This document shows, piece after piece, positions 1-64,000 of a stretch of 64,000 bases of DNA. The notes under the pieces were generated by a model. It saw only the letters and a list, made by a program, of their open reading frames with translations, ran no database searches and had not been told where the DNA came from. This DNA comes from Acholoe squamosa (taxonomy: Eukaryota > Annelida > Polychaeta > Phyllodocida > Polynoidae), in contig OX439047.1 of NCBI GenBank assembly GCA_949317995.1, positions 44,331,505-44,395,504 of the forward strand. The letters run 5' to 3'. Each line of letters opens with the position of its first letter. Position 1 is the stretch's first letter. The translations under genes were made by a program, and so were the position numbers.

Positions 1-979
1 TCTGCTTTTTATCTGACTTATATCAACAGATGCAAACTTGTACATAACCCATATAAACTCTCCATATAGTTCAGTCTTTTGGGGAGCTAATGGCTTTTAT
101 TTGTAAATGTTGTCTGTAAATCGCAATCATTTCGCTATATTTCTGAATTGGCGGGAACATTCGTCCTGCTGAGCCTTAAGAGCTTTGCCAGGAGATTGAT
201 CACTTCGCCCTTGGTTCAGCGTCGTAAATATTTATGGCGATTGAGTCAGCATGTAAGAAATATTGCCCTCAATGTCCGAGGCCCGGGAAAATTCCAAAGG
301 GATGGGGGGGGGGGGGGTATTGGAGTGGTGATGGGTATGGGGTGGGATGAGTGAAAGTAACAAAAGTACACATGATCTAGTGACTTTTATGTGACGCCGT
401 ATCCTGCTGCGAGAATTGGGAGTTATGGCCACTTTGGGACGAGCAGTCAGACATCATTCTATCGTCAGGCTCTCTTTATTAAACCCTTTTCCCCATTTTC
501 TCAATTTCTGTCACTTTTCTCCATTCACCATTCCTTCCCTAATAGTCCCATAAACAACTCTAGGATCTCCGATAGCATCCCAGACTTGATTAGAATGTTT
601 CATGATCTACTGCAGGACACACGCCAAGGTTTGAATACATATATAATGGGGGGAAATATAAACAAAAGGAAAAGATTTTTTTTCTCTGTAATTTAACATT
701 TTTTCTGGTCTTCCAGTAGGCCTTACAGTGCATATACATATCCTCCTTGGGATTAGACAGCAGAAGAATTAATTGTAGGAGCTCTAGATACCATAATTGG
801 ACCTTGTTGGATCACTGCTCTACAAGTGTGCCCTAAACTAACCACATAGGTAAAGAAACATAACATTTAAGCAACATTTCAACACAGCCCCCATAAAGAC
901 AACAGGAGCCTTTCCCCTGGAGTTAATCCTTGGGAATGTCACTCTGACCCTCTCCTAAACTCCCCTTAATGCCTCCCCA

Positions 980-1115
980 GGGTCACGTGACGAATCCCTC
1001 CTGCTCCTGCTCTAAGATAACCAATCAGAATTGGCGCTGCCCCTACAGGCCACGTGATCAATTAGACAACAGGCTAATCACATTGTTGACTCAGCCTGAT
1101 CAGCCGGGCCAATTG
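980..1115. promoter_or_regulatory. Candidate regulatory cluster: E-boxes, CCAAT boxes, MARE
   Basis: GTCACGTGAC (982-991) is an exact CLEAR/USF-type E-box palindrome, and a second CACGTG lies at 1051-1056. CCAATCAGAATTGG (1021-1034) holds two opposed CCAAT boxes, with a third CCAAT at 1109-1113. TGACTCAGC (1087-1095) is a MAF/NF-E2/AP-1-type site. The combination of CACGTG and CCAAT at short spacing is typical of promoters bound by USF/MiT factors and NF-Y. No gene start was recognised next to it. Confidence 0.4.
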
Positions 1116-1439
1116 TCTGAGGGCGCACTGGGGGTGGGACTTACTGGCATCGGGCAGGATGGGAGGGATGGCTAGCAGGATAAGAGGGGCAGAGGATCAT
1201 TTCTATAGGTATAAGCATGGTTGAATGGCAGGGGTATAATATGTGCCTGTGTAGGTAAAATATAGTAATATGCATATCAAACATGAAGTCATCCATCTTT
1301 TGCCATTGAGTACTTGATTTACCCCCACCCCCATTCGCTCACTATGAGAGGCACCGTCCAATCTCACATAATATTCATTAAGTCATTCTAATTGGACGCC
1401 CCGGTTGGATGTATTATGTACGTGTGATGTATTATGCTT

Positions 1440-1449
1440 TGATTGACAG
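1440..1449 (+). promoter_or_regulatory. PBX-MEIS/PREP decamer
   Basis: TGATTGACAG, the exact PBX-PREP/MEIS heterodimer consensus. Confidence 0.3.
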
Positions 1450-3909
1450 AATATTAAGTCTGCAATTGGCCCACCTAAGAGGATGTGTGCTGACTTATTT
1501 GACATCGGGTATGCATTCGATTTTATGGGGGATAGTTGTTATCTATTGAGTCTTATCACGTTCATATTCACAAAAGGCTCAGACAGATCAATACTTAATC
1601 ATTTAGACAAAAAAAAATATGGATACTTAATCTTCCCTCAGCAGTAGATACTCGACACTTGGTAATCTAGTACATGCATTGTGGTTTATGGCCACTGTAA
1701 AGTTATGCTGCCAAACTACCCACATGAATTCAAGCTGCACCAATGGGGATCCAATGTCTCTTATGTATGGCCCTTGTATTTTTAAGCTAGCTAAAAGCCC
1801 AATCATCTAACCCCATCTTTTGTTAGTTTCGCACCCAACAGTCCCAACATTGTGGGACCAGACACCTCCCGTCCTCATGTCCAATGTGTGACTCAGGTAA
1901 CATCACTGGAGCACATCTACAGTACTTAAGAAGTTATTTCTCCATCAGGTACCACGCCACAAAATCACCCTATGCTGGAACACCTGGAGTACTTGAACTG
2001 CCTACGGGGTCTTTAGCGCGTTGTTCAGCCCTCCTACAATGAAGTAATGGCCCGGTGTGGCCTGGTATAGACGTGGTTAAATACCCCAGGAGGAGCACCC
2101 CCTTTATCATTGAACTACTCTTCTGTGTGAATATACTCAGCATGAGCTAAGCTGAGAACGATCACACGTCTATTAGTTTGTACTTCTTTTCCTCTAATGT
2201 ATGGATCAGGGTGAGATTATCTCCTTTTGTTATGCAATGCTTACACTGTGCCCTATTACATTGTGCCACCCACAGCCAAAAGGAGTGACATAATGCCCAT
2301 TAATCCCTCCGCCTATGTATTTCTTGCCATGTGGACCAGTTCATACTTTCAAAAAACTAGTTCATGTTTACTTAGGCTCTCAATATGGAGAGATGGGTCC
2401 TGTGTTTGGGTCATTGGACATGTCTATTGGGCGCCTTTCCCCCTGAATGGAGAATATACCCTTATGGGGTTGATACTGGTGTGCTCCCCTCTCCTGTTTT
2501 TTAAAAGGGGGGGTGGGCTATATTTACCCTTTTACGTGGATCAATCGACCCTGCTCATTCAGTCCAATGTGGCAGCAAACACTACACAGGCGTGAGGGAG
2601 GGCAAAGAGGGGTAGGCCCCTTGGGTTTTCACTCAGCTGTATTCAATATCGATTTTTCTGTGTACAAATTTGGGTTTTGCCAACATCAAAGTGCTATACA
2701 GGATCCGCTGCCACCCAAACGTGTCTGGACCACACACAGGGCCTAGGTTATCAAGTTATCAGTATTTGATAGTCCCCAGGCAGAATGGATGATCTAGTGA
2801 GCCCTAAATGGACCATCCTTTCTCAATGACTCTCACTATTTAGAGCAATCGGGCTATTGAAGGTGCCATTTGATTTACAATGCAGCGCACAGTTCATTCA
2901 ACAACATCTGAATTGGTGAAATTCTCACCATGGGAAATTCACAGACTGCCCAGCCAATAGATAATCATTAATCATCATCGTCATAATAAAAAGAAATGAA
3001 AATTTTTTCTCTCTTACCTTTATACCTAGCGGGGATGAAAGGTTATGTAGTAAGGCATTTTAAAAGTCTCAAAAGTTCATATGATAAAAACATCATGAGA
3101 TGTGCAGTTAGATGGGTGATTGTAATCTCAGCATTTATATAAGGTACTTCTTTGCTCAGAGCTGGTTATTTACATCATCCCTGTCCTTATCAGACAATTT
3201 ACTCTACAAACTATCACATAAGGAGAAGGTGAAGCATTGTTATATATCATTATCCTCTGCACCCAACACCAACCTATAATTCTCTACACTGAGGTGAAGC
3301 CAGGTGAAGGCCAAGTGAAATGGCAATGGGCATAGAAAAATACACCATAAGACTGCAATAGGAGGCCATTAAAGGAAGCAAACGAGGCAAACTTGAAGAC
3401 AAGATAAGAATAATAGGCACCACTTAGCCTATGTACCCCAAGACATTTTCTAGTGTATTAGACACGATAAGTTCAAGTGATAGGTTCAAGCTGGTGCGAA
3501 CGTCTCTTGAAATGTAATACATGTTATACATATGAAACCTAATGGCCTCTATTGGAGGTCCTTTGACAGTTGCACCAAGGAAAACTCAGTCAGTCTCCGC
3601 CCTCACTTCACGCTAGACTACCCATAGCGCTGGTTTTTATGCCCTTTTAAATCATAATTCTTCCCAGTTTAAGTACGGCCTCTGGGTATGGCTCATAGTG
3701 TGGTAGCTTACAGAAAGCTCTGTTTATCTTGACATCAGTCAAAAGCTGGGGAGGGATTGAGTGTCAGTGGTTTAGGCTTTGGGGACAGGATTTGTGTAGA
3801 AAACCCCCAATTGTCACCAATTTTCATCTATATACAAGTACAGCAGATGTTCTCGTCACCCAGGTGGTGATTTGGAGATGCTTCACCCTTTTAACAAGGG
3901 CATGTGTGA

Positions 3910-3971
3910 ATCAACACGGTAAAAGGTATGCCCGTGCTCCCCCTCACAGGTGTACCTTTTACCGTGTTGAT
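3910..3971. ncRNA. Candidate pre-miRNA-like hairpin
   Basis: Arms 3910-3936 and 3945-3971 pair over 27 bp with an 8-nt loop (CTCCCCCT). The outer 19 pairs are perfect (ATCAACACGGTAAAAGGTA); the inner 8 contain two G-U wobbles and one mismatch. The size and loop fit a short hairpin precursor, on either strand. I do not recognise the arm as a known conserved miRNA. A tiny fold-back mobile element is the main alternative. Confidence 0.35.
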
Positions 3972-5746
3972 CCACTGATGTTTCAGAGCTTCATATCATG
4001 ATGCACATACATTGCTCTTATCATGAAGTAATTCTATAGTGCTGAATCGGTGCATCATTCCCACCTTTCCTGTGTGTACCAATCTCATATAGAGTAGTTA
4101 TGTTTAATTAATCATATTTAATGTAGCCCTGGCGAGTCACAGTTCATTCTGTCCTCTATGCGACAAAAGGGCATAGTGCATTATACTATTATGCATCCCT
4201 TAAATGATTAATTTGAACATTACCTGTCCCACTCGGGTAGTCCATGGTGAAATAGGTCAGTCCGAACCTAGTCAGGCATCAGATTTTACTTCTGGGCTGT
4301 CTAGGGAATGACTAGGGGGAGTGATTGAATAGGCAGATAAGGCTACACCTCCATTAAAAGTTGTAATGTGCTTGTAACGGGCCCAGCCTTTGGCTCTGGG
4401 GCACGCTGAGCGATAATACGTGCGGTATCCAATGCTAGTAGTAGGCTTTTGAAATGGCAGGCCGGTAAGTCACAGTCGATAGAATTTCCTGTTAGTAGGT
4501 AAAGGCTTATCTACAGGCTTGACAATACTAATCGTACTACAGAGAACATGCGGCAGGCACTGATAGCCTTTGACAGGGGGACTCCAATGAAAGGAGGTAG
4601 CTGGATTGTGCGGTGAGGAGGGAGGTTGGGAGGGGGGTAGTCAGGTTTTGTTGATGATGGGTTTTCATGTCTATTCCTATCAAGGCTAGACTGGTTGAAG
4701 TCCCTATCTCTGCCCCAAGAAAGGGATAGGAGGTGCAATACCATGTTCAATTATTTCAAATTTAGGGTTTTATGCAACATTGGATTTTAGGTATCAAAGG
4801 CTTAAGCAAGTCTACTTCAAGCCTTCACTAAGGGATGGAGCAGGGGCAGCAATCCTTCTGTAGTGCCCTGGTTTCCTCCTTGGTGTTGTTATCTTAACGT
4901 TAGGGCACACTGACAATCCCATAATGGGATCTGTATTGGGGGTAAAAAGTAGCAATTACTGAAACTAGGATCCATGAAATGAAGTTATTCCTGTAGGCCA
5001 GGCTCAGAGACACGGGTATCCCTCAGCATTGCTGTCTGTTTGCTCTTGACACCCTCCAAGCTGAGCCTTTGTTACACTTTGTATTGGAGAGTGAAGGGAC
5101 GATTCATTGAATTGTGCATGTGGACAATGAGAGGGCTGGTTAAATTTTGGGCTTTTTATTAAGAACAGGTGGTTAACTCGGTCAAAAACTGTCTATTTGT
5201 GATGATTTGTTGTTTAGTCAGTGGTACCACATCCCTACCTCAGATGACCCTTTTTAGGAAATGTTAGATCAGGCAATGAAGCATCCCCCCACTCTCTCCC
5301 CACATTCTCCCCTCTGCACATAGACACAAGCAGACACAACCCACTTAAAAAGTGTACATTATTATGTAAATTATCCAAAATAATGTATTCCGGAGAGCAG
5401 CTGCTGCTTTCTCAGAGTATCGAACAAATACATCTCTTGCAACTTTAAAGTTTCATTTTATTGTAAATGGTGGTCAGGCCAAAAAAAGGTTTGTTTCCGG
5501 TCACCCCACTGTCTTCAGCTAAATAGGGCCCACCTCAGATTTTTTTTTAAGATCTTTTCAGGTTTTTTACTGATTTTTTAAAGATTTCTTAAAGATTTTT
5601 TCAAAATTTTCGAACATTCTCTTCCAAAATTGTTAGTTGACATTTAGGGACATATTTCCCAATGGTTTTCTTATATTCCATGCAGGAAATGAACTTTTCT
5701 AACATCCACCAGTGAAAACTCAGGAAAGAATGACTATATGAGACCT

Positions 5747-6053
5747 CCTAGGTAGCACACAAAAATTTGCCGATGTTGGCCCTACACATTGGGCCAACGT
5801 TGGCTGCCCATCGGGCCTGCGTAGGCCCGACCAGTGACATTTGCCAACCAAATGCCAACATTGGCCCATCGTTGGCAGGACATCGGCAAATGGTCGGTCC
5901 CTGGCCTGTTTGCCGACCAAAAGCCAACGTTGGGCCTATGTTGGCATTTAGTTGGCACCATCAGGCCTATGTAGGCAGGATGGTCAGCCTATAAAGCTGA
6001 TGGTTGGGCCAATGTCGGCCCAACGTTATGCCAATGTCTCTGTGCTACCTAGG
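5747..6053. mobile_element. Palindromic MITE filled with GTTGGC/GCCAAC words
   Basis: A 307-bp element whose ends are CCTAGGTAGCACA and TGTGCTACCTAGG, a perfect 13-bp inverted repeat. The interior is a dense series of TTGGC and GCCAA words on both strands, with GGGCCAACGTTGGC-like palindromes and CATCGGC/GCCGATG variants, so it can fold on itself in several registers. CT dinucleotides flank both ends and could be a 2-bp duplication, but this is weak. Confidence 0.72.
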
Positions 6054-9000
6054 CTTGGACCAAAAAAAATTAAAATTATTTTTGACTATAATTGATTTAT
6101 GGGAGTAAGGCAATGGAGATTAATACATGAATATGGGTAGTGTGTCTCTGTATGACAGCTTTCACTTTTGACCTCTCAGCATCAGACACAGCAGTTACAA
6201 CATTGACATTGATTTATAACAACTACATTTTGGTGACAGTTTACAGCAAGTCACCCATCCTACTTGCTAGACAAATACCTTTGTCTCCAGCTGTGTGTGA
6301 GACTTGGGCTTCTCTAACGGCTCCCATGGCAGATCGATCATCCATGATGGCTGTCATCACAGTGGACAGACTGTAGATTTATTTATGTCTGCCAGTTGGT
6401 TAGTGTTAAGTACTATATCTATGTAGTAACCTATAGTAATGGGTACAGCAGACAGTGGGAAGTAGGCGTGTATGTAGACAACCTGTATGATGGGTGTCAG
6501 TGGGGTTATCCCTGGGCAGGTGGTGAGAGTCCACCAACCCCTACCACCCCCTTACCCCCAGCCTGTAATGTCAGCCAAGGCCCACTGCCATCCTAATTAC
6601 CAATTTACTACTAATTAGGAACCTGAGGGCCCCAGCACAGGTGTCTTCCCCTGCTGGGTGAGGGAGGGGGTCGCTATAGTGGGATGCATGTGGTTTTGGG
6701 GGTGAGAGTAGGGGTGGTCGAGGAGAAAGCTGGGTTGAGTGGGATGACTGTAGTGGTGGGGGAGGGGGTTATAGGAAGGGATGAGGATGCATTAACCCTT
6801 TATGTGCTGTATGATGCGAAATGGCAATTTGCACATTTCTCATCATGAGGTTGGAATCAACCCCCCCTGAAGAACTTGCCAATGCTGCAGTGATGCTTTA
6901 ACATCTACCAATCATGGTCAAATGCAGTGTCAAGTATACCAGTGAGGATTACATTGGTGCATCGTGTCGACATCAGCCCAACCTACAGGCACCATGTGAC
7001 CCATAAAAGCTAAAAATCATAGGGAAATGAGAGGTATTTGGGATAAAGTCCGGGGATAAAGTGAGAGCCTACTGATGATGACATTGCAATTGGCAAGAAG
7101 AACTTACATATTTTGCATGTATTCATAGATATTTGTGATATATGCCCGAGCCATACGTAAGTGTTTCCCATACATACAATAGTAGCATCAGCAGTTCAAT
7201 TTGAAAATTTCTTGCCATACTCACCATCTAATATGTCTTCCTGTTCTATAAATTTGATCACACCAATATCCCCCATCGGCATAAATCTGCATTGGACGTG
7301 ACAAACTAAACGCTGCGGGCATGTAGAATTATAGATACTTTTCTCTGCAACCACAGTGTCAAAGGTCTACCCCTCCCGGGACCCCTCCCCACCCTACACC
7401 ATGATTAGAACGTGGGCCTTTGGTATATGACCATACATATACCAGAAGCTGTATTATGGGTTTTACTATGGACATGCAGGAACTATTAACCTTTCACACA
7501 TACAACTCACCTCGCCCTATTTACCCTATTGTAGGCCCCTCCAAATGATGTACTATAAATAGTGCATCCTGGCATTGTGCATGTACCAGGCATATCTATG
7601 GAAATGAGGCTTTTCTGCAGTCCCTTTTCTCTGCCTGGCTGTAACCATACCATTTCATAGATGACTGCCAGCCTGACATCAACAAGCCTGGCTTAGGCCT
7701 ATTCAATAAACTCCATCCCCAAGCCTTAGGCTCCAGGTAGGCATGCTCTGTATGCCTCAATAAGTTGCTAGATAATTACCTAGGCCTAAGGGGATAGGCT
7801 GGGGCAGGGGTATTGTTAATGGCTTGTGCAGTGAATTACCCTCCCTGTTGGAGAGAGAGGGGCATACCAGGTGAATGTGGAAGTCGATAGAAAATGGCTC
7901 TAATGGCTGGACATGATAACCATGGTGTTTAGTTAATGACAGAGATAATTGGCAGCATGTCATTTTACATGTCACCCTAATTGCACATCTAACAAAGGGC
8001 AATCTGCAGGCTATGGAGTTCATATCATCTCAGTGTTGACCTTTGAAATTAGAGAAAGATTATAATTTGGATCCATGGAGTAAGCAATACATTAGAACTA
8101 CTTATTTATAACCAATAACAGATCTTCGGGATGGGTACCAGTAGTCTTGACTAAAGACTTCCATTTCGCTTTTATCACGACTCCTAATGTGAAAATTGAA
8201 TGATCTCTGCTAATTTCTGATCATGGATAGCTAGACCATTATCAGTTGTGCATCATTAACATTTCATAATGCATCTGCTTAACTCCATAAGTGTTCTGGT
8301 GCCTTCAGTGACATAATTCTTCATCATTTTGTACATATTGATCAATATAGTGAGCATGTTCGACACTGGTGCACCTTATCAACCCTTTTATATGCCCACA
8401 GTTAGCATGATACAAAAGAAATGCAGAATGGCGAGTTAATCGCCTTGGTTGCACTTCAGGCATCATCGTGGCAAAAATGTAACTTCCAGTCCTGAAAGAG
8501 CTAAATGCCTACTGCTTATGACAGGCAGGTGGCTGAAAACCTTTAAGGTTGACCATCACCTTTTCTATAAACTGCATGTTACAGGCGATAATAGGGGAGA
8601 TGGGGATAATTCAGCTGGTGACAAGTCATGGTCATGTAGCCAGTTACATCATTTCAACACACATGACACATGGTATCCCCACATCGTCCCTTACTATTCT
8701 CCATGCATGACATTCCTGACAGTTTCTCCCCCCCCCCTTGGAAAGGTAATTTTGTCAATAAATCACGAGAGTTGTCCAAACTAGGACCAGGTGGTGCAAA
8801 CCACGAACCTTATCACTCAAATTATATCTCTGGGCACACCTAGTTTCTTTTGTCTCGGATTTATGGTCCATTTAATTCGGCCAGGAATATTTATTCAAAT
8901 TTTTTTGGGGTTTTTTTTCTTTGATTGGACAGCCCCACACAGCCATTGTTGTCTGCAGTGCGCATGCGTGGCTTTTAATAATGACCCAGACTGAGTAATT

Positions 9001-10929
9001 ACAATATAGCCGGTCGCAACTTTGTCATTATAACCCATCATTATATCGTCCTGAAAATGAGTTGTACATTCTTTCAAATTTAACCAAATGTGAAGTGTTT
9101 TCAAAATAACCCAAGTGTTTTGAAGCATTGACGTGCCACCCCTTTATCCAGGGGATAGAGTTCTCATTGTGGTGTCTATCCCTGAATACCCAATCCTGAC
9201 GTGATGCTGGACAATACTGGAGCATAGGAACAATACCCTGCATAGAGGGGACGATGACAATAATGTGTACAAATGGATTTATTTGGTGTTTCAACATTCA
9301 ACACGTGGTGCGCATGCCCAGAAGAGGCGCCCCCACGCGGGGAGAGATAAACTGTTTGTCGGCCAGATGTTCGCTGGTTCCCACAAGCACACAGTGTCCC
9401 CTCCCTTCGAGGACGGGCATCAGCGGGGACAAAAGTCGTCTGCTTTGACGTTTGTGTTCTCCAGCAGAGGCTTAGTGCCCCTTTCATTATACCTTCAGCT
9501 AAGAACCTGTTGGGAGAGTGATGGTTCCTTTTTGAGCCCTGACACCCGTCAGCTGTTCCATCTACTTGATGCCCTCCACTTGCAGGATCGTCATGCGCAT
9601 GCACACACGATCCTCTCATCAACCACCCCCTTCCCCCGCATCGAGTCTAACAAAAACAAAAAGTGTTCTTCCTCAATTTCACACTTTTAATTCTGCCTCT
9701 TGCTGACTGCAAATTTTGTCCTTATGTTATGGAATTAGTCTCATGTCAAACTGTCATTTGGGGGGCTTTTTAATGTGAACTTTTGTGAAACCACCTGTAA
9801 TCTTTTTATGGCCTTCATCAGAATGGGTGATTTCACATCCAACCGTACCCTAACACTGTGACTCCTCAGGTCACCATAATGATACAAGTGAAAGGATCTC
9901 ACCTTTATACTTTGAACAAAATTATATCAATTCCCTAAGCAACTTGTTCATCAAAATTAGGTATTCTCAGAACCGATTTTTCTATTGACACTAACCGCTT
10001 CTTTTTTCTCTTTATCTTGCCTGAAGCCATTGTTCTTCTCGAGGCAATATTCTATCCTCTGTCCATCTCATATCCTCACCCCCCCCCCCTTTCCCAGCTA
10101 ACACTACCCCTCTTCCATCTCTTTTCCATCCATCCCTGGAGGCTTCTGACAAGTGGCACTCCCTTGGACAAAGTGGGCGGTGGGTCTGAGTGGTTTCAAC
10201 CCACCTGTGTCCCTCTGGACATGACAATGGTGAGGTGGGGGAAGTATGAGTTGGGCTGGGGTCAGGGGTGGCCACAGTCTATGAGGTGTGAGGTGAGTGG
10301 GAGAGGTGGGGTGTCAGAGGTGGATCGGCACATCTCCACATCTCTGTTCCAACAATGGGCATCACAGCCTCCTTGGTTCAAGGTGTGACAGCTTAAGCCT
10401 TGTGCTGACCATAAAAGAGCAGCCTACACGTGGCCAGGTTATTGGTTACTGTGTTTGGACATTTTCTTTAATCAAAAGTTCCTTATTCATCTTTGTTTAA
10501 TCTAATAGACTATAATCAAGCACTTTACTGCTATCAGATATCAATAAGTAAATTATAAGATTCGGTTCATTTTGCATGGCTTTCCCTATTGTGCACTATT
10601 TAGGGTGAAATAGGGAGAGTCCTTCAAAATACCACAACTGTCCATCGTTTACTCAAGTAGAGACATTGTTCAAACTAATGTATGGCCGACAGTCATCACC
10701 AACAAAGTCCTTTAGCCACTCCATAAGTGCCAACACCGCCAAAACAAGTAAGAATTTATGTGCACACCTTCACCTTTTCACTATCGCTTATAATTCTCCC
10801 TGACCCTCAACACCTCGATTGGCTGCACAACTCATGCTGGTGATAAATCTAAGTGAGTGGTAGCCAAAGTCATAGAGCCAAACAAAGAATTTCCTATGTA
10901 GAACTTGGACCATCGCCATGGTTTCTTTA
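6054..10929. other. Intergenic, no gene recognised
   Basis: Contains the GC-richer NRF1-like stretch at 9.0-9.6 kb and T- or G-rich low-complexity patches (6.5-6.8 kb). The longest frames are overlapping on opposite strands and lack homology that I recognise. Confidence 0.6.
8959..9603. promoter_or_regulatory. Cluster of NRF1-like GCGCATGC sites in a GC-richer island
   Basis: TGCGCATGCG (8959-8968), TGCGCATGCC (9309-9318) and CATGCGCATGCA (9592-9603) resemble the NRF1 palindrome. The sequence between 9300 and 9450 is richer in CpG than its surroundings. Long overlapping reading frames on both strands here look like a by-product of composition. Confidence 0.3.
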
Positions 10930-11110
10930 CAGGGGCGGATCCAGGGGGGCTAGGGGGCACGTGCCACCCCCACCCCCCACTAGGCCCCCTGAAATTGGGC
11001 CAGGCTATGACTCTTAACTATAGGAAATGTGGCCCAAAACCCCCTTGTGCCCCCTAGACGAGACCTTCTTGGCTGTCCCACCTAGACCACCCCTTCTGGA
11101 TCCGCCTCTG
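10930..11110. mobile_element. Short MITE with CAGGGGCGGATCCAG termini
   Basis: A 181-bp element bounded by CAGGGGCGGATCCAG and CTGGATCCGCCTCTG, a 15-bp inverted repeat with one mismatch. The interior is C/G-rich (GGGGGCACGTGCC, CCCCTAG). Termini of this type are widespread in animal hAT-like MITEs, but I see no clean 8-bp target duplication here. Confidence 0.7.
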
Positions 11111-14100
11111 CTACAGATGTGAAAATACATGATAATTGATATAACAGTAGTCTTGTTTCCTGTTTTGAGCTAGAACTCTCGAAGTGCAAATTGAAGATAA
11201 TGTAAGTGCTAAAAGTACCTTCAAACAGACAAAAGAATAACATTCACAAAATATGTCACCAGTTATGTCTACCCAACTGCAGCCCTTTGAATAAAAGTGA
11301 CAAGTGTGGGGGGGGGGTCTTGAAAAGATATCCAAATAGAGCATTTTGTGAACATTCCCCAATGAGGCACAGGTGCACTATACGTAATTAGCATGTCCTG
11401 ACAATGCTCCTTACGTACGATTTAAACTGCTAAGGTTCACAGAATTAAGACATGCCAGCCTTTGCACTTTAGTTCCCAAGGTTAGGCTTGGGAGGCGATG
11501 TGCAACACTGCAGTACAACCGTTCAGATGTTTACATTTTCCCACAGGTGTTGCATCGAGAGGTCCCGTGTTACCCGGAGCTATATCCACATTCATTAGTC
11601 ACAGAATCCGCCTAAGGTCATGTGTCTTTTGTAAGGGGTCACTGCATCTTAGTAGGCCCCCTTTTAATGCACACAGACCTTCTTTGACCAGGGATATATA
11701 TCTCTTTTGACATCTAGACAAAGGCTGAAAAGTCTATGCCAGATGTGCTATTGATACCCTCCAATGTTGTATTGCTGAATTGATGTAATATTGTCCAACG
11801 TTGGACTTTTGAAGCCATGTTATTAATTGGACATATCGGTTTTAGTCTGGATAGGGAAGCTTTAGTGAATAGATGGTGTTCTTTCTGTATTTGCTGTGTG
11901 CCAAGTTTTTAAAGGCTAGCCATATATTTTCAGTTTGAGACCATGAAATCTCTCGCCCATAAACCCGATTCCCCTATTGAAGCTTGACAATGTGTTTCTC
12001 TACATGGCTTTTAAAGTAGGCAGGCGTGGAGTGTTTTTATAGGTGGTTACAGAAAGGGGAACACCACTTAATACCTCTTCCTGTGGCCGTATCTAAAGGG
12101 GAATTACACCTTGAGACAGCCAAGAAACGAACCCCCATTAAGGCCGCTGGAGTGTCCAAAGGCCATTGCCATTGCAGCCCAGGTGAAAGCAATCCCACAC
12201 GGAATAGGCCTGAGTGAGGGCTCTTTGATTAATGGTCCTAGAACGCCAAAGCACACCGCCAAGCCCTTAGGCAAGGGTCACAAAACAGAAGAATCAACCC
12301 CCACCCCATCCCCCCCTAACACCCAAACCCCTTACATCTATACATAACCCTACTCCTCAACCCTCCAATGGCAATATCTGAAAATCTTTGCAGCACCCAG
12401 GAGACCATTAATTTGTCTTAGCGGTCTGAAGGGTTTGATTTTAGACCTTGATACTGCATCCAGTCCCAGGTGTTAAGGAGCCGATTGTACAGATGCCCTC
12501 TCACTGATGATATCAGTCTGGGCATGTAGAGCTTGGTTGTACCTGCATGTCTGAATTCAATACATTGTATGAGTTAGATGGCTTCTCAGAGCATTTGACT
12601 GTTGGAAGGCTTACCCATTTTAACCCTTCAAGAACAAAAGACAACTGAAAGATACATACATTCATGCCAACAGGGTCCGATATAGTTCCATAGAATCGGC
12701 ATGACTTGATGGAGCTGCGCTCATGTATCACTAAATGGCATGATTCATTAAAACACTGAGCGACATTTAAAGAGTTAAGTATGGACACAGCTACATTTTG
12801 AATGTTACATTTCATTCAGATACGAGGAGGATATATGGACCTTAGATCGACTTGTCTCGACATGTCATCCCAGTATGAACAAATGTCGAGTGTCAGAGTG
12901 AATGTTTATATTTTTTTAATCAACGTAGTTTTACTGGGCGATTCAAGAGGTTGACATGGAATTCCACAACTGCATATCATACATTCTATGCAGGCTTTCC
13001 CTTTGTCTCAAGCTCTGGTACACATCTATAGTAGCCTTTGGTTCCATTAGACCAGCATAACACTTAAGGAGAGTTGAAATCCTTGGTCAAACAGGTCAAC
13101 AATTAAGGAAGTGGTAATGCTACATTAGGAAAATAATAAAAATACAGGACGGGCTATTTACGTAGCATTTCCCATCTCATTTTCTTATTTCATTGAACCT
13201 ATGGAATACTAGTCCAAAAAAGATGAAATTCCTACTATACCATTATGGGGTTATGGTTTATCTCTAAAGAGAGGACCTAATGACCTGACACAGGTGAGTG
13301 ACTTTTACACCTAAGGGCAATGCAGCTTGTGGCAGGAAACACCTACCTTCTTCTGAGGACAGAATTTGGGCCACAGAAAATGACTTCATTAGTTCTGTCT
13401 CAATGGTTACATACTTTCGAGTATATCCCCCACTTCAATGTCCTATTTTAACGAACCTGGTTTTGATATCTCTATATGCCTGTATTGTTTATGAATGCTA
13501 GCCCAACTATCTTCGTGAATTCTCGCAGACTATGAGCTGTACTGCATACTATAATAAAACTGCTTGATCAATATGTTGCTATGTAAGACATTTTCAGCGC
13601 TGTTGAGGAAAAGTAAAGGTGTCAACAGAGTGATTTGCCCCATTGAAAGGGACTGGTAGAAGAAGGGCAGTCAGGTTTATGGAAACTCCCAAAACCATTC
13701 ATGAATCACTTAGAGGTAGAGCAAGCCAATCAAAATAGCCGTATCAAATAGGTGTGACATGCCATCGTGAAGGGAACCAAAGACAAACTCCACAAAAATA
13801 CACCTTAACCTTTCTCCACGTGTAGCTAGCGTGCCCTTGTGAGCCCCACACTCTCTGACTATTCTTTTTGTCATACATACTCCAGTGGTAAGAACGTGGA
13901 ATTGAGAGATCTGTAAAGAGCAGTGGAGGGCTTCAGGTGCAAATGGTGGGGGGTTTTATTGGTGTGGATACCTCCCTGGACAAGCTGCTGATTTTACACA
14001 AAGTAAATGGCATTCTCATGTAATGTCTAGCAGGGAATTTCTTTGGACTTTATAATGAAGTAAGTGAGAATTGGCAATACGCAATCTTTGAGGGAGGAAA

Positions 14101-15163
14101 GGACCTGGATGTGACCTTATAGCTGTGCAATGTCTGTAAGAAACCAATAACTCCTATTTCTGGGAGATTCTGTGGGTAAACACCAGTCCCACAACACTAG
14201 AAAGCTGCGAGGATCCAGAAAACAGACTGCAAACATCGGTCGGTGACTCATCACAGATAGTGATCAACCATCTTTTGCCCTGCACACCCTAAAATTAAAA
14301 TGTGGTTTATCGCTCAGGAGCATTCCTTTCATTGCGTCTGGCAGGCGATCTCAAGATAACCCAATCAATGACATTATTTCTTTACCCACTCCACCTCTTT
14401 TAAAAAAATCCAGATTTGAAAGCAAAATAATTTTGGAACTTTTCTTATGGTCACAGCCCCGTGATCTAACCATTATGAACAGGCGAGTGCTGTGATTTAA
14501 GTCTTTCCAGTTCTGTTTTTGAAATGTTTTATCCACATTTTGTAGGCTGGTAATGATAAGGCGTAGATTTACTCCAGAGAATGTTGCCCATTAATCGCAA
14601 TTATGATCAGTCTCCTTGGAATAAAAGATGCAGATCCCAGACAAAGCTCCCAGACAGGGAAAAGGGTACACTCTTAGTCACTATAGTACCTAAATGAAAT
14701 TTGTCAACCTCATATATTGTAAGAAATGTGATATTCAGGAGTTTGTATTTTAGGTAGTTGCTTCTGCCACTATCTGTCACATTTTAAGCCCTCTACTTTA
14801 TTGACACTGAGTCAATAAAACATAAAAATGTAAGTTGCCACAGCCCCCAGTCATCATCACCTACTAGGACTTCCGAGACAAAGAACTTATCAAAATGGCA
14901 AATATTGTACTTCTTATTTCTTCTTCGTATTTTTTTTTTGGCTGAGAGCCTGAGTTTCTTTGGTCTATGTCAACATTGAATATCGTGATGGGTCAACTAC
15001 AGCTTCTGCTTCACCTCAATGAGTGATACAAGCAATGACTTTCTCCATCTTCACAATGTAACCTTTATTCTAAAAGTCTTAAGCTCTATAGAACAGATGT
15101 TCATACTTTTGATTTTAAGCTGGTATTTGATAAAAACATGGGATCCCGCTGGTAGGGTTAACA
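11111..15163. other. Intergenic, nothing recognised
   Basis: AT-rich single-copy-looking sequence with many stops in all frames. No repeat, RNA gene or exon could be supported. Confidence 0.6.
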
Positions 15164-15186
15164 ACCTGGCTAACAACCTCATAGTA

Positions 15187-15242
<56 letters not shown>

Positions 15243-15265
15243 TACTATGAGGTTGTTAGCCAGGT
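15164..15265. repeat. 102-bp perfect palindrome centred on an (AT)n run
   Basis: The left arm 15164-15188 (ACCTGGCTAACAACCTCATA, then GTAGG) is the exact reverse complement of 15241-15265. Between them lies 52 bp of uninterrupted AT, which is self-complementary, so all 102 bp form one palindrome. The words TAACAACCT also occur twice in direct orientation at the left edge. It could be a hairpin-type repeat, an inverted duplication, or an assembly fold-back. Confidence 0.85.
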
Positions 15266-16429
15266 AGAAAGAAAGAGATTGGCAGTAGTCAGTGCTTCTT
15301 AAGACACCTTTATCTAAATGTGGAAGTACGCATTACCCTGACTAATTTCTTGAGGCTGTCACGCCTGGAAAGGCTAAGAGTCTCCAGTGTAGTCAGCAGC
15401 TCAGGTATCTGTGACCTATAGTGGCGTCTTCATGGTTGCCTTGACAACAGGGTCAGGTCTCACAGCCAAAATTCTCGATTTGACATAATATAATTATCGT
15501 CCAGCACGCTATTGCAGATACTCTAGATCTATACAGGTATAGAATCAGTCTCTGTCAACAGCAATAAGCATCACATCTTTCTCCCTTTCTTTTTCTTTTT
15601 TTCAAAGGAGTTTTTTGCCTTAAACCTGTCATCGTCCATGGAATCCTATACGTATAAGGAAGAGGGAGTGGAATGGCTCCTTGCTGTGGCAGATTGCAGA
15701 GGTTGTGGAGGGTTGAATATTATATTGTCAAGTAGTGTATAGCTTGTTGTCTGTGGGGAGTGCTCAGCATATAGATATGTGAAACTTCCTTTGTGTTTGT
15801 CACGACCTCCGAAAATGTGATGATTTAAGGTTTCAAAAAGCATAAGAAAGATGGATAAAAGTAACAGCAAGTCTTTGTTAACTGTCACCACTCCTCCCAT
15901 TGCACCATGGACTATGGTGTCTGTACTTCCGGTCTCTCTTCATTCACGACCACTGTTGACTTCCTATCTGTCACTGCCTTGTATTTTAGAATGTTTCTTC
16001 TTTATGTAATCAGGTCATTTTTTAACCCACGTACCTCTGGTGTAGAGTAAAGTTAGATGTAATCACCAAAGATTTCTGTTACCTATAGGTACACATGTGT
16101 GGTAGGAATTTTTGTAAAATTATCAAGAACTTTGGAGAAGGATATAAAATTTATGTAGCCATTTGGTGAGGAAGCACCGGTAGTAGGAGTATTTGGTGGG
16201 ATTGGAAGAGACTCAAGTTGGAAGAATCAATTCTTAAGACCCATATGATAAGGCAAAGGATAAGGTGTGGGAGAAGGAAGGACAGAAAGCAAGAATCCAG
16301 CACAAAGGAAGAAAGCTCCACTGACATAGCCATAGGACAACGAAGTGAAAGTCAAAGACATTGCAATGGGTGTGGGGGGGGGGCAGTAACATTTCAAAGA
16401 CAGTATCTATTCGCGGAGGAGTGATCTAA
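15266..16429. other. Intergenic, nothing recognised
   Basis: Single-copy-looking sequence between the palindrome and the first Harbinger-type MITE; no gene, RNA gene or repeat supported. Confidence 0.6.
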
Positions 16430-16746
16430 GGGAGTGGTCATTATTTATCAACAGGGGGGTGGTGGGTTTTCACGCAGATGCACCAAAAAATTTTTACGCC
16501 CCCCTCGAAGGTAGTCAAAATTTTTTGTGCCCCCCCCCCGCACCGGGGGCGCGGAGAATTTCCCCGCACCTCTTTGTTCAATAGTAGCACGCTGGCTTTT
16601 TTGCTAAAAAGAAGGTAAATTCTTTTAGCCCCCCCCCCTCAATAGGGGGTCAAATTTTGTTAGCCCCCCCCCACGGGAGGGGTCTGAGATTTTTACGCCC
16701 CCCCTTCAAACCCACCCCCCTCTGTTGATAAATAATGACCACTCCC
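16430..16746. mobile_element. Harbinger-type MITE, copy 1
   Basis: A 317-bp element flanked by TAA on both sides (16427-16429, 16747-16749), with terminal inverted repeats beginning GGGAGTGGTCATTATTTATC. Its interior is very similar to the copy at 43391-43704, with runs of C or G alternating with AAATTTTT, but it has lost part of the CGCG content of that copy. It is non-coding and must depend on a transposase supplied elsewhere. Confidence 0.85.
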
Positions 16747-17084
16747 TAAGGGTGATGGCGTGTTGGATCAGCGGGACATCCAGGCATTGGGTGATCCCTG
16801 CAGTGACCCCTGGCCCAGGTAAAGGTCATCAGGGTCTGCTTCTCTGCAGTGACGACAGGGGGCACTCCGACGGACGCCTCAGGATGTCAGGTGATCATCT
16901 AAACGCTGCTTCGACATCCTGGGCCTTGCCAATTTCAATTTCTATCTGTCACATGGGTGATGCATAATAGACATTATCCATTTTGTATCCAAAGTGGTAT
17001 TATATTGGTTGCCATAGGCTCTGTGTCTAACCCTTCAGTTTTAATAATGCATCACTTTTGATATGTACAGGTGTCCTCTGGGCA

Positions 17085-17157
<73 letters not shown>

Positions 17158-20100
17158 TAGAATAGATTTACAATATAACTACCATGAACATAGAGCAGTT
17201 GATTGTGACCCCGGTGATGTCTAATGTGCAACTCCTACAGCAGTATACTACTAAGGTGTCCAAATAGCAAAAGCCATCTATGAGCAGATCCCTGCGCACT
17301 ACAAACTTATCTATTATAAGGTCGGTAGATTATAGAGACCCACAGGTGCTGATCTCTTCATATATCATGGGGTTGGGATGATGTGGGTGTTCCTTAGACA
17401 GGTGGGCCTTATCTGCACCCACCTGTGGTCCTGGAAGATCAAAGATGCCGCTGCCCTTCTCACCACCCCCATATACCAGAAGTGCCAAGGTGCCCTATAC
17501 TGGTGTGAAAGTTAGGGGACAATATGGGGCATGTGGGTTGTTTTTAGACTTTTTATTCCCGCAGGGGTATTATAGGGGGTGTCTATCTTTCTATAAGATT
17601 GATTCTCACAGGGGGTATAGGCACTATAGCCTGCAATCATAGGGCATCTGATGTATATGCAGTAAAGATGGCATTTCTTTCCTGAGAGCTTTTTCATAAG
17701 CGTCAAGAATGACCACACGTTTGTGTAGAATAAAGTGGGGAGATGGGTTTAAGGTTATGGTAGCCTTTATCATCAGAGTATGTACGCTACCTCTGAATTA
17801 AAATGCAAAGTAAAGCTTCAGATATGTTACATTATTCATCTGAATTTAGATCGATCTTTAGGTATATTCTTAGGAACACATTTCACAAGTGGACAATCAA
17901 GGTAATCCTCTTATACAGGGGAGGCTGCATAGAAAGTATTGGGGAACTGACCTTTCTTGTATCTAGCAGCTCTTCTATGAGAATTCCCTCATCTTTACCA
18001 TCCATATTTATGTGTCATAACAATCTCTTATGGCTTCCTAGACTGCAAAATTAGCCACAATGCTGAGGAACTTTGATGAAGATGATAGCCATAGCAACAA
18101 CAGATGGCACAGACATTAACTAGCACAATTCCACTTCTGATTCATCGATAGACTGAAGGGATCAGGCCTAACAAGTTGCTCTGTGTCTTAGGCACATTAA
18201 GGATTTATAAATGTGAACTCTATGTTTGATTGGGGCAGTTGCCCTTGGTTGGTCCCTTAAAGATATCATCAGCTCAATGAAGTCCCATCAGGTTGATCCT
18301 CCAGGCCCACCCACTGAGATGTGTGCAAGGTATATAGATATAGACCCCAACTCTTGTAACCACCCCATCCAAGTGTATTCTGCACAGACATGTCTACCTT
18401 GAGATAGGTCACAGTTATGGGGCTGTCAATGGATAATAATATAATGCTGGTCTCTTTACCCTTCTCTAAGCCTGGTTTGATAGATGCATACAGAACTGCT
18501 AAGAATACTTGGCATCTGTCAGCTATGTATAATAGTCGACCTATATATGAAATATTTATTGAGTCCTTTTTCCCAAAGGTTACCAACACTACCCAGTTGA
18601 GAGTCAATAGGCTAATACTAGATTTACTGGTGGTAATTTGCTTGATAGTTGTCAGGACACTTTCCCCACAAATTAAGAGATGAAATATTAAGTGCGCAAA
18701 AAGTTTTCAATGGTGGTGATCATATATGCCCACACTACAGAAAGAGGTGGAAATAGGACAGGTGCGTGACATGACACAATTATGCCTGGGTCAAAGGTCA
18801 AAGGGGTGAGAGGGCACAGTTTGACAGACTTTCCCCTTCATGTGTGATCATTCACACATAAACGTTTATCACATCGGAGACGACTAGGGTATAATCCATG
18901 TTTTATGTTCAGACTAACCTAAAACCTGGTTTTGTCATAAAGGGAATATATGATAGCATTGTTAGGAGCAGAGAGGGTATGTATACATACATCATCGTGG
19001 GCTTTTTGAGGAAGTCAGTGAAGGCTATTCAACTCTGTATGTGAGGAGCCTATGTGATATATTCGTGGGAGGGCAGCTAAAGCTCCCAAACCACTCCCTC
19101 TTGGAGTATTATGTCCTAGACTATGCCTCATTTAGGTAAATGCACCACTCTACTGTCTGGATCGTTCGAGTTCAATGCCCACTGTCTAGGATCATATTGC
19201 CCATTATGTCTTTATTTATAGGTTTAGTACGAATCTTAATCTGTATTGTTTCCAGCAGAGTTTTAGAAAGACTATGCCACAGGAAATGGATATGACACTT
19301 TGTGTTTAAGTTTATTTCATTGAGGTTACTCCCTGTGACACTATAACTTGAGTGTCTAATTTTTTACTCGGGCTAGCTGTGTGTACCTTAAAGAGAAATC
19401 CGTAAATATAATCCAAATCAACTTCCTTCCGTACTGTTTCGCCACTACATTATCTAAGTGGATGAACCTAAGTCAATTTCAAAATACCTTTGACCTTTTA
19501 AGTATGTTGACCTGTTAGTATTTAAGGCAACAAATGTATTCCGCATAAACTTGGGAGTCTACTTTCAAATAAAGCTCATAGAGAAACTGTGTGTGGGATT
19601 GCCTTATAGACTGTAGTACCTGCTCTTCTAGCTACCTCACCTTTCACTTTTTCAGTTGAGGAATGTGCTATTTCTAAAGTTCTGTTTGCCTCAGACTCAA
19701 AAACCTACCACCCACTTGAGACTACAAAGCCTAGACGAGAAGCAAATTGAGCATTGGTGAAAAATACCAGTTTAAAAGAATGCTGGGAGATACTCCTGTG
19801 TTAAGGTTGTGTGTGTAGAGTTGAGGACTTTCCAAATGTAGCCCTCTGTTAGGTGGCTCTTAAAGGTGGCTGAGGTGAGCCTGCAATTGGTAGAAGGTAA
19901 ATTTATGTCCCTGCACCTTGGCTACCTCAGTAGCATGGGCTGACGTGATGGTGAAGGCGGATATCCACTAAAGATCATAAAGGATTCAGCAACAGTGGAT
20001 CTTTGTGGTGCCAATCCCCTGTACCTGATGTTATCCACAGACCTACCGTCTAACTTTCCTATACATCACCTCAGGAATAAATCTCACTCTAAGACTGTGA

Positions 20101-22574
20101 TTGTGTCCTTTCAGAATATTTTGCCAGGAAGCCGAGTCAATATATATGTGCGCCCTATAAAAACCTGCCCCTTTCTCAAATGTTACAGAATTGGGGGAAA
20201 ATAGAAGTATTTACCTATTTGTTAGTGTGTCCTAAGGGTAGGTTGTCAGTACCAAACAGCAATAGAATTATAAAGAATTAAAAGAAAAATGAAGGGTGAA
20301 TTAAAGGGAATGGTGTTGTGGATACCTATGATGGTAGTGTTCGTTTTAAAATTTATAGGCATCTCATAATCGTGAAAAGAGAGCAAAATTAAGCCCTTGT
20401 AATTTTCTGTATCTACAAACAGGGGACAATATTGACTTGTTTCTTAACATGGAAATTGGTGTCGGAATTCACTTGCAAGATCCATCACTCTGCTCCAGCA
20501 AAGTGATTCGTGCCTATGTTTACTAATCAACCTCTGTTAGATGGATACTTAAAGCCATGTTTACCTAAGCTTATTGAAGGAGATAGAGAGAGGACTGGCA
20601 CTGTACTCCAGGGCTGACAGCCATGTCCACAGGCATTAAAAACACCACATGATGGAAGTGTATTCCAACTGGTGCGTTATCCTGACTGCAAACATCAAAG
20701 GGAAGCAGATACTGACAAGGGTGCTCTCCACATACTGTCCTTTTCCCATTATTCCACTGGCTGCTTCCAGATTGATATGAATGATGGGAGTAGTTTCAGC
20801 AGCTAATCAATAGGGAGATGTTCCTCAAATCTGTATCAGTGGTACCAGTAGTGCTTATGATGGGAGGCTCCAATACAAGCCATTGTTGTTCAATAATAGT
20901 CACCCAGCAGTTCACCCCTGTCTGTGAAATCTCTTCATCATTTTCATATTTTACCCGACTTGCCATTCATCTGCTACATCTAGCGCCTCGTTCGTATACT
21001 TTGCATGGAAGGTTTACTTGTAAGGGCAGTATTGTCCAAATGTGGCAGTCAATGGTGGATGTTGGTAAAGGAAACAAATGCATTGAAGTGTGAAAATCTC
21101 CCCTCAAAGGAACGTGTCTTCTTTTTCACAGTTAACATCACATGTGTTACATTTACAAGAGTAGCAATAAGGATATCATGTTCGCTTCAAGCCTAAAGCG
21201 AAGGGCTTTTCACTTTCTCTGCACATTGGTCAAAGGCAATGGGAGGCGTATGTCCCCACCCTACATTTAACAGTGAGACCAAGGAGGTGAATCCCTTTGA
21301 TGGTAACCCCTATGTCCTCCTGTTAGGTCTATCTTGTCTCTTCAAGTAAAAGAGAACAGTCCCGAAGGTTTGTCAGCATTGCCCATCGCATAATGGCTGA
21401 TACAAGAAGTCCTCTCTAATTGTTGTGTTCAATTATAAAGTTATAAGTGGAGAAAAAAACGAGCCTTCCCTTGTTTTAGTTTGTGATGCTGATGCTTAGA
21501 AAAGGAGGCAGAGTGAGTGAGTGATGAAGAGAGAGAGCTCAGAGAGACACTTAGCTGTATCTGTCACTCATTATGGACGAGCTACTCATATAACCCAGGA
21601 GTAGCTCACAGGGAGGTCCTGTGGGAAATACAAGAGCTGCTCCTATCACACAGCACTGACTAACTCACTAATAAGCAGCACGAGCAATAAGCTTCGTTTG
21701 CCTCCACATCAACCCTACCCTTAACCATTCTAATGCTCAAAGACTTTCTGCTGTTGACCTTAACATTTCTTACTTTTTGACAGGGAAAAGATAATGTTTT
21801 CCAAAAGAAAGTGTCATAGTACCTGATATGTAATTAACACCTTTATTTCTACGTCTTTTCCCACCTATTGCTTCTTCTACCTTAATTCCAGGGGTGTAGA
21901 CGCGTGGATACAGTCGATACTTTTTAGTGAGACCTCCAATTTTCCTTTTCTTTTTAAGAATTGTAATGAGGCCTGTGGTGTGGAGGTGAAGGAGGGGCGG
22001 TGTTGGTTTTTCCCCCTATGTATTAGAGAAAGGAAATGGTGACAAAATGGTGACGGGTTATCATTGGCAGTCTCCCATATCTGTGATTATGACATGTTTG
22101 ATGTGTACCTTATAATGAGTGGGTATGATCATGAATGTATAGTATTACAGCGTATTTCAGTCAGGCTTACCAACAGATACCCTTGTAGGTAGGATGCGTG
22201 CCCCTGTCATTGCTATCATTACCTATCTTTCTATGTATCAGTCAGGCACATGAAATATTATGAAGACACCCACATCCTGGTAAATGATAGGCGAACCAAT
22301 TTCTTTTCACCATTGCCTAAGGCTGAGGGGACCTACATAATGAGTTTGACTACTACTGGAGGTGTCCCATTTGGTGCAACCTCTTCCTTCGGATATTCCA
22401 CTGCTGACCTATATAGCAGAAAACATTGATAACTGTTGAGAAAAAATGCACTGTGTACCATTCTCTGTCGTAGGAGATTGTTATCCAGAACAGTAATATT
22501 TGAGTTTAAACAGAGATGCCTCTTAATGACAGTAATATGTTATTCATAGCCAATCCATGAATTGGTGGCATGTA
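16747..22574. other. Intergenic, nothing recognised apart from an AT microsatellite
   Basis: Frames up to 112 residues around 18.3-18.7 kb overlap on opposite strands and show no motif; they are not supported as genes. Confidence 0.6.
17090..17155. repeat. (AT)n microsatellite
   Basis: Uninterrupted AT dinucleotides for about 66 bp, ending in ATAGATAG. Confidence 0.95.
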
Positions 22575-23476
22575 CACTGCAAAAATGGTGTTTAGATTTT
22601 AAACATGTTTAGGTCTAAACATGTTTAAAACCTAAACATATAGGTCAGTTAGGTGTCTCATCGCCTATACATTTAGGAAATGAACACTTTTATTCTATAA
22701 CTACATAAACGTTTATGCTAAACATGTTTAGATGTTTAGAGTTGAAACAGTTGAATAATAGGTGTTTAGATTTAAACATCAATATGTTTAGATACTTGGA
22801 TGTTGAATCCACACTAGGTAGCAGCACTACCTTTGAATGGACTATCTGCACATAGTTATAATCAATTGTTGTGACAAATGTCCCCAAATCCCATGTTTAT
22901 CATGGTTCCATTTCATAGAATGTCATGTGAATAGAAAGGGCAATAGAAAATTGACTAGATTCACCTTATGCCACCATCATTAGCATAAAATAATCAATAA
23001 GCTCCATGCCTGACACCTATTTGATGCTATTCTGGAATAGATAAGGCAATGTCGTTCCTGCCAAGCTGTTGTACTTTCTCAAGTCTCTCATTCTAATGCA
23101 GTGTGTAATACATGTACACGTATATAGCTGTGGCTGACATCTTTGGAGATTTTGACAAGTAAATACCTGCTGATCCCCCCCCCCCAGTAAATGAGAAAAC
23201 AAACAAAATATATCTTTTTTTAAGGCATACATGTCTGCAAACCTTAACTCTCCATCAAATCATTTAATCATCTAAACACAAAAATTCATAAACACCTAAA
23301 CACAAAAATTCATAGATATCTAAACACAAAGTTTTAACCTAAACACCTACATTTCTAAACACTTGAGCTAAGCACATTGTTTGGCTAAACATGTTTAGGA
23401 AATTAATATGCTTACAAAAACGTTGCAAGAATATGTTTAGAATTGTGTTTAGGATCTAAACACCATTTTTGCAGTG
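22575..23476. mobile_element. TA-flanked non-autonomous DNA transposon packed with TAAACA repeats
   Basis: A 902-bp element bounded by an inverted repeat starting CACTGCAAAAATGGTGTTTA on both strands, with TA immediately outside each end. The subterminal parts carry many copies of TAAACA/TGTTTA in both orientations, for example TAAACATGTTTA and CTAAACAC. No coding potential is seen. The short TA duplication fits ISL2EU or Tc1/mariner-type mobilisation; which one is inference. Confidence 0.78.
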
Positions 23477-25053
23477 TAGATGACATCACTTTAGGTATTT
23501 AATACAATAATTACATAAGAGTAATACAGCAAAGCAGACCCGCGTAGCCTTTTACGTGCAGCAGCTGTTTGATTAGATGTTTTATTATGATGATAACAAG
23601 GGAGCATATGATAAATATACCAAAACAAAGGCCACATAATTAGATATAATATGACATGTTGGCTAGACTATGCCTGCTGTGCAATTTCCAAAAGGACTCT
23701 TGACATGACAGGGCGTAGGGGGTGATAATCCTACCGGTGACTAATTATCTATAAATTGGGAGTTGCACCTGAAAATTGATCATGTCAAAAGGGAAATAGT
23801 GCTCCTATACTGGGTAAGAATGTAATGTATTCACTTCCAATTTTTATAATAGATATCAACAGAAATTGAAAATATCCCAACTGCAAGTGAAATGTATGTA
23901 ACGAACTACACATCATGGTTGTCAAAATTATGAACATCTTAGTGAAAAAGGCCAAGTTGAATATGTGCATCTATTTTCAGAATGATTATAAATGTACCAA
24001 TGTGCCAGCGAAAAAAAAACTGTGCTAATGTATAATTCATGGATTGCAAGGGCTCTAAAATAAACTACATGTATGTGTTTTTAACTCAGATCAAAAGATT
24101 CTTTGGCAGACTAGAATAGATGGCCTGGGGATACGGAGGAATATATATAGCTGGATTGAGTAAAAGGCACATGGATTCCCCATCAGAAGCAATGGTAGCA
24201 TATTATCACAGGGAATTAACTCCGGCTGGTTGCACCGTGACATGTTTCGTGATGGTGTGCTTTGAGGTAGGCATTTAGGGTCACCACCCCTACCATGCCA
24301 ACCCTTTGCCTTTTACACCATCACCACATCCCCTATCCGGCCTTTACTACCCTTTAGCCTGAAATTCCACATTTGTATCACCAAGTTTATTACTTGCCAT
24401 AGAATACTGTTATAATAATTCCCACCTCGCTGCAGTATGGGAATGGCAAACTGCACTTTGAAAGTATGACATCGTTAAATAAAAGATAATTAAGATGTTG
24501 TCATGATGATGATTCCCTTGCTGCCTAAAAACGTAATTATTTAGAAAAGAAAGAGTGGTTATGATATAGTCCTCCCCTCACCATCTGTATGGTCTTGTTT
24601 GCACATAGGCCTAAGTAAAAAGTGGCTACCAAGCATACTTGTTCACACAACAAGGTTGTGATGACAACAAATATAACGGGAAGCATTTAACACTGCCTAA
24701 TATGCCCTACAACAATCGAATTACCGGTCAAGGAAAAACACAATTTGGTTGACTTTGTGGATTTAGAAGTACAGGTAGCCAAAACAGCAATATCCTTAAA
24801 AACAATAATAGCAGAAAAGAGAAAGTGAAATGTCCAAAAGCTTAGTGAATGGTGGCTTAGGCTTAACCTGACTGCGACCAGAGAAATATAACAAAAGACC
24901 CTCATTAGCCTTTACACCCTCCAGTGGGAGGCATAGGGTGGGACATTGTAGACCTGCTATTATCCTTCTTATGTTTACCATTCACCTGGTTCACTTATTG
25001 ATGGGTTTGTCCTTTTTTCACAGGGAGGGGACGTTGGGGGTTGGTGCTCTATG

Positions 25054-25067
25054 CCAGGAGGGGGCAG
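25054..25067 (+). promoter_or_regulatory. CTCF-like motif
   Basis: CCAGGAGGGGGCAG matches the CTCF core consensus CCASYAGRKGGCRS at 13 of 14 positions. Confidence 0.35.
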
Positions 25068-26334
25068 GCTGCTCCTGGCTGCCTCCAGCACGCAATGCCT
25101 GCACATTTGGGGCCCATTCAGAGCTAGCATCAGCATAAAACATTAATTGAGGTCATTCATTAGAACTGGGTCAGAGGGACGCGTGTTTGGGTAATTTCTC
25201 CTTTTTTCACCATTCTATTTTATGTCACACACACAGCACGAGACTCACCCTTGTTTTCAGCACTAATAGGCATTAGCATAACCAGTGATTGGATTGAGTT
25301 TGGTAAAGCAAGCGGAGGGAATAGCATTTTAGATTAAAGCCTAGCTGCTTTAAAAAGGGGAAATATTAAGGGGATGAAGACGTGTGACAATGTGGGGCTT
25401 GGGTTTGGGGTTGTCACAACATTGGGTTTCACATGTTGTCTTTGTGGGCAGGATGTTCATTAATACATGCCATTAGGACTGGAAATAATAATAAAAAATA
25501 TGCAAAGTAAGCACTTTTGAATTGATGATAGATGACATGTATACTGTTGGTGATATATCACGATGAATTGATAGGGGAGGGTGCCAAATGGGCCATATTT
25601 GAGTGACATTGGTGTTTCGGGTCATATGACCGTGTTCACTTCCAATTCATGTGGAACGCTTTGAATAGCAATGACGTCATGTCTATAAAATAATGTTCTA
25701 ATCAGTCTGAGTGTTGTCTGGCATGCTGCTGTCTAGCCAATGGATATAGTGGTTGTTTGCCAGGATAGCATGTAAAATACATTCTCGTTTAGTTTAGTAT
25801 TTCCCCGCCAGGTGGGTGGGACCCTTGCAGCTACTTTGTCGTTTCTTTTTTCTGGGTCTTTTTGCTGGCAAGCTAGAACCATGTACAGACCACTCCAGAT
25901 GTATCAGAGCTTTGAAAAAGAGTTAAACTGCTCTGGGGGATTTCCATGGTCATGTACGACCAACTGGAGTTTACACCTTATTATTATTGGCAAGGCAAGA
26001 CCAACTTTGTTTATTTTGAGATGCATACAAAGTGAATTGGTATTAAAGCAAAGGGTGGATTTCTAAAGAAAGAAGATGCTTTTATTGTCAGGAAACACAA
26101 AGTAGATATAATTTGATTATTAGAGTGAATCAAAAGGACTACCATAGTCATTAGGCTGGGAACTCTATATTCTGTCTTTTCTGTTGACCATTATTAATTA
26201 TAATTTGTCAGTCATATCCAACTGTAAATGTATTAATTGTAAGAATAATTGTGTATTAAATTTTACTTACAACCTCTAATTTTTCTGTATTTCCAGAAAG
26301 AACAAGCTGTTCGTGCCGTCAACCGAAGTGATCC

Positions 26335-26601
26335 GACCTTGACCCACTCATGAACCTGGGGAATCTGACCTTGGTGTTCCTAGATGATTCGACCTTGACC
26401 TACCAACTCCCAGGGAGACCAGAATCATCTCTTACGATTCCAGCTTTATGATTTATAAACATGTTGCAAAATCTTTCTTCGTGAATATAAACCAGAGTTT
26501 GCTGCTTTCAATTACATTAGAACCAGGGTCACACAATGACCTTGACTTATCTGAACTTGACCTTGAGACCACACGCGTCATTGATGCCAGAGGACCTTGA
26601 T
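26335..26601. promoter_or_regulatory. Cluster of six nuclear-receptor (ERR/SF-1 type) half-sites
   Basis: GACCTTG or TGACCTTG(A) occurs at 26335, 26366, 26391, 26537, 26558 and 26593, all in the same orientation. TCAAGGTCA, its reverse complement, is the extended half-site bound by ERR and SF-1/LRH-1 receptors. Just upstream, CTGTATTTCCAG (to about 26296) looks like a splice acceptor, and AATAAA lies near 26669, so the block may alternatively be a 3' terminal exon. Confidence 0.35.
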
Positions 26602-27439
26602 CTTCCGACTAACTAGCATCCTTTAACCTCATACAGCATGTTAAAACAGCATGATATGTAGTGAAGGAAATAAAACAGTAAAAAAGTGCACACGTACTGC
26701 ACAATGGTCTCATGCCTTGCCTACAGGTGTATGACCTCAATTAACACTTCCAGGATTTGACAAAATGAATCAGTGCCTACAATATTAGGTACTGGTCATC
26801 AATTCTCTGAAAAGACATTTAGAAGTGATCAAAAACGTAGACTGTGAATGGTTGTCAACACAGATAAATTACACACATTGAGTAAGAATCGTTGCAGTTC
26901 TATGTGGTTGTAAAGGAGAAAGATTCTATCACTGGATTCAGGTAAGAAATCTTCAGGTATTTGAGTCCATTGCTCAAATAAAAGTTTGCATGTACATTGA
27001 TGTTATTATGATTTCATGTGGCATGTTTTGAATCAGTAATATGAATGGACTATTGATATCGTGTATCTTGAACCATAGAAATGTTTACATATATATACGA
27101 GAGAGTGATTTCAAATCAAGATGGTCGAAAACATATCCATCCGAGTCATATCAATATTACTTACAAGGGTTTCACACATTTTTGAAGATTTTTGAAAAAT
27201 ATCATACGACAGGATTCGTTGAAAAGGTGCCTTTTGCAGAGACCAATTTCATAGGAATGTTTGAGATAACAAGAATATTTCTTGTCCAGAATAATTAAGG
27301 ATAAAAGTGAACATGATACGATGTGTCAGGGAATGGAATGTCCGTATCTATTTGCCTGCTGAACAGTTTGTTGAGGCCACTCTTTTTCCTCCTGAAAATA
27401 GGAATGATGTGCAAAAAGAGATTATATTATAGAATGTTG

Positions 27440-27600
27440 AATACAGCAAAATTTGATACACACATTTATATAATATTATACATATAATATCATAATTATT
27501 GATACACTAACCCCAGATAACTGGTGCTTTATCAGTGTATCATTATATTGTATTTTGATACAAAGTATCATGTGTTTTGATACAATGTATCAGTCTTAAC
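27440..27600. repeat. GATACA/TGTATC inverted-word cluster
   Basis: TTGATACA occurs four times and its reverse complement, or GTATCA, three times, including TTGATACAAAGTATCA and TTGATACAATGTATCA. This is AT-rich and probably a small fold-back element. Confidence 0.45.
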
Positions 27601-28423
27601 AAATATATTTATATTGGGCTGAGCAGATTATGAAGAAAAGCGTAGGCTACGAGATTTTGGGAGCCCTTATATTTATTCAATTTAATATGAGGTTTGTAAA
27701 TAAGACTTGATTAAGTCATTTGTATATCATATAACATGTTCATGTATAATGCAGCCAGCATGAGGATGATTCATTGTATCTGATATTTTTCACTTTTTGC
27801 TCACAATGTAGTATCGAGAGCAAAGCATGCGTGAAATGGCTCTTTATAATCCCTCAAATGAGGCGCACACTGTCCATTTATGGAAACCAAAGTAGTTTAG
27901 CTTTTGTAGCTTTCCATACTTAAAGTTTTGGACAACATTACTTTTGTGTAAGATAATGTAAAAGTTCTATGGGACTCTGTATATTTTTTGTCCCTGGCTA
28001 CTTTGGTAATCACTTCAGATGTCCTAGAGCCACCAATCAGGTTTTGATATAATGTGTGTTCATGAAAGGGTTCTTGATAAATACTCCATGACAATTGGGG
28101 AAAAGATGTATAAATATCATTGGTATATTATTGGGTTACCATATTATGTGAAAAGACCCTATGTAGAGATGCTCTATTATTTAATAAAACAATGCAATAA
28201 TTATAATAAAGACATCCCTCTTTGTGTTATTGATATTGACTAGTATATGGGGCACTTTGCCCTACTTTACTTAACACAATTCTTCACTCAAATTTATCTA
28301 TTGAAACAACGCCTGCATTTGTTATTCACCAGATCGTTCAAATGAACAGATTTATGAGATTATTCGTCTTAAATGAAAGATTCTCAGATACCAAAAATTT
28401 ATTTTTTTTATTCTTTTAAATAA

Positions 28424-28676
28424 GGGAGTGGTCATTTTTTTAACAACAGGGGAGGGGTGGTGGATTTTCAGGCAGGGTCGTCAAAATTATCTTGGCCCTC
28501 CCACTGGGAGGGGTCAGAAATCCTTTCGCTCCCCCTTTCTTCAATAGTTATGTGCGGGCTATTTCACTAAGAAGAGGTGGAATTTGTTTCCCCCTCCCCC
28601 CAAAGGGGTCTGAATTATTTTGCCCTCCCCCCAAAATCCACCACCCCTCTCCTGTTATTAAAATATGACCACTCCC
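28424..28676. mobile_element. Harbinger-type MITE, copy 2, shorter and diverged
   Basis: A 253-bp relative of the elements at 16.4 and 43.4 kb, flanked by TAA (28421-28423, 28677-28679). The outer GGGAGTGGTCAT is kept at both ends. The inner TIR has drifted (TTTTTTAACAACAG against TTATTTATCAACAG), and the interior is about 60 bp shorter, with fewer CpGs. It looks the oldest of the three. Confidence 0.82.
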
Positions 28677-31600
28677 TAAGCATCATTAAGCAATTTGTGT
28701 AGCCTAGACCAAAGCTCTAATTCGATGATAATTATCATAATAAATATTGGTGTTTAATGGTCCTAAGCAAAATAGAGACATAAAGAAGTAATTCTTAGAA
28801 TCTGAAATATCCCAGACAAACCACGATTGCCACGAAATTTCCTCAGCTTAACTCCAATTTCCGCCTTTTGCCTTGTAGGGGCCGTCCTGTGGGAAGTGTG
28901 AGTACAAAGATAGGGTTCAGGTAAATTGCTATAAATTAGTCTGAGGTGCAATGTGGAGTCAGTAGTGTCCTGCACCCCAAAGGTCTGACCACAAAGTGCA
29001 CCTAGTTTTCTATACTTAAGACTTATATTCCCTAGCCACGGTATTACCCTTTGGGTGTAGAATGTATGCTTCTTTCGGACTCTAGGTTAATGTTATTGTT
29101 GTTTTTTGTTGTTTTTTGTTGTTGTTTTTTTTTGTAGTATGGATTTAAAAGAAAAGCCTAATTCCCAATTCTGGGCAGAATTGCATTTCTTGGATCCGTC
29201 TAACAGTTGGTGCGTAGCTATTTTTCCCAGGCCAAAAAAAAAAGAAAGCAATTGAATACTGTCTAATTTAGACAAACATCTAATTTCCAAATAATACTAG
29301 ATTGTACTTGAATCCTCCTTGGCATCTCATAATTTAAAAGAAGTATAGTAAAACACAGAACAAATTTCCTGGTCATATTCCCATCAGACGTGTGGTTTTC
29401 TCCATCCGACCGTCACTGGTTTCACACCGCCATCCAAGACCACAGGTTCATACCACTATTTCGAGATATCCCCCTCACACCCTACCACACGTCAGAAAGG
29501 GACCGCTCACAAGGTAATGACAAGTACCAACAAGTGACAGCCTGGAGGTCACCTTCAGGGTTGAAGGGGTCAGACCTAGGAGGGGGTCTTGTGGCCTTGA
29601 GGTGTGTTGAGGGGAGGTTGTGGTAAGGACTTGAACACAGGTGGGTGATTAGACGATAAGACCCCTTCACCTTTTACCTGCCCGTCACGGTGAATAGCAC
29701 CTGACAGGGCTAAGACCACTATGGCTGTACAAAAAGAGGTACTATATCTGGCTGTTATCAATAAAATAACCATGGCAAATCTGAAGATTACTAGATGGCT
29801 GAGATTCAGCTGTCATGAGGTAGATAGGTATGTAGGTAATTAGCCTCAAAAGATCCAGCAAGTTTCCAAGTCCTGACTTTTCTCTTAAATAGGTTCCTTT
29901 CCCTTTATAATACAACATTCAAAAAGAAGACCGTCATTTATAAATTTTGGCTTCATGCATGGTTAATCTAAGGGATTTCGTTGGAGCATATTTGATCAAG
30001 GTATTGGTTTGAATCATGCTTGATCAAAATGAAATCACAATTAAATCGATGCGCTGTGTGATCCACAAAAGGCAAGAGCCCAAACTCAATTCTACCTTGC
30101 TGGAAATGTACTAAGATGAGGGGTGGCTTGAGGTTAATCTCATTAAAATCCCAAACCAATTTGCAATGGCAAGCCTGATTTAGGACTAACCCCTATTACA
30201 TTGACCCTCACACCTGACCTTTCCCCTCCCACCTTTCCACTCCTCGTGGCTGGGGATATACGAGGAGGGAACAAATGACATGGTAAATCTACTACAGATC
30301 CCCAGATGGACCCCTCAGGGGGCAATCTCCTGAATGATTTTAGAGATAGAAATTATTCAATTGAGGATAGATTTAGGAGTACCTCATGGTCACCACAGGA
30401 GCTATGGTCTGTTAGTGACCTCTTCTACCCCCTAACCCTTAACCCTTTAAGGACAGGATCGGCCTGTGAGCAAAATGCCTCAAGTCATCCACGATGCACA
30501 AGATCCAGCTCCAGGTAGTGACTCACTAACACCGTATTGTAGCATTATGCTGACCATTCCCCCTCGGTTGGAATTCATATATAAAATACTAATAGGTCTG
30601 CACTCATGTTTAATTACAGAAGGACATAGGTGATAATCATCAATGGACCTATATTGTTCTTAAAGGGTTTATCAAACCCTAGTGGGGCCATTCTAACAGC
30701 TACTATCTCACCTGGGCACACCTGTATAGGGGTAAACACCGTACTAGGTAATTACAGGTCTAGTCCCCCTGTTGATAGTGGTACACACAGGGGGTAGAGG
30801 AGATAAAGGGATATGGCTAGATCAAGAAGTCCCCAAGGTCAGGGGCGCATTTCATAGAACTGACTCTCCTAATAAGGTGAAAAGTTTCCAATCCCTCATA
30901 GTAAGAATATCCTGTGTAAAGAAAATGAATTATGAAAATCTATATACTGAGCACTGGAAATATTATTTTGATCTGTATAGTATTTCAGAAAAGATTGTTT
31001 CCACCTGTTAAAAATGAGAAGTATTTATTTTACCTACAAACTGTTAAGAATAGCTAATTTATTGACATTAATTTTGTTAACGGGGGAGGGGTAGTTGCCG
31101 GGGGTAGTTGCATTTAAGTGAACCTGCAAAATACTTTATTGCATCTGAAATTTGTGTATTACCCTCCCCTCATGAACAGGCTAACCTACACAGGGACATA
31201 CAAATTACCTGTACTGGAGGGTGTTGCACATAGTGGAAATGGCAGTTTTGCAGAAGTGCCTCACCTGCAGCAGTCACTTTCATTTCAGCCCTGACTTTTT
31301 TTCATGTTGCACAGTAGTGTTCATATCAGTCAGGTACAAGTACCTTTCAATGAAGATGATAGTAATAGCTACTCAAAACAAGAGCACTGAAAAGAGAGTC
31401 ACACAAAACACACTATCCTTAAACAAGGCACATGGTATTCAGTCTAATGTGGTGAGTAAAAGTTGAATGGCGAAGCAGAACATGACTTTTTAATGTGAGA
31501 CGGTATCTATTTACTGCTCTCTTTAGCTTTATGTGCAACAGCCTCCTGGTAACCTTGGTCTACATGAAAAGCGCTAGATATCCTTTTAAGAAAAGAATAG

Positions 31601-32778
31601 GAAATACGACACCGAAAATATATCTAAGGTCAGCAAATCCCCTGACCTCTCCAGGCACGGCACAGAGGTATTAAAGGTTTATATTTGTGAAGACCTCTCA
31701 AGTCAATTTGTAGATTTGGGGAAATATCGGCCTTGTAGCCTGAGGGACAATGGCCCTGTCCAACTACAGCCTAAAATATACCTCCAGTCCTTCCTATCTG
31801 TGTTAAATGATATGGGTATAGGCAATAGAAAGGGGGTACTGCATATTTCTTTTTACATTTATGTGTATGGTTGAGAGGGGTGATTGTTGAACAAAACAAG
31901 GATCAGAGTTTTAAAAAGGCTCCCTATGATATGCTTTTAGCTTTCATTAATATGCTTTTTCCCCTACGATGTTTTCTTCTGATTTCCATAGGATCTACCA
32001 GCTTTAATCAGTAGGTCCAAGTATCTATATAATTATTCTAACAAGAGAGTATGTACTCTGATTTTCCTTTAGACAAAAGACATACATCATAACCCCCCCC
32101 CCCCTCTCCAAACAAAGGAATTTTGAGCAATAAATTCCCCTATCACGGTTAATGTTTCAAGGTTCTAGATGTAAGGATGAGGGCTCTGATAGATACCAAC
32201 AATGGTTTTTAAAAAAATCGAGTGCCTCAACATAGTCAAAATGAAGAGGGATAGTGTTCAACCACAGAGCACCCTCCCCCACTCGCTGGGCCACTTCCAG
32301 TCAAGGCTAGGTAAAGTTCACTCACTTTGGCTGTGCTTTATATTTTTCATTTGAGAGAACATAATTGGTTGGATCGACCTTGGGGCAGTCTTGGTCAGAG
32401 GCCAAGGTTAGAGATCAGGGTCAGATGTCAAGGTCATCCCCATATCGAGGGTTGAGCCCGCTCTGAGAGTAATGGCAATACGTGTTCTCATATGTACAAA
32501 AGGGCACTCAAGGGGTTTGGAAATTCCAGATTTGGTCCATGATATATTAAGCAGACCTAGTAGTGTGATTTTTAATGGATCCACAGAAGTAGACACCTCA
32601 TTATGAATCTGTCTTCATACTGTATATCAGTGCTAATCACCCCCGCCCCTATCTACCTGTAAAGGTACCTGCATAATTTGCATTCCTAGACTAATAAATC
32701 TCATAACTTAATTCCTCCCACGATCTACTCTTTATTTCTTTCTCCTGCATTGTTCATTTCTTCCTAAATCTACCCCCC

Positions 32779-32797
32779 CTCTCTCTCTCTGTCTCTT

Positions 32798-32854
<57 letters not shown>
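32779..32854. repeat. (CT)n microsatellite
   Basis: CT dinucleotides with a few interruptions (GTCTCTTTGT) near the left end. The long reading frame across it on the minus strand is only RERERE and not a gene. Confidence 0.95.
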
Positions 32855-32857
<3 letters not shown>

Positions 32858-34265
32858 CCTTTCACCATTAAGCAGGTTAAAAAATCTATCTTTAAATGCA
32901 TTGAGTTGCCCGGATCTTCTATGAATATCCAGTGTTTATCAGGGATAACTTCTTTAAAAAGGTGAAGAAGAAATATTTGACACCACATAACTAACAAGTA
33001 CAGACAGTGTTCCTATAGAATTAAGGATAGTACATAACAGTTGACACTCACTTGTTTGTACTTCACAGCAGATGTGTGAAGCACTCTCACATTCTGTGTT
33101 TTCAAATTTCCCTGCAAACATCACACCCCTCACCCAGCTGGGGAGCTGCATGGACAAGGTGGCCTTTATCGCTACCTCAGAGACCCTTCTGTGAGCATCC
33201 CTTACTTGCTTACAGGCCAATCATATGATTACAGGCAACTATGTAAACTAGCAAACTGTGCTGAAACCTGACCCATCCTACTTTCACCAAATCCTTTAAG
33301 TGGTCAGAAAGGGGAGGGTTCTATCAGTTTACATAATCTAAGGGTAATCGGGAAAAGCTGGAGTTTTCAGCTTTTAGAGGGTATTTTGCAGAAAGAAGTT
33401 TCTTTCTGTTATTCATATCCTTGGAGTAGATTTCTTGGGATTTGGTTACGGTTATTCTGTCCTTGATACAATAGGTAACGTTGTATGGGTTTTAAATAGT
33501 ATTTAGCTGTCAACCTATACCCAGAACATACACAGAGGAACATTGTTATCTTTACCTATCCACAGTCACAGCCTGGGTAACAACTCTGGCACTGTGTGTT
33601 TACCATCCTTCCCATATACACTGCTGCAAACAACTACTGTTAAGCCACCACCACAACCACCTGATGTTCACCTACAACATGACCTATTTATTTCCTGCCC
33701 ATTATTACTAGTACAGATTGCTTTTCATCAGTTCAACTATATTCACCTAGTACTGTTCAATCTTCAGGTTTCTGTTGCTGTTCTTGTATTCTAGCCCTGC
33801 TATATTATATATCATGTTTCTCAGAAGTAGCTGAAGAGAAAAAAAGAAAAAGATATAAAAAGAGTAAAAGAAGGAGAAGAGATAACTATACCAATAGATC
33901 AATGATTGGAATCAGTAAAAAAGGGATAGTTCACCCAATACTAACATCAGAACTCCTAAAGTGGTAGCATAGATAGGGTCCCGCCACAGGTGCACCATGT
34001 ACAGGGTAGGCACCTTGTAGTAACAATAACACTAGTATCTACCTGGTGCAGTATGGATCCTCGCCCTGCTTTAATCCTGTCTCACGGCTGGGTGGTGAGC
34101 TGGCGGCATTTACACCTGCCACAGGTGAGATGACACCTGGCAATCTGCCTACACAGGGTCTGGGATCTCCCAGGGAGGCCAAGCGTCCTGCACTGTCAAG
34201 TCTGGCTTTTCACATCTATGTAGGTACTGCAAGGATGTTAAAGGTATATTCCACCATCTATTTCA

Positions 34266-34279
34266 TCGCCACCTGGTGG
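34266..34279 (-). promoter_or_regulatory. CTCF-like motif
   Basis: TCGCCACCTGGTGG matches the reverse complement of the CTCF core at 13 of 14 positions. Confidence 0.4.
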
Positions 34280-34845
34280 CCAAAAAATGGAAACTACCTA
34301 ATTTTGCCTAAACATATGATATATGCTCATTTCCCTTTTGTATATGCCCTAACTCATCACTATCAAGCAGACTTTTCTTACCATGGCACTAAGATTTAAT
34401 ACTGGCCAACTTCATAGATTTCTATAGTTGAGGAAAAAGATTTTTTCATAAATCTGTAGCTTCTAGATTCTGCCAGTAATCTTTCAATTCGTTGCTCATA
34501 AAGTGTTCATAATGATTGTATCTTAATCCAGACAGTTTCACTCATGTGGTGAGAAATGTCAGAAATTACAATACTTTTCATTTCCACTTTTTTCTTTGAA
34601 TTATTCATGGCTCTTTTGTTTGTCCAATGACTACCTGTTTTTATTGCTTGATCATGGTACAGATGATATCTACTGGAACTATGAGAAGTTTGATTAAGAT
34701 ATCAATGGTCAATTTTTCAATATTTAAGAAAATGTTGGAAAATGGAGACCATGTTTTTTATTGCTTCATCCACCTCATAATACATACAACTAATATGATC
34801 CCAAGTGCACAGAAAACATGCCGCCGCCTAAAACTCGTCAATACA

Positions 34846-34890
34846 GATGAGTTTAGGGTGGTCAAGGTCAAATTACCACCTAAACTCATC
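34846..34890. repeat. Inverted repeat in a hairpin-rich tract (34.82-34.99 kb)
   Basis: GATGAGTTTAGGGTGGT (34846-34862) pairs with ACCACCTAAACTCATC (34875-34890) with one extra base. The following 100 bp carry GACGACTTAGGTGGTC, GACGACCTAAAGTCGTC and AGTCGTC words, so the tract to about 34995 can fold repeatedly. It ends with TGCAGTG, like the termini of the element at 22.6 kb, but no matching left end was found. Confidence 0.5.
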
Positions 34891-35930
34891 ATACTGACAA
34901 TGGAAAGTTGTCATACTGACGACTTAGGTGGTCAGGAAGACGACCTAAAGTCGTCAATTTGACAACCTAAAGCTGTAGTCGTCTGCAGTGACAAGTTTCG
35001 TGCTTCTCAGTTTTTCAGTGTGATTTGGAGAAACTGCTGGTAGTTTAGGATTTACCGAATAGGGGTATATACCTTTAAGGGTTGTTCTTGTAACTAAACT
35101 AAGATGTAGAAGTCTGACTAGTCCTTTGCATGTTACCTGAAGTAGGATTGAACCAAGCATGGGGCATAAAACATAATCTCGACAGAGTATCTAACTGGAA
35201 TTTAGATAATGATCTGTGGAGGCTGATCGTTTTCTATGATGTCAATTGGCTACCATATAACTAAACGTGTACATTTGTAAGTAGATCTGCAGTAGCTAAC
35301 TGCCTTTGATGCTTTATCAGTGTCAGAACTGGTCACACATTCATCAGCCCATTGTCAGCACAAATCAAAGTTCCTTTGGTCTCGGTATCTCCAAGGTAGG
35401 ACAGAAGATATGAATGAACCTGACTCATTGAGGCATAACTCTGTAATAAAGAGATAACCAGATCTGACCATATCAGGTTACACCTGTACCCCCCTGTGTG
35501 CCTCATCTACAAGAGTATAGACCTCCCCTACAAGGACAGGTAAGGGTATCACTAAGTCCCAACCCAAATTGACAGCAGGAGTAGGGGGTATGTGGAGGAG
35601 TGATAGGGAGGGATAGAATGATACCTGTCGTGGCTGATCAGAAAGAAATGGATCTTACCCCGTGGGAGTCCCCTACTTCTGTCAGTTCTTTTCACTTAAA
35701 GCAACATGAATCTTTGTCAATGGTAAATTTGGATGGGGTAAAAAGAAAAGATGGAAAAAGAAGCACACAATTCTTAATAATGTTGACGGTCAGGAGGGTA
35801 GAGGGTTGGATATTTGGCTGTGTGATGATTGGAGAGTTTGGGATGGATCTGAGTCTGTGGGAGGTGTGTCAGGGCTATAGTAAAGGGGGATGAAGGAACT
35901 ATCCTCCATTAGGACGAGGGGGAATATAAT

Positions 35931-35971
35931 TCATGTATTCTTGTACCAATTCATGTATTCTTGTACCAAAT
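35931..35971. repeat. Short tandem duplication, about 20 bp x 2
   Basis: The unit TTCATGTATTCTTGTACCAA occurs twice back to back, just upstream of the first recognised transposase exon. Confidence 0.8.
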
Positions 35972-36181
35972 AGGATGGAAAGATCTGTAGACAAAAAGGT
36001 GACTCCCGAACTTGTGAGGCTCACACTGTTAGATAACAATAGTGAAAACCATATTCCAAATGCAGGGGCAGTCATCAATGTGCAAGCTTTCATAAACCAA
36101 ATGATGCTCAGCTGTTCAATTTGATCAATGACTTAGACTTGTAATTATATGATATTTATCCACTACTTCTTTGTCTTTCAG

Positions 36182-38361
36182 AAATTGAGCTACGACGTGT
36201 CCGCAAAGAAAATAAGATGTTGAGATACCGCCTTCAACTGTCGGAGAATGCACGGAGGACTGAGGCAAAGATGTTCTCACACAAAGTGATCGAGGGAAAC
36301 AACAAAAAAACAAGGTGTCTATTGTTATGTTTGGATCCTTGACGACAATTAGATTTCACATTTCTATCACTAGAAGGATACAGTCATGACAAAATACTGA
36401 GGCTCTAGAAGTGATAGGATGTGAGAACTGTACAATTAACTATGAAAAATCGAGCCCCAACTGTGCCTTATAGCTTTTCTTTCAACTCAGGGTGCACCTT
36501 ATACGCAGGAGATTCCATACAAATCTGGACACTATTGGTTTTAATATTGTACCTCACTTACCTGTTTTTCAGACAGTATACGGGATTCCCCACATGGAAA
36601 TGCTTCATAACAATATTCGAGAGACTTATCAAACCTAAAGCAAAGCTGATAGCCACCAGCCACAAGGCAGGGAGTCAGAAGTGGCACCAGGCATCATACA
36701 ACTCTAAGCCTGGACCAAAGCGACCATTAGAACTAGTCAACGAATTCCTCATGGTTATGATGAGGTTGCGCTTAGACCTCCTGGAGATGGATCTTGCAGA
36801 CAGGTTTGGTATATCAGAAAGCCAAGTGTCCCGAATCCTAGGACATTGGTTACCATGTCTTGCAAAGTGTCTTCGCAAGTGTTTGAAGACTCCGAGTAAG
36901 GAGGTGGTAAGTAACAAATCTCATGTCATGAAATTTGCTTTTGTAGTTATTGCAGACTTCACACCAGCCCGTGACCAAAAGATTTTGTTTTTGTAGGCTC
37001 ATAATTATTAGATACATTTTAGATATTTCTGAAGTGCTCTGAGCACTAATCATGTCGAACCTGGTACCAAATTCTCTGATTGTAGTTTTACAATATGGAC
37101 TTAGTCAGGATTCAAACCACAATTCTCCAATTTACATTTCCCTTACTGGTGTAACACTCATAGCTAGGTCTTGATAGGTCTCTAAATGGCAATACGTTTA
37201 CTTCTAGGTGCAGGCACATCTGCCAAATTCCTTCAAGCCCTACCGGAAAACCAGAGCAATAATCGATTGTTTTGAGGTGTTTATTGAACGTCCAACCAGG
37301 TTAGAACCTAGACAACAGACGTGGAGCACTTACAAACATCATAACACTGTAAAACTTCTTCTTGGGATCACTCCAGCAGGGGCAATATCATTTCTGTCAG
37401 AAGCATGGGGTGGCAGGACGTCTGACAAACACATCACAAAACACTCAGGTAAATCTATAGTTTTGCAGGAGTGCATCTTGCCATTGGTCGTCATGATGCA
37501 CCAATGAAGTGCTGATGAGTCTGCTTGCCAGCACTTCATTGTAGCATCATTCCGACCCTCCTGTTGATTTATCAACCTGAGGGTAGACCCTAGACAGAGC
37601 ACTGGGAAGGTATATAGGGGTCATAGGTAAATTTTTCCATACAAGCTGTGGCCAGTATGAGATCCAGACCCAGTTTGGTGGAGGGAGTTTGTGGGCAGGG
37701 GTTAGATCTGACATATATTTTTTCTCAGAGGGAGGTCCGAGGGCCCCTAGGAAAGAAAGTTATACCATTTCGTTATATATTTTTTGGACGAAATTCCATG
37801 AAATCAGGGTGCGGCCCTTTTTTAGGATGCGGTTTACACATGAGAATTTACAGTATACAATAGTCAACGTAATAAGGACCTGGGCACCTAAAAGAAAAAA
37901 GGGGAGGGGCACTTATTGGGGGGGGGGCACTTATTAAATCGAATATGGTATTGCTAGGTTTGCTGTAGGGCAGGCTGGTATGGTATTACTGTACTTTTCT
38001 AACTAAAACCCTTGCTAATTGTAACATTATGCATATTACAGGATTCCTTCAGACATTAGATCCCTATGACGAAGTCATGGCAGACCGGGGCTTTACAATA
38101 GGTGCAGAACTGGCCCAACAAATGTGCACCCTCAACATGCCACCATTCACCAATGGCAAGTCTCAGCTAGACCCTGTTGACGTTGAGAGACACAGGAAGG
38201 TGTCGAGCTTGCGCATTCATGTTGAGCGGGCCATCCAGAGAGTCAAGGTTTTCAAGATCTTACATGGCATCTACCCCTTAAATCAAATCCAGCACATTGA
38301 TGATGTTCTTACCATCTGTGCAGCAGTGGTGAATCTATGGCCACCAATTGTAAAAAAATGA
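36182..38361 (+). CDS. ISL2EU-like DDE_Tnp_4 transposase, 5' end not found
   Basis: Cut-and-paste DNA transposase, expected to bind the element's ends and catalyse strand cleavage and transfer in the nucleus. I read four exons: 36182-36314, 36573-36906, 37208-37448 and 38042-38361 (stop TGA). All have AG acceptors and GT donors, and their phases agree, giving 342 visible residues. Exon 1 is a charged, coiled-coil-like stretch rich in R, K and E. Exon 2 carries the family motif YTGFPTW and then a Tnp_4 helix-turn-helix (visible residues about 93-140, [11 protein letters not shown]). Exons 3 and 4 carry the DDE catalytic domain: D176 in [14 protein letters not shown]251 in VMADRGF, and E298 in [12 protein letters not shown]. 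All three catalytic acids are present and I see no frameshift or stop. Exon 1 enters in mid-codon, so at least one 5' exon is missing from this model; a THAP zinc finger is usual in relatives, but I did not find one. The donor after exon 1 (GTGTCT) is weak. The gene converges with the YqaJ nuclease gene. Confidence 0.88.
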
Positions 38362-38546
38362 AAACTGATGTATGCATAGCGATGTTATGTAAACTTGGGG
38401 CACTCCAAAAGGAAATTATAGAAGCTGGGACAACTGCATTGAAAATGGCTGTCAGTTGAATATGTCCTTTACAGTATCCGAGCATGGGCAACTTTGCGAT
38501 TTCTGGTATCTTTACTTTTAAACTACAAACACATGGTCCTTCATTG

Positions 38547-38925
38547 TTTCCCAAACTTTATTGCTGTAAGCATGTGTCAACTTATAAATGCGATTCATTA
38601 TAATGAAGAGAATTTGAACTCATAACATTACATACAAATATTACCACCACAGGTATACTTTCAGTGAACAGGTACATAAATAAATATATCACAGTTGGAC
38701 ATTCTCCCTATAATGGAGCAAATACTTTCATCATACTGTTTGTCAAACTTTATTGCTAAAAGCATGTGGCTAGAACACGTGGTTTGTTATTCTGAAGGGA
38801 ATCATGACACAAATTTGACCTCATCACCTAACATACAAATATGAGCTCCACGTATTCACATTTATTGGACAGGTACATAACAGATACATAATAGATACAT
38901 CACAGTTAATTATTCTCCCTGCAAA
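38547..38925 (-). repeat. Diverged tandem duplication of the nuclease 3' tail with two poly(A) signals
   Basis: Two units of about 180 bp (roughly 38547-38730 and 38738-38925) can be aligned by eye. Both share CAAACTTTATTGCT near one end, ACATACAAATAT in the middle, ACAGGTACATAA, then ATCACAGTT and ATTCTCCCT. Read on the minus strand, TTTATT at 38749-38754 and at 38557-38562 are AATAAA poly(A) signals just downstream of the nuclease stop. On the plus strand, AATAAA lies near 38676 and could serve the transposase transcript. Confidence 0.7.
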
Positions 38926-38930
38926 AGCAT

Positions 38931-41900
38931 TTATGCTTTTGCCGTCCTCTTCTTCTTTTTTTTCTTTGGGGGTGGCTGAAGATCATCAACTGTGGATGTC
39001 TCGCCACACAATCTAGGCAGTAGATGTTGAACATAGAACCTGTCTAAACAGTCTTTGACACCATACCAGTAGTCAACATCAAATGTAACAGGATCCACGT
39101 GTATACCCTCTGGAGTCCAAACTACAAAGTCACACCACTCAACTTCCAGTAGAGCCATTTGCCCCTGTATCTGTGTGTAATACTCATGTGATTTCTTCAA
39201 GTGACCTTCAGCATCTAGGTAGGGGATAAGGCCACGTTCAAGAGCCTCTAGTGGTTTTAGATTCTTCAGTGCCGCTGTGTATGCACATTTTACCTCGATC
39301 AGTCGTTCACCACAACAGCTGCAGCTAGCGTAACGATCAGGAGTTGCTCCTATGTGGGCATCCCCTGAAAATAATATTGAGAGTTATTAGAAACAAGGGC
39401 TCTCAAAGAGCTGTTTTGCATTCAGATATTTTGGATCATGTAGCATTTTATCATGTAATATACACTCTCTCAGTTAAATTGTTAGTGTTTCTATATTTGT
39501 GACACGATCTGTGAAAAGGGGGCTTAGTGCAAAGGGTTCTAAGACCCGTTCTCCAAGTCTGTGTCACATTTATTGTCATACATGCATACGTCTCAAGTTG
39601 TTGATATTTTATACTGATGTACATAGTTCAGTCAAGCATGTATTGTATTTAAGAAAAATCAAATACCTGGTGGAATCTTTATCCCACATCTTCCAACAAT
39701 CAAGTCATCACAGACCGAGATCTTAATGTAGTCTCTTATCGCATCACCCTCATGGTCATTTCCATACTTGATTGCTGGTACCTTACTCAGATCTCGTGAT
39801 GGCCCAATAAGGTCATTCAGTAGTGTAGCACTCGGAGTTTTTACTCTAGTTGATGTCATGAAGCTGCAATATGAAAGGATAAGAATAAAGTTACTGTAGT
39901 CTGCTTAAATGGACACATTCGATGCAATTTACTACGAATTTGGTATTGATATATTTATGACTAGAAAACATTGTTTGTTCATTGAACTCAATAAAAGTTG
40001 TTTTTATAGATGTATCCTTTGTTTTCATGTATTAAGCTATTCACCACAAGATATATCCTCACCTGAAAACTTTTCCCATTTTGGAGGCTGTGATACGGTT
40101 CTCGCGTACCTGCAGCCAATGTGCATTCTGATGCTGCTCCTTAGTGGAGTCCATAATGAGCTGACTCTGTTCAACAGAGACAGATGTTCGAATGATCTCA
40201 AACAGCTCATCGCTTGAAGATGAATCTTCTATGATCTGCATAATGCTATCTGGTAGTGTGGGTAGGGTTGTCTCTGAGTCATCATAGAAGTCACCGAAGA
40301 ACACCTCAGCTGTGTCATCATCTGGGCAAAAGAAAAAATAACTAAATTTATATTACATGCTTGTATGATGTTGAAAGATCATTGAACGATTTGATTTCCA
40401 TCAGGGCTTGTTATCCAGACCTACAGATTTACAAATCTACTAATATATTTAAATTTTGTTAAACAAACTCCTTGGGGATGTCAAAACTATGACGAATTTC
40501 ATTGTATCTGAACAGGGACATTCACCCCCCTCCCCTATCAACACAATTTACCAGGGGGTAGTTACGAAGCACTGTCACAAGTCATTCTAATGTTCCCCCT
40601 ACCCCAGTCAACAGAAAACATTGCAAAACGTCAGAATGTTTCCCTATGGCTCCTTATCACTACTCATGGCAAAACGTTTTAAAATGTAAAAAATGTTTTT
40701 TTGATGTTAAATAACTATTTTTTGGTTGAGTGGGACCCCTACACTAGGGACTAGGGATGTGCATAGGTAGTGAGTACTGCCTGACATTACATTAGAACTT
40801 CCATGTAGCCCATAGCATTTTTAATTGCAAGTCTAAGGCGTACATACCTTTGTCAATAGATACTTCATAGCCATAGAGGAGGAGGGCTGCACAGTTTGGT
40901 GCTGCATCTGCTAGGATGTCTGCAAATTCCGCATCAGTACAACTGCTACTGCTACAGCTCCGTTTCCTAGTTGGTCTACTTCTCTTCCAGTCCTAAAAGT
41001 CAAAAAGTATCTTGTCTGTACAATTCTAGCTTTAAATTGCCCTTGAAACTCAAATCAATGTTCAATCATTGTATATTGTATGAATAGATTGAAAATCACG
41101 TTTACCTGTTATATCATATTGAAATCAAACATGGGAGACTGATGAATATTGAGTAAATGGTGGCACAAAATGGGGATATGGAATATGCAAGTATACATGT
41201 TAGTTAATACATGTTATACATGCTAGCCAATACAATTTCTCAAAAGCAAATTTAGATAATCAGTTGAAAATATCTAGGTTGAAATAGTTGATTATTACCT
41301 TGTTTACCCTGGGTTTTCGGAAGTTCATCTTCTTGACAACCTCAGCTATGACCTCTTTACAGAAAGCTTGGTTCCATTGACATGCTACAGATGTGCATGC
41401 ATCTGGAAGGTTTAACCCCAGCTCAGATGCTCCCATCATTTTAAATAGAATACCACCAATGTGGCTGCACACCTCACCCAGGCTGAAATGAAATGGAAGA
41501 TTATCAAAATAAAATAAACTTATCAATGTAGTGGTTTTAGTGGATAACAATAGAAATTAATTAAACTTTTGAAAGGCAAGCTGTTAGGAACTATGATTTA
41601 CTACCCTGACATTGTATTCTACCGGGTAAATGTATCTATATCATAATTGTTCATTAAGCTCATTTCATGTATCTGGAACTTTCTCTAAAATTCCAAAATT
41701 AAGATGAAATCAATAAAATAAATGTAGATACACAGTTTACTCACCCTGCAGTGCATGTGCACCTTCCAGCTTCAATTGTCCCACAAACATGAACCATCAC
41801 CCACGCCTCATAGGGAGCTGATGTGTGTTGCGATGGTTTGACTTTGGCTTTGATGAAAGTAATATCAGGAGATGCCTGGTAGATATTGAGTTCCTGAACC

Positions 41901-44341
41901 CAGCCACTGACAGCATAGTTGTACGATTCCAAACTTTTGTAGGCTTTGAGTTGTTGTACAGTGATCCCTGTGAAGGAAACAAAGAGATAAATGCAATTGA
42001 TCAATTGAATATATATGTGCATGTATAGGCCTAACATTCCACAGTGTTGACAATGATGTAAAAGTAGTCCCTGTCTTGCTCTCTACATACCACATCCACC
42101 AGCATGAATGACAGAACCCTCTGTTCATCAGAAATTGTGATATGCACCAAGCTTATTATCCTGGACCATCAATATCACAAATGTCAGAATGTAAGAAAAA
42201 CATAATGACTCTATTGTCTAGACTTTGTTTGAAATAATCATGACTACAAGTGCAATCAAGTAGAAGACCCACCTCCTTGGATCATTATGACATGGACATC
42301 TATCTAAACTGTTAAGAAGTGAGAGTGTACCAGAAAGTATGCTCTTGGGGAATTCATAATCAAACCCTAAAAATGCCTAAAAAGTCATAATTTTAGAATG
42401 GTCCTGACAATGTAGCACTCATATGTATACAACTATGGACAGGTACTAATTTGCTAAAAAAAGGATGACACATTCCCCTGGCATTCCCCACGACACAATA
42501 GTGCTTAGAAAGATATCAGTGTGTTCTTAGAAGTGTTTCACTGTGATCTATAATAATCTTCCAACCTGTTTTGGCTTATTTTCGGTATTAGTTCAAATTC
42601 CAAAAGTTATATTCTAGGCCAACTAGCACCTACCTGGTGAGTTGATTAGGTAGTTGTATATATCAGCATACATGACTGATGGCATCAACTTTAGATCAGG
42701 CACCCAATCGCTGATGTCTTTCGGGTTGGGCAAAACCTTGTCTCCTCGGGACAAGATGTCTTGCAAGCGCTCAGCTGCTCTTTTCTGTGTTGTCACCTCG
42801 TCAGGATTCACCGGCACTGCTAGCTTCCAAGTGAAGTAAGCTATCCTGACGAGATCTGCCTTATTAGCCTCACCCGAACGTACCCCTCTGAGGCCCAGCC
42901 ATGTTCTCAGCTGTGACACTGTCCAGGTCTGCAGAAGATATGATACAGTTTAATATATTTAAACACATATTCTAACATACTGAAAATAAGCACTTGGCTT
43001 TAAAAAATGTATTTTCAACATTTGCAAACTTTTTATTGGGTTTGGATTTAAACAATGTTTGCAAAAAATTGTTTTATGACATACTAAGAATTTTTACAAA
43101 CTAAATAAAAATGCTTGTTTCAACTTTTTTTTCAACCAAAAAAAGTTATGTTTCTTTCATGTTACAGAAAACGTGTTTACCTCAAAATAATCTCATTTCT
43201 GGGTAGAGACTAGGTTGGCGCTAGCAGTTCGCCAAATCGCCAATGGCGAATTAAAGTGCATTTTGGCTAATAAAAAACCAAAAATATTCGCCAAATTGGC
43301 AAATTTTGAAGGCCAACTGTGTATATGCTAGGGTCAGATCATATTAACCCCCTAGTGATGTTTAATTAACAATAAAACGACCTCATCTTAGGGAGTGGTC
43401 ATTATTTATCAACAGGGGGGGGTGGTGGGTTTTCGCGCGGACGCGCGGGAATTTTTTACGCCCCCCTCGACGGCAGTCAAAATTTTTTGTGCCCCCCGCG
43501 CCCGAGGCGCGGAGAGTTTTCGCGCCCCTCTTTGATCTATAGCAGCGCGCAGGCTTTTTTGCTAAAAAGAGGGTGAATTTTTTTTGCCCCCCCCTCAAGA
43601 GGGGTCAAAATTTTTTTATCCCCCCCCTCGGGAGGGGTCTGAAAATTTTACGCCCCCCCTCAAACTCACCCTCCCCCCCCTGTTGATAAATAATGACCAC
43701 TCCCTTACTCCCTAATATAGTTGTGTATTCACATAGGATATTTACTTTGTTTCTATTTTGACACATTTGATTGAAATGGACTCCAAATAACATACAAAAC
43801 CTTAATCACAAATGTTTTCTTGATAGGAATGGTTGAACCTCTGATCATGAATAGGTTTGCTTGAATTATAATTGTAACACTCTTTTATTAAGGCAATTAG
43901 GTCCAGATAAGGTAAGGTGAACCATAAGGATATTGCTACTGAATCTTTTTCAGAAAATTTCCTAAATGAAATCTATCTATAGATCAACTTTTTATTAGGC
44001 GTGGCCTTAGTGAGAAGGACATGGGAAAACACCTAGAAATATATATACATGTGATATTTTCTAAAGTCGTTTTTAAGATGGGACCTCCTAGCTAGACCCC
44101 TTTCCACCATAAGTCCTGTAAACCATTGAATCAAGAGAGTGGTTTCATTATATCTTAATTCTCACAACAGTAGGAGTTCAAATATTTCCTTGAACCATGC
44201 AGATAAATAGTACTAGCCTGCCAAAGTAAATGGAATCTGGAGTTTACATACCTTAAGCTTCTTCCAAGCTGCGTCTTCAAAAGGAGGCTGTACTTGCTGG
44301 AGCTCAGCACTGTTAGAAACAAAGTTGTGATCTGCACTCAT
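38931..44341 (-). CDS. SAP-SWIM-YqaJ exonuclease of an ISL2EU-like transposon
   Basis: YqaJ-family (lambda-exonuclease-like, PD-(D/E)XK) nuclease, the usual companion of ISL2EU transposases; its job in transposition is not settled. Eight exons on the minus strand: 44341-44252, 42928-42634, 41967-41745, 41482-41299, 40992-40848, 40321-40063, 39863-39667 and 39364-38931. All introns are GT-AG, all phases match, and the spliced frame is 1827 nt (608 residues plus TAA). A SAP-like DNA-binding helix pair occupies about residues 31-66 (VSQLRTWLGLRGV). A SWIM zinc finger uses C198, C200, C208 and H210. The nuclease core has RITASKMG at 388-395, YGNDHE with E437, GATPDR with D474, IEVK with E488 and K490, and YYTQIQGQM at 526-534, so every expected catalytic residue is present. 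The C-terminus is a lysine-rich tail (PPPKKKKKKRTAKA) that could be a nuclear localisation signal. The start was chosen because exon 1 opens with ATG and ends at a perfect AAG/GTATGT donor. Exon 1 is the least certain part. Confidence 0.92.
43391..43704. mobile_element. Harbinger-type MITE, copy 3, nested in nuclease intron 1
   Basis: A 314-bp element flanked by TTA (43388-43390 and 43705-43707). Its termini are an inverted repeat beginning GGGAGTGGTCATTATTTATC. The interior is C- and G-rich, with CGCG-rich blocks and repeated CCCCCC(T)C / AAAATTTTT segments. A 3-bp TWA target duplication is characteristic of PIF/Harbinger elements. It sits between exons 1 and 2 of the YqaJ gene (intron 42929-44251), so it landed after the larger element, or was carried by it. 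It encodes nothing convincing. Confidence 0.85.
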
Positions 44342-45402
44342 GGTGGTTGCAATGTATCTGAATCACTTGGGAATTAAGCCATGCTTTAAATGGGCATTTA
44401 CTGAACTGCTCAACACGTGTTAAGCAGTTCATGTAGACTGAAAAGCTCGAAACATGGAGTTGCCACACACAGGTGAACTGCTCTGTGGTGTGAAGTAGAG
44501 CCATACGGGTTGGCCTAGGTGTGGAGCCTTAAATGCCATCACAGTAAAACCGGGAGTTGTTCACACCCTGCTATGCAGGCTAATAGAATGTGTGACAAGC
44601 TGAACAACGTCATTGTACTACACAATATTACTTCCTAAATGTTGGAGGGGCTGGGGTTGTGGAGGGGCTTCGTCATCTTAAATTGGCAAAGTAGTCAATT
44701 AACATTTATTCATTCAATATACACGATACCTCCAACACAGTTCTCATTCACAGACATGAGGCATTGGCATCTTGTGCTATTAATAATGTCACCGGGGAGC
44801 TGTAATCCAGGCCCCCACATGTTGGTGGCTGGCCTTAATTAATGTACATTAATTTGACGGAGACCAAAGACAGTACAGTAGCACATGTCACTGAGGCCGG
44901 TGCTGACCCTCAGTGAACCGCAGGCCTCACACAATCCCGCCCCCCCTCCATAGTTCACGGACAGGGCCGGTACCAAATTAGCCCTGGAGTTGACAAGTGA
45001 AGCTATTGTTGCATCCACTTGATATACACTCAGGCTTATTTCATGTCATATGTATTTAATCTACTACTTGATATTGTGCAACTGTGAATTCTAAGTACGA
45101 TTAAGCAGTGGATTAAAGAGTCTCTGATATTCTTTTCCTGCTAAGAAACCACACCCATAAAGGGCGATAATATGTGCATGGTTATAATTTAAATTGGTAT
45201 AGATTCATAATTTTTCATTAAATATACTGCTGAGAGCACTAAAATAGTTCCTCCAGATGTTATCTTCATAATAGTGATATTCACTAAGATTGTTAAGTGA
45301 TAGTTTAATTAGAAATGCCTTTTCAATTAAACTGGATAAGTAGTGCTCCAGCCACTTTGTCCCAGAATTACCAGCGAATCTGACTTGGGGAACCAGCATG
45401 TG

Positions 45403-45476
45403 TAGTTCCCGCTCTCACACTAGGTGGAGCCAGTCAAATTTGACTGTAGCGCCACCTGGGGAGATGGGAGGAACTA
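45403..45476. repeat. Extended imperfect palindrome with CTCF-like arms
   Basis: The centre is a perfect 16-bp palindrome, CAGTCAAATTTGACTG (45431-45446). Outside it, AGGTGGAGC on the left pairs with GCGCCACCT on the right, and TAGTTCC pairs with GGAACTA at the edges. The two arms each resemble a CTCF core, in opposite orientation. Confidence 0.55.
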
Positions 45477-46900
45477 GCATCCTGCTTAAAGCTTATTATA
45501 TACACTGCAACCATTCAATGGGGATGGAATATTAACCTTTCAGTCCCTGCAAAATATCAGTCACCCTGTCCTTTCACTCCCTAACTCACTCCAGGTGGGA
45601 TCAGTAACAATACCTTCTCCCTAGCCACGTCTAGCCCCCTGTTCAACTGCAGGTGAGTCTTATGCTACAACCCATCACTGTGAACTTCATCATTTGAAGG
45701 TCAAATAAGCACATGACATTGAGGAGCTGTCTGAGTTAACAACTAGAAGCTTGTCTTTGCTGTGGTTAGATGCCATATGTGCTCTGACTGTATAATTACC
45801 AGGTCCTACCAATGTTTGTATAGTAATAGCATAATAATGCTTGTGAGGATACAAATTATTGTGTATTGTGCCCATTCCACCCCAACAAAAAGACAGTATT
45901 ATAATGTTTTAGACGAAGCAGGCATGGCTACATTTTCATCTTTTCTTTTAACAAGAGGTAGGCCCTCATTTAATACAAATCCGTGGTATTCCCAGATAGG
46001 ATCATCTGAATGAGGTATAGATCTCACCATGGTCTTATATAACCAGGTGTCTCAGATCATAATCAGAGCATTTTCCGTACTCTCTTTTTCCCATTTTTTC
46101 ACCTGTATAGTTACAATAACCTATGACCTTTAAGTGTATTCAATTCAATGCAGACACTATCTAAATACTGGTGTTTCACAAATAATATTCAGTGAATTGT
46201 GCATAATCATGACAAACGATGTATTCTAAGCTAGATAATTCAATTCACTCGCGAATATCAATTATAGAATCCTATCTGTATCAGATTAGCACTTGTATGT
46301 CTCATTACGTAAGTAGTTAAAGTAGGTTTTGGTTCCCATGGTGAGGCCTTGGTGTACCCTGGGGGTATTTGGTGATGATAAACCTATGTGGTAAATATCT
46401 GTACCCATAGCTTACTCCTATGGTAAAAAGAGCTGTCAGTAGGTACCCTCTTTTCAAAAGAAGTCAGGCTCTGCTTTACCATTCAAGTTGCACTCACCAC
46501 ATTAGTCTGAAAAGTCACCTGCCTTGTTAAAACAGAGAGAGCTGCACTATCAGGTACCTACTCATGTCACACACTCTATATTATATTATACTGACTGACT
46601 TCTCTCAACTATGTACCTTCTCAAATCCCCCTATTTTAGCACCATACTTGAATGTCCACTTGTGAGCAACAAAAGGGACAAGTTATAGCTACAAGAAAAG
46701 AAAGGACTGGAAACAAGGGCATTTTTAGCCAGCTCTTCCTTTTACTATAGGAGCAACACCCTACTGGTGAGTTACTCGCCAGGGCTGCATACACACATGC
46801 TGACTTCTGAATTGGCGGCATGATTCTTAAATATGGTGTTGGAAAGTAGGTCCACTATTGCTGCATTGGTGCATTATGAAGAGAAAAAAAAAATAACCAA

Positions 46901-46946
46901 GAGCCCCCACCATGTGGCCCTTGGAGGGCCACATGGTGGGGGTCTC
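46901..46946. repeat. Tight inverted repeat with 4-nt loop
   Basis: CCCCCACCATGTGGCCC and GGGCCACATGGTGGGGG flank a short TTGGA spacer, and the pairing extends to GAG/CTC with one bulged base. The loop is too small for a typical miRNA. It could act as a cruciform or a structured RNA element. It is otherwise unassigned. Confidence 0.6.
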
Positions 46947-48492
46947 ACTCCCACTTGTAGATGATGGGGCAGTCGCATTGCCCTTAGTCTTGCTCTGAGT
47001 GGGGCCAACAATATAGTACTGTGTCCCATGAACCAAACTGTGTATTTATCCATTTATTTTGCCATAAATCCTAAGCTAATTTATTCGGATCAGGCCAATG
47101 GTGACATCTAGCCTTCATTAAAAACAGTCCCCTTCTGATTTACTTACTGGTGTGAGGAAGTAACTAGTGTAGTTTGATGGAGTATGTACCGTTCTCTGTT
47201 TTTGTCATTTTCTTTTTTACATTCTAAGGGAGTTTTATCTCTTTGATCTTTAGAAAAGAAATAAAACAAGCAATAACGTTTGAATGAAGTACTTGGTCAC
47301 CCTCAGTAGAAATATGCCTTTTTAGCTAACAACACAAGTTTCTGGAAGTAAAGTGCGAATCAGTTGGTGTAGGGAGGAAATGGAAGAAATGATACTAAGT
47401 GCTAGTGTCTGCTACACTTCTCGGTATTTTCTACTTGTGTTCTACCTACAACACTGATATTGTCAGAAGAAAAGGTCTAGCCTTTTGCAACCTTGTAGTA
47501 TTATTCAGTTAGACCTGGTTAATGGGACAAAGTCATCAACCAGGAAAAGAAACAGTGAGGAAAATGCAGTTTACATGTATACTCTAAAGTTAAGAGAAAG
47601 TGAGTACATGTTTTATATGATTTATATTGATTTATCTAGACAAAGTTGAAATCATTTGTCTTCGGTGTGATCACGATTTGTAATTCTGAAAATGTTCTAA
47701 GTTGTCCATTATATTTCCATTATTTCTTAATTTTGTTACTTTGATTGTTTCTCTGACCTAATTATTTTAATCTGATTATCATAATCGACCGTCACCTGTT
47801 TCCATAGACCCACTGCCGTGCATTACTGAAAAGCCTCTTAAAGTTGCAGTTCCCCCACTCAGTTGACACTTTTTCTGACTATGAGTGTCTCCAGCTGTCC
47901 AGTGCTGAACACCTGGCACTGTGGGGGTCCGGGAGGGGTGTCACAGCCCCAAGAACTATTGTAAATATGTCACCTGTGACCAGGTGTATGAATCATAACT
48001 CCTGAGCTACCCATCCTCTTGTGTTAGCATCATCTTTAATATATCAGACACTCTAATGATATACCCAGGGGCTTAGTTGTATATGTAAAAGCCAATGGGT
48101 TATTGTCTACTCTAATGTAGTATGACATGTTGCATTTCTACCGATTTTATCTCCTGCTGTTTCTAAATCATTAGTGTTTCCATAGATCTATGTAGGCGTT
48201 CTTATATACAATGACTCTGCGTTAATCACTCCCCTTTTTCATACTTGTGGGATGTGGCTCCGGTGTTACAAGACATGCCTTTTAGATGAAAGCAGCTGAG
48301 ATATCATGATTGAAACGTGGACCTCATTCCAGTCTGTATTTACTTTGGGAAATAAGGCTAACACTTTGTTTCCCCTCTAATATAACAAATAAAATGAGAA
48401 GAAGAATAAATTAGCGAAAAGCCCTGTCTAAGGGCCGTGTGCTTTTTTCATGTTTCAGTTAAGGTTCTTTGTGTGAGCAGTGGGCCGTGTCA

Positions 48493-48508
48493 CTGTCATT
48501 TGTGACAG
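48493..48508. promoter_or_regulatory. Inverted TALE (MEIS/PREP) half-sites
   Basis: CTGTCATTTGTGACAG contains two exact TGACAG cores in inverted orientation with a 4-bp spacer. Confidence 0.25.
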
Positions 48509-48991
48509 CGAGAGGCTTGACACTAATCTCATTGTCAATGACGTACCGTCCTACTACAGGCCGCATTGCTATATTAAAAGCCTCAAGTAGAGACAAGGCC
48601 CCTTGCGCCATTGACAAAACTCACTTAATTAATGTTTCCTACCTGCCTGCAAAACCCTGCTGTTCAAAAATGAGGCTGAGTGGGGATTTGGCCTCTCAGG
48701 AAATTTGGTGTGAGTAATAGAGTTGGAGCCTAAATGTGATATCCAATTATCCCAAAGCGAAAGTGACTTTCATTTAGGAGCTGATCTAACGTGGGGTAAG
48801 AGTAGGGCATTGAATCTTTTCTCAGTAGGATATGAATAATCATTATTGATAGAGTGTTTCCTATAGTTGTAATTAATAGATCATTCAATCATGTTATTGC
48901 TTTGATACCAATACCAGAATGAAGATAGGTTTGCGCTTTCCCTATTAAAAATGAAATAAGGATTTAGGTTGAAACTGTTGTTTCTTCTTTC

Positions 48992-49030
48992 TCTTTTCTT
49001 TTATTAATTTCTCTTTTCTTTTATTAATTT
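48992..49030. repeat. Short tandem duplication, about 20 bp x 2
   Basis: TCTCTTTTCTTTTATTAATT is repeated twice in direct orientation. Confidence 0.8.
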
Positions 49031-49650
49031 GATATATTTTGAGGAGTAGGATATCACAATATCAGAAATGTTTGATTCATGATTATACTTTAGATAAACA
49101 GCGTGATCACATCTATAATCAATATTGCCACTCAGTACCCATTCCGCCTGCTTTGCTGTGCTGCACTCTTCCAAAGAAAAAAAAAGTTCAAATCTCAAAT
49201 CGGAAACCTTTGTCCTTCTTTTGATAATGAGAATGCTAGGTATTTGCTTTGTGCCTAAGTATACTGTTTGCTTTCCTATCTACCCACCTGTGCGTTGTCA
49301 ATGTAATCCCTGTGACAGTTTTGGCGAAGGAAATGGGTTAAGTGCATTTTGAGAAGTAGCCTGATGTTTGAGGGGATAAATGCTCTTGACATGTTTAATT
49401 ATGGAGGCCACACGCCGGCTGTCATTCCCTTGTTAGACAATGGTCCAGATATTGAGCACAATTTGGAGCTGCTCCCCTAGCTCTTGACCCATTTCCTATT
49501 CTTTACTTTAGTTTATCTTTTAAAAGGTAGATACCTGATCCACAAACCAGCCTTCAGGTGCATAACACCAGCGTATAAGGTGAAGCAATTGGTCAGAACA
49601 ATGTAAACCTGTAAAATGCTAAAATTGATATATTTGTTGATATGGTCTTC

Positions 49651-49816
49651 CGTATTGGTGCCCAGGCGCTCACTGATTTCATTCCCACTGTACCCCCTGG
49701 CGCCTATACGAGACAGGCGCTTATTTGAATACTGCTTATAGTGCTTATGAGTTTCAATACCCCTACACCCCCGGCGCTTATTTAAGACCCCGGTGCTTAA
49801 ATGGGCCATTATGGTA
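49651..49816. repeat. Interspersed repeat with GGCGCTTATTT words
   Basis: GGCGCTTATTTGAATAC, GTGCTTATGAG, GGCGCTTATTTAAGACC and GGTGCTTAAATGGGCC recur in a GC-richer patch ending CCATTATGGTAT. Related words (GGGCACTTATTGGGG, GGGCACTTATTAAATCG) occur in the transposase intron at about 37907-37940. This looks like a dispersed repeat family. Confidence 0.5.
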
Positions 49817-50827
49817 TGATGTTTTGATATGACTTGAGGGTGTGTAATCGTAGAATCTTAAGAAATGATAAATGCCTACTGAGAGATGGACACTGGGAAA
49901 TCCCCATGTTCCATGAGGTTAGGTATACCTAAACACATGAGATCAGTGTACAGGTGCAGGATGTAGTCTGATATGGGTTCAGCCACTTAGCAGTCCATCT
50001 TCTTGCATTGCCAATGTTTGTACCCAGAAGGTGGTCCCTGAATAACCAAAATCGTCCAACTCTTCTATGTAATAACACATATTTAGGAAATATGTTTCTC
50101 AGGCTCCGATTTGCATGGGGAATTAGTCTGAGGCCGAGACCCCCCAGGTACAGGGTAAATAGTTAGAGACTGGGTTCGGGGAATGAGGTAAATAGTGACA
50201 GGTATATGTTTCAGTGGGTTTTGTCATGCCAGCATTGAGGTTAAACACAGCTGCAGCTTTTACCTTTCTTTGTGTTATCTGTGTCCATATTATCTAAAAT
50301 CATCCTAAGTACCCAACCTGCATACTAAAGTTTGCCAAAGTAAACATAAAGACTTATTTCTCGATTCATATATCTATAATAAGTTTTATTCTAAGAAAAT
50401 AAAATGCAAGAAATTCTATATATAAACCCTATAATAACCAGCCATATGAATTCAATTATTAACACTGGAGAGAGGAAAATAATAAGAATACAAATCTAAT
50501 CCATGGAGTGGGTGGCAGGTCCTAGGCTATGGACACGTTTGTAGCTAATATAGAAGGGAAAATATACGTGTGTATAAAAAGGTACGGATGTGCATTGTAT
50601 ACAAAACAAACAGGAAGATAGAGTAACGTCTAGTCATATTGTACTCGCACCCAGGCACCAACAAAGATGATATTACTGAGGTGCTGAATCCACTTATGTA
50701 GCACAATAGACTATCAGAGCTGCAGGTCCAGGAGGTCTATGTCTGCCACATTGTTCCTGATATTACTTGACATGCAGTGATGGACAATACTGACATAACT
50801 GTCAGTGCCTTGGTAGTGACAGTGGAT

Positions 50828-51048
50828 GCACTGTAAAAAGTAAAGTTCTGTTGAATCTACCAGGGGTCCTCATAAAGCTGAAAAGTGAACCACCCTAATT
50901 ATATAGCAGTGAACCAGTGTAGTTTTTACAAGACGTCCCATGTGGCAGCACGGTCTTATGAGGAATCACTGTGGAAATAACGACATATCTCCGGCAACTT
51001 TGGGACGAGGATTCCGTCATTATTTAGACGACTCTTTTTTTTACAGTG
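50828..51048. mobile_element. Short MITE with CACTGTAAAAA termini
   Basis: A 221-bp element starting CACTGTAAAAAGTAAAG and ending TCTTTTTTTTACAGTG, which is an inverted repeat. The terminus resembles that of the element at 22.6 kb. Flanking dinucleotides differ (TG and AT), so no target duplication can be called. Confidence 0.55.
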
Positions 51049-52822
51049 ATAATCGTGTTGGTGGTGGATTGTGTTCTAGCTTGTAGTTTGTACCACTACG
51101 GTAGTCATGTTAATGTCCAATACTTTTCCTCAAATTGGACATGTCAGGGGTAAATAAATCATGTAAGGGGTAGCATGTCTACAGACATGACATTATAGGG
51201 TTGTGTTCAGGGCATATGTTCACTGAAGAGCACAAAATAGTTTGTTCATGCTTACAGGTCTGGGAATATTCATTTTTCTTTTGAAATATCATCTATCTTT
51301 CAACACCCTGGGGATTTGCTTTATGTCCAGTAAGATACTTAACAAACAACACATTACTTTTTAACTGCCTGTTTATGGCCAAATGATATGTCCCTGATTT
51401 TGTACCCAAATCCAAAATTAAAGTCCATCAACTGTAAAAAGATGTGAAGCCCAGGTATGGCCATTTTCAATTACCTCTATAGATACATCCAAATACATGT
51501 CTTGCTTTAAAAGCGCTCCACACAGTATTACAGAACTCAGTAGGGAGTGTAAGGAGTGTGAATTGGGAACCTGTGTAGAATTTATATTGAGTTATACCTG
51601 AAAGGCTCATGAATATATATTAGGTTGACATGTCTCTGTGTAGGGGGCCTCCATGACTCAATTTGACCTTCCCAGTTGTTTGGGGTTGATGTCGTGTTGG
51701 TAGCTTGGCAGGTGACCTCTCAATGAGATCTAAAAGGCGATCTCCCTAGCCCTTTATCAACCACAGGATGCCTCAAAAGTCATGTTTCATTAACAATGGA
51801 TTGTTGGTGAGTGTCCTCGGCAGCACTGCAGTACATTGCGGCGCTTTGGAAGTATATCAACAACATTTGGTCAGCATTATTTATGAATTCAGATCCGGCA
51901 AGTAGACTGTCTACATTCGTGCATCATGACAACTAATTGGCAGACCTCTAACAAGTGGATTAACCCACTGTATGTCCCTAAAGGGTTAATACTACCCCAG
52001 CTGTCCATGTCACCACTACCTACAATGATACACTTTATACTCCTAAGGACCACCCTCAGTGATTTACGTAAACCTTGTCCACATTTTAAATTACCTTGCT
52101 ACTTCTACCTATGATGATCCAATGGAACCCTGCGGCTGTTATGAAATAGCCTAATAACGTTGGCAAAATAAATGAACAGTGAAGGGGCTAGATTATGGGA
52201 GGAATATAAGTATCAACACTATTGAATGTTTCTAGGAGGACTACAAGAATTTGAGCCATTTAGTGTGAAAAGGGTACAAATATTACTGCAACAGTTCAAA
52301 ATGAAAATACTATGCAAAACTCCTCCACATTATCTTGATAAAGGTGACTATTTACTGAGTTCTTGTTTTGACATCCTTACACCATTGTGCTTTATATGAT
52401 TTCAAAAGAAAAAAAAACATAAGTACATATTTTCATATTTACGCCAAACAGTCCCTCACTGGAGTATAGTTTCTCATCGTGGAATCTGGATTAGATAAGG
52501 CTCTTGGAACAGATGATGAACATCACTCATACCAATCGGATTGAACATTCATATTTTATGAAGGAGGTCATTGATTTAGGATTATGTTTAATTCAATCCT
52601 TAATTCACTGAAGGAGACACATCACTTCAAAGGCTTACGGAGGCTATAGTGCTGAATACTACCTGGAGACAGTAATCAACAGTATATAGTAATACTCTGT
52701 ATGAGTTAATGAAAAGAAATATCAAACAGTAACTTATAGATATTCGTGAAATCACCAAACTGTAAACCTATAATTCTGTTCCTATCAAAAAATCAAATAA
52801 AATCAACTAAAATTGTGTCATT

Positions 52823-52840
52823 ACACACACACACACACAC
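52823..52840. repeat. (AC)n microsatellite
   Basis: Nine AC dinucleotides. Confidence 0.9.
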
Positions 52841-53769
52841 AAAAGAAGTGATATAGTACAATTATTACATCACAATCTATAAGTTGGTTTGCTGCAGGGA
52901 GTGGTAGAGGGGCATCAGGAAGACTTCTTCAGAAAGAATGAAAATATCACAAACTAACTAGAATTATAAACCTTGGTTCTCCTGGCTATGCACTATGCAT
53001 ACAGATGACATCAAAGAGAGCCATGCTCCCAGAACAAGAACAGATCAAGCCCTTTTCATCTAGGAACTCATGGTAGGATATGTACGTTGACCACCCACCC
53101 TGCTGGTGGAGTGGAGGTGTGTGGGTGTTGATATAATAAACATACTAACAGATACAGTGTCAGTATCCAGCCTGCTATATCATACACACTAACCTATCAC
53201 TTCCCAGACCACATAGCGCATTAATAATGTGTTATGCTTATTTGTTATTATGATGCATGAATTCAACCCGAGCGAGTAACTTGCCAGTGCGACATTGACA
53301 CATCATGTCGATCTTACAATTAAGGTTCAGACACTTCCAAAGGATCAGCATTATGGACTGATGCAGTGCTGACAAGTCTTTCCCCAGCACTATTATTGGT
53401 ATATCATGACCACAATAGAGCATTTAACCAGAGGCATTATGCAGCCCTGCAATGGCCACCATGAACCATACATGAACCAGGACCCAGGCACCAGTGACAG
53501 GAAATAGACTTTTACAAGGAGGAGGGATTTACAGTGTCAGCCTCCATGTTGGTGTCAAGGTGTCAATGTGGGTGACAGATTTATAAATACTTCACTTCTC
53601 AATAAGAACCAGGCCGGAAGGTGGCCTGAGGATGAGCAGCCAAATATGTTTAGAGATGATGATTACAGAAAAAGAATTTGTAGAAGGAGGGGAGGATTCA
53701 CAGGTGAGCTCCATTTCACAATTGAAAACTATGAAGCATGTTGACAGTGTCTCTAAAGCAAGTCCTCCA

Positions 53770-54200
53770 CTATAGCCAATTTTGGCCTGATTTCAGCCCG
53801 ATTTTGCATTGGCTTGCACTGAGGACCATCGATTGTGAATCATGCGTGAATCCTGCATGAACTGTGCATGAGCCGGGTCTAGTCGATGAGCTTTTCATTT
53901 TTTAATCTTTAACCATAAGGCATGAAAAAATCAGACCCGATGATGGCCAATGCAAATCTGAAAATATCTAGCTAAATATTTCCTTGCCCAATCTCGTGCC
54001 AATGGGACCCGATAAAAAAAATCAGACCACTGCACAAAAGTCGGACAAGTGGAAAAAGCAATCAGATTAGTTATCCTCCCCCGTCATCAGGCAGCTTTGG
54101 GCAGCATCGTGTAGCATTGTGCATGGGCCAAAAAATCGGGCAGATAGGCAAGAAATTGGCATAAAAATCCAAAATCGGGCCATGAAAAAATTAGCTCAGC
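53770..54200. repeat. Diffuse repeat tract with GCCCGATTTT/CCAAT words
   Basis: GGCCTGATTTCAGCCCGATTT, ATTTTGCATTGGC, CCAATGCAAATC, AAAAATCGGGC and AAAATCGGGCC recur in both orientations, so the tract is probably a decayed inverted-repeat element. Ends are not defined. Confidence 0.4.
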
Positions 54201-55013
54201 CTTAACAGATCGTCTAAAAGGGTGATATTATTTGTGGATGCTGTTCTTGAAAACCTTCTCTGATTTGCCAAAACAATATGAATTTAAGAGCACAGATAAA
54301 GATATAAAATATTATGATAAAACGTTCGTCTTGCTTGTTAAACTTTGCCTGGGGAAATTTAATCAAACTACGCATTATCTACAAGACAGGGGGATAAGGT
54401 GATATATGATTTGCCATTATTTTTTAAGTATCCAACAGCTTTCAGCGTCATTTCATCCGGATCCTCGTCCAATGTTTATTTGTACATTTCGACTTCTGCT
54501 TATTTCACATTTTAAACAAACAGGAAATGCTTATTTGTATACACCACACCATCCCATGACAGCAAATGATGTAAAGCCTTGGGAATCAGGTCATAAAGTC
54601 ACTAGGTAAATATACATCCTACTAGCTATCACATTAACAATAGCAGAGAGAAAATACCATACATAAAGTGAATTAGTAATGGCAGTCTAGCTTCCAAACT
54701 AAGAATAATTTTATCAACCAAAATTATTTTCATGAGGCGCACAAAATCAAAAGACATGTACCGATTTATATGTGCTTTTTTTTTGTCAAAACATGTCTAT
54801 TTTTCCTTGCAAAATATCTTTTTCCTTTTCCTTTTTCCTTTTTTCTTCTCTATACGAAACTTATTTTGGCTGTGAGTGGAGCTAGACCCCCCAAGTGCAT
54901 GGCTGACCTACACAAAATATGCTCAGATCCTGACAGCTTTTGCTCACGCAATGTGCCTATAAAGGTAAAGCCCGGCTTAAACCCTGTCAGCTAAGACGAT
55001 TATCAGAGTGGAC

Positions 55014-55024
55014 GGGATAATCCC
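55014..55024. promoter_or_regulatory. Paired K50-homeodomain (OTX/PITX-type) site
   Basis: GGGATAATCCC places TAATCC on one strand against GGGAT on the other, close to a palindromic OTX/Bicoid-type site. Confidence 0.25.
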
Positions 55025-55336
55025 ATTGTCAGCACACTTAATGCATTGGTCGCCGACAGACTCATCACAAATTGGAGCTGACTGCTGCCATGGATACTCC
55101 CTCTTTTACATAATTGGCAGGAATGCCGGGAAGGTCCCACGCCATCTGGAGGGGCATTAAGGAACTCCGTGTAGAGGGTTGGGGTTGGGGTCTAAGCAGA
55201 AAGGGGGACAAAATGAAGGAAAATTGATTCAGAGTCCGAAAAAGAAATTCTACAAAGAATATTGCACAGTGATTAGAGGATGCATTATAAGCATTTTATA
55301 ATTGAGTAAATGTTGGGTGCTGTTTTAATTATCAGA

Positions 55337-55339
<3 letters not shown>

Positions 55340-55395
<56 letters not shown>
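55340..55395. repeat. (AT)n microsatellite
   Basis: Uninterrupted AT dinucleotides for about 56 bp beside the inverted repeat at 55408-55515. Confidence 0.95.
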
Positions 55396-55398
<3 letters not shown>

Positions 55399-55407
55399 TG
55401 TAATATA

Positions 55408-55515
55408 TAATGATTAGACTTGAACTCGTTGGCTTCAGGGGGTGATAGCAGCATGAGCCGGAGGTGAATGCTTCTATCAAACCCATGAAGCCAACGAGTT
55501 CAAGTCTAATCATTA
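55408..55515. repeat. 30-bp perfect inverted repeat with 48-bp spacer, next to an AT microsatellite
   Basis: The arms 55408-55437 and 55486-55515 are exact reverse complements (core TTGAACTCGTTGGCTTCA). The spacer has a second, imperfect inverted pair (TGATAGCAGC and GCTTCTATCA). It lies directly beside the AT run at 55340-55395, so it is probably a hairpin-type mobile element or an inverted duplication. Confidence 0.75.
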
Positions 55516-55563
55516 CATATTGCATATATAACATGGTTTCCACCATTAATTCTAAGTATTTAC

Positions 55564-55624
55564 CTTTAAAATTGATAGAATCCATTGTTTTCTTTTGCCA
55601 GTCGACAAGACGGCCCTCCGCCAT
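55564..55624 (-). CDS. Candidate first coding exon with a YY1-type start
   Basis: On the minus strand, CCAAGATGGCGG combines a strong Kozak context with the YY1 consensus that often overlaps start codons of broadly expressed animal genes. The frame MAEGRLVDWQKKTMDSINFK runs 61 nt to an AAAG/GTAAAT donor. I could not find a following exon at lower coordinates, and the adjoining sequence is an inverted repeat and AT run. The product is not recognised. It could be a chance frame. Confidence 0.28.
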
Positions 55625-56937
55625 CTTGGTTTCATGTTAACATATGGTTAAGCTGGCGACCTCCTGCAACTCCCATTCTCATAGGCCTACTACCGCAAAT
55701 ACATTGAGACAGAGCTGCGCCAGTCTATAGCCTAATCCATTCTGTACACACCAAGCGGTGGCACCTGTAGTGTTGACAGAATGGCAAACATGCACGGCCA
55801 GTTGCTCGCTTCGAAAGTTTAATCTTTTTTTTTTATATCAAATACAGCCATAATATCAAGGAATCTAGTCGTCAGGGAGGTAGAATATGGTTTCAACTAT
55901 GTTATGTCCAAAGCATGTCGTCACATTTCGTACATAAGCTTCAAAAATGAAGGATTTACTTTCGTGTCAACACATTGTCAAGGTATGTCCGCTCCGCTGT
56001 GCGTCCGCTGTCAATTTTGGGTTCTTATATCGCCAGATATCAGAACTCATATTATCCATTTTAGGAACTGAAATCAGTGCCTAAACTCGATAACCATGTT
56101 ATATAGCCTGCCATTGGTGGAGCCATATGCTGTCCGAGTAAAATACAGAAATTCATATATGCATCTATTGTTGCTTTATTGTTGTTCGTGAAGCATTGTG
56201 AGAGGTAATAATCAGTACTCAGTAAACATTTTGAGAAAGACTCTACAAACTTATTCCTCAAGACCTTATGTGTCCCAGTAAACTATTGCACTATACACCT
56301 TTATAAATCTTGTTGCAAGAGTCAGGGGTAGATTAAAAAAAGGCATTATTAAACACTGGCGGGGCTTCCATCATGACATTCTTACCCTACAAAGTAAATG
56401 TATCTTCATATTCAAAAATACCTCTATGATCATTAAGGGATTCACTCTTAATTAAGCGCAGTGAGATTTCCATATCAGCAGAGTGCAGAGTATTTCTCAT
56501 GAATCTCATTTATTCATTTGTAGTACCAGGAGGATGTCTCTGAGGAACCTATAAGACCAAGTCAGCCTACAAGACCTATGGCCGGTTTAAATAGGTGTGC
56601 ATGATATTCAGAAATACCCTCCAGATCCTTTTTATGTAAAACCTCTGACAATGGAATCAAATTGGCATAGCCTGCTACTATGAAGCCTTATGATAGGAAT
56701 CACACCAACTGCGGTACACCCGATGGTATACTACGCCCCATTGGACAATAACCTCCGCCTCACTACATCCCTTGTACCCTCCAAGCACCATTCCAATCCC
56801 TCGTACATACTTTGCAGCCTTATCTCTTTGCATCTGCTTGGAGAGCGTGCGGGGTCCTGCGGTGCGGACAAACTACTTCCGGAGAGCGTGACCGCTGGGT
56901 TTGTGGACAGGAAGCTAGGCGTGATCAACCGATTGTC

Positions 56938-57309
56938 ATGGCGTCGATCACAGCTACTCGACATTGGTATGGTGCTGTGTTTATTATAGACCTGAAGCAG
57001 ACCGCAGACTTATGGGATACCATCCTGTGGTCAATATTGGCGCCACTGTCAGGGATTGTGTTTGTAACCTGTCTTCTGGTATTGGTTTATGTAGCTACCA
57101 AATGTCTCTGTACCACAAAGCAAGGTCTGGTCTTTTTTTCTTGCTTTGCCTCTCTTTTAAGAACTAATATGCTTATTTGTTTCCCATTATTATGCTCAGC
57201 CGTGAATCAAAAGGAGAAAAGTTATGGGCCTGATTCCACTTTAGCCGTCCTCATTACAGGCTTCAAACTATCAAAGTTACTGCAGAATTTTGGCTTATCA
57301 ATATTTTGA
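56938..57309 (+). CDS. Candidate small single-pass membrane protein
   Basis: The 123-residue frame starts MASITATRHWYG and contains a strongly hydrophobic span with small and branched residues (ILAPLSGIVFVTCLLVLVYV, about residues 33-52) followed by a CLCTTK stop-transfer-like end. An ETS/GABPA site, ACTTCCGG (56875-56882), lies 55 bp upstream in a CpG-richer patch, as in a small promoter. The real exon may end at CAAG/GTCTGG near 57125, or begin after TTATTATAG at 56990. No family is recognised, and overlapping open frames on both strands make a chance origin possible. Confidence 0.28.
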   Translation: MASITATRHWYGAVFIIDLKQTADLWDTILWSILAPLSGIVFVTCLLVLVYVATKCLCTTKQGLVFFSCFASLLRTNMLICFPLLCSAVNQKEKSYGPDSTLAVLITGFKLSKLLQNFGLSIF

Positions 57310-59803
57310 GTTGGCAATGAAAATCCAAATTGAGAAAACTACAAAGGACAAAAATTGATACTGACAAGCACATTTGTATGTTTCTTAGGTTTGTGGATTT
57401 GATTTCAACACATAAAGTACATTATACTAATAGACTTGTGATATCTTCATAAAAAGAAATGAACAACATCCATCAGTTCAAAGCTCAGATTTCTATACCC
57501 AGCTAACAATTACGCACCTACTTTCAAAACATATATATTACGCTGTCAGGATTATCAAAGTCACTAAAGCTTTGACTACTTGGGATTCAGCACACCTGGT
57601 GGTGTGGTCTTTGGCTGTGGTTGCGGTTTGGTTTGGAGGTGACAAGAAGCTGTGTGTAAGAGGAGGGGGAGGTATGGAGAAGGGGGGGGAGGAGGGGGGG
57701 CACCATTGTCCACACTTTCCGCCCATCTCTCCCTCTCTCAGATCTGGCATGACAGCTCACCATGGGATGAGACAATGACACCCTGACAAGGTACCTCTCA
57801 TCAGCTCCCAGCCAAGGGCTATAGCTTATTTAATGTGTAGGTGTAGGTAAAACATGCTATCTTTGAATAGATGATTATTGTAATATATACATCATGAAGG
57901 TCTGCAGTTATCAGATGTGTTCATGTAATAATCATTGGACCTCTCAGTGAAAGAGTTTCCTTATTGTGCTCTTTACTAGACTGGTCGCCCCTAGGGGACT
58001 GTCACCAAAACTAAGACAGAACAGTATATGTATAATGGCATAAGGAATTGAATTTTGAATAACAATTTGTTTGTGTGTGCTTTTTTTTCATGTAATACGC
58101 AATTATCCCTAAGGACAATGATGGTTAACAGAGATGTCAACATAAAATGTCCTGGCTATTTAGATAGCTAATCGCCTTCATTAGAAGCATCAACTTTAGC
58201 CATAGGACTCCCCCTCCCCACAATTCCGAATTTCAATAAAAGCAAAGACATCAGGTTTAAGCAGGTCTTATATCTATTCAAAACTATATGCTTGCTCCAG
58301 CCAATTAACATCAATATAGATCTTGTATATCATCCTGATGAGGAAAATAGTATGTAACTGTACAGATCATATGAAAATGGGAGTTTAAGCTTTTTCAACC
58401 TCTACAGCTGTTTTATTTGAAAATGTGGCATGGCATTTGATAATTATGAAAATTATTCACAATCAAACTGTTTCTATCACTATTTCATGTGTGACCATTT
58501 TTCAACTATCAATTGTGAGCCATAGAGTGGCAATACATACATTCATTCATATCTAGCCTACCCACTATTATGGTCAGAGGCTTGAAGAAAATCAACGGAG
58601 GCCAGCAATAGGGATCAAACCAAATAAACAAGAGTCCTCTAATTTCCAGTCTTTGTTGGCCACAGATTAACAGAGATTTTGTGACAAAGGCTTGGCTGAC
58701 TAAGATGATTACACACCTATTGTTACGTCACAGGTGACTGATTTGGGGTCAGTCACCAAGCACATCTTGAGTCCTGCAGTTGAATGGTTAGAGTGGAGAG
58801 TGTGTTGCTGCTGGGAGAGTGAAGGAGAGGAGGTGATTCAGACAATAGGGGACATCTGACACTCAGTGGACACACAGGCTTAACGTTAACGAGGTGGCAG
58901 CATTCGCACAGCCTAGAAAGCAAGGGCGTCACCCAGGGATGCATTATGGCCTAGTTTCTTATTTTATCTATTTTTCTCTTTTTTCCCTTTCATTTTTGTG
59001 CATATACGTGACTTCAATTGTGATTTCCATTTTATTTTGACAGCTGGTCGTATTTCCCCTGCTGTTCCCACGATCGGGATTATGAGATCAAAGTTAATGT
59101 CATTTCCTCTCGATCTCTGCATCCCTGAACTATCTGCCTTTGTTCACTGAATCCATTTTTACATTAACTTGTCATATAAGGTGTACCGTGTATTATCAGA
59201 TTATGTAATGAAACCTAAAAGACTGTCCGTCATGTACAGTCTCTATTGCACTCAATCCGTTCTCTGTTTAAAACAGGTTGAACACCACCTTAATTAGATT
59301 AGTTCAATGCATCACATTATTTTTTTTTCTTTGGCCATCTTCAATTAGTCACAAAGAAAACTGAATATATTGATCACTGTTATGAAAATTATTCTAAACA
59401 TGCATGAACTGAGGGGCCTAATTTCAGACAAGGTGTTGCTAAATCTGGCAGATTGCTTTCCACCCATGGAGAAAGGGGCGTGTCCTATAAGCCACTGAAG
59501 TGTAAACCACGCCTCCTGGACACCTTATGTAATACATGGTGTATTTAACCAGCCCCCATGATTGACAGCTTAATGAAATTAGGAAGGAGCAATATGAAGG
59601 TCAGGAAATTGAATCTCCCATGAGGAAGGGGTAAATAAAGAAAGGAGGTGGAAGGGTGACTGCAAAGATACAAAGCTATTGAACAGCTGTCTGCTGTGAA
59701 CTCGTTCTATGACATAATGAAATGACGACTTTTATCGTTTTATTCATTTGCCATATCGTCTTTTAAAAGGTAAGTTTGGATATATATGAGGATTTGATGA
59801 ATA
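57310..59803. other. Intergenic, no gene recognised
   Basis: GA/GT-rich patch at 57.65-57.75 kb produces overlapping artefact frames. A possible 5' exon donor lies at about 59770. Confidence 0.55.
59559..59568 (+). promoter_or_regulatory. PBX-MEIS/PREP decamer
   Basis: A second exact TGATTGACAG. About 200 bp downstream, AAAAG/GTAAGT at about 59770 is a consensus splice donor, so an unannotated 5' exon may end there. The only short frame before it (starting ATGACGACT) stops before the donor. Confidence 0.3.
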
Positions 59804-60941
59804 CACAGCCAAAAATAACTTATTTTAAGAAATTATTTCTCATTTTAAGTAAAATTAACTTAAAACAAGTTTGTCCGCCAGGTAACAAAATTTTACTTGA
59901 AATCTTGGTATGTCCAGCTTACTTGAATTAACAAATACAATCTTAAGAAATACATTCTTGAATCAAGTAATTTATTCTCAAATCAGGATTCAATTTTCTA
60001 GAATATTTCTTAAAGAAAGTAAATAATTCTCATGGAAGAGGATTATTTCAAGATAAACTTACTCATACTTTTTCTTAAAATAAGTTATATTTTCTCATTT
60101 CCTTAATTTCCTTGTTTGTAAAGTGGATATGATTTTTGTCTATTATGGAAATGTTTTAAATAGAATAGAAGGTTATCAGTATAGGCTACCTCAGTGACAG
60201 AGGTTCATCAGATTACATGTAGCTCTTTGAAGCCACATTTTCATAAGTGAATAAAACCTTTATTCAAAGTCTTTGACTTGATGAAAGGCTGTGGCACATC
60301 CGGCCCTTACATTATCATATTATCTATGCAAAAGGTGATTAGCTTCCTTTGTGCCTTGAATTCCCCTCAATCAACTATCAGACCAATGAGCCTGATACTA
60401 AATTAATTCCAAATAAGTTTCCTTCAGTTTTCACTTTATTTTACCACATCTAATGTTTTAGGACCGAGTTTAAGCTGGGAAGTTGTACTTTGTATTGCAA
60501 ATAATTCACCATAACAGGTAGTGCTGGCACCTAGTGGCAGACTACATAATTTCCTCATATTAAGTGAATAATACTTACCTGGTATGCTAGATAATATTCC
60601 TTGGACAACTTCTAAAAAGATCTTTGTTCTACCCTTTTCTAGATGTACAAAAACACTTCTAGTTTAATTAATCTCATATCAAGAAAAAAGTCTTTCTTGT
60701 TTTAAGATATAAGATAAATAATGTTACCTGGTGGACAAAACTACCAATTTTGAGAAATCTTCTTAAGGAAAATAATCTTGAAAACTTAAATAAAGAAGGC
60801 AACTCCAGATTTGTTCTAAACTTGATTTTTCTTGAAGACAAGATGGCTGATGAATCTTTTAACCAGAATTTTCCTCATAACTAGAAAAGATTTCTTATAT
60901 CAAGTTTATTTTCTTGGATAAGAAAATTATTTTTAGCTGTG
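59804..60941. mobile_element. TA-flanked non-autonomous DNA transposon with CTTAAAATAAG-type repeats
   Basis: An element of about 1.14 kb with inverted termini CACAGCCAAAAATAA (left) and, on the reverse strand, CACAGCTAAAAATAA (right), each next to TA. Both ends carry interspersed CTTAAAATAAG, AAGAAAT and ACTTGA words. Similar subterminal texture occurs in common fish and invertebrate non-autonomous elements. It has no protein-coding potential. It contains a CTCF-like motif at 60524-60537. Confidence 0.72.
60524..60537 (-). promoter_or_regulatory. CTCF-like motif inside a mobile element
   Basis: CTGGCACCTAGTGG matches the reverse complement of the CTCF core at 13 of 14 positions. It lies in the interior of the element at 59804-60941, so copies of that element could spread it. 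Confidence 0.35.
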
Positions 60942-62769
60942 TAGCTTTTTCCCCTTTGGAACTTTAGACGTAGAAATAGGATAAAACCATGGATTTTTTC
61001 AAGAACATAATAGTAACAAGTCAAACCCGTTGAGATATATATGCTATAATAATCTGATTGTAATCGTCCCAGCACTAGGGGAGACTTGCAATACATGTAT
61101 GTCTGGACAGAAGTCTGACGTGCAAAGAGAGGCACTCTATATGATGTAAAACTGCCAGACACAAATGCCTCTTCTACCACCACTTCCACCCCCTCCCCTC
61201 ATGGTCTCACACCCAATCCTCCAGGGTGTCCCATGCTGGTTCATTGTTACACAGGTGTCTACTCCAGGGTTTAGCAGCCACGCCTCACCTGATAGTCCTC
61301 CTGTGATGTATTGTACCCAGGGGTCCCAGGCCCAACACTCAAAGGTGTAAAAGGGCGGTAATTGGGGTGTTTCCCAGTGTGAATCCTCAGATTTGTAGCC
61401 CGTACCACTCACCACCCCTCCCCACTTTAACCCCCCACCCGACACTCTTCTCTACCACCTCAGGTATACGGTGAGGAGGGAGGGGGCTTATGGGGGCTTT
61501 AGCCACATGGTAAATGCAAGAGAACAATGCTTTATAAGTACACTTTAATGGTTTCCGTTGAGCAAGTCTTTCAGGAAATGTATTCTGTCACCGTACCATT
61601 GTGTTTACATGTTACCACATTACTGTGGGATTAATATTATAGATGCAGATTCCCCGGTAGCAGTCTTTGACGCTTCATTAAGTTTGTCAAACAATATCTT
61701 CAACCTGTTTTCTCACCCTCCCAAGGTAAAAAGAAGCGATACTTTCAGTAGTTTTCTGTACCTAATACACTGCAAGTATCGGTACTGTTTGCTGTTAAAT
61801 AGCATCAGGGTGTTACAGATACTTTACTGCCGCAGTTCCCTATTCCATACGGACAATACTGGCATGGCAGTACAGTGTATTTACCTCTCTGACATGTCCT
61901 ACTAAAGGACACCTATGAGTATAATGGAGTATTCCTCTGCAATGGACAGAAAAATAATTTTCAATGATAGTCTATCCTATAAAGCTTGTAAACCCTACCC
62001 TGATACTGATATTAAAGCTCTATACGGACCTGGTTAAGTTAGAAATCAATGAGTTAAAAGACTACACAATATTGGCCAGTCGTAAAGGCCTAACTAAGGA
62101 CTTGTATATACATCTGCCATTGACCTGTCCACTCACTACCCTTTTCAAGGGAAAGGTTTAGTAGAAAGCCAGCAATTAGTAGGCCTACAGCTTTGACATG
62201 CCCTAAACACGTTCTACTCTTAGTCTAACACACCAACTTTAATTAAACTGACACCTGCCCTCGGTGCGCAGCCGCACTTCCTCAGGAGCTGCCATTGGCT
62301 ATGGCGGATCGGCTCATTCAGGCGTCGCAATGGTAATTCTTGGGAGTGCACATCTGCGGTGTCAGGGACTAGCACCATTGTTGTTGCACGTGGCGAGTGG
62401 GTCAGTTGCCATCTCCACAGGAGCAAGCGCATCTGGGCCCTTGACTGCGTCAATATTTAAGGACTTATTTTTAATTATTTGCCCATTGTCTAGAGCCCTT
62501 CTGGCACAAAAGGTCAGGGGCCGCTTATGAACCGTGTAAACACACCGTGTGAGCGATAATAGAGAGATCCAGCCGGGCCCCCACTGTGATGTGTCCATTT
62601 TGGTTGTTCCCATAGTGATGCAGTTCAATAACAAACACTTTGGTATGCGGCCAGTGTTAGGAAAACATGAGATAAATCACCAATCGGCTGGTCATGGAAC
62701 AATGGTCATGCAGACATGTGGAATTTCTCTGGAATTTGAACCAAAACCCACCACTGCCTTCGTTTTAAT

Positions 62770-62859
62770 AATAAATAGATAAATAAATAAATAAATAGGC
62801 CTGACTTATATAAAGAGATCTATCACCCCCCCAAAAAAAAAAAAAAAAAAAAAAAAAAA
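62770..62859. repeat. (AAAT)n tract and poly(A) run
   Basis: TAAA-type tetranucleotides at about 62770-62797, and a run of about 27 A at 62833-62859 after CCCCCCC. No SINE or LINE body was recognised upstream of the poly(A). Confidence 0.85.
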
Positions 62860-63122
62860 CAGATACAAATACAGTGCACTTATTATAAGTAATAGACATA
62901 GAATCTAACACCGAGATCAACAATAACAATATAACAATATCAACTGCCTTTATCTCATGGCACACTATGGGAACACACTGGATACCCTATCGATTAGACA
63001 ATGGTGACTGACGGGCTTCACCGGATGGAAGAGGTTTGATTTCCATGGAAAGAACAACGGGGGGTAGGGGGGTCAAGCACGCCAACCAATCTCTCTAAAC
63101 CAAGAACGCTCATTAATTTCCC

Positions 63123-63340
63123 TAATCCATGCAAATTAAGTCCAATTGTCAGTGATCCAGTCACGACAGTCTGGGGAGGCCTGCCTGACGTGGTCAGTGC
63201 CTGGTCACCCAGTGGATACTCAGTGGTCAGTTGGTGATAGCTTTGTTGAAGAGTTTGTTCATGACACCCCCTGTCCTGGTTTTATTGACATTTGCATCAC
63301 AGGGGGATATTCATGATTGACTCGGCCTTAATCTAATCCC
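63123..63340. promoter_or_regulatory. POU octamer plus OTX-type site cluster
   Basis: ATGCAAAT at 63129-63136 and its reverse complement ATTTGCAT at 63290-63297 are exact octamers. TAATCC occurs directly before the first (63123-63128) and within TAATCTAATCCC (63329-63340). Confidence 0.35.
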
Positions 63341-63605
63341 AAGCTGCTTAACTTCTCCCTGCTAGATTTCAATTATTGACACACTAGGAACGGTTTCCCT
63401 ATTCATATTTTAAAAATCATTTCCAAATAGCTTTCTGGAGTACATAGCAAGTTGCTTTTGATACCTTGTACCAACAGACTTGACAGAATAATGATGATCT
63501 TGGGACCAATGTTCTTCATTCACATTTTGTAATACCATTTTGTGTGTGTTTGATTGCTATCAATTCTAGAAAACCTTTACCACTACAAAGAACAAAGAAT
63601 ATTGT

Positions 63606-63606
<1 letters not shown>

Positions 63607-63663
<57 letters not shown>

Positions 63664-63686
63664 TTGTAATATATATATATATATAC
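63607..63686. repeat. (AT)n microsatellite, interrupted
   Basis: Two AT runs separated by AAAGCTTGTA. Confidence 0.95.
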
Positions 63687-63714
63687 TGGAGGATGTTTCA
63701 CCTCATAGGTATTG

Positions 63715-64000
63715 AATTATACATATACGGCCTCCACATGCGGACGTCATGTGGGAGAAAAAATATTTATCTCAAAAAGTGTTTCTCAAAGGTGGCCGTG
63801 TCCTGTCCGTATGTGAGACACAGGATACAGACTTTTATCTCTAAATGTGGCCTTTTATTTTAACATACGGCTCCCCACATACGGACAGTCCGTATACACA
63901 TGCGGACCCTCCGTATGTTTGCTCCGCGAAGTTTTTTTTTTCGTAAAAGCCGCGTTCAACTTATGAGAACGGGGGAACCCCTTTCCGGTTTCCCCGTATG
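63715..64000. repeat. CCGTATG/CATACGG-rich repeat running off the right edge
   Basis: CCGTATG, CATACGG or one-base variants occur at least six times on both strands between 63724 and 64000, including CATACGGCTCCCCACATACG and CCGTATGTTTGCTCCGCG. The copies are in inverted arrangements, as in palindromic MITEs. The right boundary is outside the window. Confidence 0.5.

Follow-up and report, generated by a model that had tools for sequence, protein, structure and literature searches.

According to PMC4482050, ISL2EU is a group of the PHIS (PIF/Harbinger-ISL2EU-Spy) superfamily, to which PIF/Harbinger, with a related DDE transposase, also belongs. The partner gene of the transposase is Myb/SANT-like in PIF/Harbinger, whereas it encodes a YqaJ nuclease in the pair studied here. 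The authors of PMC9179366 state that they knew of no reported proof that ISL2EU is active. Within the 64-kb stretch of DNA analysed here (hereafter the window), a gene for a DDE and HTH transposase adjoins a YqaJ exonuclease gene, the two lying tail to tail, and relatives in the same genome carry a THAP domain, all as in ISL2EU (PMC4482050). The ISL2EU-like assignment made by an earlier sequence-only reading is thus upheld. The pair differs in size, with at least 12 exons spread over 8.2 kb compared with a published average of ~4.84 kb for autonomous elements (PMC4482050). Moreover, unlike ISL2EU as described there, the window copy yielded no THAP domain, no terminal inverted repeat (TIR) and no AT target duplication: neither a TIR of the usual kind starting with GG nor an AT duplication in the context A|AT|T was recognised at the pair, whose ends are unlocated.

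The nuclease gene (minus strand, 44341-38931) consists of eight GT-AG exons that join in frame to 608 amino acids and a stop, exactly as had been read from the sequence. Its exon borders recur in three relatives from the same genome (C5:23.73M, C13:22.65M and C13:56.7M, the last kept in part) as far as these are kept, the border between N5 and N6 not being alignable. Exon N1 (44252-44341) carries the start codon and residues 1-30, and the ATG is supported by alignment of these codons with starts of the form MSAD... in 3/3 relatives. Intron 1 (42929-44251) follows. C13:22.65M and C13:56.7M lack an intron at this position but the C5 copy has one, for which reason a gain specific to the window copy was rejected. 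An inverted-repeat element lies inside this intron (43390-43705). Exon N2 (42634-42928) holds a weak, sub-threshold SAP/HeH-like stretch, N3 (41745-41967) and N4 (41299-41482) the first (CxC) and second (CxH) halves of a SWIM-type motif, and N5 (40848-40992) a linker. The YqaJ domain (54.4 bits against a Pfam cut-off of 22) begins in N6 (40063-40321) and continues in N7 (39667-39863) and N8 (38931-39364), the last of which contains the catalytic D, E and K and the stop codon. The catalytic residues E437, D474, E488, K490 and Q531 are all present; R475, also in N8, is G (15) or L (5) in the 20 other aligned rows. The nuclease gene of the window copy is therefore complete. Against known structures its YqaJ domain gave weak sequence matches, to the exonuclease 3syy (E 0.028) and to the uncharacterized protein R354 (5yet/5yeu, E 0.28-0.29), both lambda-type exonucleases with the YqaJ fold. 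Unlike in these proteins, the window domain occurs together with SAP/HeH-like and SWIM-type parts in an intron-bearing, transposon-derived gene.

The transposase gene (plus strand, 36182-38364) has four exons totalling 341 codons, with Pfam matches to HTH_Tnp_4 (58 bits) and DDE_Tnp_4 (165 bits). Exon T1 (36182-36314) encodes a coiled-coil-like stretch, as judged by eye, T2 (36573-36906) the HTH_Tnp_4 domain, T3 (37208-37448) the first catalytic D, and T4 (38042-38364) the second D, the E and the stop. The triad is present as D175, D250 and E297, in agreement with the sequence-only reading. Where they are kept and could be aligned, the intron positions of the pair agree with those of the three relatives. 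However, that reading had taken both genes to be intact, and this holds for the nuclease and for every exon model, but not for the 5' end of the transposase. T1 begins at a splice acceptor in mid-codon and must therefore have been preceded by another exon. An in-frame ATG within T1 could begin a THAP-less protein.

Two relatives, C5 and C13:22.65M, have a THAP exon 3.7 and 2.2 kb upstream of T1, with Pfam scores of 54.5 and 38.1 bits. THAP queries against the 64-kb window by tblastn found none (best E 2.6), while the control search of the C5 THAP against C13:22.65M gave E 7e-23 at 48-49% identity. The search covered 36 kb upstream of T1 on both strands. A THAP pattern was run on some of the loci, and a short motif and a two-sequence HMM were run on the window, together with phmmer; the window searches likewise found none (best HMM E 1.2, phmmer E 0.4). 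Across the whole genome the C5 THAP exon had 10 matches, none near the window locus at C13:44.37M; a solo THAP match was seen at C18:2.72M. Since the relatives' THAP exon was found neither in the 64 kb nor in the vicinity of the locus, the window transposase is read as 5'-truncated. Comparison with the two relatives shows that the gene has lost all that lay upstream of T1, its start codon and THAP DNA-binding domain among it.

The flanks were screened for ends of an element. An inverted-repeat and 16-mer scan, the latter comparing ~10 kb by 10 kb, returned no credible TIRs, with the proviso that 6-bp TIRs could be missed. The best candidate, at 31449/46500 with AAT/ATT flanks, was rejected, as the match continues through the putative junction and its right arm sits in a dispersed repeat (46412-46770). 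TIR candidates in C13:22.65M and C5 (5 and 26 pairs, respectively) were not convincing, and among the matches scored no termini were common to the window flanks and other copies. A dispersed element with inverted ends of ~20 nt lies on the plus strand at 34238-35078, in the region expected to hold the 5' portion of the transposase gene; of its 3797 candidate matches elsewhere 40 were scored, and these are long and 75-86% identical. A palindrome, TGAACTGCTCAACACGTGTTAAGCAGTTCA (44402-44431), lies upstream of the nuclease ATG, with a similar counterpart in C5, a half-site in C13:56.7M and none in C13:22.65M. By eye, no stop-free frame of at least 95 codons elsewhere in the window looked like a known gene.

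The sequence-only reading had called for near-identical copies to be sought, and a genome search found no copy closely related to the window pair. The nearest one found shows 67-73% protein identity with silent sites saturated. The tail-to-tail layout of two genes is kept at three sister loci (one in part), and the pair represents a deep, intron-rich subfamily of ISL2EU type. A further partial relative was seen at C4:61.5M. Some of the stops inside the genome matches at the window copy and at C13:22.65M lie outside exons, and exon-by-exon reading shows none in these two copies; the C5 copy has two stops in N8.

Over the 949 codons of both genes in the window copy there are no stops and no frameshifts. 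In simulations at 3% neutral divergence both genes were jointly stop-free in only 29/1000 runs; hence the copy, if dead, died recently. Under a branch model omega on the window branch was 0.099 for the nuclease and 0.052 for the transposase, and omega = 1 fitted worse (2*dlnL 18.9 and 5.8, respectively). These values support purifying selection acting on the codons after divergence from the nearest copy, and only that: the selection may date from the time when the element was mobile, reflect a use where it now sits, or combine the two, and is not specific to domestication. The suggestion that the pair had been kept by selection thus stands for the codons, while selection during mobility and selection in place are not told apart. 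The transposase tip is longer in the window than in C5 (0.203 vs 0.083), with 30 private changes against 21, as some relaxation would give. For the nuclease there is no window excess, the private changes at 428 sites numbering 21 in the window, 29 in C5 and 17 and 20 in the C13 loci.

We consider it likely that the window pair is an old copy of an intron-rich DNA transposon of ISL2EU type that can no longer move itself, and that it is probably a conserved remnant, not an active element. Judging from the families involved, a complete element would use the THAP domain and HTH to bind its ends, the DDE domain for cutting and joining, and the YqaJ nuclease for processing DNA ends or helping repair; the window copy as it stands is probably incapable of these steps. 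Its open frames would reflect long purifying selection during the mobile phase of the lineage, truncation and loss of the ends would be late events, and the nuclease is possibly still expressed. Counting against this explanation are the lack of any stop or frameshift and of an excess of private nuclease changes, the in-frame ATG in T1, and the chance that the unlocated ends carry a short or degenerate TIR.

It is also conceivable, but in our view unlikely, that a DDE/HTH protein lacking THAP and the SWIM-YqaJ nuclease were both retained in place by the host, as cellular genes. Such co-domestication would fit the complete, conserved frames and splice sites, the lack of stops over 949 codons, the low omega of both genes, the missing THAP and ends, and the palindrome common to the window and C5. 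However, the three sister loci keep a transposon layout and two retain THAP, the N8 stops in C5 indicate uneven retention within the lineage, selection during a mobile phase gives the same omega, and the longer window transposase tip points the other way. It is rather improbable that the element is complete, with its first exons beyond the window or diverged too far to be recognised. The acceptor and phase of T1 are the same in the window and C5, and the exons between THAP and T1 are strongly unlike even among relatives, both of which speak for it; yet a THAP only 48-49% identical is readily found between relatives, and neither the upstream search nor the genome search gave one here.

Elsewhere in the genome, 43 YqaJ places were found, the window's own not being among them because introns split it. 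A transposase match lay within 10 kb of 31/43, tail to tail in 29/31, and 23 of the 31 pairs had no stop in either matched stretch, a mechanical count that does not test full intactness; the claim that intact pairs are rare finds no support in this genome. The signature of recent movement is seen in a different lineage, whose near-identical copies sit on different chromosomes; two of them, L009 and L010, are 99.97% identical over 7563 nt with non-aligning flanks. The sequence-only proposal that the window pair is itself active or recently active has the D, D, E triad and the nuclease catalytic residues in its favour and is scarcely credible given the missing THAP and ends, the distance of the nearest copy and the fact that the recent-movement signature belongs to the L009/L010 lineage.

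Taken together, the picture of an intact active element is corrected to that of a truncated relic whose nuclease is complete, and recent mobility is testable in the L009/L010 lineage rather than at this pair. Were orthologues of the pair established in other species, the pair would exemplify the joint retention of a transposase and the nuclease that accompanies it.

The window's ISL2EU-type pair is an old, 5′-truncated transposon copy whose nuclease gene is complete. Spliced together, the eight minus-strand nuclease exons (N1–N8, 44341–38931) form one frame that codes for 608 residues and closes with a stop codon, as the sequence-only reading had proposed. A Pfam scan placed YqaJ at residues 380–535 (54.4 bits, cut-off 22), with a second, weaker match to viral alkaline exonuclease (24 bits, cut-off 20). 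Ish1, HeH and SAP matches in the N2-containing frame were all sub-threshold, and the N4-containing frame alone gave no Pfam match. A CxC..CxH motif of SWIM type is spread over N3/N4. Judging by the PD-(D/E)XK motif, we take the catalytic residues to be E437, D474, E488, K490 and Q531. In an alignment of 24 rows including the window, several of them pieces of one copy and each counted only where aligned, these were kept in 21/21, 20/21, 21/21, 21/21 and 22/22 rows, respectively. Residue 475 is R in the window only, the other rows having G (15) or L (5). An element with 36-nt inverted ends lies at 43390–43705, within nuclease intron 1.

A search of the genome (1.48 Gb, 63 contigs; the window is C13:44331505-44395504) found the same architecture, whole or partial, at three loci on contigs C5 and C13, namely C5:23.73M (hereafter C5), C13:22.65M and C13:56.7M. 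A further partial relative, C4:61537070-61537994, has a transposase piece 57% identical and a nuclease piece 37% identical. Wherever exon edges could be aligned among relatives, which excluded the N5/N6 border, GT-AG borders fell at the same codons, and the predicted exons of the window are supported by this comparison. The window and C5 share nuclease intron 1, which the two C13 relatives lack. Two stops fall in N8 of the C5 copy, and C13:22.65M has none in its aligned exons (580 nuclease and 338 transposase codons); at C13:56.7M no match was found for nuclease residues 228–398 or transposase exons T1–T3. In a 21-row transposase tree the window and the three loci form a clade (support 1.0), within which the window pairs with C5 (0.966).

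The window transposase comprises 341 codons from four plus-strand exons (T1–T4, 36182–38364), with HTH_Tnp_4 and a full-length DDE_Tnp_4 domain detected by Pfam. Its catalytic D, D and E are in place, as had been read from the sequence: all three are kept in the 20 rows spanning these columns, and the remaining row, C13:56.7M, spans the last two only and keeps both. The pair had been called apparently intact, which holds for the complete nuclease and the open frames, but not for the transposase, which lacks its start and THAP exon. T1 begins mid-codon at a splice acceptor, and a THAP exon lies 3.7 kb upstream of T1 in C5 (Pfam 54.5 bits) and 2.2 kb upstream in C13:22.65M (38.1 bits). No THAP was found on either strand of the 64-kb window by tblastn with C5, C13:22.65M and L009 (another ISL2EU-type locus of this genome) queries (best E 2.6), while the same search matched the C5 THAP to that of C13:22.65M (E 7e-23, 49% identity). 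Comparison of window frames with THAP by phmmer reached only E 0.4, and querying the whole genome with the C5 THAP exon yielded 10 matches (30/30 candidates scored), none near C13:44.37M. The window transposase is therefore incomplete and 5′-truncated. A separate THAP frame at C18:2721769-2722050 (minus) is 50% identical to the C5 exon; the genome transposase search listed no match near it.

The suggestion that the element is active or recently active was not upheld. Protein identity to C5, the best found, is 0.67 for the nuclease (574 codons) and 0.73 for the transposase (336 codons). At silent sites the nuclease divergence is 2.5, and no value could be computed for the transposase. The transposase search turned up 63 places, of which four belong to the window; elsewhere the best identities were 82%, 69% and 63%, from three C5 exons (others 24–64%). 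Inverted termini were sought around the pair and none was credible. Outside the locus itself, the flank searches hit dispersed repeats and gave a single further match, of 85 nt, in a CT-rich part of the left flank; they scored 40/3797 and 40/1671 candidates, so a weaker shared end could have escaped. The pair thus shows no sign of recent movement. Two dispersed repeats lie nearby: an element with inverted ends TTAAAGGTATAT at 34238–35078, in the 36 kb upstream of T1 (75–86% identity across its 40 long matches, 40/3797 candidates scored), and another at 46412–46770, 91–96% identical in most listed matches and 75–87% in a few. Unlike the window copy, another ISL2EU-type lineage has near-identical copies on different chromosomes: L009:331-7893 (C14:4.97M) and L010:1967-9529 (C16:23.95M) are 99.97% identical over 7563 nt, and their flanks did not align. 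Both carry a THAP exon, DDE transposase and YqaJ nuclease, with ACACCCCTTG at each end, and a third copy, at C13:15.22M, is 96–97% identical to both in its three longest blocks.

Stop-free pairs are common in this genome, although intact pairs had been called rare. At least 43 YqaJ places were found, 36 with a stop-free matched stretch. A transposase match lay within 10 kb in 31, and in 23 of these neither match held a stop, a count that falls short of a full intactness test; some matched stretches enter introns. Twenty-nine of the 31 are tail-to-tail; the two same-strand pairs, with genes about 6 kb apart, are at C2:61088025-61095787 and C14:26984663-26991920. Other ISL2EU-type lineages of this genome have a PHD finger at the end of the YqaJ nuclease frame (Pfam, cut-off 24), above threshold at L026:2310-3740 (minus, 31.5 bits) and sub-threshold (17.4–22.7 bits) at L009:4492-5604 (minus), L013:4072-6138 and L025:2-1447. 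The Pfam scan found none in the window nuclease, and the two surveyed papers that mention ISL2EU do not use the term 'PHD finger'.

That the pair is kept by selection is supported only in the form of purifying selection on its codons after it split from the nearest copy. In the nuclease codon model (four-locus tree, 571 codons, C13:56.7M gaps as missing data) the window-branch omega was 0.099, omega = 1 fitting 9.4 log units worse; in the transposase model (three loci, 336 codons) it was 0.052, with omega = 1 worse by 2.9. These values are rough, because branch lengths were saturated, one at its bound, and a single shared omega fitted nearly as well as free omegas. Private nuclease changes, counted where the other three loci agree, numbered 21 in the window, 29 in C5, 17 in C13:22.65M and 20 in C13:56.7M (428 sites); private transposase changes, with only two other loci to agree, numbered 30, 21 and 67 in the window, C5 and C13:22.65M (336 sites). 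In the tree the window's transposase has a longer tip than its C5 counterpart (0.203 vs 0.083). This is consistent with a degree of relaxation in the transposase and tells against strict retention of both genes. Their joint domestication is a minor possibility.

A palindrome, TGAACTGCTCAACACGTGTTAAGCAGTTCA, lies 61–90 nt upstream of the window nuclease ATG. A similar one of 30 nt occupies the corresponding place in C5 (25/30 positions, counted by eye); C13:56.7M has one half-site and C13:22.65M none. The palindrome may belong to a promoter or to a terminus of the element. TGAACTGCT has three occurrences in 44402–44482, shortly before the nuclease start, and two others in the 64 kb; two of the three relatives also carry the motif upstream of the nuclease.

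According to PMC4482050, ISL2EU elements have AT target duplications, mostly GG-initial TIRs and an average length of 4.84 kb, and carry a YqaJ gene and a transposase, mostly with DDE, HTH and THAP. The window copy matches this gene content except for THAP and its ends were not located, and it is therefore described as a derivative of an ISL2EU-type element rather than a complete member. Other papers report ISL2EU expression in fish, with activity unproven (PMC9179366), and YqaJ domains among scallop transposition-related genes (PMC10225492) and clam endogenous viral elements (PMC7826175). The window pair is ordinary in kind. In neutral simulations, which modelled substitutions only, both genes stayed stop-free in 29/1000 runs at 3% divergence and 4/1000 at 5%; given this rarity, either function was lost recently or at least one of the two genes is still used.
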